Part shown: piece by piece, positions 1-64,000 of the stretch
Layout of the letters: each line of letters starts with the position of its first letter
How positions within the stretch are numbered: position 1 is the stretch's first letter
Origin: Demequina sediminis
Lineage (GTDB): Bacteria > Actinomycetota > Actinomycetes > Actinomycetales > Demequinaceae
NCBI RefSeq assembly: GCF_030296675.1
Contig: NZ_AP027736.1
Location: 1,054,001 to 1,118,000, forward strand
DNA: 64,000 bases
Direction: 5' to 3'
The notes under the pieces: model-generated
Told to the model about the DNA's origin: nothing
Databases searched by the model: none
The model's input: the letters and a program-made list of their open reading frames with translations, nothing else
Translations under genes and position numbers: made by a program

Positions 1-958
1 TGATCGATGCCCGACGTCAGGATGATCGCGCTCTGGCGACCCGTGAGCGCCTCCTTGGTCCGCGCCAGGTGCGTCGTCGCGTCGACCAGAGCACCGAGCT
101 CGCGCTCGACGGCATCGGCGAGGTCGACGGAGTCCGTGATGAGGACGGAGCCGGCCATGGGGTCGTGCTCGGCCTGGCTCAGCAGGTCGGCCGCGACAAA
201 GCGCGGGGTTGCCGTGGAGTCGGCGATGACCGCGATCTCGGTGGGACCCGCCTCGGAGTCGATGCCCACGAGCCCGTTGACCGCACGCTTGGCCGCGGCC
301 ACGTACACGTTGCCTGGCCCGGTGATGACGTCCACCGGATCGCACAGATCGTCGACCCCGTGCGCGAGCATCGCGACCGCCTGGGCGCCACCCACCGCGT
401 AGACCTCGGTCACGCCCAGGAGTGCGCACGCGGCGAGGATCGTGGGGTGTGGCAGCCCGCCGAATGCGCGCTGCGGGGGCTCGTCACCGCGATCGAGGGA
501 ACCCCGGCCGCCTGCGCGGTGACCACGTTCATGACGACCGAGCTCGGGTAGACGGCGAGGCCGCCCGGCACGTACAGGCCCACGCGGCCCACGGGCACCC
601 AGCGCTGGGACACGATCGCGCCGGGGGCGAGCTCGACGTCGACCGGCGGCGGCACGGTCGCGCGGTGGAAGCGACCCACCCGGTCGATCGCCTCCTCGAG
701 CGCGTCACGCACCGCGGGGTCGAGGCCCTCGAGGGCGCGCGCGATCTCCTCCTCAGGGACGCGCAGATGTGCGGGCGCGACGCCGTCGAAGCGCTCCCCG
801 AGTTCGCGGAGGGCCGCCTCGCCGCGCACCCGCACGTCCTCGATGATGGGCTCGACGACGGCAAGGGCGTCGCCCACGTTGATGTCGGCGCGGGGCACCA
901 CCGCGAGCAGCTCGCGCGCGGTGAGCTCCCGCTCACGCAGATCGATCCTGGTCAGCAC
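1..958 (-). CDS. hisD: Histidinol dehydrogenase (partial, frameshifted)
   Basis: Zinc- and NAD-dependent enzyme for the last step of histidine synthesis, L-histidinol to L-histidine. Read from GTG 958 it gives [13 protein letters not shown] and then the family landmarks [14 protein letters not shown] and [17 protein letters not shown]. At the five-base G run at 475-479 the frame is lost. One base over, the family continues with [47 protein letters not shown] and [12 protein letters not shown]. The C-terminal third lies beyond the left edge. The break removes one base from a homopolymer in an otherwise perfect gene, so a sequence error is more likely than decay. No other his gene is visible. 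The family call is certain; whether the gene is intact is not. Confidence 0.9.
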
Positions 959-1000
959 GGAGACCACTCTAGTGCGGCGCGGTCGTGCGACCATGGCGTC

Positions 1001-1141
1001 ATGGAGTGCGTCGAGTGGGAGGAACGGGCCCGCGCGCAGTCGCCCGCGGCGGCCGTGCGCGCGCGGCGCTCACGTCGCGTGCTGCTGGCGGCGGTCGCGG
1101 CCGCCGCGGTCATCGCCGCTGCGGTCCTGTCCGCGATGTAG
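1001..1141 (+). CDS. Possible 46-residue single-pass membrane peptide
   Basis: Not recognised. The frame from ATG 1001 encodes a charged head (MECVEWEERARAQ), an Arg-rich stretch (VRARRSRR) and a C-terminal hydrophobic helix of about 20 residues (VLLAAVAAAAVIAAAVLSAM) ending at TAG 1141. That is the arrangement of a tail-anchored small membrane protein with a positive-inside flank. It fills the gap between the start of hisD (divergent) and the end of the aminopeptidase gene (convergent). An in-frame alternative start is not obvious; another ATG at 993 is in a different frame. In such GC-rich DNA a chance frame of this size is possible, so this is tentative. Confidence 0.4.
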   Translation: MECVEWEERARAQSPAAAVRARRSRRVLLAAVAAAAVIAAAVLSAM

Positions 1142-1154
1142 CGCGCGGCGGGAC

Positions 1155-1939
1155 TCACCCGTCAGCGGCCGGTCCGCGCAGCGTCAGCACCTCCGCGCCC
1201 TCCTCGGTGATGGCAATGGTGTGCTCGCTGTGAGCCGTGCGGCATCCGGTCGCGCTACGCAGGGTCCACCCGTCCGCGTCCGTCACGAGCATGGCGGTGT
1301 CCAGCATCGCCCACGGCTCCAGCGCGAGCAGCAAGCCGGGACGCAGGAGATAGCCGCGGCCGGGCCGCCCGGTGTTGGCGATGTGCGGATCCTGGTGCAT
1401 CGTCGACCCGAGCCCGTGACCCCCGAACTCGGTGTTGATCGGGTAGCCGGAGCCGGCCAGCACCGCACCGATCGCGTGCGCGATGTCGCCCACCCGCGCG
1501 CCTGGCCGGGCCGCGGCGATTCCCGCGGCGAGCGCGCGCTCGGTCGCGTCGATGAGTGCCGCATCCTCCGCGGATCCCCGACCCCCCACGAGGAAGCTCA
1601 CCGCGGAGTCCGCCACGATCCCGTCGAGAGAGACGGCGAGGTCGAGCGTGAGGAGGTCGCCCCCCTGAGCACGACGGCGGACGGCCGACCATGCAGCACG
1701 GCGTCGTTCACGGAGGTGCAGATGGAGTGGCCGAAGGGCCCCCGCCCGAAGGACGGCGCGTAGTCGACGTAGCACGACTCCGCCCCCGCGGCCTCGATCA
1801 TCTGCTTGGCCCACGCGTCGATGTCGAGCAGCGTGACTCCCGGCTCCACGCGCCGCCTCAGCGTCTCGAGGATGCGCGCGACGAGCGCGCCGGTCGCGCG
1901 CGCACGGTCGATCTCGCGAGGTGTGAGGATCTCGATCAT
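1155..1939 (-). CDS. map: Type I methionine aminopeptidase (frameshifted)
   Basis: Removes the N-terminal methionine from nascent proteins. From ATG 1939 the protein runs MIEILTPREIDRARATGALV to GHSICTSVNDAVLHGRPSAV. It then loses frame in a C run at 1660-1665 and resumes one frame over with GGDLLTLDLAVSLDGIVADS (metal-binding aspartates) and GGHGLGSTMHQDPHIANTG (active-site His region), ending HTIAITEEGAEVLTLRG. The length is about 260 residues, as expected for type I. It does not lie beside secY/adk, where the main actinobacterial map gene usually sits, and it is divergent from a small XRE regulator, so it may be an additional, regulated copy (inference). The frameshift is probably a lost base in the homopolymer. 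Confidence 0.88.
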
Positions 1940-1957
1940 GCGTCGCCCCTTCGGAGT

Positions 1958-1999
1958 CCAATAACTATCCCGGCCATAGTATCCCGGTATTAGTATTGG
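1958..1999. promoter_or_regulatory. Symmetric element between map and the XRE gene
   Basis: The divergent gap holds an A+T-rich island unlike the surrounding DNA. The outer arms CCAATA (1958-1963) and TATTGG (1994-1999) are inverted. Inside them, TATCCCGG occurs twice (1966-1973 and 1980-1987, 14 bp apart), and ACTAT/ATAGT form a further inverted pair. Its position immediately before both starts fits overlapping promoters with an operator for the adjacent XRE protein. That binding is inferred, not shown. Confidence 0.5.
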
Positions 2000-2002
2000 G
2001 TC

Positions 2003-2296
2003 ATGGTGCGCCTTCCCCTCACCCCCGACGAGATCGAGCGCGGGCAGCGGCTGGGCTCGCTGTTGCGCACGGCACGGGGCGAACGGCCGATGCTGATGGT
2101 CGCCCTGGAGGCGCGGGTGTCGCCCGAGACGCTGCGCAAGATCGAGTCAGGACGGGTCGCGACCCCCGCCTTCCCCACCGTCGCGGCGATCGCGCAGGTG
2201 CTGGGGCTCTCGCTCGACGAGGTGTGGGCGCAGATCAACGGCGCGACCGGCGCGGAGGATCCCCGCGCGGGCGCCTCGTCACTTGTCGCGGGCTGA
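2003..2296 (+). CDS. Small XRE-family HTH transcriptional regulator
   Basis: A 97-residue DNA-binding protein. Residues about 15-75 form a complete lambda-Cro/XRE helix-turn-helix: RLGSLLRTARGE, then the recognition region VSPETLRKIESGR, then FPTVAAIAQVLGLSLDEVW. No effector or sensor domain follows. The gene is divergent from the methionine aminopeptidase gene with only 63 bp between starts, and the symmetric element at 1958-1999 lies in that gap, so it probably controls itself and map. The 3' end overlaps the convergent DUF4260 gene by 18 bp. The family call is firm and the target is inferred. Confidence 0.85.
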   Translation: MVRLPLTPDEIERGQRLGSLLRTARGERPMLMVALEARVSPETLRKIESGRVATPAFPTVAAIAQVLGLSLDEVWAQINGATGAEDPRAGASSLVAG

Positions 2297-2671
2297 GGCG
2301 CGTCCGATCCACCCCAGGTGGGTGTGCTGGAAGTCGTCGTCGTGCTTGAGCCCATAGCCAAGCGCGCGGTCCACGCCCACGTGGAAGAGCCACGCTGCCG
2401 CCACGACGAGCACGGGCGTCTGCGAGCCGGGCGCGCCCCACGCCCCGATCGCGATGGCCCACCCCGCCAGCGCGGCCGGGCCCCAGTACGAGTGGACCAG
2501 GTTGTAGACGAACGCGCCCTCGCGCGGATCGCGCAGATAGCCGAGTGCGCTCAGGTCGAACGCCAAGAAGAGCGCGAGGGGCCACCACCACGCCCCGAGC
2601 GCGGCCGCCCCGATCAGCGCGAGCACGGCACATGCGGCGCCCTCGAGGCGCTGCCAGCGGACGGGGTTCAT
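2279..2671 (-). CDS. DUF4260-type integral membrane protein
   Basis: A 130-residue protein with about four hydrophobic segments: the first near residues 12-35 (LALIGAAALGAWWWPLALFL), others around VHSYWGPAALAGWAIAIGAW and TPVLVVAAAWLFHVGVD. Conserved-looking features are GYLRDPREGAFVYNLVHSYW, the HVGVDRALGYGLKH stretch and a C-terminal FQHTHLGWIG, which match my memory of the DUF4260 family. Its function is unknown. It is followed by nothing in its own direction, its 3' end overlaps the convergent XRE gene, and upstream is a 146 bp gap before the end of dnaE. Confidence 0.72.
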   Translation of the reverse strand: MNPVRWQRLEGAACAVLALIGAAALGAWWWPLALFLAFDLSALGYLRDPREGAFVYNLVHSYWGPAALAGWAIAIGAWGAPGSQTPVLVVAAAWLFHVGVDRALGYGLKHDDDFQHTHLGWIGRASARDK

Positions 2672-2817
2672 GCGAGCACCCTAGGCCGCGGCGACCGTCA
2701 GCGTCCCATGCGGCGCGCAGAGTTCGCGAAAGCGACAACCAGCGTCCCATAGCGCGCCGCCGCGGTGGGAGGGGTGACGATGGGGGCGCGGAGTGGGGGT
2801 GCGGGGGCGGGGCCGCC

Positions 2818-5800
2818 CTACGCACCCGCGAGGCAGCTGGGACCCAGCGCGGCCTTGAGATCCCCGTACAGCGCCGACGAGCGCGACACGCGGAACTCGT
2901 CACCCAGGCGCATCACGAGCGGCTTGTCGGGGCCCGTGAGCACCATGCGCACCTCGATGGATCCCGGATGAGAGCGCAGGATCCCCTTGACCTGCTCGAC
3001 CAGCGGCGGCGTCACGCGCGCCGCGGGCACCGTGATCGCCACGGGCGACGTGTCCTGCACGTTGAGGTTGGGGATCTTGACGTCGACCGCGGAGAACTGG
3101 AGTCCCCCGTCGCCGCGTTCGCGGCAGCGCACCTTGATCGCGAGCACCGCATCCTCGGCCAGGTCGCGCGCGAAGGTGTCGTAGACCTTGGCGAAGAACG
3201 ACACCTCCGTCTCGCCCGTCATGTCCTCAAGGGTCACGATCGCGTAGGGGTTGCCCGACTTCGCAATGCGCCGATCGACGCGCGTCACGAGACCAGCGAG
3301 CACGATCTGTGAGCCCTCCGCGACGCCGTGCGCCGGGGTGGCGGACAGCACCTGGTGAGTCGCCTCGGAGCGAATCACGTGATCGAGTCCCGACAGCGGG
3401 TGGTCCGAGACGTAGAGGCCGAGCATGTCCCGCTCGAGGTTGAGCTTGGTCTTCTTGTCCCACTCATCGAGCGTGGGCACCTCGACGGTCACTCCCCCGC
3501 CCAGGTCCTCGACGTCGGCGAACAGGTCGAACTGTCCGGTGGCCTCCTGGCGCTTGACGCCGATCACGGAGTCGATCGCCTGCTCATGCACCGCGTTGAG
3601 CGAGCGGCGCGAGTAGCCCATCGAGTCGAAGGCACCCGCCTTGATGAGCGAGTCGATGGTGCGCTTGTTGCAGACCGTGGCGGGCACCTTGTCGAGGAAG
3701 TCGGCGAACGACGTGAAGGCACCCTTCTCGGTGCGCGCCTGCACGATCCCGGCGACCACGTTCGCGCCCACGTTGCGCACCGCGGTGAGCCCGAAGCGGA
3801 TATCGGTGCCGACCGCGGAGAACGTGCCCTTGGACTCGTTGACGTCGGGCGGCAGCACTGTGATGCCCATGCGGCGACACTCGGCGAGGTAGAGCGCGGA
3901 CTTGTCCTTGTCCGTGCCGACCGAGGTGAGGAGCGCCGCCATGAACTCGGTCGGATAGTGCGCCTTGAGATACGCGGTCCAGAAGGACAGCACGCCGTAG
4001 GCGGCGGTGTGGGCCTTGTTGAACGCGTAGTCGGCGAACGGGAGCAGCGTGTCCCACAGCGCCTTGATGGCCGCGTCGGAGTACCCGTTGGCCTTCATGC
4101 CGGCCTCGAAGGGCTCGAACTCCTTGTCGAGGATCTCCTTCTTCTTCTTGCCCATCGCGCGACGCAACAGGTCGGCCGCACCCAGCGTGTAGTTGGCGAC
4201 GATCTGCGCGATGCGCTGCACCTGCTCCTGGTACACGATCAGGCCGTAGGTGATCCCCAGGACCTCCTTGAGCGGCTCGTCGAGCTCGGGGTGGATGGGC
4301 TCGATCGGCTGGCGCCCGTTCTTGCGCTCCGCGTAGTTGGTGTGCGAGTTCATGCCCATCGGGCCGGGGCGGTACAGCGCCAGAACGGCGGAGATGTCCT
4401 CGAACGTGTCGGGCTTCATCTGGCGGAGCAGCTGACGCATCGCGGTGCCGTCCAACTGGAACACGCCGAGCGTGTCGCCACGCCCCAGCAGCTCGAACGC
4501 GCCCTCGTCGGCGAGCGGGAGGTCCTCGAGGACCAGCGGCTCCTTGCCGTTGTCGACGATGTTCTCGAGCGCGTCGTCGAGGATCGTGAGGTTGCGCAGA
4601 CCCAGGAAGTCCATCTTGACCAGCCCCAGCGTCTCGCACGTGGGGTAGTCGAACTGCGTGATGACGGCGCCGTCCTGCTCGCGGCGCATGATCGGGATGA
4701 TGTCGATGAGCGGGTCGCTCGACATGATGACGCCCGCCGCGTGAACGCCCCACTGGCGCTTGAGTCCCTCGAGCCCCTGCGCGAGGTCAAAGACCTGCTG
4801 CGCGTCGGGGTCGGCCTCGAGCACCGCGCGGAAGTCCTGGCCCTCGTGATGGCGAGGGTGAGCCGGATCCGTGACGCCGATCAGCGGCATGTCCTTGCCC
4901 ATGATCGCCTCGGGATAGGCCTTGGTGAGCTGCTCTCCCAGCGAATAGGGCTTGCCGAGCACGCGCGTCGAGTCCTTGAGCGCCTGCTTGGCCTTGATCG
5001 TGCCGTACGTGACGATCATCGACACGCGATCCTGGCCGTACTTGTCGGTCACGTACTGGATGACCTCGCCGCGCCTGCGCTCGTCGAAGTCCACATCGAA
5101 GTCGGGCTTGGACTCGCGCTCGGGGTTGAGGAAGCGCTCGAAGTAGAGCTGGTGCTCGAGGGGGTCGATGTCCGTGATCTTCATCGCGTACGCGGCCATC
5201 GATCCGGCGCCGGAACCACGCCCCGGCCCCACGCGGATGCCGTTGTCCTTCGCCCACTGGATGAAGTCGGCGACCACCAGGAAGTACCCGGGATAGCCCT
5301 TGTCCGCGATGACCTCGATCTCGAAGTTCGCGCGCTCCTGGACGTCCGACGGGATGTGCTCTCCGTAGCGCTCGTGCAGTCCCGCCTGCACCTCCTTGAC
5401 GAACCACGAGTGCTCGTCCTCCCCGGGCGGGCACGCGAAGACCGGCATGTAGTCGGCCTTGGTGTTGAACTCGACCTCGCACTGCTCGGCGATCGCCAGC
5501 GTGTTGGTGAGCGCCTCGGGGTAGTCGCCCCACAGCCGCCACATCTCCTCGGCAGACTTCACGTAGTAGCCGTCACCGGAGAAGGCGAAGCGCTTGCCGC
5601 CCTGGTCGTACGTGGGTTCGCTCAGCGTCGAGCCCGACTGCACGCACAGCAGCGCCTCATGCGCCGTCGCGTCCTCCTTCTTGGTGTAGTGGAGGTCGTT
5701 GGTCGCGACCAGGGGCGCACCGATCGCCTTCGAGATCCGCAGCAGGTCCTCGAACACGCGCTTCTCGATGTCGAGGCCGTGATCCATGAGCTCGACGTAG

Positions 5801-6360
5801 TACGCGTCCTTGCCGAAGATGTCCTGGAACTCGGCCGCGGCCCGCAGCGCCTCGTCGTACTGCCCCAGCCGCAGTCGCGTCTGCACCTCTCCCGACGGGC
5901 AGCCCGTGGTCGCGATGATGCCCTTCGAGAAGCGCTGCAGCAGGTCGCGGTCCATGCGCGCCTTGTAGAAGTGCCCCTCGAGCGACGCATACGACGCGAG
6001 CCGGAACAGGTTGTGCATGCCCGCCGTGTCGCGCGCCCACATGGTCGCGTGGGTGTACGCGCCGCCCGCGCTGACGTCGTCGTTTTCCTGGCCGCGCTCG
6101 CCCCATCGCACGCGCGTGCGGTCGCCGCGCGCGGTTCCCGGCGTGAGGTAGGCCTCGAGGCCGATGATCGGCTTGATGCCCGACTGCTGGGCCTTCGACC
6201 AGAACTCGTACGCGCCGAAGAGATAGCCGTGGTCGGTGGTCGCCATGGCGGGCTGGCCGAGGCGCTCGGCCTCCTTGAACAGGTCGCCGATCTTCGCCGC
6301 ACCGTCCAGCATCGAGTACTCGGTATGGACGTGAAGGTGGACGAACTCCTGGACGGGCAT
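2818..6360 (-). CDS. dnaE: DNA polymerase III alpha subunit (replicative)
   Basis: Catalytic subunit of the replicative polymerase. ATG 6360 is chosen because the protein then begins MPVQEFVHLHVHTEYSMLDG, the canonical PHP-domain start; an in-frame start 30 bp upstream is less likely. About 1180 residues, full length for DnaE1. The PHP domain covers roughly residues 1-280. The catalytic aspartates are in PDFDVDF near residue 420 after GPGRGSGAGSMAAYA. Later come the thumb/fingers region (YRPGPMGMNS, YQEQVQRIAQ), a helix-hairpin-helix region and a C-terminal OB fold (LAGLVTRVDRRIAKSGNPYA). It is the DnaE1 type rather than the ImuB-linked DnaE2, since no imuA/imuB neighbours are present. It is intact and divergent from hrpA. 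Confidence 0.97.
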   Translation of the reverse strand: MPVQEFVHLHVHTEYSMLDGAAKIGDLFKEAERLGQPAMATTDHGYLFGAYEFWSKAQQSGIKPIIGLEAYLTPGTARGDRTRVRWGERGQENDDVSAGGAYTHATMWARDTAGMHNLFRLASYASLEGHFYKARMDRDLLQRFSKGIIATTGCPSGEVQTRLRLGQYDEALRAAAEFQDIFGKDAYYVELMDHGLDIEKRVFEDLLRISKAIGAPLVATNDLHYTKKEDATAHEALLCVQSGSTLSEPTYDQGGKRFAFSGDGYYVKSAEEMWRLWGDYPEALTNTLAIAEQCEVEFNTKADYMPVFACPPGEDEHSWFVKEVQAGLHERYGEHIPSDVQERANFEIEVIADKGYPGYFLVVADFIQWAKDNGIRVGPGRGSGAGSMAAYAMKITDIDPLEHQLYFERFLNPERESKPDFDVDFDERRRGEVIQYVTDKYGQDRVSMIVTYGTIKAKQALKDSTRVLGKPYSLGEQLTKAYPEAIMGKDMPLIGVTDPAHPRHHEGQDFRAVLEADPDAQQVFDLAQGLEGLKRQWGVHAAGVIMSSDPLIDIIPIMRREQDGAVITQFDYPTCETLGLVKMDFLGLRNLTILDDALENIVDNGKEPLVLEDLPLADEGAFELLGRGDTLGVFQLDGTAMRQLLRQMKPDTFEDISAVLALYRPGPMGMNSHTNYAERKNGRQPIEPIHPELDEPLKEVLGITYGLIVYQEQVQRIAQIVANYTLGAADLLRRAMGKKKKEILDKEFEPFEAGMKANGYSDAAIKALWDTLLPFADYAFNKAHTAAYGVLSFWTAYLKAHYPTEFMAALLTSVGTDKDKSALYLAECRRMGITVLPPDVNESKGTFSAVGTDIRFGLTAVRNVGANVVAGIVQARTEKGAFTSFADFLDKVPATVCNKRTIDSLIKAGAFDSMGYSRRSLNAVHEQAIDSVIGVKRQEATGQFDLFADVEDLGGGVTVEVPTLDEWDKKTKLNLERDMLGLYVSDHPLSGLDHVIRSEATHQVLSATPAHGVAEGSQIVLAGLVTRVDRRIAKSGNPYAIVTLEDMTGETEVSFFAKVYDTFARDLAEDAVLAIKVRCRERGDGGLQFSAVDVKIPNLNVQDTSPVAITVPAARVTPPLVEQVKGILRSHPGSIEVRMVLTGPDKPLVMRLGDEFRVSRSSALYGDLKAALGPSCLAGA

Positions 6361-6449
6361 GGTGACGATTCTAGGAGCCGCCGCAGACATCGAGGGGACG
6401 ATGCCCCGGCACGGTCGGCGATGCCCGTGGGACTTGGGAGAATGTCCGG

Positions 6450-9400
6450 GTGAGTGACGAGTCCCTGCCCGCGCGCGGCCCCCGCCGGGGTGTCGGCGGC
6501 GGCGCGGGCGCCGGCGCCGGAGGCGGCAACCGCCGCGCCGCCAACGGTCGCCGCGGGACCCAGCCCCGGCATCGTCCCCGCGTCAATCCCCGCGCGCTCG
6601 AGCGTGCCGCCGCGGCGCGCGCGGCCGTCGAGTTGCCCCCACTCACCTATCCGCCCGAGCTGCCCGTCTCGGCGCGGCGCGAGGACATCGCCGCCGCGAT
6701 TCGCGACCACCAGGTGGTCATCGTCGCGGGCGAGACCGGCTCGGGAAAGACCACGCAGATCCCCAAGATCTGTCTCGACCTGGGACGCGGTCGTGCCGGG
6801 CAGATCGGCCACACCCAGCCGCGCAGGATTGCCGCGCGCGCGGTCGCGGAGCGTGTCGCGGAGGAGATCGGCACGCCCCTGGGTGAGACGGTCGGCTTTC
6901 AGGTGCGCTTCACCGACACCTCGAGCGAAAGCACCCTCGTCAAGGTCATGACGGACGGCATCCTGCTCGCGCAGATTCAGCGCGACCCCGAGCTGCTGGC
7001 CTACGACACGCTCATCATCGACGAGGCGCACGAGCGCAGCCTCAACATCGACTTTCTGCTGGGCTACCTCACCAACCTGCTGCCGCGACGCCCCGACCTC
7101 AAGGTCATCATCACGTCAGCGACCATCGACTCGGAGCGCTTCGCCGCGCACTTCCGGCCGGGTGGCAGGGACGCGGGGGACGATGCCCCGCTCGCGCCGG
7201 TGGTCGAGGTCACCGGCCGCACCTACCCGGTCGAGGTCCGCTACCGCCCGCTCGAGGGCGAGGACAAGGGCGACGAGCGCGACCTCATGACGGGCATCGT
7301 CGACGCGTGCACCGAGCTCATGACCGAGGGGGACGGCGACATCCTCGTGTTCCTGTCGGGGGAACGCGAGATCCACGACGCCGCCGACGCCCTCGAGGCT
7401 CACCTGGGCGACCGCGCCCGCGACCCCCGCCACCCGCGGCGCGTCGAGATCCTGCCGCTGTTCTCACGACTGTCGGCGGCCGAGCAACACCGCGTCTTCG
7501 AGCGGCACACCGCGCGCAGGATCGTGCTCGCGACCAACGTCGCGGAGACCTCGCTCACCGTGCCGGGCATCCACTACGTGGTCGACCCCGGCACCGCGCG
7601 CGTGTCGCGCTACTCGAAGGCGACCAAGGTCCAGCGCCTCCCGATCGAACCCATCTCTCAGGCCAGCGCGCGCCAGCGCTCGGGCCGCGCGGGACGACTC
7701 GCGGACGGCATCGCGATCCGGCTGTACTCCGAGGACGACTTCGAGGCGCGGCCGGCCTTCACCGAGCCCGAGATCCTGAGGACGTCGCTCGCGAGCGTGC
7801 TGCTGCAGATGATCTCGGTTGGAGTCGCCTCGTCTCCCGACGAGGTGGCGCGGTTCCCGTTTGTCGAGCCGCCCGACACGCGCGCGATCCGCGACGGCGT
7901 GCAGCTGCTCACCGAGCTCGGGGCGATCGCGGTCCGCGAGGGCTCCGCCGGGCCCTCGACCACCGTACTCACCGAGACCGGACGCATGCTCGCGCGACTT
8001 CCCATGGATCCGCGCCAGGCACGCATGATCGTCGAGGGCTCGAGGCGCGGTGTCGCGCGCGAGGTCGCGGTCATCGCGGCCGCGCTGAGCATCCAGGACC
8101 CGCGCGAGCGCCCGACCGAGCGCCGCGACGAGGCCGACCTCCTCCACCGCCGCTTCGCGGATCCCGGTTCCGACCTGCTCGCGTACCTCAACCTGTGGGA
8201 GCACGTGCGCGAGCGCCAGCACGCGCTCTCGGGCAACCAGTTCCGCCGCATGTGCAAGGCAGAACACCTCAACTTCCTGCGCGTGCGGGAGTGGCAGGAC
8301 CTGGTCCAACAGATCAGGGAGGCCGCCAAGGGGCTCGGCATCGAGATGCCGTATCGCGCACCCTCCCCCGTCGAGGACCCCGAGGGCTCCGGCGCGCTGC
8401 GCCATCTGTGGAACGAGGACGCGATCCACCGCAGCGTGCTCGCGGGCCTGCTGTCGCAGATCGGGGCGCAGGACGTCCTCCAGCTCAAGGCGTCGAGCTT
8501 CTCGCACCTCAAGGGCGAGGCGCGCGCCAAGGAGATGCGGCGCGCACGCAAGCGCGCCTCGAACGAGTTCATCGGCGCGCGCGGGATCCGCTTCGCGATC
8601 AACCCGGGTTCGCCGCTGTCGAAGAAGCCACCCGAGTTCGTGATGGCGGCCGAGCTGGTCGAGACCAGCAGGCTGTGGGCGCGCGACGTCGCGCGGATCG
8701 ACCCCGCGTGGGCAGAGGAGCTCGCGGGCGACCTTGCCAAGCGCACCTATTCCGAGCCGCACTGGAGCACCAAGCGTGGCGCCGCGATGGCGACCGAGAA
8801 GGTGCTGCTGTACGGCGTGCCGATCGTCGCCGAGCGACCCGTGCTGTGGGCCAAGGTCAACCCCGAGGAGGCGCGCGACCTGTTCATCCGCCACGCGCTC
8901 GTCGGCGGCGAATGGACCACGCACCACCACTTCTGGCGCGACAACCAGCGCGTGCTCGAGGAGGCGGCCGAGATCGAGGCGCGTTCGCGCACGCGCGGCG
9001 TCATCGCCGACGACGAGACGCTGTTCGCGTTCTACGACGCCCGCCTCCCCTCAGGAATCGTGTCGGCGCGCCACTTCGACCGCTGGTGGAAGGACGCCAG
9101 GCGCGACACTCCGCAACTGCTGACGCTCACGCTCGAGGAACTGGTACCCGAGAGCGCGGCCGTCGACGCATCGGCCTTCCCCGACGCCTGGCCGCAGCTG
9201 GACCTCGAGCTGCCGCTCACCTACCAGTTCGAGCCCGGCACCGATGCCGACGGCGTGACGGTCCACATCCCGTTGGGGGTCCTGCCGCGCGTCGTTCCCG
9301 AGGGCTTCGACTGGCTGGTCCCCGGCCTGCTGCCCGAGCTCGTGCTCGCCACGATCCGCGCGCTGCCCAAGGCCGTCAGGCGGCTGCTCGTGCCGGCGCC

Positions 9401-10718
9401 GGACGCCGCGAGGGAGATCGTCGCGTGGCTCTCGGCACACACTCCCGCGTGGGCGGACGTGGTGCGGGCGGGCGACATGGCCGAGCCGTTCCGCGTCGCC
9501 TTCGCGCGCGCGGTGCGTGACCTGCGCGGCGTCGACATCCCCGCGGACGCGTGGGACGGGCTCGACGAGCGTCTGCCCGCACACCTGCGCATGTCCTTCC
9601 GCGCCGTCGAGGTGCAGGGCGGGCGCGAGCGCGTGCGCGGAGAGGAGCGCACGCTCGAGGCGCTGCAGCGCGCCCTCGCGCCACAGGCTCAGGATGCGGT
9701 GCGCACCGCGGTGCATCGCGCCGCCGAGGCCGCGTCGCGTCCGCGAGCGGGCGCCGATGCCCGAGCCGGGTCCCGCGCGCCGCTCGCCGCGCCGACTGCG
9801 CCGACCGCGCGGCCCACGAGTGCCGCGGTGGCCGAGGTCGACGCACTCGCCACGTGGCCCGACATGGACGTGCTGCCCACCGAGGTCGAGGGGACCGTGC
9901 ACGGAGTGGTGGCCCGCGGCTACCCCGCACTGGTCGAGGAGCGCGCCGGAGGCGTGGCCCGCGCCGCACTCCGCGTGCTCGCGACGGCCACGGACGCGCG
10001 GGCGCTCCACGCCAGGGGCGTGCGCCGCCTGCTGCTCACCGAACTCGCGCTGCCCGTCAAGCGCGTCACGACGCGCTGGTCCCCCGCCGAGTCGCTCGCG
10101 CTGGGTGCGTCGCCCTACCGCACCACCGAGGCGCTCGTGGACGACCTCCAGCTCGCCGCCGTCGCGGTCCTCACGCCGGCCGCGGCGAGCGTGCGCGACC
10201 GCGCGGCGTACGAATCGCTTCGCGCCGACGTGCGCGCGCGCCTCGAGGACGAGGTGCTCGCGACCGCTCGCCTCGCCGCGGCGGCTCTCGCGGCAGCTCG
10301 CGACCTCGACTCGCGGGTGCGCGCCGCCACCTCGATGTCGCTGCTCGCGACCCTCCAGGACCTGCGCGAGCAGTCCGCCGCGCTTGTCGGCGAGGGCTTC
10401 ATCGCCGCCACCCCGCCCGACCGCCTGCGACACCTGCCGCGCTACCTCGCGGCAGCGATGCGCCGCCTTGAGAAGGCCCAGGCCGATCCCTCGCGCGACG
10501 CGCAGCTCGCGTGGCAGGTGGGCCAGGCCGTCGAGGCCTACGAGGCGGTCAGGGACGCGCGCGCCGCCGGCCGCCCGGATCCCGAGGTCTCCGCGTCCCT
10601 CGAGGCGGTGCGCTGGATGATCGAGGAGCTCAGGGTGTCGCTGTTCGCCCAGCAGCTCGGCACCGACGGCCCCGTGAGCGAGCAGCGCGTGCGCAAGGCG
10701 CTCGCCGCACTCGGCTAG
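6450..10718 (+). CDS. hrpA: ATP-dependent RNA helicase HrpA
   Basis: A DEAH-box helicase of about 1422 residues acting on RNA or ribosomes. The Gly/Arg/Ala-rich N-terminal tail is low complexity. Walker [14 protein letters not shown] is near residue 95, DEAH ([11 protein letters not shown]) near 190 and motif III ([12 protein letters not shown]) follows. Helicase domain 2 carries [19 protein letters not shown] and RQRSGRAGR. Then come the HA2/OB-fold region and the long C-terminal DUF3418 typical of HrpA. GTG 6450 is taken as the start; it lies 89 bp from the divergent dnaE start. Its stop overlaps that of the convergent pseudouridine synthase gene by 4 bp. The gene is intact, one of the longest unbroken ones here. 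Confidence 0.96.
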
Positions 10719-11634
10719 AGGCCGCGCAGCGTTTCGAGAGCGGCCGCGAGGTCCGCCGGGTAGGTCGACGTGACACGCACCTCGCCGCCCCGCGTGGGGT
10801 GCTCAAACGCGAGCTCCTGCGCGTGCAGCCACTGTCGCGACAGGCCCAGGCGCTTCGCGAGCGTCGGGTCGGCGCCGTACGTGAGGTCGCCCGCGAGCGG
10901 GTGCCGCATGGCCGCCATGTGCACGCGGATCTGGTGCGTGCGTCCCGTCTCGAGATGAACCTCGAGCAGCGAGGCGGACGGGAACATCTCGAGCACCTCG
11001 TAGTGCGTGACGGACGGCTTGCCGCCCTCGACCACCGCGAACTTCCAGTCCGAATTCGGGTGGCGGCCGATCGGCGCGTCGATCGTGCCCGCGGTCGGAT
11101 CGAGGTGTCCCTGCGCGACCGCGTGGTAGATCTTCTCGACCGTGCGCTCCTTGAAGGCGGCCTTGAGCGCGCTGTACGCCGGGATGGTTCGCGCCACCAC
11201 CATGAGACCCGAGGTGCCGACGTCGAGGCGGTGAACGATGCCCTGGCGCTCGGGCGGGCCGGCCTCGGCGAGGCGGTGGCCGGCGGAGGCGAGAGAGCCC
11301 ACCACGGTGGGCCCTGTCCAGCCGGGCGACGGATGAGCCGCGACGCCGACCGGCTTGTCGACCACGACGACGTCCTCGTCCTCGTATGCGATCGTGAGGC
11401 CGCCGGGGATCGGCGGCTCCGGCGCCGCGGGACGCTCGTCGGGAAGGTCGACGGCGAGCACGCCGTCGCTGAGGCGATCCGAGCGGCCCACCGGGCGCCC
11501 GTCGAGCACGACCGCGCCCGCGTCGAGGAACTCCGCCGTCTTGGTCCTGGACATGCCCAACAGGCGCGCCAGGGCGGCGTCTGCGCGCTCCCCACGAGGG
11601 CGTTGGGAACGGGCAGGTAGCGGGTGTCAGCCAC
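10715..11634 (-). CDS. rluD: RluD-family rRNA pseudouridine synthase (frameshifted)
   Basis: Isomerises uridine to pseudouridine in 23S rRNA. From GTG 11634 the start of an S4 domain reads [16 protein letters not shown] run at 11590-11593 has lost one base, after which the correct frame gives [22 protein letters not shown]. The catalytic domain shows [14 protein letters not shown] (catalytic Asp), then [14 protein letters not shown] and [20 protein letters not shown]. It overlaps the end of lspA by 8 bp, the common actinobacterial lspA-rluD order, so it is translated from the same message. An internal ATG downstream of the break would give a shorter protein lacking part of S4. Confidence 0.9.
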
Positions 11635-12178
11635 GCTCACCCGCGCCGTTCTCGGCGGCGGTGACCTCGTCGCCCGACTCCGCCGGGGCATCGTCCCCCT
11701 CCGCGGGCCCGCCATCGAGCACGGGGAGCGAGAAGATCCCCGCGATCACGAGCGCCGCGGCGGCGCCCACGATCGCGATGTCGGCGACGTTCCCGACGAA
11801 CTGATTGCCGTAGTTGATCATGTCGACCACGTGACCCTGGCCAAACGACGGGTCGCGGAAGAGCCGGTCGATGAGGTTGCCGACCGCACCTCCCAGCCCG
11901 ATGCCGAAGACCACGGCCGCCCAGCTCCGCTGCGCGCGCCTGCCATAGAACACGATCCCGGCCGTGACGAGCAGCGCGACCACGGTCAGCACCCACGTGA
12001 ACTCGCTGCCGAGACTGAAGGCAGCGCCGGAGTTGAACACCAGCTGGATCGACAGCAGGTCACCCAGCAGCGGGTGCTGCTCGTACGGCTCGAGGGCCGA
12101 GAGGGCCCACTGCTTGGTGGCCTGATCGAGGAGGACGACGCCCGCGGCGGCGAGCCAGAACGCCGGCCTCCAGGTCAA
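11627..12178 (-). CDS. lspA: Lipoprotein signal peptidase (signal peptidase II)
   Basis: A membrane aspartyl protease that cleaves signal peptides of prolipoproteins. Four membrane helices are visible: PAFWLAAAGVVLLDQATK, then the LLSIQLVFNSGAAFS region, VLTVVALLVTAGIVFY and VGAAAALVIAGIFSL. Catalytic aspartates sit in GGAVGNLIDRLFR and NVADIAIVG. The start is taken as TTG 12178, which overlaps the stop of the upstream zinc-protein gene as TTGA and begins TWRPAFW at the first helix; any ATG lies far inside the neighbour. The C-terminus carries an unusual acidic tail (GDDAPAESGDEVTAAENG) of about 30 residues beyond the catalytic fold. Confidence 0.92.
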   Translation of the reverse strand: MTWRPAFWLAAAGVVLLDQATKQWALSALEPYEQHPLLGDLLSIQLVFNSGAAFSLGSEFTWVLTVVALLVTAGIVFYGRRAQRSWAAVVFGIGLGGAVGNLIDRLFRDPSFGQGHVVDMINYGNQFVGNVADIAIVGAAAALVIAGIFSLPVLDGGPAEGDDAPAESGDEVTAAENGAGERG

Positions 12179-12627
12179 CGACGCTCCTCGCGCTGCTTGC
12201 AGGCGACGCACAGGCTCGCACGCGGGAACGCCATGAGGCGCGCGCGTCCGATCCCCTGGCCGCATGACTGGCATTCGCCGTACGTGCCGGCGGTGATGCG
12301 GCGCAGCGCATCGACACTCTGCTCGAGCATGTCGCGGGTGTTGTTGACGATCGACATCTCCTGCTCGCGCTCGAGAGCGGTCGAGCCGGCGTCGGCCTGG
12401 TCGTCGCCCGCACCCTCGGAGGTGTGGAGCAGGTCATCGAGCTCGTGCTCGGTGACGCCCAGCTCGGTCACGAGCCGCTCGACGTCGGAGTTGAGAAGCT
12501 CGACGATCTGCCGGAGGTCCGCGATCTTCCAGGCCTCGTCGCCCTCGCGCACGGGAAGCTTCTTCGCGTCCGCCGGCTTCAGCTCGGCGGGGTCGACCAC
12601 CACGATGGTCACATCGGTGCTGCTCAT
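12175..12627 (-). CDS. TraR/DksA-family zinc-finger protein
   Basis: A 150-residue protein with an acidic coiled-coil half (DDLLHTSEGAGDDQAD, LEREQEMSIVNNTRDMLEQ) and a C-terminal four-cysteine zinc finger (CQSCGQGIGRARL and CVACK). This is the DksA/TraR arrangement that inserts into the RNA polymerase secondary channel in proteobacteria. The actinobacterial homologues are less well defined. The N-terminal PVREGDEAWKIADLRQIVELL stretch is typical of the group found between divIVA and lspA. ATG 12627 is preceded by GAGGACAG. It is cotranscribed with lspA by a TTGA overlap and separated from divIVA by a strong terminator. Confidence 0.85.
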   Translation of the reverse strand: MSSTDVTIVVVDPAELKPADAKKLPVREGDEAWKIADLRQIVELLNSDVERLVTELGVTEHELDDLLHTSEGAGDDQADAGSTALEREQEMSIVNNTRDMLEQSVDALRRITAGTYGECQSCGQGIGRARLMAFPRASLCVACKQREERR

Positions 12628-12686
12628 GACTGTCCTCGTCTCTGCCTGGTGAAAGGAGGGTAGTCCCGTTCCGGCGACATAGCAAA

Positions 12687-12710
12687 GCGCCGCGCCCATC
12701 GGCGCGGCGC
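12687..12710 (-). terminator. Rho-independent terminator after divIVA
   Basis: A perfect 10 bp GC stem (GCGCCGCGCC with GGCGCGGCGC) closes a 4-base loop (CATC). Read leftward it is followed by a short T run (TTTGCT). It lies 18 bp past the divIVA stop and before the DksA-like gene, so it should separate the division cluster from the dksA-lspA-rluD unit. Confidence 0.8.
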
Positions 12711-12727
12711 CCTGCTGGTGGTCGGGA

Positions 12728-13708
12728 TCAGGCGCGCTGGTCGCCCTCGTCCTCCGCGGGCTTGGCCCAGGGATTCTGCGGCGCATACGGCGTGCCGAAC
12801 TGCGTCGATTGCGGCTGGTAGGCGGGCTCCGCGAGGGTCGGCGTCACGCCCGTGACCGGGGCGAACGGCGCAGCGGGGGCCTGCTGCTCGGGCTCGGCGT
12901 CCTCCTGTGCCGCGTCCTCCGTCTCGTCGTGAGACCCGTCGTGAGACTCGTCGTGAGACTCGTCGTCGGACGCGTCGCTCGCCTGCGGCGCGGCACCCCA
13001 CACGGGCGCCTGGTCCTCGTGCTCGGTGGCGGCCTGCGGCTCGGAGTCGTCCTCGGACACGGCCTCGTGCGCCTGAGCACCCCACACGGGCGCGGCGGCC
13101 TCGGGCTCCGGCGTCTCGGCCGAGTCGGAGCCGTCGAGCAGCTCCTCGCCCACGAACGTCGCGACGGGCGCGGGAGCGGTGCCCTCGGCGTGGTCGAGGT
13201 CGCCGAGCAGGTTCGACAGGTACGACTTCAGCCGCGCGCGGTAGTCACGCTCGAAGCGGCGGAGGTCATCGATCTTGGTCTCGAGCAGCGAGCGCTCGGA
13301 CGAGAGCTGATCCATGCGCGCCTTCGCGTCCTGCTCGGCACGCTCGACGATCGACTCGGCCTTCGCCTTGCCCTCCTCGACCAGGCGCTCCTTCTCGGCC
13401 TCGCCCGCCTCGACGTACTCGTCGTGGAGCTTCTGCGCCATCGCGAGCATGCCGGTGGGTGTCGGCGGGTTGGGGTCGGTCGCGGCCTGCAGCAGCCCCG
13501 TGTCGGGCGACGCCTCCGTGGCCGGGGCCGGTGCGCCGCCGCCCTCCTGGAGCCGCGCCGCGAGCTCGTCGCGCTCGGCGGTCAGCTGCGAGATGGTCGC
13601 CGCGACCTCATCGAGGAAGTCGTCGACCTCGTCCTGGTCGAATCCCTCGCGGTACTTGGTCTTGGAGAAGGCCTTGTTGAGCACGTCCTCGGCGGTGAGC
13701 ATTGACAT
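12728..13708 (-). CDS. divIVA: DivIVA/Wag31-type polar growth and division protein
   Basis: Coiled-coil scaffold that marks cell poles and septa and directs peptidoglycan synthesis in actinobacteria. From ATG 13708 (GAGGTG upstream) it begins MSMLTAEDVLNKAFSKTKYR, then GFDQDEVDDFLDEVAATI, the conserved lipid-binding N-terminus. A coiled coil spans LTAERDELAARLQ and LHDEYVEAGEAEKERLVEEG to about residue 165. The C-terminal half is acidic and disordered, with two APVWGA motifs and an SHDE/SHDG/SHDE tetrapeptide repeat made by a 12 bp DNA repeat (12926-12961). About 326 residues. It is the most distal division-cluster gene and has its own terminator. Alternative start: GTG 13720. Confidence 0.94.
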   Translation of the reverse strand: MSMLTAEDVLNKAFSKTKYREGFDQDEVDDFLDEVAATISQLTAERDELAARLQEGGGAPAPATEASPDTGLLQAATDPNPPTPTGMLAMAQKLHDEYVEAGEAEKERLVEEGKAKAESIVERAEQDAKARMDQLSSERSLLETKIDDLRRFERDYRARLKSYLSNLLGDLDHAEGTAPAPVATFVGEELLDGSDSAETPEPEAAAPVWGAQAHEAVSEDDSEPQAATEHEDQAPVWGAAPQASDASDDESHDESHDGSHDETEDAAQEDAEPEQQAPAAPFAPVTGVTPTLAEPAYQPQSTQFGTPYAPQNPWAKPAEDEGDQRA

Positions 13709-13821
13709 GTCGACTTGCACCTCGCGTCTGCGTCAGGGCCGGTTGTTCGGCCATACGGATAATTTGTCACTCTACCGACTCACTTATCGGCACGCACTTG
13801 AGCGGCCGTGAGCCGGTCTCG

Positions 13822-14109
13822 TCAGCGGAACGCGTTCAGCGCGACCGACAGGAGCTGCACTCCCAGGAAGACGATGATGAAGGCGAGATCGATGCGCACC
13901 TGGCCGAGCGACAACGGCGGTACGACGCGGCGCACCGCCTTGATCGGCGGATCGGTGACGGTGAAGACGCCCTCGACGGCCACGAGACCGGCGCCTGTCG
14001 GGCGCCAGTCACGCGAAAACGCCATGACCAGGCTGATCACGACGCGCGCCAGCAAGGCGAGCATGAAGAGGAAGAGGAGGAACTGCAGCGCTCCAATGAT
14101 GAATGGCAC
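13822..14109 (-). CDS. YggT-family membrane protein
   Basis: A 95-residue protein with two hydrophobic helices, one at the N-terminus (IIGALQFLLFLFMLALLARV) and one at the C-terminus (DLAFIIVFLGVQLLSVAL). They flank the conserved FTVTDPPIKAVRRVVPPLSLG segment, which defines the YggT family. The function is not settled; it is regularly found between sepF and divIVA in Gram-positive bacteria and is linked to division or osmotic handling. GTG 14109 gives PFIIGALQF directly at the first helix. It is 21 bp downstream of sepF and so in the same transcript. Confidence 0.9.
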   Translation of the reverse strand: MPFIIGALQFLLFLFMLALLARVVISLVMAFSRDWRPTGAGLVAVEGVFTVTDPPIKAVRRVVPPLSLGQVRIDLAFIIVFLGVQLLSVALNAFR

Positions 14110-14130
14110 CAGGAGAGCCTAACCTGCCCC

Positions 14131-14613
14131 TCAGGCCTGGTTGTAGAACGCCTGGTCGTGCTGAGGCTCGTCGTCGATTCCGATCTCGACGTGCGCGGGC
14201 GACAGCAGGAACACCGACGTCGTCACGCGCTCGATCGAGCCGTGCAGGCCGAAGGACAGCCCGGCGGAGAAGTCGACGAGGCGCTTGGCGTCGGCATCGG
14301 TCATCTCGGTGAGGTTCATGATGACGGGCACGCCCTGGCGGAACGCCTCGCCGATCAGTCGCGCGTCGTTGTAGCTGCGCGGCTTGATGGTCTGGATGCG
14401 GCGGAGGTCCGCCGCGGGTGCGGTCGCCGGCGCCGCCTCGCGCGGTGCGCGGGCGTGACGGGAGGCGCTCGCCTTAGTGGCGCTCGCCTGCTTGACCTCG
14501 GAGACGTCGTGCAGGTTCGTCACGGGCGCGAGCTCGGGCTCGGCGTACTCGTACTCCTCCTGCTCGTTGACGTCGAAGCCGAGGTACTGGATCGCCTTGC
14601 GCAGTGCGCTCAT
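14131..14613 (-). CDS. sepF: Cell division protein SepF
   Basis: Cytoplasmic FtsZ-binding protein that anchors the Z-ring to the membrane in bacteria lacking FtsA. 160 residues. The N-terminal amphipathic start is [14 protein letters not shown] disordered linker (residues about 15-70) follows, then the conserved SepF core: [55 protein letters not shown] and [18 protein letters not shown] lies just upstream of ATG 14613. It lies between pgeF and yggT, the standard order. No ftsA is present in the cluster, consistent with SepF being the main anchor. Confidence 0.95.
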
Positions 14614-14652
14614 TCTGACCCCCTGGGTGTGATGCGATTGATCGTCTTCACG

Positions 14653-15396
14653 TTAGGGCCGTCCCCGCGGCCGGTCAGGGACCGACACGCCGCACACCAC
14701 CACCCCGGCCTGGCGACCGGTCACCCCGTCGCGGCGGTGCGAGAACAGGCGGGGATCCTCGGCGGTACAGGACCGATGCCTGAGCACGGTCGAGAAGCCC
14801 AACTCGCCCAGTCGGACCTCCGCCGCGCGCGCGAGGTCGAGCGCCGGCGAGCCCGTGCGGGTGACGGCGCGGGCGGCGGGATGGCGCGCCGCTACCTCCT
14901 CGCGCATCGGGGCGGGAACCTCGTAGCAGCGCCCGCAGATGCCGGGGCCGATGCTCGCGGAGAAGTCGCCGCGCGCGCGAGGGCCTCGCAGGTCGAGCAG
15001 CGCCGCCACCGCCGCGTCGATCGCGCCGCGGCGCAGTCCCTCGCGCCCGGCGTGGACCGCGGCGACGGCGCCCGACGCGGTGTCGTGGAGGAGGATCGGC
15101 AGGCAATCCGCCGCGATCGCGGCGAGAGCGACACCGGGAACGCACGTCACGAGGATGTCGCCGGGCCCCGGCTCCTCGCCGGGCGACGTGACCTCGACCA
15201 CGCCGATCCCGTGGACCGCGGTCAAGAAGGACACGGGAGCGCCCGCGGCGGCGGAGACGGTCGCGCGATTGAGCGCGACCGCCTCCTGCGCGTCGCCCAC
15301 ATGAGTGGCGACGTTGAGCGACGCGTACGGAGCCACCGACACCCCTCCCTCACGGGTGGTGAAGAAGGCGCGAACGGGAAGCCCGGCGTCGAGCAC
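14653..15396 (-). CDS. pgeF: PgeF/YfiH (laccase-like) family protein
   Basis: 247 residues. Members of this family were first called polyphenol oxidase or peptidoglycan editing factor and are related to LACC1 purine nucleoside enzymes. Metal ligands are in AVHGIGVVEV, AADCLPILLHD, AVHAGREGLRRG and IGPGICGRCYEV, the expected His/Cys set. The N-terminal REGGVSVAPYASLNVATHVGD motif is canonical. GTG 15396 is 6 bp from the ftsZ stop, so the two are coupled. In actinobacteria it always follows ftsZ. The editing role (removing serine-containing precursors) was shown in E. coli and is only inferred here. Confidence 0.9.
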   Translation of the reverse strand: MLDAGLPVRAFFTTREGGVSVAPYASLNVATHVGDAQEAVALNRATVSAAAGAPVSFLTAVHGIGVVEVTSPGEEPGPGDILVTCVPGVALAAIAADCLPILLHDTASGAVAAVHAGREGLRRGAIDAAVAALLDLRGPRARGDFSASIGPGICGRCYEVPAPMREEVAARHPAARAVTRTGSPALDLARAAEVRLGELGFSTVLRHRSCTAEDPRLFSHRRDGVTGRQAGVVVCGVSVPDRPRGRP

Positions 15397-15402
15397 CCCG
15401 TG

Positions 15403-16569
15403 TTACCGCAGGAACTCGGGAACGTCGAGGGTGTCGGCCCCCTCGCGCGGCGCGGGCCTCGTAGGGATCGCGTCCGTGGCGGGCGCGGGCTCGGTCGCGT
15501 AGGGGCTCGCGGGCAGCACGTCGGTCTCGACGGGTGCGTCCACGGGCTCGAGCTCCTCCGCCTTGGGTGCGGGTGCGGACTCGATCGTGCCCAGTGCGCC
15601 CGCGTGCGTGCGGTGCGTGGGGGCGCCGCCGTCGAAGCCTGCCGCGATGACGGTGATGCGCAGCTCGTCGCCCAGCGAGTCGTCGATTACCGTTCCGAAG
15701 ATGATGTTCGCCTCGGGGTGAGCCGCCTCGCGCACCAGGCGCGCGGCCGTCTCGACCTCCTTGATGCCCAGGTTCGAGCCACCGGAGATCGACAGCAGCA
15801 CGCCGTGCGCGCCCTCGATCGAGGCCTCGAGCAGCGGGGACGCGATCGCGCCCTCGGCCGCCTCGAGCGCGCGGGACTCGCCGCGTGCGCTGGCCACGCC
15901 CATGAGCGCGGTACCCGCGCCCTGCATGACGGACTTGACGTCGTTGAAGTCGACGTTGATGAGGCCCGGCGTCGTGATGAGGTCGGTGATGCCCTGCACG
16001 CCGCCCTGGAGCACCTGGTCTGCGGCCGCGAAGGCCCCGAGCACGCTCAGTTGAGCGTCCGAGATGTCGAGCAGGCGGTCGTTGGGGATGACGATCAGGG
16101 TGTCGACCTCGTCGCGCAGGTTGGCGATTCCCGACTCGGCCTGGTCGGCGCGGCGACGGCCCTCGAAGCCGAACGGGCGCGTCACCACTCCCACCGTGAG
16201 CGCGCCGATCGCGCGCGCGATGCGCGCCACGACGGGCGCGCCGCCCGTGCCGGTGCCGCCTCCCTCACCCGCGGTGACGAAGACCATGTCGGCACCGCGC
16301 AGCGCCTCCGCGATCTCGTCCTCGTGGTCCTCGGCCGCCTTGCGGCCCACCTCGGGGTCGGCTCCCGCGCCGAGGCCGCGCGTCAGCTCGCGGCCGATGT
16401 CGAGCTTCACGTCCGCATCGGACATGAGCAGCGCCTGGGCGTCGGTGTTGATCGCGATGAATTCGGCGCCCTTGAGGCCGACGTCGATCATGCGGTTCAC
16501 GGCGTTCACGCCGCCGCCGCCCACGCCGACGACCTTGATGTGCGTGATGTAGTTCTGCGGTGCGGCCAT
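15403..16569 (-). CDS. ftsZ: Cell division GTPase FtsZ
   Basis: Tubulin-like GTPase that polymerises into the division ring. From ATG 16569 the protein starts [20 protein letters not shown]. The tubulin signature [15 protein letters not shown] lies near residue 100. The T7 synergy loop is visible as [14 protein letters not shown], with [10 protein letters not shown] earlier. A variable linker (about residues 310-378) leads to the conserved tail tip LDVPEFLR that binds SepF and FtsW. 388 residues, complete. It is the last core division gene before pgeF, preceded by a 156 bp gap with its own likely promoter and a palindrome. Confidence 0.97.
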
Positions 16570-16590
16570 GTGCCAGTCCCTTTCAACCTT

Positions 16591-16609
16591 AACCCTCAAG
16601 TTGAGGGTT
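16591..16609. promoter_or_regulatory. Perfect palindrome in the ftsZ leader, with upstream TTGACA
   Basis: AACCCTCAA and TTGAGGGTT form a perfect 9 bp inverted repeat around a single central base, centred 31 bp before the ftsZ start. On the ftsZ strand a consensus TTGACA lies just upstream (16622-16617), so the palindrome sits where the -10 or the transcription start would be. That suggests an operator rather than a terminator. The A+T-rich patch stands out from the surrounding GC-rich DNA. The protein that would bind is unknown. Confidence 0.55.
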
Positions 16610-16725
16610 ATAGTTATGTCAAGTCGTTCACTGTCGAAGGTACGGGCAGGGGTCGCTCATGACGGCCCGACACGCGCGGCGCGGCGCGAATTATCGGCGC
16701 ACGCGCAACCGCAGCGGGGAGTCTG

Positions 16726-17800
16726 CTACTTCTTGGTGGTCGGCAGCGTCGGGGCCGAGACGTCGATGACGGACGCGTCGCGCGCCTGGCCCGAGTCGAG
16801 CAGCACCTGCAGGACGCCGGCCTTGAGCGCGGAGTCCTCGGCGCTGCCCCACTCGACGCGTGGTCCGTCGCGCAGTTCGAAGGTCACCGTGTCCTCGGTG
16901 GACGCGCTGACGTCGCTCACGCGCTCGCGCAGCGCGACGGGCAGTTGGTTCACCACCCCCAGGACGGACTCGAGCACGCGCACGTGGTCCTCCCCCACCG
17001 GCACGGTGACCACCGGCAGCGACTCCTGCGCCTCGCCCGCGCGGCCCACGCGCGTGGCCTCGGCGTCGACCAGCCAGAACCCACCCTCGCCGTCCGGTAC
17101 CGCCGCGACGGGCTCGCGCGACGTGAGCTCGACCAGCAGCCCGCGCGGCCACACGCGCTCGATGGTCGCGTCGCGCACGCCTGGCACCTCCCTCAGCGCG
17201 TCGGCGAGGCGCGACGTCGCGAGCGTCGCGAGCGAGGTGCCCTCGTACTCCGCGATCACCGCATCGACGTCGGCGGGGTCGACCACGGTGCCAAAGCCGG
17301 ACACCTCGGCCTGCTCGGGATCGAGCGCGAGGACGGGCGAGGCCACCACGATCCACACCAGCAGCGCCGAGAGCGCCACATACCCGGCACGTCGCGCCCA
17401 CACGATCGCGGACAGGCGGCGCTGCGCCGCCGCCTGCTCTTTGAGGCGCGTCTGGAGGCGCAGCGTGACGTTGCCCAGCTGCTCGGCCGCGGCACCCGCC
17501 CCACGAGCCGTGCCCCGCCTCATCGCGCCCATGAATCGCGAGCCCTCGGTGGCGTTCACGTCTGCGGTCGCGCGTGCGCGCGGACGCCGCGCGGTCGAGA
17601 CCTGCCAGGCCGCGGCCGGGTCCCGAGGCTCATCCGAGGCGGGGGTGGCGCGCGCGGGAGCGTCCTGCGGACGCTCTCCCGTGACCGCGGTGCCCGAGCG
17701 AGGCCGCTCCGGCACCGCCGGAGCGGGGCGCGCCGGCATGGCCGGCCTCGCGGGCACAGCCGGCCGTGGAGGCATCGCCGGGCGCGGCGGCCTGCGCGCC

Positions 17801-17808
<8 letters not shown>
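16726..17808 (-). CDS. ftsQ: Cell division protein FtsQ
   Basis: Bitopic membrane protein of the divisome core (FtsQLB). 360 residues. A long Pro/Arg/Ala-rich cytoplasmic tail (residues about 1-115, with PPRP/PARP repeats) precedes one membrane helix near residues 137-160 (AGYVALSALLVWIVVASPV). Next is the POTRA domain (VSGFGTVVDPADVDAVI, VPGVRDATIERVWPRGLLV) and the beta domain (FWLVDAEATRVGRA). GTG or ATG choice: ATG 17808 overlaps the end of murC by 8 bp. The last gene before the ftsZ promoter gap. The Pro-rich tail is longer than the short tail of E. coli FtsQ. Confidence 0.93.
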
Positions 17809-19187
<1,379 letters not shown>

Positions 19188-19191
<4 letters not shown>

Positions 19192-20315
19192 GCCGCCGCC
19201 TCCGCAAGGGCCGCCTCGATGAGATCCGCGAGGCGGGCCGCGCCGTCCGCGATGCCGATCCCGCTGGCCGCGGTCCGCATCGCGCCTGCCGTGTCGGGGT
19301 CGAGCAGCATGGACTCGACCTGCAACGTGAGGATCGCGGGAGTGAGGTCCGCGTCCCGCACGAGCGCGGCGGCGCCCGCCTCGACCGCGGCGGCGGCGTT
19401 GAGGGCCTGCTCGCCGTTGCCGTGCGGCAAGGGCACATACAGCGCGGGCAGCCCCAGCGCGCCGATCTCGCACACGGTCGCGGCGCCCGACCTGCAGGCG
19501 ACCGCCCCCGCGGCGGAGAAGGCCTCCGCCATGTCGTGCGCGTACTCCGCCACGGCGTACATCCCCCGATCCGCGGTCGGCAGCGCCGCGCGTGCGCGGT
19601 ACGCCTCCTCGGTCTTGCCCCTGCCCGTGAGGTGGATGATGTGCACGCCGTGTCCGACGAGCGTGCCCACCGCCTCGGCGAGCGCGGCGTTGAGGCTCGC
19701 CGCCCCGAGCGAACCGCCGAAGGCGAGCAGCACCGGGGCATCCGGCGACCAGCCGCGCGCCTCGCGTGCCGCCGCCGCGGCGGCGGCACGGGACGTGGGG
19801 TCGGCGAGCGTGCGCGAGAGGTCCTCGATCTCGCGGCGCAGCGGCAGGCCGGTCACGACCGCGCCGCGCAGCGGGGTGCCGGGGAAGGTCACCGCGACGT
19901 GCGACGTGAGCCGCGCGCCGAGCTTGTTGGCGATGCCCGGCTTCGCGTTCGCCTCGTGCACGATGATCGGCAGGCCGCGTCGACGCGCGGCGACGTAGAC
20001 CGGCGTCGAGACATATCCGCCGAAGCCGACCACGGCATCGGCCCTCACCCGATCGATCGCGGCCTCGGCGTCACGGATCGCGCGACGCAGCCGCGCGGGG
20101 AAGCGCAGCGCGGCGACGTCGGGGCGGCGCGGAAACGGAACCTTGTCGATCTCGATGAGGTCGAGTCCCGCGCGCGGGACGAGGTCGGCCTCCAGTCCGT
20201 CGGCGGTGCCGACCGCCGCGACCGTGTGGCCGCGTGCGACGAGGGCCGATGCGCACGCGAGGAGCGGGTTGACGTGTCCGGCGGTGCCGCCACCGGCGAG
20301 CAGCAGGCTAGCCAC
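19188..20315 (-). CDS. murG: Lipid II synthase MurG
   Basis: Peripheral membrane glycosyltransferase that adds GlcNAc to lipid I. 375 residues, intact. The N-terminal SLLLAGGGTAGHVNPLLA is the lipid-binding G loop. GFGGYVSTPVYVAARRRGLP and HEANAKPGIANKLGAR are conserved acceptor-side motifs. In the C-terminal domain, FGGSLGAASLNAAL and CRSGAATVCEIGALGLPAL bind UDP-GlcNAc. GTG 20315 overlaps the ftsW stop by 8 bp, and its stop overlaps murC as ATGA, so the three genes are tightly coupled. Confidence 0.96.
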
Positions 20316-21522
20316 GGCGGCGTCCTCGCGACAGGACCGCGAGCGAGCGCCGCACCACCGAGGGGCGGGCAGCGAAGGCCTCGGCGGCGCCGGGCTCGTG
20401 GCGGGCGTAGGACATGAGGACGCCGACGGCGACGAGCGACATGATGAGCGACGAACCTCCGGAGGAGACGAGGGGAAGCGGCACGCCGGTCACGGGCGCG
20501 AGCTCGAGGACCACCGCGATGTTGATGGTCGCCTGGCCGACGATCCATGCGCCGATCGCGGCGCCCGAGATCTGCACGAAGCGATCCGTGGAGCGCGTGA
20601 CGATGCGCGTGACGGCGATGAGGATCATCGCGAAGGCGGCCAGCACGAGCAGCGTGCCGATCAGCCCGAACTCCTCGCCGATGATCGCGAAGATGTAGTC
20701 GTTGTCGGAGGCGGGCAGCCAGCCCCACTTCTCGCGGCTCATGCCGGGGCCGAGGCCCCACAGGCCGCCCGACGCGAGCGCCCACGTGCCGTGCGTCGAC
20801 TGCCAGCAGGCCTGGATGTCCTCGCACGACCCGCTCGCCCACTGCATGATGCGGGCGATGCGGGTCTCTCCCGAGTTCAGCAGGACCAGGATGCCGACCC
20901 CGGCGAACGCGCCGAAGAGACCGAAGAACCGGGCCGGCACCCCCGCGACCCAGAACGCGACCGCGACGAGCAGCAGCATCACCATCGCGGTGCCCATGTC
21001 GCGTCCCGCGAGCACGAGCCCCAGCACGCCCAGCGCGACGATCCCGCCGGGCACCATCACGTACTTGAGGTTGGTGAGCCGGTGCCGGAACATGGACAGC
21101 ACCACGCCGAGGTAGAGCGCGAGGCCCAGCTTGGCGACCTCGGACGGCTGCAGGCTGAATCCCGCGATGCGGATCCACGCGCGGTTGCCTCCCGACGAGA
21201 AGCCGGTGGCGAGCACGAGGATCAACAAACCGATCGAGCCGAACAGGGCGAAGGGCGCGACCCGCTTCCAGAACGTGGGCGACACCCGCGAGCCGACCGC
21301 GAGGCCAGCGAGGCCGATCACGAGCGCGATGACCTGCGTGATGAAGTGCGAGTAGGCGTTGCCGGAATCCGTCCGGATCGACGTCACCGATGAGCTCGAG
21401 AGGACCACCGCGAGGCCCAGCAGGACCAGGATCGTGGTGCCGGCCACCAGCAGGTAGGAGGTCGCCATCGGGGAACGCCAGGCCGTGACGCTGGTCTCGG
21501 GCCGTGCCGCCGTCGCCGTCAT
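20308..21522 (-). CDS. ftsW: SEDS glycosyltransferase FtsW
   Basis: Septal peptidoglycan polymerase partner of FtsI. About ten membrane helices. ATG 21522 gives a short cytoplasmic head (MTATAARPETSVTAWRSPMA) before the first helix. SEDS landmarks: NRAWIRIAGFSLQPSEVAKL, AGRDMGTAMVMLLL, DNDYIFAIIGEEFGLIG (with the essential Asp/Glu region) and TGVPLPLVSSGGSSLIMSL. 404 residues. The extracytoplasmic loop SGSCEDIQACWQSTHG holds two cysteines that could form a disulfide. It sits between murD and murG as usual in actinobacteria. A downstream in-frame extension at the N-terminus is possible but less likely. Confidence 0.95.
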   Translation of the reverse strand: MTATAARPETSVTAWRSPMATSYLLVAGTTILVLLGLAVVLSSSSVTSIRTDSGNAYSHFITQVIALVIGLAGLAVGSRVSPTFWKRVAPFALFGSIGLLILVLATGFSSGGNRAWIRIAGFSLQPSEVAKLGLALYLGVVLSMFRHRLTNLKYVMVPGGIVALGVLGLVLAGRDMGTAMVMLLLVAVAFWVAGVPARFFGLFGAFAGVGILVLLNSGETRIARIMQWASGSCEDIQACWQSTHGTWALASGGLWGLGPGMSREKWGWLPASDNDYIFAIIGEEFGLIGTLLVLAAFAMILIAVTRIVTRSTDRFVQISGAAIGAWIVGQATINIAVVLELAPVTGVPLPLVSSGGSSLIMSLVAVGVLMSYARHEPGAAEAFAARPSVVRRSLAVLSRGRRRG

Positions 21523-21530
21523 GTCACCCC

Positions 21531-22892
21531 CTAGCGGTCCAATGCCTCCACCGCCCTGGTGAACGCCTCTCCTCGGTCCGCGTAGCTGCGGAACTGATCC
21601 ATCGATGCGCACGCGGGTGACAGGAGCACCGTGTCTCCCGGCTCCGCGAGCCCCCGGCGGCCTCGACCGCCCGTTGCATCACATCCTCCCCCGGCGCGAT
21701 GGACACCACGGGTATCTCGGGCGCGTGTCTCGCGAGCGCATCGGCGAGCGGCGCCTGGTCGACCCCGATCAGCACCGCCGCGCGCACGCGCGGACCGATC
21801 GCGGACACGAGCGAGGAGAACTCCTGCCCCTTCGCGAGTCCTCCCGCGATCCACACCACCGAGCGTGGAGCGCGACCGCCGAAGGCCGCCTCGACGGCAT
21901 GCGCGTTGGTCGCCTTCGAGTCGTCGACGTACGCGACGCCGTCGACGTCACGCACCCATGCGGTGCGGTGGGCATCGAGCCGGAATCCGCGGAGCCCGTC
22001 GCGCACGGCCTCGGGCGCCACGCCCACCGCGCGGCACAGCGCCGCGGCGGCGAGCGCATTGAGGGCAAGGTAGGGCGGCACGTCCCCCGCCACGAGGTGG
22101 TCGAGGTCCTCGACGTGGGCGAGTTCGATCGCCTCGTGGTGGCGCGAATCGAGGAACGCCCTGTCGCACATCACGCCATCGACGATCCCGAGCTGCGACA
22201 CCGCGGGCGCTCCGAGCGTCACACCGATCGCGCGGGCGCCGTCGATCACGTCGGCCTCCTCGACCATCGACTCAACCAGGCGATCGGCCGCGGGATACAC
22301 ACGCGACGCGCACGTGCTGATAGACCTTCGCCTTGTCGGCGCGATAGGCCTCGAGGCTGCCGTGCCAGTCGGTGTGGTCGTCGTCGGCGTTGAGGCAGAC
22401 GGCCGCGTGCGGCGAGATGGTGTGCGCGAAGTGCAGCTGGAGGCTCGCGATCTCGACGGCGACCAGGTCGCACTCCTCGCGCGCCGCGTGAATGACGGGA
22501 ATCCCCATGTTGCCGCACACGCGCACGTCGAGCCCGCCTGCCGCGGCGATCGCCCCGACCATCTGGGTCGTGGTGGTCTTGCCGTTGGTGCCCGTCACCA
22601 TGACCCAGGGGATGCCCGGTCGGCGCACACGCCACGCGAACTCCATCTCGGACCAGATCTCGAGACCGGCGGCCTCGCATGCACGCACCGCCTCGGAGTG
22701 CGGCGCGAAGCCGGGAGAGGCCATCACGAGGTCGAAGGCCTCGAGCTCGAGCTCGCTCACGTCCAGGTGGTCGGCCGAACCGTTGGCGTCCACGGTCACC
22801 GCCGTGCCACCCAGCTCGCGCGTGACCTCGGCCGCGGCGGTGCCTGCGATCCCTGTCCCGAGCACCAGGACCCGCTTGCCCGCGAGCGTCAC
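21531..22892 (-). CDS. murD: UDP-MurNAc-L-Ala-D-Glu ligase (two frameshifts)
   Basis: Adds D-glutamate to UDP-MurNAc-L-Ala. GTG 22892 overlaps the mraY stop (GTGA). N-domain: [23 protein letters not shown] loop: [17 protein letters not shown]. Central: [18 protein letters not shown]. The frame breaks first in an AC repeat at 22297-22302, where two bases appear lost (VACV then [18 protein letters not shown]). It breaks again in a five-base C run at 21651-21655 (VEAAGG then [20 protein letters not shown]). Joined, it is a normal-length MurD of about 455 residues including the [14 protein letters not shown] motif. Two independent breaks in one essential gene argue for sequence errors. Confidence 0.92.
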
Positions 22893-23974
22893 AGGGAGGC
22901 CACCCACTCCGCGTAGAACAGCCCCACGCCGAGACCGGTGAACATCGCGGCGATGATCCAGAAGCGCGTGACGATCGTGACCTCGCCCCACCCCATGAGC
23001 TCGAAGTGATGATGCAGTGGCGCCATCTTGAACAGGCGTTTACCGCCCGAGATCTTGAACCACCCGATCTGCAACACGGAGCTCGCGACGACGAGCACGA
23101 ACAGCCCACCGACCACGACGCCGAGCACCTCGGTGCGCGACAGGATGGTCATGCCCGCGATCGCGCCGCCGAGCGCGAGCGAACCGGTGTCGCCCATGAA
23201 GATGCGCGCAGGCGACGCGTTCCACCACAGGAAGCCCAGGCTCGCGCCCGCGATCGCCGCCGCGAGGATCGACAGGTCCCACGGGTCGCGCACCTCGTAG
23301 CAGAGCGAGCCAGCCCCCGGCACTCCGCAGCGCTGGTTCACCTGCCAGATGAGGATCAGCACATACGCGCCAAAGAAGATCACCGCGGTTCCCGAGGCAA
23401 GACCATCGAGTCCGTCGGTGAGGTTGACCGCGTTTGACCACGCGGTGATGAGAAAGTTCGACCAGATGACGAAGAGGATGAGCGCGATCGTGGGGCCCCA
23501 GATCGCGAGATCCAGCTGAGTGTCGCGCAGGAACGAGATCGCGGTCGAGGCCGGCGTGACTCCCCTGGCATCCTCGAACTGCAGCGCGAGGATGCCGAAC
23601 GAGACACCCACGATCCCCTGGCCCAGGAACTTCCAGCGCGCGCTCAGTCCCAGCGAGCGCTCGCGCGAGATCTTGATCGCGTCGTCGAGGAATCCCACGA
23701 CGCCCAGTCCCACCATGAGGTAGACCACCAGCAGGGACGATGCGCTGGGCGCGCGTCCCACGATGAGGTTGCCTCCCAGCCAGCCCACCACCGCGGCGAC
23801 GATGATGATCACGCCGCCCATGGTCGGGGTACCGCGCTTGACGTGGTGGCTCGCGGGGCCGTCTTGACGGATGAACTGGCCGAACTGGCGCCGCGTCAGA
23901 TAGCGGATGAAGAGCGGCGTCGCGAGCAGCGACAGGAGGACTCCGAGGCCTCCCGCGAACACGACGCCCTTCAT
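22889..23974 (-). CDS. mraY: Phospho-MurNAc-pentapeptide translocase
   Basis: Makes lipid I from UDP-MurNAc-pentapeptide and undecaprenyl phosphate. 361 residues with about ten membrane helices. ATG 23974 overlaps the murF stop (ATGA) and starts MKGVVFAGGLGVLLSLLATP. Signature residues: VKRGTPTMGGVIII, the NAVNLTDGLDGLASG motif, FMGDTGSLALGGAIAGM and the C-terminal KMAPLHHHFELMGWGE. It is intact, unlike its neighbour murD. Upstream in-frame codons lie inside murF and are not used. Confidence 0.97.
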   Translation of the reverse strand: MKGVVFAGGLGVLLSLLATPLFIRYLTRRQFGQFIRQDGPASHHVKRGTPTMGGVIIIVAAVVGWLGGNLIVGRAPSASSLLVVYLMVGLGVVGFLDDAIKISRERSLGLSARWKFLGQGIVGVSFGILALQFEDARGVTPASTAISFLRDTQLDLAIWGPTIALILFVIWSNFLITAWSNAVNLTDGLDGLASGTAVIFFGAYVLILIWQVNQRCGVPGAGSLCYEVRDPWDLSILAAAIAGASLGFLWWNASPARIFMGDTGSLALGGAIAGMTILSRTEVLGVVVGGLFVLVVASSVLQIGWFKISGGKRLFKMAPLHHHFELMGWGEVTIVTRFWIIAAMFTGLGVGLFYAEWVASL

Positions 23975-25329
23975 GCGGTTCCTCCCACGAGCTGATCGGC
24001 GAGCTCCCACAGGCCGGAGCCGTGCGAGGCCTTGACGAGCACGGTGTCCCCCGGCCGCAGCATGCGATCGAGGAGCTCTCGCGCCTCGCCGATTGTAGCG
24101 ACGAAGGCCGCCTCGTCACCCCACGAACCCTCCCTCACGGCCGCCACATACGCGGGCCGCGCGCCGTCTCCCACGATGATCGTGTGGTCGATGCGCAGGC
24201 GCACGACGTCCGTGCCGATCTCCGAGTGGATGGTCGCCGAGGCGTCTCCCAGCTCGCGGATCTCGCCCAGCACGGCGACAGTGCGGCCGCCGTCGGCGAC
24301 GAGCTTGAGGGCGCGCAGGGCGGCCCTCACGGATTCGATCGACGCGTTGTACGCGTCGTCGATGATCGTGACGCCGTCGGCGCGCTCCGTGAGCGCCATG
24401 CGGTGTGCGGACAGCGGTCGCGCCGCCGCGATCGCCTCCCACGCCGCGGCACCGTCGACTCCACACTCGACGGCCACCGCGAAGGCGGCCAGAGCGTTGG
24501 TGACGTGGTGCTCGCCCACGAGCGTGAGGGTGCGCCGCGGGAGGTCGCCGATCGCGAACGAGGCACGGCCACGCTCGGTCGTGAGCCCGACGGCGCGGTG
24601 GTCGCCGGTCGACACGCCAAAGGTCACCACGCGCTCGGCCAGTCTCGCCATCCCGGCGACCCTGGCATCGTCCGCGTTGAGGACCGCGACGCCGCCGGGC
24701 ACGAGCCCGCGCACGATCTCGCTCTTGGCCACCGCGACGTCGTCGGGCGAGGCGTACTCGCCCATGTGGGCGGTGCCCACGGTGAGCGCCACCGCGACGT
24801 CGAGAGGGGCGATCGAGGTGAGGTACGCGATGTGGCCGAGACCGCTCGCCCCCATCTCGAGCACGAGGTGGCGGGTCGAGGAGTCGGCACGCAGGACCGT
24901 GAGCGGCAGGCCGATCTCGTTGTTGAATGAGCCGACCGGCGCGACCACGTCGGGCAACACCTGTGCCAGCAGGTCCTTCGTCGTGGTCTTGCCATTCGAG
25001 CCGGTGATCCCGATGACGGTGAGGTCGCCCTCGGTCCGCAGCAGCGCCAGATACGCCCGCGCGAGTGCGCCGAGCGCCGCCGTGACGTCGCCGACGAGCA
25101 CGTGGGGGCCGTCGACGGGGCGCGACACGAGGCACAACGAGGCCCCGTTGGCGAGCGCCTGCGGCACGAAGTCGTGGCCGTCGGACCGCTCCCCCACGAA
25201 GGCGGCGTACAGCCAGCCTGGACGCACGTCGCGCGAGTCCTTGTCGACGCCCTCGACCAAGGTGTCCACGTCGGCGGCGAGCGTCCCGCCCGCCGCATTC
25301 GCGACCCATTGAGCCGTGACCGGCCTCAC
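23971..25329 (-). CDS. murF: UDP-MurNAc-tripeptide D-Ala-D-Ala ligase
   Basis: Adds D-Ala-D-Ala to complete the stem pentapeptide. 452 residues, intact. GTG 25329 overlaps the murE stop (GTGA). N-domain: ANAAGGTLAADVDTLVEG. ATP loop: GITGSNGKTTTKDLLAQV. Central motifs: FNNEIGLPLTVLRA, HLVLEMGASGLGHIAYL and LNADDARVAGMARL. C-domain: IIDDAYNASIESVRAALRAL, typical for MurF. It is followed by mraY with an ATGA overlap. No anomaly seen. Confidence 0.96.
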   Translation of the reverse strand: MRPVTAQWVANAAGGTLAADVDTLVEGVDKDSRDVRPGWLYAAFVGERSDGHDFVPQALANGASLCLVSRPVDGPHVLVGDVTAALGALARAYLALLRTEGDLTVIGITGSNGKTTTKDLLAQVLPDVVAPVGSFNNEIGLPLTVLRADSSTRHLVLEMGASGLGHIAYLTSIAPLDVAVALTVGTAHMGEYASPDDVAVAKSEIVRGLVPGGVAVLNADDARVAGMARLAERVVTFGVSTGDHRAVGLTTERGRASFAIGDLPRRTLTLVGEHHVTNALAAFAVAVECGVDGAAAWEAIAAARPLSAHRMALTERADGVTIIDDAYNASIESVRAALRALKLVADGGRTVAVLGEIRELGDASATIHSEIGTDVVRLRIDHTIIVGDGARPAYVAAVREGSWGDEAAFVATIGEARELLDRMLRPGDTVLVKASHGSGLWELADQLVGGTA

Positions 25330-26867
25330 GCGCCGCGCTCCTCGTGGACGGCGGCGAGGGCCTCGAGGAACGCGCCAGCGTCCGTGTAGGGATAGTGCAC
25401 GCCGTCGATCTCCTGAGTGGTCTCGTGCCCCTTGCCGGTGGCGATGATGGTGTCGAGCGGACCCGCCATCCGCACCGCGGCCTCGACGGCAGCGGAGCGG
25501 GGGCTGATCTCGAACACGTCCGTGCGGCCCTCGCGCGTCGCGTCGACGCCCTCGAGGATGCGCGCGCGGATGTGCTCGGGCGGCTCGGTGCGCGGGTTCT
25601 CGTCCGTGACGATCACGACGTCGGCATGCGTCGCCGCCGCGCTGCCCAGACCCGGCCGCTTGGAGTCATCCCGGAGCCCGTCGCAGCCGAACACGATGAT
25701 GATCCTGCCCGGGGTGACCAGGCGCATCGCGTCGAGCACGCTCGCGATGCCGTCGGGCGTATGCGCGTAGTCCACGACCGTCATGGGAGTGGACTCGTCG
25801 CGCGCCGTCACGACCTCGGTGCGTCCCGGCACGGGCCGGGCCGATGCCACGCCAGCGATCGCGTCGGCGAGCGGCACCCCCGTGGCGTGGGCCGCCACGA
25901 TCGCGCCCGCGGCGTTGGAGACGTTGATGAGGCCGGGCAGGCGCACCTCGGCGTCGTGGCGCGAGCCGTCCGGCGCCACGAGCACGAACGTCATCCCGCC
26001 GCGGTCCGCGGGTCGCGCGTCGACTGCGGCCCAGTCCGCGCGCGGAGACCCGGGACGGGTCGCGACCGTCTCCACCGGCACCGTGGACTCCCCCACGAGC
26101 CGCTGGCCCCACTCGTCGTCGACGAGCACCACCGCGCGATCCGCGAACTCCGGCGTGAAGATGCGCGCCTTCTCCTCGAAGTACTCCTCCATGGTGTGGT
26201 GGAAGTCGAGGTGTTCATACGACAGGTTCGTGAACAGCACGGTGCGGAAGCGCGTTCCGGTCACGCGGTCGAGCGCGATCGCCTGCGAGGACGCCTCGGC
26301 CACCGCGGCCGTCACGCCCTCTTCCCTCATGCGCGCGAGGAGGCCCTGCAGCATCGGCGCCTCCGTCGTGGTGCGCGATGCCGGGGTGGCGCTGTCGCCG
26401 ATCCTCATCTCGACCGTTCCCAGCAGGCCCACCGACGCGTGGGTGGTCCGCAGCGCGCCCTCGACCAGGAAGGACGTGGTGGTCTTGCCATTGGTGCCCG
26501 TGATGCCGATCAGCGCGACGTCGCGAGAGGGATCTCCGTAGATCTCCGCTGCCGCCAGCGCGGCGGTGCGCCGCGGGTGCGTCGCGACCAGCACGGGCAA
26601 CCCGGTCGCGCGCGCCTCGGCGGCGCCCGCACGGTCCGTGAGGATCGCGGCCGCACCGCGCTGCGCGGCCTGGGCCGCGAAGCGGGCGCCGTGCGCGTTC
26701 TCGCCCGGCAGCGCGCAGAAGAGGTCGCCGGGCTCGACCGCCCGGGAGTCGACCGTCGCGCCCGTCACCGTGACGTCCGCTCCGTGCAGGTCCGCGCCGG
26801 CGCGCGCCTCGATGGCGCTCAGCAGGGCGCCTGCGACGCGGCTGGGGCGCATCGCGAAGTCCGGCAT
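25326..26867 (-). CDS. murE: UDP-MurNAc-dipeptide third-residue ligase MurE
   Basis: Adds the diamino acid at position 3 of the stem peptide. 513 residues from ATG 26867 (MPDFAMRPSRVAGALLSAIE), 2 bp from the ftsI stop. ATP loop: [19 protein letters not shown]. Central: TNLSYEHLDFHHTMEEYF. C-domain: VVDYAHTPDGIASVLDAM, FGCDGLRDDSKRPGLGSAA. The substrate-selecting loop reads TDENPRTEPPEHI. The NPR part resembles the meso-diaminopimelate-type DNPR motif, with Glu for the Asp. This leans toward DAP, but lysine or ornithine users exist in Micrococcales and the residue cannot be settled from this motif alone. Intact. Confidence 0.95.
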   Translation of the reverse strand: MPDFAMRPSRVAGALLSAIEARAGADLHGADVTVTGATVDSRAVEPGDLFCALPGENAHGARFAAQAAQRGAAAILTDRAGAAEARATGLPVLVATHPRRTAALAAAEIYGDPSRDVALIGITGTNGKTTTSFLVEGALRTTHASVGLLGTVEMRIGDSATPASRTTTEAPMLQGLLARMREEGVTAAVAEASSQAIALDRVTGTRFRTVLFTNLSYEHLDFHHTMEEYFEEKARIFTPEFADRAVVLVDDEWGQRLVGESTVPVETVATRPGSPRADWAAVDARPADRGGMTFVLVAPDGSRHDAEVRLPGLINVSNAAGAIVAAHATGVPLADAIAGVASARPVPGRTEVVTARDESTPMTVVDYAHTPDGIASVLDAMRLVTPGRIIIVFGCDGLRDDSKRPGLGSAAATHADVVIVTDENPRTEPPEHIRARILEGVDATREGRTDVFEISPRSAAVEAAVRMAGPLDTIIATGKGHETTQEIDGVHYPYTDAGAFLEALAAVHEERGA

Positions 26868-26869
26868 TC

Positions 26870-28660
26870 TCACTCCCAGGTGGTCGGGTACAGCGTGGGC
26901 TCCGTCGTCGACGGAGGCACCCGCAGCGACTGCAACGCAAAGGTTGCCACATCCTTGAACACGGGCGCGGCCGTGGTACCACCCCAGATTTCCGTCTGCG
27001 GGTCGTACAGGATGACAGACACGACGATACGCGGGTCGTCGGCCGGGGCGATGCCGATGAACGACGCGACGATCGAGCTCAGCTTGCCGTCGGGACCGGT
27101 CGCCTGCGCGGTACCCGTCTTGCCCGCGACGCGGTAGCCGTCGATCTTGGCGAGCACTCCGGTGCCGCCTTCCTGGGTGACGTCCTCGAGCATCGTCATC
27201 AGCTGCGTGGCCGTCTTCTCGGAGACCACCCGCTCGGGCTCGTCGACCTCGCGCTCGACGAAGGTGCCGTCGTCCTTGCGGAAGCCCTTCACGACGGTCG
27301 GCTGCAGGCGCACCCCGCCGTTCGCGATAGTCGCGAAGACCTGCGTCGCCTGAACCGCGGTCACGGAGACGCCCTGGCCGTAGGTCACGGCCCACTTGGT
27401 GCGGCCGTCCCAGTCCTCGGCGTCGTGCAGGATGCCGGGCGACTCGGCGAGCAGCCCCACGTCCGTGCGCTTGCCGAAGCCGAAGGCATCGAGGTACTGC
27501 CAGCGCTGCTCCGAGCTGAGCAGCTCGCCCACCTGAACCGTGCCCGTGTTCGAGGACTCGGCGAGCACGCCCGTGAGCGTGAGCTTGAGGTCCTCGTGCT
27601 CGTGCGAGTCCTGGAACGTCTGGTCGTTGTCGGTCGTGTACCGATACGGCGCGATGAACTCGCTCGTGGGGGTCGCGACGCCCTCCTCGAGGGCGGCGGC
27701 CATCGTGATGACCTTGGCGGTCGAGCCCGGCTCGAAGACGGTCGACACGGACTTCGCGCCGCGATTGGCGGCATCGGTCGCGCCGGGATCATTGGGGTCG
27801 ACGCTGCCGGAGTCCACGAGCGCCAAGATCTCGCCCGTGGTGGTGTCCTCGACCACGACCGTGGCGTGGCTCGCGCCGGTCTGCGCGAGCGCCTCCTCAA
27901 CACGGCCCTGCACATAGAACTGGATGTCGCGGTCGAGGGTGAGCACCACGTCGTCACCGGGCACCGCGGCGGTCTCCTCGCGCACCCCGGTGGGAATGAG
28001 GTAGCCACCCGACCCGTCCCGCTCGTACGTCATGGTGCCGGGAGTCCCCAGCAGCTGCTCCTCGTACGCGGCCTCGACGCCGGTGAGTCCCCACACTCCG
28101 GGCGCGTCCTCCTTGCCTCCCATGAATCCCACGACGTTGCCCGCGAGGTTGCCGTTCGGGTACAGGCGCTTCTCGACCGCCTCCGGCTCGATGCCGGGAA
28201 TCTTCTCCGCCGCGATGAGGTCCCAGGTCTCGGGGGTGATGTCCTTCGCGAGGTAGACGAACGTGCTGTCGCCGACCATCTTCGCGCCCAGCTCCGCCGC
28301 GTCGATTCCCAGGATGGGCGCGAGAATCTCTGCCGCACCCGCGGGGCCCTCCGCGAGCACCACGCCGTCCTCCGTGCGGACGAAGTCAGCGATCTTGACC
28401 TGGTTGACGCCCACGTTGTAGCGCTGCACCGAGGTCGCGAGCACCGTCCCGTTGCGATCGACGATGTCCGCGCGCGGCACGCTCACCTCTTGAGTGACGA
28501 GCCGCTGCGACAGCGCCTCGGAGGACAGCACCGAGGAGCGGACCCCCTGGATGAGGACCAGGCGTCCGGCGAAGACCAGCAGCACCGCGAGCAACACCAG
28601 CGAGATGACGCGCTGACGCAGCCGCGGATCCGCGAGGCGCGGAGCGCGGGGAGTGGCCAT
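26870..28660 (-). CDS. ftsI: Septal penicillin-binding protein FtsI (PBP3)
   Basis: Class B transpeptidase that cross-links septal peptidoglycan. ATG 28660 (MATPRAPRLADPRLRQRVI) places one membrane helix near residues 20-40 (VISLVLLAVLLVFAGRLVLI). The non-penicillin-binding domain follows (SVPRADIVDRNGTVLATSV). Transpeptidase motifs are complete: GSTAK near residue 312, SSNTG near 367 and KTGTAQ near 512. About 596 residues. The open frame continues upstream without a stop through ftsL and rsmH, but that part has no protein-like sequence. It is 5 bp from ftsL and 2 bp from murE. Confidence 0.96.
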   Translation of the reverse strand: MATPRAPRLADPRLRQRVISLVLLAVLLVFAGRLVLIQGVRSSVLSSEALSQRLVTQEVSVPRADIVDRNGTVLATSVQRYNVGVNQVKIADFVRTEDGVVLAEGPAGAAEILAPILGIDAAELGAKMVGDSTFVYLAKDITPETWDLIAAEKIPGIEPEAVEKRLYPNGNLAGNVVGFMGGKEDAPGVWGLTGVEAAYEEQLLGTPGTMTYERDGSGGYLIPTGVREETAAVPGDDVVLTLDRDIQFYVQGRVEEALAQTGASHATVVVEDTTTGEILALVDSGSVDPNDPGATDAANRGAKSVSTVFEPGSTAKVITMAAALEEGVATPTSEFIAPYRYTTDNDQTFQDSHEHEDLKLTLTGVLAESSNTGTVQVGELLSSEQRWQYLDAFGFGKRTDVGLLAESPGILHDAEDWDGRTKWAVTYGQGVSVTAVQATQVFATIANGGVRLQPTVVKGFRKDDGTFVEREVDEPERVVSEKTATQLMTMLEDVTQEGGTGVLAKIDGYRVAGKTGTAQATGPDGKLSSIVASFIGIAPADDPRIVVSVILYDPQTEIWGGTTAAPVFKDVATFALQSLRVPPSTTEPTLYPTTWE

Positions 28661-28665
28661 GCGGT

Positions 28666-29076
28666 CTACTTCTTTCCGGTCTCGAGGACGATTCCGTCCG
28701 ATAGTGACACGAAGCCGAGCGCCGTCGCGGGAGCCATGCCGAGCTCCTCGGCGCGGGCGGCAAGGCTCGCGGGGGCCGCGTTGGTCTCGAGGGTCTCGAG
28801 GTACGCCGCGCTCTCCTTGTGGAGGGCGGCGATCTCGATCTTGAGGTCGCGGCGCTCGTACGCGCCCTCGGTCATCGAGGTGTTGAGCAGCAGCACGGCC
28901 GACAGCGCGCCGATCACGATCGCGACGCACAGCGTGGCGAAGGGCAGCAGCGACCGGCCACGCTCGGGCGCCTGGACGGCGCGCAGGTGAGTGCGGGTCC
29001 CCGTCTCGGGGCGCGCGCTCGGCGCGGTGCGGGGGTGCACGGCGGGACGCGGCTGGCGCAGGGGTGCGGCGCTCAC
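28666..29076 (-). CDS. ftsL: FtsL-like divisome membrane protein
   Basis: Small bitopic protein of about 136 residues between rsmH and ftsI, the FtsL position. GTG 29076 overlaps the rsmH stop (GTGA). It starts SAAPLRQPRPAVHPR. A basic Pro/Arg-rich cytoplasmic tail precedes one membrane helix (LPFATLCVAIVIGALSAVLL), then a coiled coil (YERRDLKIEIAALHKESAAY) and a C-terminal LGMAPATALGFVSLSDG motif typical of actinobacterial FtsL. Sequence similarity in this family is weak, so the call rests on topology and position. It is thought to form the FtsQLB complex with FtsQ and FtsB. Confidence 0.85.
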   Translation of the reverse strand: MSAAPLRQPRPAVHPRTAPSARPETGTRTHLRAVQAPERGRSLLPFATLCVAIVIGALSAVLLLNTSMTEGAYERRDLKIEIAALHKESAAYLETLETNAAPASLAARAEELGMAPATALGFVSLSDGIVLETGKK

Positions 29077-30068
29077 GGGTTCCTCCTGAGTCGCTGAGGC
29101 GGGGTGGGACGGAGGCGCTCGACCGCGCGGAGGCGGACGGGCTTGGATCGGGGGTTGCGCTCGGCCTCCTCGGCCGAGGCCTTTTCCGCTCCCCGGGTGA
29201 GGAGGCGCAGATAGGGAAGGTCCTCGTCCGGCACGACCGGCAGTCCGGGAGGGGCCTGAGACTCGGCGCCGGCGGCGAAGGCGCGCTTGACGATCCTGTC
29301 CTCGAGGGAGTGATACGACATGACGACCACGCGGCCCCCCACCCCGATCCCCTCGATCGCCGCGGGAATCGCTCGCTCGAGCACCTCGAGCTCGCGGTTG
29401 ACCGCGATCCTGAGGCCCTGGAACGTGCGCTTGGCCGGATTGCCTGCCCCCGGCGTACGCGTCGCGGCGGGAATGCACGCGCGCACCAGATCGACGAGCT
29501 GCTCCGAGCGCTCGAACGGCTCGGTCTCGCGACGCCGCACAATCGAACGGGCGATCTTGGAGGCGAAGCGCTCCTCGCCGTAGTCGCGCAGGATGCGCGT
29601 GAGCTCGCGCTCGTCGGCGTCTCGCAGGAGGTCGGCCGCCGAGACCGGATCGGCCGGGTTCATCCTCATGTCGAGCGGCGCGTCCTGCGCATACGAGAAG
29701 CCGCGCTCGGCATCGTCGATCTGCAGCGAACTCACGCCGAGGTCGAGCAGGATGCCGTGGGCCCGGTCGGCGCCGGCGGCCGCGAGCGCACCCTCGATGT
29801 CGTCGTACTCCGCGTGGTGCGCCACGAACCTATCGCCGAACCGTGCGAGCCGCGCCGACGCGAGGGCGATCGCCTGCGGGTCGCGGTCGATTCCGACCAC
29901 GCGCGCCTCGGGGCAGCGCTCGAGGATCGCCTCGGTGTGACCGCCCATGCCGAGGGTGCCGTCGATCGCGACCGAGCCGGGTGCGGCGAGGGCGGGGGCG
30001 AGCAGGTCGACACAGCGCTCCAGCATCACCGGCGTGTGCCGCGATGCGGCGTCGCGTTCCTGGTCCAT
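29073..30068 (-). CDS. rsmH: 16S rRNA (cytosine1402-N4)-methyltransferase
   Basis: SAM-dependent enzyme (MraW) that methylates N4 of C1402 in the ribosomal P site. 331 residues. ATG 30068 has a strong GGAGGGGAGG ribosome site. Motifs: HTPVMLERCVDLLAPAL, the SAM loop AIDGTLGMGGHTEAIL, GIDRDPQAIALA, LDLGVSSLQIDDAERGFSY, RTFQGLRIAVNRELEVLE and VVVMSYHSLEDRIVKRAF. All are expected for RsmH. It is preceded by a 122 bp gap containing a large inverted repeat. The stop overlaps ftsL. Confidence 0.96.
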   Translation of the reverse strand: MDQERDAASRHTPVMLERCVDLLAPALAAPGSVAIDGTLGMGGHTEAILERCPEARVVGIDRDPQAIALASARLARFGDRFVAHHAEYDDIEGALAAAGADRAHGILLDLGVSSLQIDDAERGFSYAQDAPLDMRMNPADPVSAADLLRDADERELTRILRDYGEERFASKIARSIVRRRETEPFERSEQLVDLVRACIPAATRTPGAGNPAKRTFQGLRIAVNRELEVLERAIPAAIEGIGVGGRVVVMSYHSLEDRIVKRAFAAGAESQAPPGLPVVPDEDLPYLRLLTRGAEKASAEEAERNPRSKPVRLRAVERLRPTPPQRLRRNP

Positions 30069-30103
30069 GTGCCCCTCCCCTCCCGTGAGTGATTGCCCGT
30101 CCT

Positions 30104-30188
30104 GCTCGTGCCTCGTGGTCTCCCTCCGAGTTCCTCTGGCGGGGGAAGTCCGCCAGAGCGATCCGGGAGGAGGCCACGAGGCACGAGC
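30104..30188 (-). repeat. Two-part long inverted repeat between mraZ and rsmH
   Basis: The outer arms GCTCGTGCCTCGTGG (30104-30118) and CCACGAGGCACGAGC (30174-30188) are perfectly complementary over 15 bp. Inside, CTCTGGCGG (30134-30142) and CCGCCAGAG (30150-30158) form a second perfect 9 bp stem with a 7-base loop; CCTCC/GGAGG tracts could extend the outer stem. The RNA would fold into one long hairpin that starts 2 bp after the mraZ stop and ends about 35 bp before the rsmH start. There is no T run on either side, so it is not a classical terminator; an attenuator, processing or stability element is possible. Confidence 0.75.
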
Positions 30189-30190
30189 CC

Positions 30191-30658
30191 CTACATGTCG
30201 TCGAAAATCTCTGCGGCGGTCTCCGCGTAGGCGTCCTCGCCCGCCTCGAGGTAGTCCTCCCACTTCTGGGCGTCCCACACCTCGACCCGGGAACCCATGC
30301 CGACCACGGCGACCTCGCGCTCGAGCCCCGCGTAACGGCGCAGGGGCTGCGACAAGAGGATCCGTCCCTGCTTGTCGGGGATGTCGTCGCTCGCGTGCCC
30401 CAGGAAGCTGCGCAGGTAGTCGCGCGCGGCCTTGTTCTCGAGCGGGGCCCGGCGCAGCCGGTCGTGGATGTGCGCGAACTCGTCGAGCGGGAAGAGGAAC
30501 ACGCAACGGTCGAGTCCTCGCGTCGCGACGAGTCCCGAGGCGAGCCTGCCGCGGAACTTCGCGGGCAGGATCAGGCGGCCCTTGTCGTCGAGACGCGGCG
30601 TGAAGGTGCCGAGGAAGACGCCGGTCGGGCCCAGCCCGAGCGTCGCGGTGTCCGACAT
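30191..30658 (-). CDS. mraZ: Division cluster regulator MraZ
   Basis: AbrB-fold DNA-binding protein, first gene of the dcw cluster and usually a repressor of it. From ATG 30658 (GGAGGGGAGGG just upstream) about 155 residues. Two SpoVT/AbrB repeats: VFLGTFTPRLDDKGRLILPA with KFRGRLASGLVATRG, and DDIPDKQGRILLSQPLRRYA with VVGMGSRVEVWDAQKWEDY. Many MraZ proteins begin at the FLGT motif; here a GTG exists at that position, so a shorter start about 12 codons in is possible. Three 10 bp repeats matching MraZ sites lie immediately upstream. Confidence 0.94.
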   Translation of the reverse strand: MSDTATLGLGPTGVFLGTFTPRLDDKGRLILPAKFRGRLASGLVATRGLDRCVFLFPLDEFAHIHDRLRRAPLENKAARDYLRSFLGHASDDIPDKQGRILLSQPLRRYAGLEREVAVVGMGSRVEVWDAQKWEDYLEAGEDAYAETAAEIFDDM

Positions 30659-30692
30659 CGGCCCTCCCCTCCGGCTCCCGGCCTCTCCCGAT

Positions 30693-30723
30693 GTCCCCAC
30701 TTTACTCCACTTTGCTCCACAAA
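30693..30723 (-). promoter_or_regulatory. MraZ-binding direct repeats
   Basis: On the mraZ strand the DNA reads TTTGTGGAGC, AAAGTGGAGT, AAAGTGGGGA: three direct repeats with exact 10 bp spacing, 35-65 bp before the mraZ start. MraZ is known to bind TGGGN-like repeats separated by 5 bp in other bacteria, and these fit that rule (TGGAG, TGGAG, TGGGG). Autoregulation of the dcw cluster is therefore likely. The divergent moxR start lies about 140 bp further on. Confidence 0.75.
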
Positions 30724-30859
30724 TCTCGGTTCCGGGGCGAAATGTGGCGCAGATATGGATATATCCCCAGGCAAAGACGCGACGATGCGGTGGAGGGATT
30801 TGGCCGATCCCGGAGCGTCATGCGTCAACTAGGCTCGGACCAAGGGAAGAGGGGTACCC

Positions 30860-31855
30860 ATGACGATGACCGTCCCGACCACCGAGGAACTCGCGGAGGT
30901 GGCCGACCTCGCCCGGCGCGTGCGCGCTCAGCTCGACACGGTCCTGTCCGGACTCGACGACGCAATCGACGCCACGCTCGCGACGGTGCTCGCGGAGGGC
31001 CACCTGCTCCTCGAGGACGTGCCGGGGGTCGGCAAGACCACCCTGGCTCGCGCGTTGGGCAGGGCGGTCGACGCGAGCGTGGGACGCATCCAATTCACGC
31101 CCGACCTGCTGCCCTCTGACGTCACGGGCGTGAGCATCTACCGCGCGGACGACCACTCCTTCGAGTTCCGCCCCGGACCCGTGTTCGCGAACATCGTGGT
31201 CGCGGACGAGATCAACCGCGCGTCGCCGAAGACCCAGGCCGCGCTACTCGAGTCGATGCAGGAGCGCTCCGTGACCGTCGACGGGGCGACGCGGGCGCTG
31301 CCCGCCCCCTTCCTCGTGGTGGCCACGCAGAACCCGGTCGACATGGAGGGCACCTACCCGTTGCCCGAGGCGCAGCGTGACCGCTTCATGACACGCATCG
31401 CGGTCGGCTATCCGTCGGGTGCCGACGAGCTCGCGATGCTCGAGTCCCACGACGGGCACGACCCCCTCGGAGACGTGGTGCCCGTCACCAGCGCCGCCGC
31501 ACTCACCCGCGCGATCTCCGTGGTGCGCCGCGTGTACGCTTCCACCGCAGTAAAGCAGTACATCGTCGCGGTGGTGCGTGGCACCCGCGCCAGCGCCGAC
31601 CTGCGGCTGGGAGCCTCACCTCGCGCCTCGCTTCAGCTGCTCGCCGCGTGCAAGGCACGCGCCGCGATGCTGGGGCGGGACCACGTCCTGCCCGACGACG
31701 TCAAGTCGCTCGCCGTCCCCGTCCTCGCGCACCGGGTCATCCCCGCGGCCCAGGCACGGGCGGCGGGACGCAGCGCCGAGCAGATCGTCGCCGACGTCGT
31801 GAGCCAGGTCGCCGTCCCGACGGCACGCGAGCCCGAGCCCCTGCGCCGAGGATGA
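30860..31855 (+). CDS. MoxR-family AAA+ ATPase
   Basis: A chaperone-like ATPase of 331 residues. Walker A EDVPGVGKTTLARALG near residue 55, Walker B VVADEINRASPKTQAALLES, sensor region ATQNPVDMEGTYPLPEAQRD and arginine-rich RFMTRIAVGYP. These are diagnostic of the MoxR subfamily. ATG 30860 has an AAGGGAAGAGGGG ribosome site; ATG 30866 is an alternative. Its stop overlaps the DUF58 start (ATGA). MoxR-DUF58-transglutaminase operons occur widely and are thought to assemble or activate a cell-surface protein complex; the substrate here is unknown. It is divergent from mraZ. Confidence 0.94.
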   Translation: MTMTVPTTEELAEVADLARRVRAQLDTVLSGLDDAIDATLATVLAEGHLLLEDVPGVGKTTLARALGRAVDASVGRIQFTPDLLPSDVTGVSIYRADDHSFEFRPGPVFANIVVADEINRASPKTQAALLESMQERSVTVDGATRALPAPFLVVATQNPVDMEGTYPLPEAQRDRFMTRIAVGYPSGADELAMLESHDGHDPLGDVVPVTSAAALTRAISVVRRVYASTAVKQYIVAVVRGTRASADLRLGASPRASLQLLAACKARAAMLGRDHVLPDDVKSLAVPVLAHRVIPAAQARAAGRSAEQIVADVVSQVAVPTAREPEPLRRG

Positions 31856-33108
31856 CGGCACGCGGCGAGGTCGACGGCCCCCATCACGGGGCCGAGACCA
31901 CGGTGTCGCCCCGCGGGATCGGCCTGATCGCCGCCGGCGTGGCCCTCCTCGCTGTCGGGATCGGCTTCGCGTCGGCTCCGCTCGTCCTGATCGGCGCGAC
32001 TGCCCTCGCCGCCGTCGGGGTGTCCGCGGCGTGGATCGCGCTGCACGCTCTCGCGCTGCGGCGCCGGGTCACCGCGGTGACCCGCGAGGTCGTGCCCGGC
32101 ACCCTCAGCGCGGGAACGGCGGGCGAGGTGACCGTGAGCGTGGGACTGGGCGGCGGGCTCGCTCGTTCCCTGCGGCTGCGCGAGCAGGCGGCCGCGGAAC
32201 TCACCGGCGGCGACGCGACGCGCGCCGTGATCTCTCGCCGCCCACGCGCGATCGAGTTGCGCTACGCGCTGTCGCCCGTGCGCCGAGGGCGGTGGCTGCT
32301 CGGGCCCGCGCTGGCCCGTTCCGCGGATCCGTTCGGACTCGCGTGGAGCGACCGGGCGCTGGGCGAGGCGCGCCAGGTCACGGTCTGGCCCCGGGTCGTC
32401 GACCTTGCCGCGAGCGCGGGAGAGCTCATGGGCTCGGCGGATCGCGCCCATGCGGGCGCCCGCACCCCTGCCGCGGACGACGCCTCGCTGCGCGACTACC
32501 GCGACGGTGACGACCTCCGACGGGTCCACTGGGCGTCGTCGGCGCGCCGCGGGACCTTGGTCGTGCGCTCCGAGGAGCAACAGGGGCGCACGACCGCGAC
32601 GGTCCTCCTGGCGCTGCCACCCTCCCGCGGCGCGCTCGAGTGGGCCATCTCCGCCGCCGCGTCGGTCGCGCTGTCCGTCATCGAGGCGGGCCACCCCGTT
32701 CGCCTCATCGCCGGCGCACAGGAGAGCGGCACACTGGACGCCTTTGGCCGCGCCGCCGACGGCGCGCGCGTGCGGCTGCTCGACTCGACCGTGGATCTCC
32801 AGGCGCCCGCCAGCACCACCGAGTCGGACCGCCTCCTGGTGGCCGGCGCGGCACGGATTGATCCCGGTCACCGCGACGTGGTCGTCGCGGTGATGGAACC
32901 GGCGGGGAGCACGGCCGTCACCGCGCTCGCGCGCCTGGGCGAGGGCGGCCGCGCGTGGGCGATGGTGCGCTCCTCGCTCGCCGCGCGCGCGAGGGCGGAA
33001 CGCACCGTGGAACAGCTCCGTGCCGCCGGGTGGCACGCGATCCACACTCTCGAGCCCGAGCCGATCGAATCCGCGTGGGCACGCCTGCTCGCGGAGGCCG
33101 CCGCATGA
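31852..33108 (+). CDS. DUF58 domain membrane protein
   Basis: About 418 residues. Two N-terminal hydrophobic helices (IGLIAAGVALLAVGIGFA and LVLIGATALAAVGVSAAWI) are followed by a cytoplasmic part. The DUF58 signature is present: LRDYRDGDDLRRVHWASSAR, then GTLVVRSEEQQGRTTA, near residues 215-245. The following region resembles a von Willebrand A-like fold without a clear MIDAS. DUF58 proteins partner MoxR ATPases. Start ATG 31852 overlaps moxR and its stop overlaps the transglutaminase start, both as ATGA, so the operon is translationally coupled. Intact. Confidence 0.92.
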   Translation: MTARGEVDGPHHGAETTVSPRGIGLIAAGVALLAVGIGFASAPLVLIGATALAAVGVSAAWIALHALALRRRVTAVTREVVPGTLSAGTAGEVTVSVGLGGGLARSLRLREQAAAELTGGDATRAVISRRPRAIELRYALSPVRRGRWLLGPALARSADPFGLAWSDRALGEARQVTVWPRVVDLAASAGELMGSADRAHAGARTPAADDASLRDYRDGDDLRRVHWASSARRGTLVVRSEEQQGRTTATVLLALPPSRGALEWAISAAASVALSVIEAGHPVRLIAGAQESGTLDAFGRAADGARVRLLDSTVDLQAPASTTESDRLLVAGAARIDPGHRDVVVAVMEPAGSTAVTALARLGEGGRAWAMVRSSLAARARAERTVEQLRAAGWHAIHTLEPEPIESAWARLLAEAAA

Positions 33109-35249
33109 ACGCGCCGTGGCGCCTCATCGCCACCCCGCTCGTGGCCCTCGCGGTGGCGCTCGGCCTGGGCGGGCTCTCGGGCCTCGTGGTGTTCGGGTCG
33201 TGGCTGTCCTCGCTTGCGGCTGTGCTCGGTGCCACGGCCGCGATCGTTGTCATTGCGCGTGCAGCGACCGGGCGGCCGTTCCTGCCCACCGTCGTGGGGC
33301 TCGTCTGCGGAGCGTGGCTGCTGATGGTTGCCTTCGTGCCCGGCCCCGAGGGTGGTCGCACCTGGATCCCCACCCCTCGGCGCTCGAGGGCGTTCGCGCG
33401 GTCGCGGCGGAGGCCGTGCGCTACGCGGCCGACACCGTCGCTCCCGCCGAGGTCTCCCCGCGCTCGCCGCCGCGATCACCGCGGGGGCGCTCGCGCTCTT
33501 CCTGCTGGTGGACGCCGTCGCGGTCGGCGCGGGATTCGCCGCATCGGCCGGCTTCCTCCTGGTGGTGCCGTGGCTGCCCGCTCTCACGCTCGAGCGCCGC
33601 ATCCCCACCCTCGCGCTGCTCGGCGCCCTCGCGGCGTGGCTCGGGGTCGTCGCCCTGTCCCGGCGGATCGACGCGGGACCGTGGCGATCCCGTGACCGCG
33701 CGGGCGCGCCCGCGGCACCCGCAGCCGCGGCCGCGGTAGCCGCGACGCTGCTGCTCGCGTCGATCACGGCGCCGCTCGCCGTGGGCGGACCCGGCTGGGG
33801 TGCCGCCCCCGCATTGCGCTCCCCGACTCGCTCGGCGGCGCCTCGCGACTCGACCTCGACATCGACCTGCGCGAGTCACTGAACGGTCGCTCGACGTCCC
33901 CCGTGCTCAGCTACACCTCGACGGGAGGGCGCGTGGACGTGCTCCGCGCGTACTCCTTCGACACGTTTGACGGCAACCGATGGGACCGCGAGAGCGGCGG
34001 AGAGACCGTGCCCGCGACAGGCGTGCTGTGGCCCGAGCCCTTTGACGGCTGGATCGAGGGCGAGTCGAGCTTCCTCACGATCAGCACCACGGACCTCAGC
34101 GAGTCCCGCCTGCCCATCCCCGCGGCGCCGCGGTCGATCACCGCGGCGGCAGGCTGGGTCTACGACCGCTCGACGGACGAGGTGGTGTCGGACTCCCCCT
34201 CGGGCACACGCGGACTGCAGTACTCGGTGCGGCAATCGACGGACTTCCACTCCGAGGAGGCCCTGCGCGCCGCCGAGGAACTCATCGCGGCGGGAGGCGA
34301 CGAGGCGGTCCCTGCCCGCTACAGGGAACTACCGGATGGCATCGACGTCGAAGGACTCCGCACGGTGGCGACGGCCTTGACGGCCAGCGCGACGGACCGC
34401 TACGAGTCGGCCCTCGCGCTGCAGGAGTACCTGCGCGGGCCGGGCTTCGTGTACGACACGCAGGTCTCGCCGTCGGGCGACGATGCCGTGACGACGTTCC
34501 TCGAGACGCGACGGGGATACTGCGTCCAGTTCGCGACGGCGATGACCGTCATGGCGCGCACGCTCGACATCCCCGCGCGACTCGCGGTCGGCTTCCTGGG
34601 AGGAAGCGAGAACGTTCCCGGCGAGTACGTGGTGCGCGGGCGCGACGCGCATGCGTGGCCGGAACTGTACTTCCCCGGCCACGGCTGGGTGCGCTTCGAG
34701 CCCACGCCCTCCGTGCAGACGGGAGCGCGACCGCCGTACGCCGAGCCGGCGGAGGCTCCCGAGCCCGTCGTTCCCGACGTGCGCGACACCGCACGGCCCA
34801 CGACCGCGCCCGAACCGGTCCTGCCGACGACCGCGCCCACGGCCTCCCCCACGCCGACCCCCGCTGACGAGGGCGGATTCCCGTGGCTCGCGGTCGGGAC
34901 AGGTGCGCTCGTCCTCGCGGCGGTCGCGGTCGGGTGGGCGCGACGACGATCCGGCGCCGGACCCGTCCGGGACGCGGAGGACGCGTGGGCGCTTCTGCGC
35001 ACGAGACTCGGAGCACGCGCGGGAGACGACGCCCTCACTCCCGCCGAGACCGAGCGCGCGATCCTCGACGGCGGGCCCGAGCTAGGCGCCGAGGCTCGCG
35101 AGGCGCTCGGCCTGCTGCGCGTGGCGGTCGAGCGTCAGCGGTACGCGCCACGGGGCGAGAATGGCGCCGATGCCCCGCTGCGCGCGTGGGTCGATGTCGT
35201 GTCGACGGCGGCGCGCGAGGCGGAGCGGGCAGCCGGGACGCGAAAGTAG
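33105..35249 (+). CDS. TgpA-like membrane transglutaminase (three frameshifts)
   Basis: Predicted membrane protein with a periplasm-facing transglutaminase-like domain. ATG 33105 gives several hydrophobic helices (LVALAVALGLGGLSGLVV and others). Frame is lost at C runs 33373-33376, 33456-33459 and 33806-33810; between them the other frames read LEGVRAVAAEAVRYAADTVA, then LAAAITAGALALFLLVDAV, then IALPDSLGGASRLDLDIDL. The last frame is long and carries the catalytic core TRRGYCVQFATAMTVMART (Cys), GRDAHAWPELYFPGHGW (His) and FEPTPS, then one more helix and a DUF4129-like tail. Joined length about 715 residues, normal for the family. Third gene of the moxR operon. The breaks are probably lost bases. 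Confidence 0.88.
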
Positions 35250-35277
35250 GGCGTTCGCCTCAAGGCCGCTCTGCGCG

Positions 35278-35358
35278 GCGCCCACCTAGAGGTCGCCCTG
35301 CACGATGCCCTCTTAGAGGTCGCCCTGCTCGGCGCCCACCTAGAGGTCGCCCTGCTCC
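35278..35358. repeat. Three 27 bp tandem repeats over the DUF3040 stop
   Basis: Three adjacent 27 bp units start at 35278, 35305 and 35332. All share TAGAGGTCGCCCTGC; the first and third are nearly identical and the second differs at the GATGCCCTC part. On the DUF3040 strand the first unit encodes the end of the gene (QGDL then TAG). Because 27 is a multiple of three, the two further units repeat the same frame and each ends in a stop (TAA, then TAG). The repeat lies in the gap between the convergent transglutaminase and DUF3040 genes. Confidence 0.8.
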
Positions 35359-35714
35359 CTGCGCTTGTCGAAGCGCTCCTCGACGCGCGACATGAAGCCC
35401 TTGTCGCTCTTGCGTCGATGCGTTCCGGAGCCGGAGGCCTTGGCCGCGGGGGCCGAAGCGGACGGTCGGGGCGCGAGCACGGCCCACATGGCGGCAGCGA
35501 GCATCACGGCGAAGCCGGCCACGCCCACGATCATCATCTGGGTGACCGCACCGGTGACGACGATCCCGAGACCCGCCACGACACCGATTCCGGCCCACAC
35601 GTAGAGTCCGCGCGGGCGAGAGCCACGCGCCATCGCGGAACCGAGCTTAGGGTCAGAGCCGAGGTCCCTCTCCAACTGCTCGAGCACGCGCTGCTCGTAT
35701 TCCGACAGCGGCAT
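35340..35714 (-). CDS. DUF3040 family membrane protein
   Basis: A 124-residue actinobacterial protein. ATG 35714 (AAGGGAGG upstream) gives the family start MPLSEYEQRVLEQLERDLGS. Two membrane helices follow: GLYVWAGIGVVAGLGIVV and MIVGVAGFAVMLAAAMWAVL. The tail is basic, ending SRVEERFDKRREQGDL. The function is unknown; in many actinobacteria it lies near mraZ or dinB. The 3' end is embedded in a three-copy tandem repeat with extra in-frame stop codons. It faces the transglutaminase gene. Confidence 0.9.
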   Translation of the reverse strand: MPLSEYEQRVLEQLERDLGSDPKLGSAMARGSRPRGLYVWAGIGVVAGLGIVVTGAVTQMMIVGVAGFAVMLAAAMWAVLAPRPSASAPAAKASGSGTHRRKSDKGFMSRVEERFDKRREQGDL

Positions 35715-35797
35715 CGCGCCCTCCCTTCGGTGCACCGTGTGGTCCAGTCTATCCGCCACGCGGCGGTCGTACCAGACCAGCGTCTAGGGTGAGGCTC

Positions 35798-36577
35798 ATG
35801 CCTCGCCTGCGGACCGACCGCGTCGCTCCCGACGTGCCCCGCGATGTCGACTTCGACATCGCCACTGGCGTGGCGTCACTTCGCGACGATCCTGATGGGA
35901 CAACGTCTCTGTGGGTCAACGGAGTTCCCAGTTCACCGCTGCACCCCGATCCCGAGTTTCTCGCATTCGAGTACATGCGCCACATGTCGGCCATCGTCGA
36001 CGCGTGGTCCCCGCCGCCGCGCATGCTCGCTCTTCACGTGGGGGCCGCGGCCTGTACGCTCCCCCGCCACCTCGCGCACCGGTTCCCCGACTCCGGGCAC
36101 ATCGCGGTCGATGTCGATGCGACGCTGCCCGAACTCGTGCGCACCTGGTGGGACCTGCCTCGCGCGCCGCGATTGCGGATCAGGGCGCAGGACGGCCTGG
36201 AGGTGTTGGCGTCGCGGCGCGACGAGAGCGTCGACCTCATCATCCGCGATGCCTTCGCCGGAGACTCCACCCCCGCTCACCTCACGGACGCCGCATGGTG
36301 GAGGCACGCGGCGCGTGTCCTGAGGCCGGGAGGGCTCGTGCTCGCGAATGTGGGGACGCGTCCCGGCGCGCGGGATGCCGAGGAGGACGCGGCGGCCGCC
36401 ATAGAGGCCTTCGGTGCGACCCTCGCGGTGGCCGAGCATGCGGTGCTCAAGCGGCGCAGGCGAGGGAACGTGGTGCTCGCCGCGGTGCGCGCGGGCTCAC
36501 TGGACGAGTCCGCGCTGCGGCGTTACGCCGCATCGGCGCCCCTGCCCACCGGCGTGAGCGGCGACTGGCGGGGCTAG
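35798..36577 (+). CDS. Spermidine-synthase-like methyltransferase-fold protein
   Basis: About 259 residues with a SAM or decarboxy-SAM binding Rossmann fold: MLALHVGAAACTLPRHLAHR, IAVDVDATLPELVRTWWD, RIRAQDGLEVLASRRDESVD, LIIRDAFAGDSTPAHLTD and ARVLRPGGLVLANVG. This order is typical of the spermidine synthase-like group in actinobacteria, most of which lack proof of polyamine activity. ATG 35798 is preferred over GTG 35789 since AGGGTGAGG lies in front. It stands alone, with a bidirectional-looking terminator behind it. The N-terminal tetramerisation strand pair of true SpeE is reduced, so the substrate is open. Confidence 0.78.
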   Translation: MPRLRTDRVAPDVPRDVDFDIATGVASLRDDPDGTTSLWVNGVPSSPLHPDPEFLAFEYMRHMSAIVDAWSPPPRMLALHVGAAACTLPRHLAHRFPDSGHIAVDVDATLPELVRTWWDLPRAPRLRIRAQDGLEVLASRRDESVDLIIRDAFAGDSTPAHLTDAAWWRHAARVLRPGGLVLANVGTRPGARDAEEDAAAAIEAFGATLAVAEHAVLKRRRRGNVVLAAVRAGSLDESALRRYAASAPLPTGVSGDWRG

Positions 36578-36618
36578 GCGGGCTGGGGCATCGTGCCCTC
36601 ACCCGCCCGGACATGACG

Positions 36619-36650
36619 AAGGCCGCCGCCCCTCACGGGACGACGGCCTT
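36619..36650. terminator. Hairpin between two convergent genes
   Basis: AAGGCCGCCG (36619-36628) pairs with CGACGGCCTT (36641-36650) with one mismatch, over a 12-base loop. It has AA on one flank and TT on the other, so it can act for both the spermidine-synthase-like gene and the cold-shock gene, whose stops lie 42 and 11 bp away. Confidence 0.7.
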
Positions 36651-36660
36651 GTCACGAGAA

Positions 36661-36864
36661 TCAGAGCGGGCGGACGTTCTCCGCCTGCGGACCCTTCGGA
36701 CCGGAGGTCACGTCGAACTCGACGCGCTGCGCCTCCTCGAGGGAGCGGTAACCATCCGTCTCGATCGCCGAGTAGTGGACGAAGACGTCGGCGCCGCCGC
36801 CGTCCTGGGCGATGAACCCATAGCCCTTCTCAGCGTTGAACCACTTCACAGAACCCTGCGCCAT
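36661..36864 (-). CDS. cspA: Cold-shock protein (CspA family)
   Basis: Single-stranded nucleic-acid chaperone of 67 residues. It starts [20 protein letters not shown] with RNP1 in KGYGFI, and RNP2 is VFVHYSAI; it ends [16 protein letters not shown]. All aromatic binding positions are present. ATG 36864 has AAGGAA about 8 bp before it. The 142 bp between this gene and the upstream PAC2 gene probably hold its own promoter and a long 5' leader, as is usual for csp genes. The symbol is generic; actinobacteria carry several copies. Confidence 0.95.
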
Positions 36865-37006
36865 GCCTGTATTTCCTTCACTTCTGCGCCCTGGACGGGA
36901 AGGCGGAACACCGTGTCCCACCTCGTCGCCGCAATGCCGCGTTCCCAGCCGTGAAGTCAGGTTCTTGCACACTACGTATCTGCAACCGGGTCCAGTGTGG
37001 CAGATT

Positions 37007-37927
37007 TCAGCCGCTCGTAGGGGGATCGCGCCGTTCTTGAGCAAGGAATTTCTCAAATTCGGCCGCAATCTCGTCTGCGGAGGGCAGTCCGCCCTCGAGC
37101 GGAAGGCCCTGTCCGCGCGCGTCGTGGAACGCGTCGTACTGGTTCTCGAGCGCGCTGACCAGCGCCTGGACGTCCTCGCTGTCGGAGAGCTGGCGCTCGA
37201 TTTCGTCGGTCGCGCGCTCGGCGGCCGCATCGAGCGCGCCGGGGTCCAGATCGAGGCCCGACAGGTCCTCGAGTCCCTCGAGGGCGCGCTGCGCCGCCTG
37301 GGGGTACGACGACTGTGCGAGATATTGCGGCACGTGCACGGCCACGTTGACGGCAGGCAGCCCCCACTGGCCAAACCTGTACTCGAGCAGGTTCTGGGCC
37401 GATGCCGGGACCGTCACCGTGCCGAACATCGACGGCAGGTCGGGCAACAGGTTCTGGTCCGTGCCGTGGATCGTGGCGGTGAGCTCGCGCGTGTGCGGCA
37501 CCGCCATCGGGATCCCGTGCGATCCCAGCGTGAGCGACACGCCCAGGCGATCGACGATTCCCCGCACCGCCGCGATGTAGCGCTCCCACAGGATGTCGGG
37601 CTCGAAGCCGTGGAGCAGGAGGTACGGCGACTCCGCCGCGTCACGCACCAGGTCGAGCGCGAGGTGGGGCTCGTCATACGACGTCCACTGGTTGACGGAG
37701 AACGTCATCTCCGGACGGCGCGAGCGGTAGTCGAGCAGCTGGTCGATGTCGAACGTGGCGACGCGGACCGGCTCGCCCATGTCGAGGAGATGCTGGGCCA
37801 CCAGGGCGCCCGCGCGCCCCGCATCCACGAATCCGCGCAGGGAGTGCACGAGCACCGCCTGCTCCGGTGCGGCATCGGCCCATGCCTGCACGCCCTCGGG
37901 TTCCCAACTGAGCAACGGTCTGTCCAT
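37007..37927 (-). CDS. PAC2 family protein
   Basis: About 306 residues of the PAC2 (proteasome assembly chaperone) fold. Motifs: [73 protein letters not shown] and [23 protein letters not shown] 37927 has AGGATGGAGA upstream; ATG 37945 would add six residues. The bacterial role is not established; members in actinobacteria are often retained whether or not a proteasome is present, and no proteasome gene is in this window. The C-terminal part is acidic and helical. Confidence 0.88.
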
Positions 37928-38082
37928 GATTCTCCATCCTTCCATTCGCGCCGCGTCGGCGAGTGGCAATCTCGCCGTCCGCGAAACCCCCGGGCAACCG
38001 GTGCTACCGAGCACCCTTGCGGCGCGCGATAATGGGGGACTGTCCTGTTCCGGTCAACGCAGGGCGGGCGGAGGGTATGCCG

Positions 38083-40271
38083 ATGGCACAGGAGCGGGGA
38101 CTCACGGCGGAGCGCAGCGGGCTTGCGGCCGAGCAAGAGGTGGTCGACGTGCTCTACGCGCGCGTCGACGCGCTACGCGACGAGGCCAGCGGGCGCCTCG
38201 CGGCGATCCGCAGGGAGGGGCCGTCGGGTTCGCCGCAGAACCGGTCCGAGCGCGACGCCTTCGCAACCCTGTACGAGGACCGCATCGCGCAACTCGACGC
38301 GGTCGAGGACAGGCTGTGCTTCGGCCGCCTCGACCTACGTGACGGCGAGCGCTTCTACGTGGGGCGCATCGGCCTGTCCGATGCGGAACACGCCCCCTCC
38401 TCACGGACTGGCGCGCCCCTGCCGCCCGCGCGTTCTACTCCGCGACGGCGGCCAATCCGGGCGACGTGGTCAACCGACGCCACCTCACCACCCAAGGGCG
38501 GCGCGTGGTCGCGGTCGAGGACGACGTCCTCGACGTCGACGCGCTGCGCGAGATGGGCGCCGATTCCGCTCTCGCGGGCGAGGGCGCACTGCTCGCCGCC
38601 CTGGGCGCGCGGCGCACGGGACGCATGGGCGACATCGTCGCGACCATCCAGGCGGAGCAGGATGCCGTCATCCGCGCGCCCATGTCGGGGGCCCTGGTCG
38701 TCCAGGGCGGGCCGGGTTCAGGAAAGACGGCCGTGGCGCTCCACCGCGCCGCGTTCCTGCTCTACCACCACCGCGAACAGCTCGAGTCGCGCGGCGTGCT
38801 GCTCATCGGGCCGTCGCGCACCTTCCTCCGATACATCGACCACGTGCTGCCCTCGCTGGGCGAGACGGGAGCGGTGTCGACGACCCTCGCGGGGCTCATT
38901 CCCGGCGTCGAGGCCTCGGCGATCGAGCCGGACGAGTCGGCCGAGATCAAGGGCCGCACGGTGATGGCGGACGTGATCAAGGCGGCCGTCCGCGAGCGCC
39001 AGCGCGTCCCGCGGGCCGATCGCGAGATCCGGATCGACGGCCGCACGGTCGAGATTCGCCGGTCCGACATCAAGGACGCGCAGGCCAAGGCGCGGCGCGA
39101 TGGTCGTCCCCACAACGAGGCGCGCGCGGTGTTTGCCAAGGAGATGATCTCGCGTCTCACCCGTCAGCTCGTCGAGCAACTCGAGGTCTACTCCGACGAG
39201 GACCGTCACGAGCTCGAGCGGGACGTGCGCGACGACAAGAACGTGCGCATCGCGATCAACCTGTGCTGGCTGCCCGTGACCGCAGAGCAGCTGCTGCGCG
39301 ATCTCTTCTCGAAGCCCCACCTGCTTGACTACGCTGCCGCGCGCCTGTCCCCCGACGAGCGCGACCTGCTGTTGCGGCCGCCTCACGCCCCGTTCACGGA
39401 GGCCGACGTGCCGCTACTCGACGAGGCAGCGGAGCTGCTCGGCGAGATGCCCGGCGGGCGCGCCCGCCGCTCGGACGAACCCTCGGCCGAGGAGATCCAG
39501 TACGCGAAGGACGTGCTCGACACGTTCGGCGCGCAGAGCATGATCAAGGTCGACGCCGAGACGCTCGCGTCACGCATGAAGGGCGGCACCACGCGCCTCT
39601 CCGTCGCCGAGCGCGCGTCCCGCGATCGCACGTGGACCTATGGGCACATCGTGGTGGACGAGGCGCAGGAACTCAGCCCCATGGCGTGGAGGATGCTGCT
39701 GCGGCGCTGCCCGACCAGGTCGTTCACGATCGTGGGCGACGTGGCGCAGAACACCTCGGTCGCCGGGACGCGGTGGTGGCCCGAGACGATGGATCCGCTG
39801 TTCCAGACGTCGTGGGAACTGCGCGAGCTCACCATCTCCTACCGTATTCCGGCCGCGGTCGCCGATGCCGCACAGTCCTACGCGCGCGCGGCGCGACTGC
39901 CGGTGAGCGACCTCAGGGCGGCACGCGAGATCGCCGATGCCACGTGCGCGACCCGTACGGACGATCCCGTCGAGACCGCGGCGGCGGTGGCGCGGCGGCA
40001 CGCCGCGTCGTTCGCGGGCGCCGAGGGCGGCCTGGTGGCCGTGATCGCCCACGAGCGGCACCTGAGTGCGCTGCGTGCGCGGCTGTCAGGCACCGAGGTC
40101 GAGGTGTGCACCGCTCGCGAGTCGAAGGGCCTCGAGTTCGATGTCGCCGTGGTGGTCGAGCCCGCCGAGATCGCGGCCCGCCCGGGCGATCTCTACGTGG
40201 CCCTCACGCGCCCGACGAAGCGCCTCGACATCGTGCACGCACGTCCGCTTCCCGAGGGCCTGGTGGTCTAG
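38083..40271 (+). CDS. helD: HelD-type RNA polymerase-associated helicase (frameshifted)
   Basis: UvrD-like superfamily 1 ATPase of about 730 residues. In Gram-positive bacteria HelD removes stalled RNA polymerase from DNA, and some confer rifampicin tolerance. The N-terminal coiled coil (AAEQEVVDVLYARVDALRDE) should reach into the secondary channel. A C run at 38393-38397 has lost a base; the next frame restores LLTDWRAPAARAFYSAT, the motif typical of this family. Walker A: GGPGSGKTAVALHRAA. Walker B: HIVVDEAQELSPMAWRML. Later: ISYRIPAAVADAAQSYARA and ESKGLEFDVAVVVEP. ATG 38083 has GGAGG at good distance; ATG 38077 is an alternative. A true UvrD is less likely given the coiled coil. Confidence 0.86.
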
Positions 40272-40287
40272 CGGCCGATTCCTCGCG

Positions 40288-40304
40288 GACCGCGTCCCGC
40301 GGTC
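40288..40304. terminator. Small hairpin between helD and the protease gene
   Basis: GACCGCG (40288-40294) and CGCGGTC (40298-40304) pair perfectly over a three-base loop. It lies between two convergent stops and overlaps the stop codon of the protease gene by two bases. There is no T run, so this is a weak candidate. Confidence 0.4.
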
Positions 40305-41112
40305 ACGTCCGCTCGCATCCCCCGGCGCCCGCGAGCGCAAGACCCTCGAGATCGCCCGGGCCCCAGTCCGTGAGCCGCAGGTTGGACTCGTGCATGAGCT
40401 CGCTCGTGTCGACCACGTGGGCGAGCCCGACGACGTGGGCGAGCTCGTGTGCCACGACCGCGCGCGCAAGGTCCGTGCCCCCAGGCTCGGACAAGAGCCG
40501 CTGCATGTCCTCGTCGTCGAGCACCACCACGCCCGCGCGCAGGAAGCGCGCGTCCCCATAGGCACCGGGCACCGCACTCGATCCCCCGAGGCCCGTGACG
40601 GTGCCCGCCAGGTCCGGGTTCTGACCCTCGTTCTGGAAGCCCACGACGATCGGCGCGAAGCGCTCGCCGTACCGCTCCTGGATGGGTGCGCGATCGAAGC
40701 TCACCGGCTCGTCGGTGCGTCCCTCGTACGCGAAGGACAGGCCCGTGGCCGCGGACACCTGAGCGACGGCCTCATGGATGAGCGGCTCGAAGCCCTCGGG
40801 CATGAGCGAGGGCGAGAGCACATAGGCGAGCGGGCGGCACGGGTCGTAGCGCACCGGCCCACCTCCCTCGCCGCCACTCGGAAACAGAAACGCGTGCTCG
40901 CCCGTGGTCGTGGGCGCCACCTGCGGAAGGATCCGTTCCGCGGGCCCGCTCGCCACCGGGATGCGCACCGTCACGCCCTCGGCATCGATCACGTTGCGCG
41001 GCGTGCCCCAGTGTTCGACGTCCGACCACGTCACGCCGCGCCACCAGGCGCCCGCGGCAAGCAGCATCGCGGCCACCGCGGCGATCCCGAGGATTCTGGC
41101 CAGCGATTTCAT
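40303..41112 (-). CDS. Membrane-anchored or secreted zinc metalloprotease
   Basis: 269 residues. The start MKSLARILGIAAVAAMLLAA is a signal peptide or N-terminal anchor. The catalytic motif HELAHVVGLAH near residue 220 is the extended HExxHxxGxxH signature of the metzincin clan (matrixin or astacin-like), with a Met in DTSELMHESN as the expected Met-turn. The region before it (AVAQVSAATGLSFAYEGRTD, YGERFAPIVVGFQNEG) resembles matrixin N-terminal strands. Its substrate is not known. It faces helD and is divergent from serA. No prodomain cysteine switch is visible. Confidence 0.82.
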   Translation of the reverse strand: MKSLARILGIAAVAAMLLAAGAWWRGVTWSDVEHWGTPRNVIDAEGVTVRIPVASGPAERILPQVAPTTTGEHAFLFPSGGEGGGPVRYDPCRPLAYVLSPSLMPEGFEPLIHEAVAQVSAATGLSFAYEGRTDEPVSFDRAPIQERYGERFAPIVVGFQNEGQNPDLAGTVTGLGGSSAVPGAYGDARFLRAGVVVLDDEDMQRLLSEPGGTDLARAVVAHELAHVVGLAHVVDTSELMHESNLRLTDWGPGDLEGLALAGAGGCERT

Positions 41113-41207
41113 GGCGACACTCTGCCATGGCTCCACCGGCACGGACGTCACCCCTGACCGCGCGGGCGGAGTTGGAGAAGAACGGGAAGTGCGAGACGAT
41201 AGCGCCC

Positions 41208-42403
41208 GTGCGCGCACTGCTACTAGAGAACCTCGCCCCCAGGCCACCCAGATCCTCGAGGCCGCCGGCATCGCCGTCGAGAACCACGTCGGAGCCATGG
41301 ATGAAGACGAGCTGATTGCCGAGCTCCAGGGCGTCCAGCTGCTGGGCATCCGCTCGAAGACTCAGCTCACCGAGCGCGTCATGGCGGCGTGTCCCGACCT
41401 CATCGCGGTGGGCGCCTTCTCGATCGGCACCAACCAGATCGACCTCGCCGCCGCCGCGCGGCGCGGCATCGCGGCCTTCAACGCGCCCTTCTCCAACACC
41501 CGGTCCGTGGTCGAGATGGCGGTGTCCGAGATGATCTCGCTGACGCGCCGCCTGCCCGACCACAACCGCAACCTGCACAACGGCGTGTGGTCGAAGTCGG
41601 CCGCCGGCGCCCACGAGATCCGCGGCCGTACGCTCGGAATCGTCGGCTACGGCAACATCGGCTCGCAGCTGTCCGTGATCGCCGAGGCGCTCGGCATGAA
41701 CGTGATCTTCTACGACAGCGCGGAGAAGCTCGCGCTCGGCAACGCTACGCGCATGTCCAGCCTCGAGGCGCTGCTCGCGCAGGCGGACATCGTCACCCTG
41801 CACGTGGACGGACGGAGCGGCAACTCCGGCTTCTTCGGGCGCGAGCAGTTCGCGGCCATGAAGCAGGGCGCGCTGTTCCTCAACCTTTCGCGTGGCTTCA
41901 TCGTCGACCTCGAGGCGCTCAAGGCGGGCCTCGAAAACGGCAGCATCGGCGGCGCGGCCGTCGACGTCTTCCCCGACGAGCCCAAGAAGACGGGCGACCC
42001 CTTCTCCTCGCCGCTGCAGAACATGCCCAATGTCATCCTCACCCCGCACATCGGCGGATCGACCGAGGAGGCCCAGCGCGACATCGGCATCTTTGTCGCG
42101 ACCCGCCTGCGCGACTACGTGTTCCACGCGTCGACCTCGCTGAGCGTCAACCTGCCCAACCTGTCCCTCGACCAGGTCCAGGGCTCGCACCGCGTGGCTC
42201 ACCTTCACGAGAACATCCCCGGCGTGCTGGCCGCGGTCAACCAGGTCTTCGCCGCCCACAATGTCAACATCGACGCGCAGCTGCTGGGCACGCGCGGAGA
42301 GCTGGGCTACGTGGTGACGGACGTCGCCGCGGGCATTGACGACGACGCCGTCGCGGCACTGTCGAGCATGCCAGGCACGGTCCGCCTGCGGGTGCTCTCA
42401 TAG
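41208..42403 (+). CDS. serA: D-3-phosphoglycerate dehydrogenase (frameshifted)
   Basis: First enzyme of serine synthesis (3-phosphoglycerate to 3-phosphohydroxypyruvate, NAD). GTG 41208 gives VRALLLENLAP, then a five-base C run at 41236-41240 has lost one base and the frame continues QATQILEAAGIAVENHVGAM. Rossmann fold: GRTLGIVGYGNIGSQLSV. Active-site region: LSRGFIVDLEALKAGLENG and VILTPHIGGSTEEAQRDIG. A C-terminal ACT domain (HENIPGVLAAVNQVFAAHN) provides serine feedback. About 398 residues, the short E. coli-like class with ACT but without the extra intervening domain. The next gene begins 2 bp later. Confidence 0.93.
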
Positions 42404-42405
42404 AC

Positions 42406-43850
42406 GTGCCCGACTCCCCCGCCGCGGCATCGTTCGCGGACCTCGGGCTGCCGGGCGCCATGGTGGACGCGCTGCGCCGCCACGGCATCGAGCGTGCGTT
42501 TCCGATTCAGGCGGCCACCATCGCCGATGCCCTGGCCGGGCGAGACGTGCTGGGCAAGGCCCGCACGGGATCGGGAAAGACGCTCGGCTTCGGGCTGCCC
42601 GCGATCGTCAGGCTCGCGGACGGCGAACGTCCGACGCCCCGACGCCCCCGCGCCGTGGTGCTCGTGCCCACGAGGGAACTGGGCATGCAGGTGTCCGATG
42701 CGCTCGAGCCCTACGCGCACGCGATGCACGTGTCCCTCAAGCTCGTGGCCGGCGGGCTGTCGATGTCCAAGCAGGTTCAGGCGCTGGACCGTGGCGTTCA
42801 CCTGGTGATCGCGACGCCGGGGCGGCTCGCGGACCTCGTGCGCAGAAAACACGCGGATCTCAGTAGGACCGAGCTGGTCATCATCGACGAGGCCGACCAC
42901 ATGGCGGACATGGGCTTCATGGACGAGATCACGCAGATCCTGGCGCGCGTGCCGCGCGGCGGTCAGCGGCTGTTGTTCTCGGCGACGCTCGACGGCGACG
43001 TGGACCGCCTCGTGTCGACCTACATGAACGACCCCGTGCTGCACGACGTCACCGGTGGGGAACCCGCGCACGCATCGATGCGCCACGTGGGTCTCAACGT
43101 GCCGCCGCACCTCAAGTACCGGATCGCGACGCGCATCGCCGCCCGCGAGGGGCGCACGATCGTCTTCGTGCGTACCAAGCTCGCGACCGAGCGCATCGCG
43201 CAGGACATGCGCGCCGAGGGCGTGCTGGCGGTCGCGCTTCACGGCGACCGCTCGCAGGTCGAGCGCAATCATGCGATCGCGGCCTTCCGTGCGGGCGACG
43301 TGCCCGTCTTGGTCGCGACCGATGTCGCGGCGCGCGGCATCCACGTCGATCATGTCGACCTGGTCCTCCAGCTGGACCCGCCGACCGATCCCAAGGACTA
43401 CACGCACCGCTCCGGCCGCACGGCGCGCGCGGGCGACGAGGGCCTCGTGGTCACGCTCGTGCTGCCCCACCAGCGCCGCACGACCGACCGCATGCTCGAA
43501 CGCGCGGGGGTCGACGTGATGTTCCGCAAGGTGCGCGGAGACGATGCCGAGTCGCTCGCGCTCGTCGACGGCCTCACCGGGGCGCGCGCCCCCTCGGGAG
43601 TTCCCGTCGAGGAGCCCCGGCCGCAGCGCACCGAGCGACGAGGGCGCTACGACCGTCCCGGCCGCTCGGGGGTGCGGGCGGTGCGGGCCGCTCCGGTGGT
43701 TCCGGGCGTTCGGGAGGTTCGGGGCGCGGCGGCAGTTCCGGTCGCTCGGGTGGTTCCGGTCGCTCGGGTGGAGCGGGGCGTCCCGCGCGACCCGAGGGTC
43801 GAGGCGCTCCGCCCCGTTCGACTCGCGGATGGCGCGACGACGACCGCTAA
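42406..43850 (+). CDS. DEAD-box RNA helicase with Gly/Ser/Arg tail (frameshifted)
   Basis: ATP-dependent RNA unwinding enzyme, RhlE/DeaD-like. GTG 42406 follows serA by 2 bp. Q motif: FADLGLPGAMVDALRRHG with IERAFPIQAATI. Walker A: ARTGSGKTLGFGLPA. DEAD: VIIDEADHMADMGF. SAT: LLFSATLDGDVDRL. Domain 2: VALHGDRSQVERNHAI, LVATDVAARGIHVDHVDLV, HRSGRTARAG. A five-base G run at 43668-43672 has lost one base. One frame over, the tail becomes a GRSGG/GGSGRS repeat ending GWRDDDR at TAA 43850, a common RNA-binding tail. The uncorrected frame would instead run to 43974 into the nrdR region with no recognisable sequence. Confidence 0.9.
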
Positions 43851-43895
43851 CGCGGCGGGGACCCGACAGGGTTTCTTCCGAACCGCAATGCGCGA

Positions 43896-44354
43896 CTACT
43901 CGCCTCGCGCGTCCTCTTCGCGGAGGCGAGCAATCGCGGACTCGAAGTCCTCGAGGGTGTCGAAGGCCTGGTAGACGCTGGCGAAGCGCAGGTACGCGAT
44001 CTCGTCGAGCTCGCGCAGCGGGGGCAGGATCGCGAGACCGATGTCGAGGGCGTTGATCTCGGCCTGGCCGTTGGCGCGAATCGCCTCCTCGACCTTCTGC
44101 GCCAACACCGCGAGGTCATCGTCGCTCACGGGGCGACCCTGGCAGGCCTTCCGCACCCCCGAGACGATCTTGTCCCGGCTAAAGGGCTCGGTCACACCGT
44201 TTCGCTTGACCACCGCGAGGCTGGCCGTCTCGACGGTCGTGAAGCGCTTGCCGCATGCCGGGCACTCGCGGCGCCGGCGAATCGACGAGCCATCATCGGC
44301 AGTGCGCGAGTCGACCACGCGGGAATCGGCGTTCCTACAGAACGGGCAGTGCAT
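43896..44354 (-). CDS. nrdR: Ribonucleotide reductase repressor NrdR
   Basis: ATP/dATP-sensing repressor of ribonucleotide reductase genes. From ATG 44354 it starts [17 protein letters not shown] with a zinc ribbon (CPFC and CPACGKRF). An ATP-cone follows from about residue 47: [30 protein letters not shown] at the C-terminus. 152 residues, family length. An upstream in-frame start would add 11 residues that are not conserved. It faces the DEAD-box gene and lies 102 bp after the LysM gene, the usual lexA-LysM-nrdR order of actinobacteria. Confidence 0.95.
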
Positions 44355-44456
44355 GTGGACACTCTGCCACGAGAGCGCGTGTGTCATGAACCGCCCCCGT
44401 CTCTCGCCGTGTCAGCGATGGCACGGACGCCCGGCGAGTGAGGGTCGGGACTCCGG

Positions 44457-44798
44457 TCAGCCAGCGACGGGCAGGAAGATCTGCTCGCCCGCGTCCACCG
44501 CGGTCGAGGACATCGCGTTGAGATGCTGGATCTCGGTCAGCGTGTCGCGGACATCGTGCCCGGCGGGGGTACGGGCCGCGGCGATCGACCACAGGGTCTC
44601 CCCCGACCCGACCGTGTAGGAGTCCACCGCCGCCTCGGAGCCGCCCGCTCCACCACCGTGCCCACCCGTGCCGTCGGAGGCGAAGGCCTGCGGGCCGATG
44701 ACCGCCGCGCCGATCAGGAGCGAAACGACGGCAAGGAAGCGTCCGGTGCGGGCGCGCCTGGCCTTGGCCACCGGGTTCTGCGGTGCGTAGATGCTCAT
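44457..44798 (-). CDS. SOS-controlled LysM protein (YneA-like division inhibitor)
   Basis: 113 residues. An N-terminal basic region (MSIYAPQNPVAKARRARTG) precedes a membrane or signal helix (RFLAVVSLLIGAAVIGPQAF), a Gly-rich linker and one LysM domain (SYTVGSGETLWSIAA, IQHLNAMSSTAVDAGEQIF). LysM proteins divergent from lexA act as SOS-induced cell division inhibitors or wall hydrolases in other Gram-positives (YneA, Rv2719c/ChiZ). Two LexA boxes lie 16-46 bp before ATG 44798, overlapping its promoter. No catalytic domain is present, so a division-block role is more likely than hydrolysis. The function is inferred. Confidence 0.85.
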   Translation of the reverse strand: MSIYAPQNPVAKARRARTGRFLAVVSLLIGAAVIGPQAFASDGTGGHGGGAGGSEAAVDSYTVGSGETLWSIAAARTPAGHDVRDTLTEIQHLNAMSSTAVDAGEQIFLPVAG

Positions 44799-44813
44799 CA
44801 GTGCCTCCTTCGT

Positions 44814-44844
44814 TCGAACGTATGTTCTATCGAACGTATGTTCT
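44814..44844. promoter_or_regulatory. Two tandem LexA (SOS) boxes before the LysM gene
   Basis: TCGAACGTATGTTCT occurs twice in a row, at 44814-44828 and 44830-44844, separated by one base. Both match the Gram-positive LexA consensus of TCGAAC, four bases, GTTCGA with the last bases changed. They lie 16-46 bp before the LysM start and about 130 bp before lexA, so they should mainly repress the LysM gene. Confidence 0.85.
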
Positions 44845-44881
44845 AGTTCTAGCAGTCCCGGCCGACACTGGCAAGACTCGC

Positions 44882-44897
44882 TCGAACATATGTTTGA
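44882..44897 (+). promoter_or_regulatory. LexA box in the lexA promoter
   Basis: TCGAACATATGTTTGA, one base off a perfect SOS palindrome, lies 79 bp before the lexA start. A possible -35 TTTGAT (44893-44898) overlaps it and a possible -10 TAACGT (44917-44922) follows at an 18 bp spacing, so LexA would block its own promoter. The promoter elements are a guess from spacing. Confidence 0.75.
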
Positions 44898-44975
44898 TTT
44901 GACGCTCGGCTTGCCCTAACGTCGTGAGACAAGAGGACCACCAGGGTCTGACAGCGACGATCGCGGGAGGCGCTT

Positions 44976-45728
44976 ATGGCACACGACGAGGCGGGCCGAC
45001 TCGGCTCGACCGCCCCGGAGGGCGCGACGATCCACGAGCTGCGTGACCCCGAGACGGGTCTCACGACCCGCCAGCGCGCGGTGGTCGACTTCATTCGCGC
45101 CACGGTTCTCGACCGGGGCTATCCCCCATCGATGCGAGAGATCGGCGAGGCCGTGGGTCTCACGTCGACCTCATCGGTCAAGCACCAGCTCACGGCCCTC
45201 GAGGCCAAGGGGGTGCTGAGGCGAGACCCGCATCGTCCCCGCGCGATCGAGGTCGTGCTCCCCGGCGAGCCCGCGGCGACCCCCGAGGCCCTGCCGCAGG
45301 ACGACGAGGGCTCCGCCATGGCGAGCGCCACGCCGCTCGCGCCGGCGGACGACGACTCGACGCGGGTCCCGCTCGTCGGCCGCATCGCGGCGGGCGGGCC
45401 GATCCTCGCGGATCAGGCGGTCGAGGACACGTTCACGCTGCCGCGTCGACTCACCGGTGACGGCGAGCTCTTCATGTTGCAGGTGTCCGGCGACTCGATG
45501 ATCGATGCGGCGATCTGCGACGGCGACTGGGTCGTGGTGCGCCGCCAGAACGATGCCGAGAACGGCGACATCGTCGCGGCGCTGCTCGACGACGAGGCGA
45601 CCGTGAAGACCTTCCGCCACCGCGACGGCCGGGTGTGGCTCATGCCGCACAACCCCGCGTACACCCCGATCGACGGCACCCACGCCAGCATCATGGGCAA
45701 GGTGGTCTCGGTGCTGAGGCGCGTGTAG
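44976..45728 (+). CDS. lexA: SOS repressor LexA
   Basis: Represses DNA damage genes and self-cleaves with RecA. 250 residues. ATG 44976 has GGGAGG upstream. A winged-helix domain reads [20 protein letters not shown] and [21 protein letters not shown] linker (about residues 95-125) leads to the cleavage site IAAGGP with Ala-Gly near residue 137. Catalytic Ser is in [12 protein letters not shown] (near 174) and Lys in [10 protein letters not shown] (near 211). All functional residues are present. It faces dinG with only 17 bp between stops. Confidence 0.97.
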
Positions 45729-45745
45729 TAGCCCGCGACCTCCCG

Positions 45746-47694
45746 CTAGGACTCGGCGAGCCTGCGCAACGCGCCCAGCGCGGTGTCGCGATCCGTGGTG
45801 GGCCACAGGTCGGGCATCGAGCGGCGCAGGAAGCCGCCGTACCCTGCCGTCGCGAGTCGGGGATCCAACACGGCGACCACGCCGCGGTCACTGGTCGAGC
45901 GAATGAGCCTGCCCGCGCCCTGAGCGAGGAGCAGCGCCGCGTGCGTGGCCGAGACCGCCATGAAGCCGTTGCCTCCCGCCGCGGCGACGGCCTCGGTGCG
46001 CGCCTGCGAGATCGGCTCGTCGGGCCGCGGGAACGGGATGCGGTCGATCACGACCAGGCTCGCGGTGCGACCAGGCACGTCGATGCCCTGCCACAGCGAC
46101 GTCGATCCGAACAGGCACGTCGCCTCGTCCTCCGCGAAGCGCTTGACCAGGGTCGGGAGTTGGTCGTCGAGCTGATAGAGGATCGGCACGTCGAGGCGCT
46201 CGCGCATCGCCTCCGCCGCCGCCTGCGCCGCGCGGTGGGACGAGAACAGCCCCAGGGTGCGGCCGCCCGCGGCCTCGATCAGGGCCGCGAGCTCGTCGAG
46301 CGCCTCGGGGCCGATTCCCCCCATGCCCGGCTTGGGAAGGTGACGCGCGACGTACAGGATGCCCTGCCGCGGGTAGTCGAACGGGCTGCCCGCGTCGAGG
46401 GTCGCGGGCGAGTCGACGCCGAGGTGGCGCGAGATCGCCGTGAAGTCGCCGCCGAGCGCGAGTGTCGCCGAGGTCATGACGGAGGCCTTCTCGTCGAGCA
46501 GCTTGGTCCGAATGAGCCCCGCGACATCGAGCGGCGCCGCGACGATCCTCTCGGCGAGGCGCGAGTCGTAGTCGCCGTCACGCGGGGCGAGCCACACCAC
46601 GTAGCGACCGTGCTCTCCCTGGAGCTCCCCGCACACGTCCACGACCTCGGACAACGCCGCGCTGGCCACCTTGCCCGCGGCCCCCGCCTGCTCGGCGTGC
46701 TTCTGCACCTCGCTCACGCAGCGGCGCGCGGCGGCGCGCACCTCCTCCACGGCCACCGCGAGCGGCTCGGGCAGCCCTTGGCGGAGACGGCCGGCTTCGC
46801 AGTCCCCCAGCGCGCCGTCGAGGTGCCGTGCGGCCCGATCCAGGTCCTCGGTCACGACTCCACAGCGGCGCACGGCACGCGCCGCGCGGTCGACGGCAGC
46901 CACGGTGAGCTCGTGGGTCGCCGAGGAGGTGATGCGCTGGACGAGCTCGTGAGCCTCGTCGACGATGAGCACCGCATGCTCACCCAGCATGTCGTGACTT
47001 GTCGCCTGCACGCCCAGCACGGCGTGGTTGGTGACCACGACGTGCGCGTGGGCCGCCGTGTCCCTCGCGCGCTGAGAGAAGCACTCCGCGACCGCGGGAC
47101 ACTTGGACTCGAGGCACTCGCGTCCGCTCACGGACACCTGCGACCACGCACGGCCACTCACACCGGGCACGAGGTCGTCGCGATCGCCCGTGTCGGTCGT
47201 GTCGGCCCACTCGTTGAGGCGCACGACCTCGCGGCCCAGTTCGCTCGTAGGGCCGAGCGGCAGCATGTCATCGTCTGGCTCGGGGTAGCCGCCCCCATCT
47301 TGTGGACGCACAGGTAGTTCGCCCGGCCCTTGAACAGCGCGATGCGCACCGGCTCACCGAGCACGGGCTCGAGCGCGGCGGCGACGAGCGGCAGGTCCTT
47401 CGTGAAGATCTGACGCTGCAAGGCCAGGGTCGCCGTCGACACGATCACGCGGCCGCCGGTGCGCACCGCATGAGCCACGGCGGGCACCAGGTAGCCCAGG
47501 GACTTGCCCGTTCCCGTGCCCGCCTGAACCAGCGCATGCTCGGACGCGGCCAGGGCATCGGCGACCGCGTGCGCCATCGCGACCTGTCCCTCGCGCGGGT
47601 GACCGCCGATCGCCCCCACGGCGCGCGCGAGCAACGCGTCCGTGTCCGCCCCAGACGTCCCCTCGGCATCGGCCACGGTGCCCGAGGCGGTCAC
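45746..47694 (-). CDS. dinG: DinG-family ATP-dependent helicase (frameshifted)
   Basis: XPD/DinG-type superfamily 2 helicase linked to DNA repair. GTG 47694 overlaps the hflX stop (GTGA). N-terminal Walker A: VQAGTGTGKSLGYLVPAV; then STATLALQRQIFTKDLPL and GRANYLCVHKMG. A five-base C run at 47292-47296 has lost one base; after it the protein continues GGYPEPDDDMLPLGP, Cys residues GRECLESKCPAVAEC (possible Fe-S ligands), DEAH in LIVDEAHELV, and FGSTSLWQGIDVPGRTASLV and GRLIRSTSDRGVVAVLDPR. Joined length about 650 residues. A DinG/YoaA role is inferred from the Fe-S motif. Confidence 0.9.
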
Positions 47695-49193
47695 AGCGCG
47701 TCGGACGGTACCGCGGCGTCCTCAAGACGGGCCGCGAGCCCGGGATCCACGAGCGCCGTGAGATGCGTGCCCTCGGGCACGTGGGCCTGGTCGATCACCT
47801 CGCCGTGACGGTGCACCTCACTCACGAGGTCACCGCGCGTGTAGGGCACCACGAGGTCGACCGCCACCGATGGACGCGGCAACTCGCGGCCAATGAGCTC
47901 GAGCAGCTCCTCGATGCCCTCGCCCGTGAGCGCCGACACCTCGATCGTGGTCTCGCGCCTGCCGCGCAGCCGCATGAGCGTCTCGGGATCGGCGATGTCC
48001 GCCTTGTTGAGCACCAGCACCTCGGCCACCTCGGCGGCGCCCGGCACGTCAGCGAGGACCTCGCGCACCGCGCGAATCTGACCCTCCGGATCGGGATGCG
48101 AGGCGTCGACCACGTGCAGCATGAGGTCGGCATGCGCGACCTCCTCGAGCGTCGAGGCGAACGCGGCGACCAGCTGGTGAGGCAGATCGCGCACGAACCC
48201 GACCGTGTCGGACACCGTGAACTCGCGCCCGTCTGGCGTCTGCGAGCGACGCACCGTGGGGTCGAGGGTCGCGAACAGCGCGTTCTCGACCAGCACACCC
48301 GCGCCGGTGATGCGGTTGAGGATCGAGGACTTGCCCGCGTTCGTGTATCCCACGATCGCGACGTTGGGCAGTCCCAGCCGCTTCTCGCGACGCACGGCGC
48401 GCGCGGGTTCCATCGCCTTGATCTCGCGGCGCAACTGCGCCATGCGCGTGTGGATGCGCCGACGATCGAGCTCGATCTTGGTCTCACCCGGTCCGCGCGA
48501 ACCCATGCCAGCGCCCGCTCCGCCCACCTGGCCGCCGGCCTGGCGCGACATCGACTCGCCCCAGCCGCGCAGTCGCGGCAGGAGGTACTCGAGCTGCGCG
48601 AGCTCGACCTGCGCCTTGCCCTCCTTGGACTTGGCGTGCTGAGCGAAAATGTCGAGGATGAGCGCCGTGCGGTCGATCACCTTGACCTTGACCACGTCCT
48701 CGAGCGCGCGACGCTGGCTCGGGGCGAGGTCGTCATTGACGATCACGGTGTCCGCGCCCACCGCCGCCACGATGTCGCGCACCTCGTGCGCCTTGCCCTT
48801 GCCGATGTAGGTGGCCGGGTCGGGGTGGGGGCGGCGCTGGAGCACGCCGTCGAGCACCTCGGATCCGGCGGTCTCCGCGAGCGCGGCAAGCTCGCGCATC
48901 GAGATTTCGGCGTCCTCGGCGGTGCCGTGCGACCACTGGCCCACGAGCACCACGCGCTCGAGGCGCAACTGCCTGTACTCGACCTCGGTGATGTCCTCGA
49001 GCTCGGTCGACAGGTTCGCGACGCGGCGTAGGGCCGCGCGCTCCTCGCGATCGAACTGGTCGCCGTCGTAATCCGTCGCGAGCGTGCCGCCCTCTGCCAC
49101 GGCGGTGCCCGCGCGCGACAAGACCCGGTCGATCACGGCATCGGCGCGGTGATCCTCGAGGTGGTCGCCGTCTTCTCTCACTGATTCACTCAT
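47691..49193 (-). CDS. hflX: Ribosome-associated GTPase HflX
   Basis: Splits stalled or stressed ribosomes. 500 residues from ATG 49193 (MSESVREDGDHLEDHRA). N-domain: ERVVLVGQW, TYIGKGKAHEVRDIVAAVGA and VNDDLAPSQRRALEDVV. Linker: GGAGAGMGSRGPGETKIELD. G1: AIVGYTNAGKSSILNRITG. G3-region: SDTVGFVRDLPHQLVAAFAS. G4: VLVLNKADIAD. Everything expected for HflX is intact. An upstream extension to 49265 contains no conserved sequence. Its end overlaps dinG. Confidence 0.96.
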   Translation of the reverse strand: MSESVREDGDHLEDHRADAVIDRVLSRAGTAVAEGGTLATDYDGDQFDREERAALRRVANLSTELEDITEVEYRQLRLERVVLVGQWSHGTAEDAEISMRELAALAETAGSEVLDGVLQRRPHPDPATYIGKGKAHEVRDIVAAVGADTVIVNDDLAPSQRRALEDVVKVKVIDRTALILDIFAQHAKSKEGKAQVELAQLEYLLPRLRGWGESMSRQAGGQVGGAGAGMGSRGPGETKIELDRRRIHTRMAQLRREIKAMEPARAVRREKRLGLPNVAIVGYTNAGKSSILNRITGAGVLVENALFATLDPTVRRSQTPDGREFTVSDTVGFVRDLPHQLVAAFASTLEEVAHADLMLHVVDASHPDPEGQIRAVREVLADVPGAAEVAEVLVLNKADIADPETLMRLRGRRETTIEVSALTGEGIEELLELIGRELPRPSVAVDLVVPYTRGDLVSEVHRHGEVIDQAHVPEGTHLTALVDPGLAARLEDAAVPSDAL

Positions 49194-49329
49194 ACGTGAC
49201 CATTGTCGCACCCCCTGAGACACCGCGGGGCGCCTGGGGACGATGCCGGACCCACGCGGCCGCACGGGGCACCGGCGCCGCGAGCGACAGACACGAAGGG
49301 GACACGCGCCCGGCGGTACGCTCGGGGCC

Positions 49330-49932
49330 GTGAGCGACCACTACTTCAGCGCCCAGCCCGCGTCCGCGGACGAGCGACGACGGGTGACGGTCCGCCTCGC
49401 CGGCCTCGACCTCGAGCTTGAGACCGCCGCGGGCACGTTCTCGGCCGGCCACCTCGACCTGGGCACCCAGGTGTTGCTACGCAGCGTGCCCGACCCGACG
49501 GGTCACGTGCTCGATCTCGGATGCGGCTGGGGACCGATCGCAATCGAGGCCGCGCTGCGCGGCGCGTCGCGGGTCACGGCCGTCGACGTCAACGAGCGTG
49601 CGCTCGACCTCACGCGTCGCAACGCGGACCGCGTACGCGCGGCGCACCGCCTCGCACCGATCGACGCGGTGACCGCGGATCGTGTCGACCCGGACACCCG
49701 GTTCGACACGATCTGGTCGAATCCACCGATCCGCATCGGTAAGGACGCGCTCCACGCGCTCCTCGCTACGTGGCTGCCGCGGCTTGCCCCCGGCGGCGTG
49801 GCCTATCTCGTGGTACAGCGCAACCTGGGCGCGGACTCGCTCGCGACCTGGATCGCCGCCCAGGGATGGGGAGAGGTCGACCGCGCGGCCAGCGCCAAGG
49901 GCTTCAGGGTGGTGCGCGTCACGGCACGCTGA
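49330..49932 (+). CDS. RsmC-like class I methyltransferase
   Basis: 200 residues from GTG 49330 (SDHYFSAQPASADERRRVTV). SAM fold: HVLDLGCGWGPIAIEAALRG, VTAVDVNERALDLTRRNA. The substrate motif NPPIRIGKDALHALL (NPP type) and the C-terminal GGVAYLVVQRNLGADSL identify the RsmC/RlmG-like group that methylates exocyclic amines of guanine in rRNA. It corresponds to the catalytic half only, usual in actinobacteria, so the exact target base is uncertain. Its stop overlaps the end of the convergent dapF by 14 bp. Confidence 0.85.
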   Translation: MSDHYFSAQPASADERRRVTVRLAGLDLELETAAGTFSAGHLDLGTQVLLRSVPDPTGHVLDLGCGWGPIAIEAALRGASRVTAVDVNERALDLTRRNADRVRAAHRLAPIDAVTADRVDPDTRFDTIWSNPPIRIGKDALHALLATWLPRLAPGGVAYLVVQRNLGADSLATWIAAQGWGEVDRAASAKGFRVVRVTAR

Positions 49933-50785
49933 CGGCGCCCTGTGCGACCAGCACCGCGGGACCCTCGAGGATCGTCGTCGCCCCCGTGATGCGCACCGTG
50001 ACCATCCCGCCGGGGACCTCGACGTCCCACACGTCGGGCGCACCCTGACCGGCCCACGTCCTCATCGCGAGCGCGACGGCACAGGCGCCCGTCCCGCAGG
50101 ACCGGGTCTCGCCCGAGCCGCGCTCGTGCACCCTCATCCTCACCCTGCCGCGGGTCTCCGCGCCAGCATCGTCGAAGCCGAGGGCGACGGCGAACTCGAC
50201 GTTCGACCCGTGCTCGGGAACGGGATGCACCTGCGGAGCGACCGTGAGGTCGAGCGCCTCAAGCTCCTCGAGCGACCCCAGCGCGACCACATGATGCGGA
50301 TTGCCCATGTCGACCGAGAGCGCGGGCCGCACGGGGTCCATCCCGCGCGCGGCCACCTCGGAGTCGAAGCCGGCCGACGCGTCGCCCACGCGGTACACGC
50401 CCATGCCGACCGCGTAGCGCCCGTCGCCGAGTGCGCGCACCGCGCGCGGTCCACCCCTGGTCGCGAAGTCGAGCCCCTCCGCAAGGTCCACGCCCGCCTC
50501 GCTCTCGAGGAAGGCCGCGAACACGCGCGCGCCGTTGCCGCACATCTCCGACGTGGTGCCGTCGGCGTTCCAGTAGTCCATGAACCACATGTCGGGGTCC
50601 ACGCCCTCGCCCGCGGCCACCGCCCCGGCGCGCACCGCACGTATCACGCCGTCCGCGCCGATCCCTGCGCGCCTATCGCACAGGAAGCGCACGAGCGCGG
50701 GCGTGAGGTCGAGGCTTCCCGCGGGGTCGTGGATCAGGACGAAGTCGTTCTCCGTGCCGTGACCCTTGGTGAAGGCGATCATCAT
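49919..50785 (-). CDS. dapF: Diaminopimelate epimerase
   Basis: Converts LL- to meso-diaminopimelate for lysine and cell wall synthesis. 288 residues from ATG 50785 (MMIAFTKGHGTENDFVLIHD). The two catalytic cysteines are in SEMCGNGARVFAAF and GETRSCGTGACAVALAM. FDSEVAARGMDPVRP and VDMGNPHHVVAL are conserved. The frame runs on upstream into miaA without a stop, but that apparent fusion comes from the lost base in miaA, not from a real joined protein. A GTG/ATG one codon later is also possible. Confidence 0.95.
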   Translation of the reverse strand: MMIAFTKGHGTENDFVLIHDPAGSLDLTPALVRFLCDRRAGIGADGVIRAVRAGAVAAGEGVDPDMWFMDYWNADGTTSEMCGNGARVFAAFLESEAGVDLAEGLDFATRGGPRAVRALGDGRYAVGMGVYRVGDASAGFDSEVAARGMDPVRPALSVDMGNPHHVVALGSLEELEALDLTVAPQVHPVPEHGSNVEFAVALGFDDAGAETRGRVRMRVHERGSGETRSCGTGACAVALAMRTWAGQGAPDVWDVEVPGGMVTVRITGATTILEGPAVLVAQGAVSVP

Positions 50786-50798
50786 GCCCCCAGAGTAG

Positions 50799-51744
50799 TC
50801 AGGGGCCGGCGAGGGCGGCATCGGCCTGCTCCACCACGGCCGATGCCTGGGTCGCCGCGCGCGCGACGTCGCCGCGATCCCGGGGGCGTCGATCCAGCGC
50901 ACACGCGGGTCGGGGCGGAACCACTGGTGCTGCTTGCGGGCCAGCCGCCGCGTGTGCTGGGCGATGAGCGCGCGCGTCTGCGCCGCGTCGATCTCGCCGT
51001 CGAGGTGACGCAAGGTCTCCGCGTAGCCCACCGCACGCCGTGCCGTCACCCCGTCCCGCAGGCCGGCACGGTCCAGGCGGCGAACCTCGTCGACCAGTCC
51101 GCTCTCCCACATCGTCTCCACGCGGTCGTCGATGCGCGGATCGAGGGCGTCGTACGGGAGCTCGAGCGCGATCGTCACGGCCGGAGCGTGGTACTCGTGG
51201 CGTGGAAGGACGCTGCGCGTCGATCCCGTCAGCTCGATGATCTCGAGCGCTCGCACCAGCCGCTTGACATTCGCAGCGGGAATCCGCGCGGCCGCCTCGG
51301 CGTCGAGCGCGGCGAGCTCGCGGTGAAGGATCCCCGGCCCCTCGGTCTGTGCGCGGAGCTCGAGGCGCGCGCGCAGGTCGGGATCGGTCCCGGGGAACTC
51401 GAAGCGGTCCAGCAGCGCGCGCAGGTACAGCCCCGATCCGCCCACGACGATCGCACGACGCCCTCGCTCGTGGATCGCCGCGATATCGGCCCTCGCGCCG
51501 TCCTGGAACCGCGCGACCGAGGCGTCCTCGTGGACGTCGATGGTGTCGAGCTGATGATGTGGGATGCCGCGCCTGTCCCCCGGCGCGAGCTTCGCGGTGC
51601 CGATGTCCATGCCGCGATAGAACTGCATCGAGTCGGCGTTGACGATCTCCGCGTCGAGGCGTTCCGCGAGGTCGAGGCTCACGGCGGACTTGCCCGTCGC
51701 GGTGGCGCCGACGATCGCGATGATCGCCGGGCCGGCGGACGGGC

Positions 51745-51748
<4 letters not shown>
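50799..51748 (-). CDS. miaA: tRNA dimethylallyltransferase (frameshifted near the end)
   Basis: Adds the isopentenyl group to A37 of tRNAs reading UNN codons. GTG 51748 overlaps the miaB stop (GTGA). P-loop: [19 protein letters not shown]. Others: [74 protein letters not shown]. At the five-base G run 50882-50886 one base appears lost. In the corrected frame the end is [19 protein letters not shown] then a normal stop at 50799, about 316 residues. Uncorrected, the frame would read through into dapF. The ordered pair miaB-miaA is standard for the modification pathway. Confidence 0.92.
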
Positions 51749-53250
<1,502 letters not shown>

Positions 53251-53252
53251 GT

Positions 53253-54711
53253 CTATCCGGCGACGGCGTCCGCGCGAAGCTCGCGAATGACGGTCACCTT
53301 GATCTCTCCGGGGAACGTGAAGTCCGTGCTGATGTGCTCGGCAATTGTACGCGCCAACGCGTGCGTGCCCGCGTCGTCGATCTCGTCGGGCTCCACGATC
53401 ACCCTGACCTCGCGTCCCGCGGCCATGGCAAGCACGCGCGTGACGCCGTGGTGGTTGAGGACGAGTCGCTCAAGGTGCTCCATGCGCGTGACGTACGCGT
53501 CGAGGTCCTCGCGCCGTGCGCCCGGTCGCGCCGCGGAGATCGCGTCGGCGACCTGAACGATCACGGCCTCGAGGGATTCCGGCGCGACCTCATCGTGGTG
53601 GGCAGCGATCGCGTTGACCACCGCGCCATCCTCGCCGTGTTCCGCGGCGAAGCGTGCCCCCAGCGCGGCATGGGTGCCCGACTGCTCGTGCGTGAACGCC
53701 TTGCCGAGGTCATGGAGCAGCGCTCCTCCGAGCGACCTCGACATCCGCTCCGAGCACCGCCGCGATGTCCGCCGCCACCTGTGACGTCTCCACGAGGTGG
53801 GCGAGCACGTTCTGCCCATACGAGGTCCGCAGCCGCAGGCGACCGAGGACGTCCACGATCTCGGAGGCGACGCCCGACACCCCCGACTCCGACAGCGCGT
53901 CGAGCCCAGCCGCCCGGTGACGCTGCGACGCGCCGGCCACCGCGCGCGCGTAGGCCGCCTCGACGCGTTGCGGCTGAATCCGGCCGTCCACGACCAAGGC
54001 GGCCAACGTCACCTCGGCGAGCTCGCGGCGCTCGGGATCAAAGCACGACAACTGCACGGCGTTGACCCCCTCCTCGACAATCAGGTTCACGCCGGTGAGG
54101 GCCTCGAACGCGCGGATGTTGCGCCCCTCGCGGCCGATGATGCGTCCCTTCATCTCCTCACTCGGGAGGTTGATCCACAGCGTCGAGTGCTCGGCGGACG
54201 TCGCAGCCGCCTGTCGCTGCATGGCCTCGACCAGGATCTCGCGCGCACGCGCGTCGGCCGCGGCCTGGGTGCGGCGCTCGATGCGGCGCAGCTCGACCTC
54301 GGCGTCGGCCCGTGCCTTCGCGATGAGGGACTCGGCGAGCTCCGCACGCGCCTCTTCGGGAGTGGTGCGCGCGACGGCGGCGAGGGCGCGCTCACGCTCG
54401 TCCTCGAGACGTGCCCGGTCCGCAGCAACGCGCCTCTCGTCGCGCACGACGACCGCCGCGCGCTCCTCGAGTCCGCGTGCGTACTGCTGCGCGTGGCGGT
54501 GATCAGCCGACAGCTCCTTCTCACGCTGAAGGGTCTGCTCCTCGCGGCGCTTCGCCTCGGCGAGCCGCACCTGGATGTCCTGGCGAATGGACTCTGCCTC
54601 GCGACGCGCCGCGGAGCGCTCGGCCTCCGCCTCGCGACGAGCGAAGACGACGAGTAGCAAGGCGATGAGGCTCGCACCGAGCAACAAGAGGATGATCAAC
54701 GACTGGTCCAC
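53253..54711 (-). CDS. rny: Ribonuclease Y (frameshifted)
   Basis: Membrane-anchored endoribonuclease of mRNA decay. From ATG 54711: [20 protein letters not shown], a membrane helix; a long coiled coil ([20 protein letters not shown] to about residue 165); the KH domain [19 protein letters not shown]; and the HD domain. Within the HD region the frame shifts at the GCGC at 53720-53723: DVEVARR in one frame continues as [19 protein letters not shown] in another, restoring the essential HD pair. The shift is net +1, best explained as loss of one GC dinucleotide. Joined length about 486 residues. Alternative: an extra base. This is unlikely to be programmed frameshifting. Confidence 0.9.
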
Positions 54712-54744
54712 CCACTGCTCCTTCGCTCGCCATGGGGGCGACCG

Positions 54745-55373
54745 TCAGGCCCCACCTGCCTCACTATCGGCATTGCGCAAGTCTTTCACGAGTGCGAAGG
54801 CCAAGGAACTGGGGTAGCCCTTGCGACCCAGCATCGCGACGACCCGCCGCGTGCGAACCTCGACCGGATGCTGCGCAAGCTGATCCCACCGCTTGCGCGC
54901 GAGCGCGTGCGCGCGCTTCCGCTCGTCGTCGTCGTCGACCTGGCCCAACGCGGTCTCGATGTCGTCATCCTCGAAGCCCTTGCGCGCCAGTTCCTGTCGG
55001 ATCGCGCGGCGCGCCTGCCCACGCTCCGCGTGGCGGGTGCGCACGATCGTCGAGGCCAGCTCGGTGTCGTCGAGCAGGCCCACCTCGAGGTAGCGCGCGA
55101 CAATGACGTCGGCGAGATCGGGATCGACGCCGCGCGTGACGAGGCCCTCCTCAACTGGGCAGCGGAGCGTGCCGAGTGCGTGAGGAGCCTCAGGGCGATC
55201 TCGCGTGCGCGCTCGGCGAGTTCCTCAGGACTGGCGACGTCAGGTGCGGCAGCGTCGGGAGTGGACGCTCCGCGCGTCGCGTCCTCCCTCGCGGCCCCGA
55301 CGGCGCGCGTGCGCGAGCGACGCCCCGGGCTACCGGTGCGCCGCCCGCCGCGAGGCCGCGTGCTGTCAACCAT
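54745..55373 (-). CDS. recX: RecA regulator RecX (frameshifted)
   Basis: Binds and limits RecA filaments. ATG 55373 is 3 bp after the recA stop. A long Arg-rich N-terminal tail precedes the first helical repeat (AERAREIALRLLTHSARSAA). The frame breaks at a three-base C run (55145-55147); one base over, the second and third repeats read GLVTRGVDPDLADVIVARYL, GLLDDTELASTIVRTRHAER and GFEDDDIETALGQVDDDDER. Joined length about 210 residues, family-like apart from the longer tail. The break is short for a homopolymer error but it resembles the others. Confidence 0.88.
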
Positions 55374-55376
55374 GGA

Positions 55377-56477
<1,101 letters not shown>

Positions 56478-56612
56478 GTCGCTTGCCTTTCGATCGGTGG
56501 CATCGCTGCCGTCTGTCCTGAACGACGCTACGCCGACCCTCCGACATCGAGGCCTGGCGAGGCGTGGGCCGGGGATGGCCGCTGCCGCGTGACGTCCTGG
56601 GGACCACAGTAA

Positions 56613-56628
56613 TCGAACGCGTGTTCGA
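56613..56628 (-). promoter_or_regulatory. Perfect LexA (SOS) box upstream of recA
   Basis: TCGAACGCGTGTTCGA is a perfect 16 bp palindrome matching the Gram-positive LexA site. It lies 136 bp before recA, within the 273 bp gap between recA and the DUF3046 gene. It is the best SOS box of the window. Confidence 0.9.
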
Positions 56629-56676
56629 ACGCGCGCGACACGCCGCGTCGACACGCCGCGTCGACACAGTGCGCCG

Positions 56677-56765
56677 GCCAGCGGCGGCGCACAGGTCAGC
56701 GGCGGGGCACAAGTCAGCGGCGGGGCACAAGTCAGCGCCGGAGTGGAACGTCAGCGCCGGGGAGG
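56677..56765. repeat. 18 bp tandem repeats upstream of recA, over the DUF3046 stop
   Basis: About four to five copies of an 18-19 bp unit containing TCAGCGGCGGGGCACAA or variants lie at 56677-56765. Periods between the TCA triplets are 18, 18 and 19 bp (56696, 56714, 56732, 56751). On the DUF3046 strand each TCA is a TGA stop; the real stop of the gene is the first (56751). A separate 13 bp tandem repeat (about 56636-56664) follows. The repeats lie between the recA SOS box and the DUF3046 gene and have no evident coding role. Confidence 0.75.
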
Positions 56766-56987
56766 CGGGACGTTGCGGCGCGCGTCGCCCCCGTCGCGCT
56801 CGGCGAGCGGGACGCTCATCTGTTCGCACCACGCGTGCCACACGTCGCGGGGCGCCCGCCCCGCCTCAAGGGCCTGCACCGGCGTGAGGGAGTCGAGACC
56901 GGTCAGAGCAAGCTCGCGCGCGAGCGTGCGCGAATAGGCCTCACCAAAGACCGCGTCGGCCAACCCCCAGAATTCGCTGAGGCGCAC
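56751..56987 (-). CDS. DUF3046 family protein
   Basis: 78 residues. GTG 56987 gives RLSEFWGLADAVFGEAYSRT, then LALTGLDSLTPVQALEAGRA and PRDVWHAWCEQMSVPLAERD, the defining features of DUF3046, an actinobacterial family always found between clgR and recA. Function unknown. It lies 5 bp downstream of clgR and is probably cotranscribed. The last few codons (DARRNVPPPRR) are unlike the family and run into a tandem repeat that begins at the stop codon. Confidence 0.88.
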   Translation of the reverse strand: MRLSEFWGLADAVFGEAYSRTLARELALTGLDSLTPVQALEAGRAPRDVWHAWCEQMSVPLAERDGGDARRNVPPPRR

Positions 56988-56991
56988 GCCT

Positions 56992-57303
56992 CTAGCGGGT
57001 GCGCATCGAGCTCAGCAGCTCGGGAACGGTGTCGGGGATAGACGGCATCACGGGCACCGACTCGAGGGACTCGGCGGCGGCGAAGCGGTCCGACACCTCG
57101 CGGAGGATGCTCGACATCGGCATGTCGAGGGCCTCGCAGATCGACGCGAGCAACTCGGAGGATGCTTCCTTCTGTCCGCGCTCGACCTCCGACAGGTAGC
57201 CCAGCGACACGCGGGCTCCCGACGAAATATCGCGCAACGTGCGGCCCTGCGTGAGGCGCGCGTCGCGAAGCACTTCGCCGATCTCGTTGCGGAGCACAGG
57301 CAT
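56992..57303 (-). CDS. clgR: ClgR-type XRE regulator
   Basis: 104-residue helix-turn-helix activator. ATG 57303 has AGGGGAGG in front and gives [40 protein letters not shown] and [20 protein letters not shown], all typical of ClgR. In related actinobacteria it activates clpC, clpP and recA-region genes and is itself a Clp substrate; the C-terminal SSMRTR gives no clear degron. Upstream in-frame ATGs at 57321 and 57339 would add residues without conservation. It stands between cinA and DUF3046, the conserved order. Confidence 0.9.
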
Positions 57304-57392
57304 GCGGCCTCCCCTCATCATCGTGCGGCCCTTGTCCATGTCTGACACAACGCACCATACCCCACGCTTGTTCCGCGTCTGAGAACTCAAGG

Positions 57393-57875
57393 TTACGGCT
57401 GCGTCACGGAGCCGCGGAGGGCGGCGTCGAGCAGGTCGAGCGCGCCCGCGACGGAGGCGGTGCGCACGGCCGCGCGGTCGCCGTCGATGTCGAGCCGGAG
57501 CGTGTGCACGCCCCGCGGCCCCTCGACGGCAATCCACACGCGCCCGGGCGGCGCGCCGTCGTGGGGCTCCGGCCCGGCCGCACCGGTGGTGGCGACCGCG
57601 AACGATGCCCCGGTGGCGTCGCGCGCCCCGCGCGCCATGGCCGTGGCGACCTCCGCGGAAACGATGCCTGCCGTCGCGATGAGGTCGGGATCGACACCGA
57701 GCAACGCCGCCTTCATGGCCGGCGTGTAGGCGACGATGCCGCCGCGTATGGCCGCCGAGGCTCCCGGCGCCCCGATGAGCGCGGCACACACCGCGCCGCC
57801 CGTGAGCGACTCCGCGGTCGCGACCGTCGCGTGCTGCGCGAGCAGCGCGCGCACAATCTCGTCAGGCCGCGGCAC
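57393..57875 (-). CDS. pncC: CinA C-terminal family / nicotinamide-nucleotide amidohydrolase
   Basis: 160 residues equal to the CinA C-terminal domain alone, which deamidates NMN to nicotinate mononucleotide in pyridine nucleotide salvage. Motifs: [60 protein letters not shown] and [20 protein letters not shown]. It lacks the N-terminal CinA domain, as in most actinobacteria. GTG 57875 lies inside the end of pgsA (14 bp overlap). Name also used: cinA. Confidence 0.9.
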
Positions 57876-58431
57876 GGCCGCCCGCCCGCTCCATGCGTGC
57901 CGCGCGCACGATCTTCACCGTGTAGTCGACCCCCGTGACGAGCGCGAGGGCCGTGGCCGCGAGCAGCGCCCACCAGGCGGCGATGTCTACCCAGGCGGGA
58001 GTGCCGGGCAAGAGGTACAGCCAGATCGCGAGAAGCTGCAGCGTCGTCTTGGCCTTGCCTCCCCGCGACGCGGCGATCACCGTGTTCCCCGCCACCACGA
58101 GACGTCCCACGGTGACCCACAGCTCGCGCACCGCGATGATCACCACGGGCCACCACGGCACGGAGTCGATTGCGACCAGCATTGCGAGTGCGCCCAGCAC
58201 CAAGGCCTTGTCCGCGATCGGATCGGCGAGCTTGCCGAACGCGCTCACGACGCCCCATCGCCGCGCCAGGTACCCGTCGAGATAGTCGGTGGCCGCGGCC
58301 ACCATGAACACCGCGACCGCCCACCATCGCAGGGCGCCCTCGTCTCCCCCGTCGGCGGCGAGCAGCACGACGAACACCGGGACGGCGACAAGGCGCGCGA
58401 CGGTGAGCGCGTTGGGCACGGCGGAGGTCAC
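57862..58431 (-). CDS. pgsA: CDP-diacylglycerol-glycerol-3-phosphate phosphatidyltransferase
   Basis: Makes phosphatidylglycerol phosphate from CDP-diacylglycerol. 189 residues, several membrane helices. The CDP-alcohol phosphatidyltransferase motif is complete: DYLDGYLARRWG followed by FGKLADPIADKALVLG (DG-x2-AR-x8-G-x3-D-x3-D). The N-terminal AVPNALTVARLVAVPVFVVL and C-terminal GVDYTVKIVRAARMERA are usual. GTG 58431 is the only reasonable start. It heads the pgsA-pncC-clgR-DUF3046 unit and is divergent from the CapA-like gene. Which PgsA paralogue it is, main or secondary, cannot be decided here. Confidence 0.93.
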   Translation of the reverse strand: MTSAVPNALTVARLVAVPVFVVLLAADGGDEGALRWWAVAVFMVAAATDYLDGYLARRWGVVSAFGKLADPIADKALVLGALAMLVAIDSVPWWPVVIIAVRELWVTVGRLVVAGNTVIAASRGGKAKTTLQLLAIWLYLLPGTPAWVDIAAWWALLAATALALVTGVDYTVKIVRAARMERAGGRAAA

Positions 58432-58515
58432 GCCCTCACCCTAATGCGCGCGGGCGCCCCTGCCGCGCCCGCCGCGGTGCGCCGGCGCGCATCGGCGACG
58501 CGCGATACTGGGGAC

Positions 58516-59847
58516 ATGCCCACCCGCCCTCCCGGCCACGCCCGTCCCCGCGCGACGACACTCTCCGTCGCCGGCGCCGCGCTCTTGGCGGCGGCGGCAG
58601 GGATCGCGCTCGGGGTGGCCGGCGCCGGCCAGCTGTCGACCTCTCAGACGGCCGCCGCCGAGCCCCCTGCGGCATCGTCCCCCGACTCCGCCGCACCCTC
58701 ACCGGCCGTTACGGCCGAACCGACCGCGAGCCCGTCCCCCACTCCAGCCGAGCCCGAGCCCGTCTCCTTCACCCTGGTGGCGGGAGGCGACGTCCTCACC
58801 CACACGCCGGTGAATGCGTCCGCGCGCGTCGATGGGGGCTACGACTACACGGCACTGATGTCCGGGGTGCGCCCGTACATCGAGGGCGCCGACCTCGCGC
58901 TGTGCCACCTTGAGGTGCCGATCGCCCCGGAAGGCACCGAACCCTCGGGCTATCCGATCTTCGCCGCCCCCGCCGAGCTTGCGCGCGACCTCAAGGAGGT
59001 GGGCTGGGACGGCTGCTCGACCGCCTCCAACCACAGCGTCGACAAGGGACCCTCCGGCGTCGAGTCGACGCTCGACGTGCTCGACGCCAACCGGCTTCAG
59101 CACACCGGGACGGCCCGCAGCGCGGACGAGGCCACGCGGACCAGCCTGTACTCCGTGCGCGCGGGCGACCGCACGGTGCGTGTCGCCCATGTCTCGTTCA
59201 GCTACGGCACCAACGGCATGCCCGTGACGAATCCGTGGGAGGTCAATCTCTTCGACGCCGAGGCCTCCGACGCGACGCCGATCATCGAGGCGGCGGAGCG
59301 GGCGCGCGCCGACGGAGCCGACGTGGTCGTGGCCTCCGTGCACTGCTGTGTCGAGTACCGCACCGAGCCCACCGACGCCCAGCGCGCGCTCGCCGAGCGG
59401 ATCGCGGAATCCGGTGCCGTCGACCTCTATGTCGGCCACCACGCGCACGTCCCGCAGCCCATCGAGTTGCTCGACGGTGGTCCCGCAGGCGAGGGCATGT
59501 GGACCGCATTCGGGCTCGGGAACTTCCTGTCGAACCAGGACTCACGCTGTTGCGTAGCCGAGACATCGAACGGCCTGCTGCTCACGGCCACATTCACGGT
59601 GGGGGCCGATGGCCGGGTCGCCGTGGGCGCCGAATGGACCGCGATCACGGTAGACACGGGCGACGGACACAGGATGCACGCCCTCGCGGAGATCGCGGAC
59701 GGCGCGGGGTCGCTTGGCGCGGCGGAGGTGGCCGACCGACGCGGCCGCGTGGGCGCGGCGGCCGGATCCGCGGCGCCGGAGCGGACGGAACCCGCGACAC
59801 GGCTCGCGGACCAGATGTACCCACGGCTGGCGATTGCCGCGTCCTGA
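58516..59847 (+). CDS. CapA-family (poly-gamma-glutamate type) secreted protein
   Basis: 443 residues. A signal anchor (ATTLSVAGAALLAAAAGIAL) and a long Pro/Ser/Ala linker precede the metallophosphatase-like CapA domain from about residue 90: LVAGGDVLTHTPVNASARVD, ADLALCHLEVPIAPEGTE, WDGCSTASNHSVDKGPSGVE, VDLYVGHHAHVPQPIELLDG. Two vicinal cysteine pairs occur (SVHCCVEYRTEP and SRCCVAETSN). CapA proteins are linked to capsule or poly-gamma-glutamate attachment, but no capB/capC is nearby, so the substrate is open. Divergent from pgsA and convergent to the GGDEF-EAL gene. Intact. Confidence 0.86.
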   Translation: MPTRPPGHARPRATTLSVAGAALLAAAAGIALGVAGAGQLSTSQTAAAEPPAASSPDSAAPSPAVTAEPTASPSPTPAEPEPVSFTLVAGGDVLTHTPVNASARVDGGYDYTALMSGVRPYIEGADLALCHLEVPIAPEGTEPSGYPIFAAPAELARDLKEVGWDGCSTASNHSVDKGPSGVESTLDVLDANRLQHTGTARSADEATRTSLYSVRAGDRTVRVAHVSFSYGTNGMPVTNPWEVNLFDAEASDATPIIEAAERARADGADVVVASVHCCVEYRTEPTDAQRALAERIAESGAVDLYVGHHAHVPQPIELLDGGPAGEGMWTAFGLGNFLSNQDSRCCVAETSNGLLLTATFTVGADGRVAVGAEWTAITVDTGDGHRMHALAEIADGAGSLGAAEVADRRGRVGAAAGSAAPERTEPATRLADQMYPRLAIAAS

Positions 59848-59887
59848 CGGCGGGCGGATCCGCAGCGGGACGTCGCCGCGGGCGTCT

Positions 59888-62154
59888 CTACGCGAGCGGC
59901 TCGTGGGTCGTCATGGCCTCGTCTCGCTCCTGCGGACGCGGGTCGATGAGGCTCTCTCCCACGTGCGGGTGGGTCGCGAGCACGGTGGCCGCGGGCTGCG
60001 CGACGCCGAACAGCCATCCCTGCCCGTAGCGCCATCCGCAGCGCGACAGGAACTGTGCCTGGGCCTCGGTCTCGATGCCCTCCGCGATGGTCGCGAGGCC
60101 AAGTTCGCGGGCCAGCGCGCCCAGGGCGCGCGACACCTTGGCGCCCGCGGGGTCCTCGGGGATGCCCGCCACGAAGGACATGTCGAGCTTGACTCCGGAG
60201 ACCGGCAGGTTGCGCAGGTACGACAGGGGCGACACGCCGGTGCCGAAGTCGTCGAGCAGGATCGGCACCCCGGCGTTGCGAAGTTCCGTGAGCTCGTGGC
60301 GGATGCGGGTGTTGGGCGCAACCAGCGATGCCTCGGTGAGCTCGACCACGATCCGCTGCGGGCTGAGGTGGTGGCGGCCGATCGCGGACAGCACGCGGTC
60401 CGCAAACTCGGAGTCACCCAACTGGTCGGCGGACACGTTGAGCGACACCCACGTGCTGTCGGACGGCCCGCGTTCGAGGAAGGTCGCCGCCTGTTCGACG
60501 AGCGCCGCGCCGAGCGTGACGGACAATCCACGATCGTCGATGAGCGGAAGAAAAGCGCCGGGCAGCAGCAGTCCACGCGTGGGGTGCTGCCAGCGCACGA
60601 GCGCCTCATAGCCGACGACCGTACGCGTGGCAAGCTCGAGGATCGGCTGATAGTGGAGGACCAAGTCGCCGTTCTCGATCGCGCGGGCGAGCTCCGCGGC
60701 GAGCGCCGTCTGGTGATCGGCGGTGGTCCGCATCGAGGGCTCGAAGACCTCGGTGCGGCTCTTGCCAGCGGCCTTCGCGCGGTACATCGCTGCGTCGGCT
60801 GCGCTCAACAGCGCGGCTCCCCTCCGGTCACCGTCTCGTCGTCCGCCATCGCGATGCCGAGAGAGGCCCCGAGCTGCACCTGGTGGCGCTTGACCGCGAG
60901 CGGACGTCGCAGCCCGTCGTGGATCGCCGCGGCGATGTCGAAGAGCGCCTTGGAGCAGTCGGGATCCTCGACGGCGATCACGAACTCGTCGCCGCCGATG
61001 CGCGCGACGGTGCCGCGGCTGCCCGTCGCCGAGCGAAGGATCCCGGCCACGTGCACGAGCGCCGAGTCTCCCGTCGCGTGGCCGAAGCGATCGTTGAGTC
61101 CCTTGAAGCCGTCGAGGTCGACCGCGATCACGCCGACGCGTGACTCGGCGTCGGGCTTGGCGACCAGCGTGGTCAGCACCTCGTGAAGAAGGTTGCGGTT
61201 GGCCAGCCCGGTGAGGGGGTCGTGCATCGCGCGGTGCGCAAGCAGCTCGGAATGCATGCGGTCGTCCGTCGTGTCGCGCAACTGGACCACGTAGTGGTCG
61301 GGTGCGCCGCCGGCGAATCGCACGAGTCCGACGTCGAGGACGGCCCACACCACGTTGCCGTCGCCGCGCACGTAGCGCTTCTCCAGCGAGAAGTGGTTCT
61401 GGTGACCGTCGTAGAGCCGCTGCAACTGATCGCGCTCGGCCTGCAGGTCCTGGGGGTGCGACAGCGAACTGAAGGGCGTGCCGCGCAGCGCCGCGACGGT
61501 GGACCCCATCATCTGCGCGAACGCCCGGTTGACCTCGGTGAGTCGCCACTCGAGGTCGACGAGCGCCATGCCGGTCGGCGCATTCTCCATCGCGCGCCGG
61601 AACCGCGCGTCCGAACGGCTGAGCGCCTCGGCCGCCTCGCGCAACCCCGTCGTGTCCATGACGGTGATGACGATCATCGCGCCGTCCGGCCCGTCCTCGA
61701 CCACGCGCGTGCGAACGTGCAGCCAGCGAATGTCCTCGGCCCCGCGCCGGCCGGGAACGCCGATCACGCGCGGACGGCCGTCCTCGGTGCTCGCGAAGGC
61801 CTCGGCAGGCAGCAGCGGTCGCAGGTGCGCGTCGACGGCCCTGACGGGCAGCCGCGACAGCGAGACTCCGTAGGCACCGGTGGCGGACACCCCGAGGATC
61901 GTGCCCGCGAGGTCGGACATCATCGCCACCTCGCCCGAGGGCTTCGCGATGATCACGCCGTCCCGCGCGGAGGTCATGACCGCCTCGAACTGGCGGCGCA
62001 GGTCCCGCTCCTGCGCGAGCGCCTCGTCGCGCTGCGCGCGGATGCGCGCCGACCTCCAGAAGAAGTAGAAGGCGCACAGCGCGAGAAGGACCAGCAACGC
62101 GCCCACCCCGGCGACGAACGCCGGCTGCGCGAAGAGGTCTACGAGTCCACCCAT
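59888..62154 (-). CDS. PAS-GGDEF-EAL c-di-GMP protein (frameshifted)
   Basis: Membrane protein of about 755 residues that could make and degrade cyclic di-GMP. From ATG 62154: one helix ([19 protein letters not shown]), two PAS regions ([40 protein letters not shown]) and GGDEF with an intact RIGGDEF motif near residue 387. A four-base C run at 60819-60822 has lost one base; the next frame continues [19 protein letters not shown] into the EAL domain, with [42 protein letters not shown] and [14 protein letters not shown], so the phosphodiesterase residues appear complete. Start overlaps the ftsK end by 16 bp. Both activities are only predicted. Confidence 0.88.
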
Positions 62155-64000
62155 TCCCCGTCCTCAGCGTCGTCGTATGCGGTGGAGCCCACCGTAGCGC
62201 CCGACTCGCCTCTGAGGACAGCGAGAGTGGACGCAAGCTCGTCTGGTGTGACCAATACGTCACGAGCCTTCGAGCCCTGGGACGGACCGACGATCTCCCT
62301 CGTCTCGAGGAGGTCCATGAGCCGTCCCGCCTTCGCGAAGCCCATCTTGAGCTTGCGCTGCAGCATCGAGGTGGACCCGAGCTGGGTCGTGATGACGAGT
62401 TCGGCGGCGGCCAACAGGTCATCGAGGTCGTCGCCGATGTCCTCGGCCACCGCGGCCGACGTCGACCCCGCCTGCACCACATCGTCGCGGTACTCGGGGT
62501 CGGCCTGCCGCTTGGCGTGCTCGACGGCCGCGTGGATCTCGGTCTCCGACACCCACGAGCCCTGGACGCGCATCGGCTTCGACTCCCCCATGGGAAGAAA
62601 CAGCGCGTCACCCTGGCCGATCAGCTTCTCCGCTCCCGGCATGTCGAGCACGACGCGGCTGTCGGCGAGCGACGAGGTCGCGAACGCGAGGCGCGACGGC
62701 ACGTTCGCCTTGATCGTGCCCGTGACGATGTCGACCGAGGGCCGCTGAGTCGCGAGCACGAGGTGAATGCCGGCCGCGCGCGCGAGCTGCGTGATGCGCT
62801 GGATGGACTCCTCGACGTCGCGCGGCGCGACCATCATGAGGTCCGCAAGCTCGTCCACGATGACCAGCAGATAGGGATACGTGTGAATCTTGCGCTCGGA
62901 GCCAGGCAGCGGCTTGACCTTGCCGGCACGCACGGCCTTGTTGAAGTCGTCGATGTGCTTGTACCCGAACAGCGCGAGGTCGTCATAGCGCATGTCCATC
63001 TCCTTCACCACCCACTCGAGGGCCTGCGCGGCCTTCTTGGGGTCGGTGATGATGGGCGTGATGAGGTGCGGGATGCCCTCGTAGATCGTGAGCTCGACGC
63101 GCTTGGGATCCACGAGCACCATGCGCACCTCGGCGGGCGTGGCGCGCATAAGCACCGAGGTGATCATCGAGTTGACGAACGAGGACTTTCCGGCTCCCGT
63201 GGCACCCGCGACCAGCAGGTGCGGCATCTTGGCGAGGTTGGCCATGACGTAGCCGCCCTCGACGTCCTTGCCGATGCCGATCGCCATCGGGTGGTCGTTG
63301 CGGGTCGCGACGGGCGAGCGCAGCACGTCTCCCAGCGCGACCGTCTCGCGGTCCACATTGGGAATCTCGATGCCGATCGCGGACTTGCCGGGAATGGGAG
63401 ACAGGATGCGCACATCCGCGCTCGCCACGGCGTACGCGATGTTCTTGCTGAGCTGCGTGATCTTCTCGACCTTGACGCCAGAACCCAGCTCGACCTCGTA
63501 GCGCGTGACCGTGGGGCCACGCGTGAAGCCCGTGACCTCGGCATCCACCCCGAACTGCTCGAGCACGCTCGTGAGCGCCGCGACCACGCGGTCGTTGGCG
63601 GCGGACCGCTCCTTGTGCGGGGCGCCCTTGACCAGGTAGTCGAGCGAGGGGAGGACGTACGGCGTCGAGTTCTCGAGCGTGCCCTGCTCCCCCGCGGGGA
63701 CGATGCTCGTGGTGGGGGAGCGTGGCGCTCACCCGTCACCTCGATGAGTTGCGTCGGGGCGTCGGCCAGGGCGTCGGGCGTGAGAGGCACGGGCTCCTCG
63801 GCGGCATAGGGCGACAGGGGGGCCGTCGCCTGAGCGGCACGTCCGCCGTCGGGGTCGATGATGTCATCGAAGTCGGTGCGCTCGACGGTCGCGGCGGTCG
63901 CGAAGGCCTCGTCCGCCTCGTACGCGTCGAGGCCATCGGGATCGCCGGGCTGCTCGCCGTGAATTGCGCGGTCGAAGAGGCGGCGGGCCCGGCTCTTGCG
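62139..64000 (-). CDS. ftsK: DNA translocase FtsK (partial, frameshifted)
   Basis: Septal DNA pump. The visible part covers the linker and motor. The linker frame from the right edge reads [20 protein letters not shown] and so on. At the five-base G run 63714-63718 one base is lost; one frame over it continues [28 protein letters not shown] and the alpha domain ([20 protein letters not shown]). Walker [18 protein letters not shown]. Walker [19 protein letters not shown]. Then [19 protein letters not shown]. The C-terminal gamma domain is present ([19 protein letters not shown]), needed for XerCD activation in other species. N-terminal membrane part beyond the window. Confidence 0.95.

Follow-up and report, generated by a model that had tools for sequence, protein, structure and literature searches.

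The mraW motif was tabled in 2010 for the Actinomycetales as probably an RNA and probably cis-regulatory, with its status as a riboswitch given as ambiguous (PMC2864571). It is held in Rfam as family RF01746, whose type is cis-regulatory. According to later reports the motif occurs in C. glutamicum, C. diphtheriae, C. pseudotuberculosis, and mycobacteria, and its transcription has been reported for Corynebacterium. A paper from 2017 stated that mraW motif RNAs were still of unknown function, and described two Orientia tsutsugamushi sequences, formerly annotated as mraW RNA, that resemble a fungal AU-rich hairpin, the link between the two being uncertain (PMC5640933). Later work in which mraW RNA function was tested was not found in the open-licence literature. 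Two further systems are close enough to be compared. The 6C RNA has hairpins with cytosine-rich loops in actinobacteria, as does the mraW element, but it is described as a free small RNA with two C-rich stem-loops (PMC4046766). The mraW element has, in contrast, one UUCCC loop and a place between mraZ and rsmH. The other system shares with this locus the gene mraZ: judging by the title of a 2016 paper by Maeda and colleagues, the mraZ mRNA of C. glutamicum is said to be set post-transcriptionally by RNase III, a double-strand-specific RNase, which reportedly cleaves it in the coding region.

The hairpin under study lies in the window, by which we mean the whole 64 kb stretch of Demequina sediminis DNA that was analysed. 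The reading order on the minus strand is mraZ, hairpin, rsmH. The mraZ gene (30191..30658, minus strand; 155 aa plus stop, TAG at 30193-30191) matched TIGR00242 with 124 bits, and rsmH, also named mraW (29072..30068, minus strand; 331 aa, ATG at 30068), matched TIGR00006 with 290.5 bits, both over their cut-offs. The hairpin at 30104-30188 on the minus strand is real and its coordinates hold. A first-pass annotation, made from the sequence, had described perfect outer and inner stems of 15 and 9 bp, and both were confirmed: on the plus strand the outer arms GCTCGTGCCTCGTGG (from 30104) and CCACGAGGCACGAGC (to 30188) are perfectly complementary over 15 bp, and the inner arms CTCTGGCGG (30134-30142) and CCGCCAGAG (30150-30158) over 9 bp. 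The pairing of the middle part had been missed. Most bases between the outer and inner stems also pair, and the supposed two-part hairpin is a single rod of approximately 35 bp with short interruptions. The apical loop region ACUUCCCCC occupies 30141..30149 on the minus strand, with 30143-30149 unpaired in the predicted fold. The stem is separated by 2 nt from the mraZ stop and by 35 nt from the rsmH start codon. A purine-rich rsmH ribosome site, GGGAGGGGAGGGG (30072..30084, minus strand), stands within the latter interval; in this species, pairing between this site and the loop is possible.

A search of the window for inverted repeats whose arms are separated by no more than 150 bases gave 77, of which this hairpin is the longest. 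Folding of the coding strand yielded −76.2 kcal/mol (z −5.2) and folding of the plus strand a z of −6.7; for either strand, none of 200 shuffles was as good. The hairpin is single-copy in its own genome, where it was found at one place and on its own other strand, and a third match, at E 9.7, is at chance level. A REP-like repeated palindromic element was rejected, as several copies are required and one place was found.

RF01746 was the sole Rfam family over its cut-off in the window. The match (30096..30192, minus strand) covers model positions 1-107 of 107 with 53.8 bits (gathering score 50, E 1.4e-8 for the window), compared with 39.7 bits for the opposite strand. Because the match runs end to end and exceeds the curated cut-off, the hairpin is not undescribed: by sequence it belongs to the mraW RNA family, a kind already known. 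The first-pass annotation had known of no described element of this kind between mraZ and rsmH in actinobacteria, and this claim of novelty is hereby corrected, RF01746 having been published in 2010 (PMC2864571). The Demequina copy shares with the family the full-length match on the correct strand, the loop ACUUCCCC, the site upstream of mraW/rsmH, and the wider taxon (Actinomycetales, PMC2864571). It differs from the RF01746 consensus by lacking four inner-stem positions on each side and two loop positions, departures that are ordinary variation. The marks of the family that can be read from sequence were thus found, namely the gathering score, a long hairpin with the ACUUCCCC loop, the place before rsmH in an actinobacterium, and compensatory change.

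The element was present in all 36 Demequina genomes examined, and order-wide matches added two more genomes of the same genus. Within the window's order, 165 of 198 genomes matched RF01746 at E ≤0.01, 89 of them over the cut-off, in a scan with strict filters that left 33 genomes without a match. At least two of these 33 matched our own model: G038 (locus L196) with 48.5 bits and G042 (L198) with 44.5 bits. At two other loci without an RF01746 match (L197 and L199, genera g4 and g20) the aligned MraZ and RsmH stretches are about 83 and 14 nt apart, respectively. In family f22, which probably holds the mycobacteria and corynebacteria, 151 of 151 genomes matched RF01746 (120 over the cut-off), and a phylum-wide draw gave 34 matches in 396 genomes (23 over the cut-off). 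Two of the 14 control genomes, C. glutamicum and Thermus composti, had a match, one of the two over the cut-off; the match in Thermus composti is probably due to chance.

The position of the element is close to constant. Of the 191 model-matched loci, selected through a match to Rfam or to mraZ and not at random, 190 have it in the mraZ-rsmH gap, on the strand of both genes, and the remaining locus (L129) ends at a contig edge with rsmH out of sight. Four weak Rfam matches from outside the known groups (L087, L088, L089, and L209) were set aside; the surrounding DNA contains no mraZ or rsmH match and they look like chance. In six genomes of family f21, which by our guess is Streptomyces, no MraZ match was detected in the 1.5 kb before rsmH, and no element was detected there either. 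Four of the six had no RF01746 match, and the other two had weak matches below the cut-off and away from rsmH, in G245 at other coordinates with no mraZ or rsmH nearby and in G401 on another contig. Two loci from other classes of the phylum (L260 and L262) have 183 and 167 nt between the mraZ stop and the RsmH match; no UUCCCC occurs there, and by eye these stretches seem to hold a small open frame instead.

The distance from the mraZ stop to the stem is about 4 nt in Demequina (37 loci, range −1 to 8), compared to a median of 18 nt in 116 other loci (range −3 to 216). Close coupling between stop and stem is therefore not general, and the variable spacing outside Demequina argues against a mechanism in which translation of mraZ melts the base of the stem.

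Compensatory changes were sought in the mraZ-rsmH gaps of relatives with two alignments. The first consisted of 99 rows from chosen relatives of many families, fitted to our own structure model; double changes were found in 25 of its 29 stem pairs, a result favoured by the structure fitting and by the many rows that had also been used to build the model. The second alignment, of 36 Demequina rows, was made with MAFFT and no structure model and is free of such bias; here 9 of 28 pairs had pair-keeping changes on both sides. In the 99 rows the covariation score was 0.546, as opposed to 0.210 for shuffled alignments, with none of 500 shuffles as high, and 92.5% of the stem cells were paired, versus 73.9% after shuffling and 35-47% when the partner was slid by 1-3 columns. 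The first-pass annotation had argued for an RNA-level element at the mraZ-rsmH junction, and the covariation and the constant location both support it; taken as a whole, its interpretation is supported in part.

Read on the coding strand, the stem cells of the 99 rows contain 204 G-U and 93 A-C combinations. This excess points to an RNA of the mraZ strand and not only to a palindrome in DNA. Our own model gave 73.7 bits for the coding strand and 48.9 bits for the complement, a difference in the same direction as that obtained with the Rfam model, both models having been trained on the coding strand. The G-U excess and the higher coding-strand scores make RNA transcribed from the mraZ strand the most likely target of selection.

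The loop core UUCCC was identical in 99 of 99 rows, and the C before it was present in 97. Interruptions of the middle stem fall at three places, columns 17/124, 21/120, and 28/114, where standard pairs occur in 43, 28, and 16 of the 99 rows, respectively. At 21/120 a C opposite an A is the commonest combination (52 of 99 rows), and the same C-A mismatch is found in 34 of the 36 Demequina rows. Set within a covarying stem, the fixed loop and the recurring interruptions look like a recognition surface. At locus L299 (genome G614, G614:C1:1055809-1055911) the mraW rod is of unusual length and almost perfect; its loop is CUUCCCC and its folding energy −91.8 kcal/mol.

Upstream of the mraZ start, at 30695-30720 on the minus strand, we observed the direct repeats GTGGAG/GTGGAG/GTGGGG with 10-base spacing, which are candidate MraZ operator boxes. 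Part of these repeats is similar to the loop complement GGGGAAGT. Binding of the loop by MraZ as DNA was nevertheless rejected, since by eye the spacing differs.

We hypothesize that the mraW RNA is an intercistronic element whose loop is recognised by a partner and which uncouples mraZ from the division-gene mRNA through processing or stability. We prefer this reading and hold it tentatively, as one that may quite possibly be right. The element would act in cis, as a rod inside the mraZ-rsmH transcript. A putative partner, probably a protein, would recognise the loop and the interrupted middle stem, and mraZ mRNA would thereby be uncoupled in amount from the rsmH message and the division genes that follow. 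The route would be RNA processing, or the protection or exposure of an RNA end, rather than termination at a U tract. Sequence comparison supports the hypothesis with the compensatory stem, the coding-strand RNA, the invariant loop, the three recurring mismatches, and the location in the mraZ-rsmH gap. As to termination, UUUU was absent from the 15 nt after the stem in all 191 loci, and a scan of both strands of 29900-30900 gave no terminator-like site. An intrinsic terminator of the standard kind is therefore excluded, as the first-pass annotation had already concluded from the absence of a T run in this sequence.

Published RNA ends fit the processing reading loosely. A 5′ end mapped by RNA-seq for C. 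glutamicum mraW (2,266,932) falls in the 3′ part of the predicted 106-nt motif (2,267,021-2,266,916), about 90 nt from its beginning (PMC3890552), and the stretch upstream of Rv2165c in M. tuberculosis reportedly yields RNAs of 60 and 30 nt (PMC3526491). The C. glutamicum end was itself called a start site (PMC3890552), and in C. diphtheriae a transcription start for mraW was reported downstream of the motif; for these reasons a separate mraW promoter, rather than processing, is possible. In C. diphtheriae the reported start site speaks for a promoter. We also considered whether the rod is the place of the RNase III cleavage reported for C. glutamicum mraZ mRNA. In 10 of 10 genomes of g303, a genus that is probably Corynebacterium, the rod begins 10-61 nt past the mraZ stop; the cleavage, placed in the coding region, is therefore not obviously at the rod.

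The genome's own RNases were inspected. The first-pass annotation had mentioned rny in the same genome, and RNase Y is indeed encoded inside the window (about 53262-54618, minus strand), where it gave two strong partial matches. The frame is split: two reading frames meet near 53722-53726, and neither half alone reaches the family cut-off. The completeness of the assembly is 92.99, and sequencing indels are therefore as likely as a real RNase Y pseudogene. The RNase III gene of the same assembly (G000:C1:302380-302999, L266) also consists of two overlapping frames. That both RNases look broken suggests assembly errors.

In a more specific form of the hypothesis, a dedicated RNA-binding factor of actinobacteria, for which MraZ and RsmH themselves are candidates, would recognise the UUCCC loop and the three mismatches, and the division operon would follow the level of this factor post-transcriptionally. 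We regard this form as unlikely. The six genomes in which neither mraZ nor the element was detected before rsmH would be in line with it.

Of the competing explanations, the one that survives best is an attenuator or riboswitch, in which a ligand or protein forms or melts the rod and so sets transcription into rsmH, for example by Rho-dependent or U-less termination. The cis-regulatory type in Rfam and the 2010 entry, probably cis-regulatory with ambiguous riboswitch status (PMC2864571), agree with it, and so does the start of the rod 2 nt past the mraZ stop in the window. It is weakened by the lack of a U tract in all 191 loci, and no alternative structure was noticed in an unsystematic inspection. 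A rod with a small loop would, moreover, be unlike most ligand pockets. We consider attenuation rather unlikely, though a serious candidate.

Masking of the rsmH ribosome site by the loop was initially taken as the first mechanism and was demoted to a rival because the pairing fails as a general rule. Translation would be controlled in cis, the C-rich loop CUUCCCC pairing with the rsmH Shine-Dalgarno sequence GGGGAGG. In the window, pairing of the rsmH leader with the loop reached −12.7 kcal/mol, stronger than that of all 32 background leaders. GGGGAGG or GGGAAGG is also present at the rsmH site of several relatives, and GGGGAGG in one published M. tuberculosis leader (PMC3526491). Across loci, however, the effect was small: the rsmH leader averaged −7.1 compared to −6.5 for neighbouring genes (88 loci, Wilcoxon p 0.15), and real loops gave −7.57 compared to −7.05 for shuffled loops (155 loci). 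Some loci, such as L036, L058, and L135, have no such ribosome site while the loop is unchanged, and in the other genera the stem is a median of 68 nt from the rsmH start (interquartile range 38.5-91.5, 116 loci). As an explanation of the element, masking is thus improbable; in Demequina sediminis itself, pairing of this kind is possible.

Long GC-rich rods block 3′-to-5′ exonucleases, and the rod could shield a separate mraZ mRNA at its 3′ end, with rsmH transcribed from its own promoter and no dedicated partner involved. The C. diphtheriae start site reported past the motif is in line with such an arrangement. The invariant loop and the recurring mismatches would, however, be left unexplained, and no sigma-70-like site was found between the stem and rsmH, or elsewhere in 29900-30900 on either strand, by the strict sigma-70 consensus used. 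We consider this explanation about as improbable as masking.

About equally improbable is a role in trans, in which the rod would be released as a small RNA and its C-rich loop would target G-rich ribosome sites, as 6C RNA may do. Although the loop is invariant, RNAs of 60 and 30 nt are reported for the M. tuberculosis region (PMC3526491), and the mraW motif was recovered among C. glutamicum short transcripts, in the mRNA leader class (PMC4046766), trans action would not need the place next to rsmH that is kept in 190 of 191 loci, the mraZ leader varies within Demequina (GAGGAGG or GGGGAGG) while the loop is constant, and pairing of the mraZ leader with the loop was only somewhat better than with shuffled loops (−10.16 vs. 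−8.90), a weak signal.

With membership in RF01746 settled, interest turns to what this family does, and not to whether the Demequina hairpin exists. A widespread RNA, matched in 165 of the 198 genomes from the order and in 151 of 151 of family f22, heads the cluster of division and cell-wall genes, and its loop and mismatch positions are direct targets for mutation. If a dedicated factor does bind them, the element would place cell division under feedback at the level of RNA.
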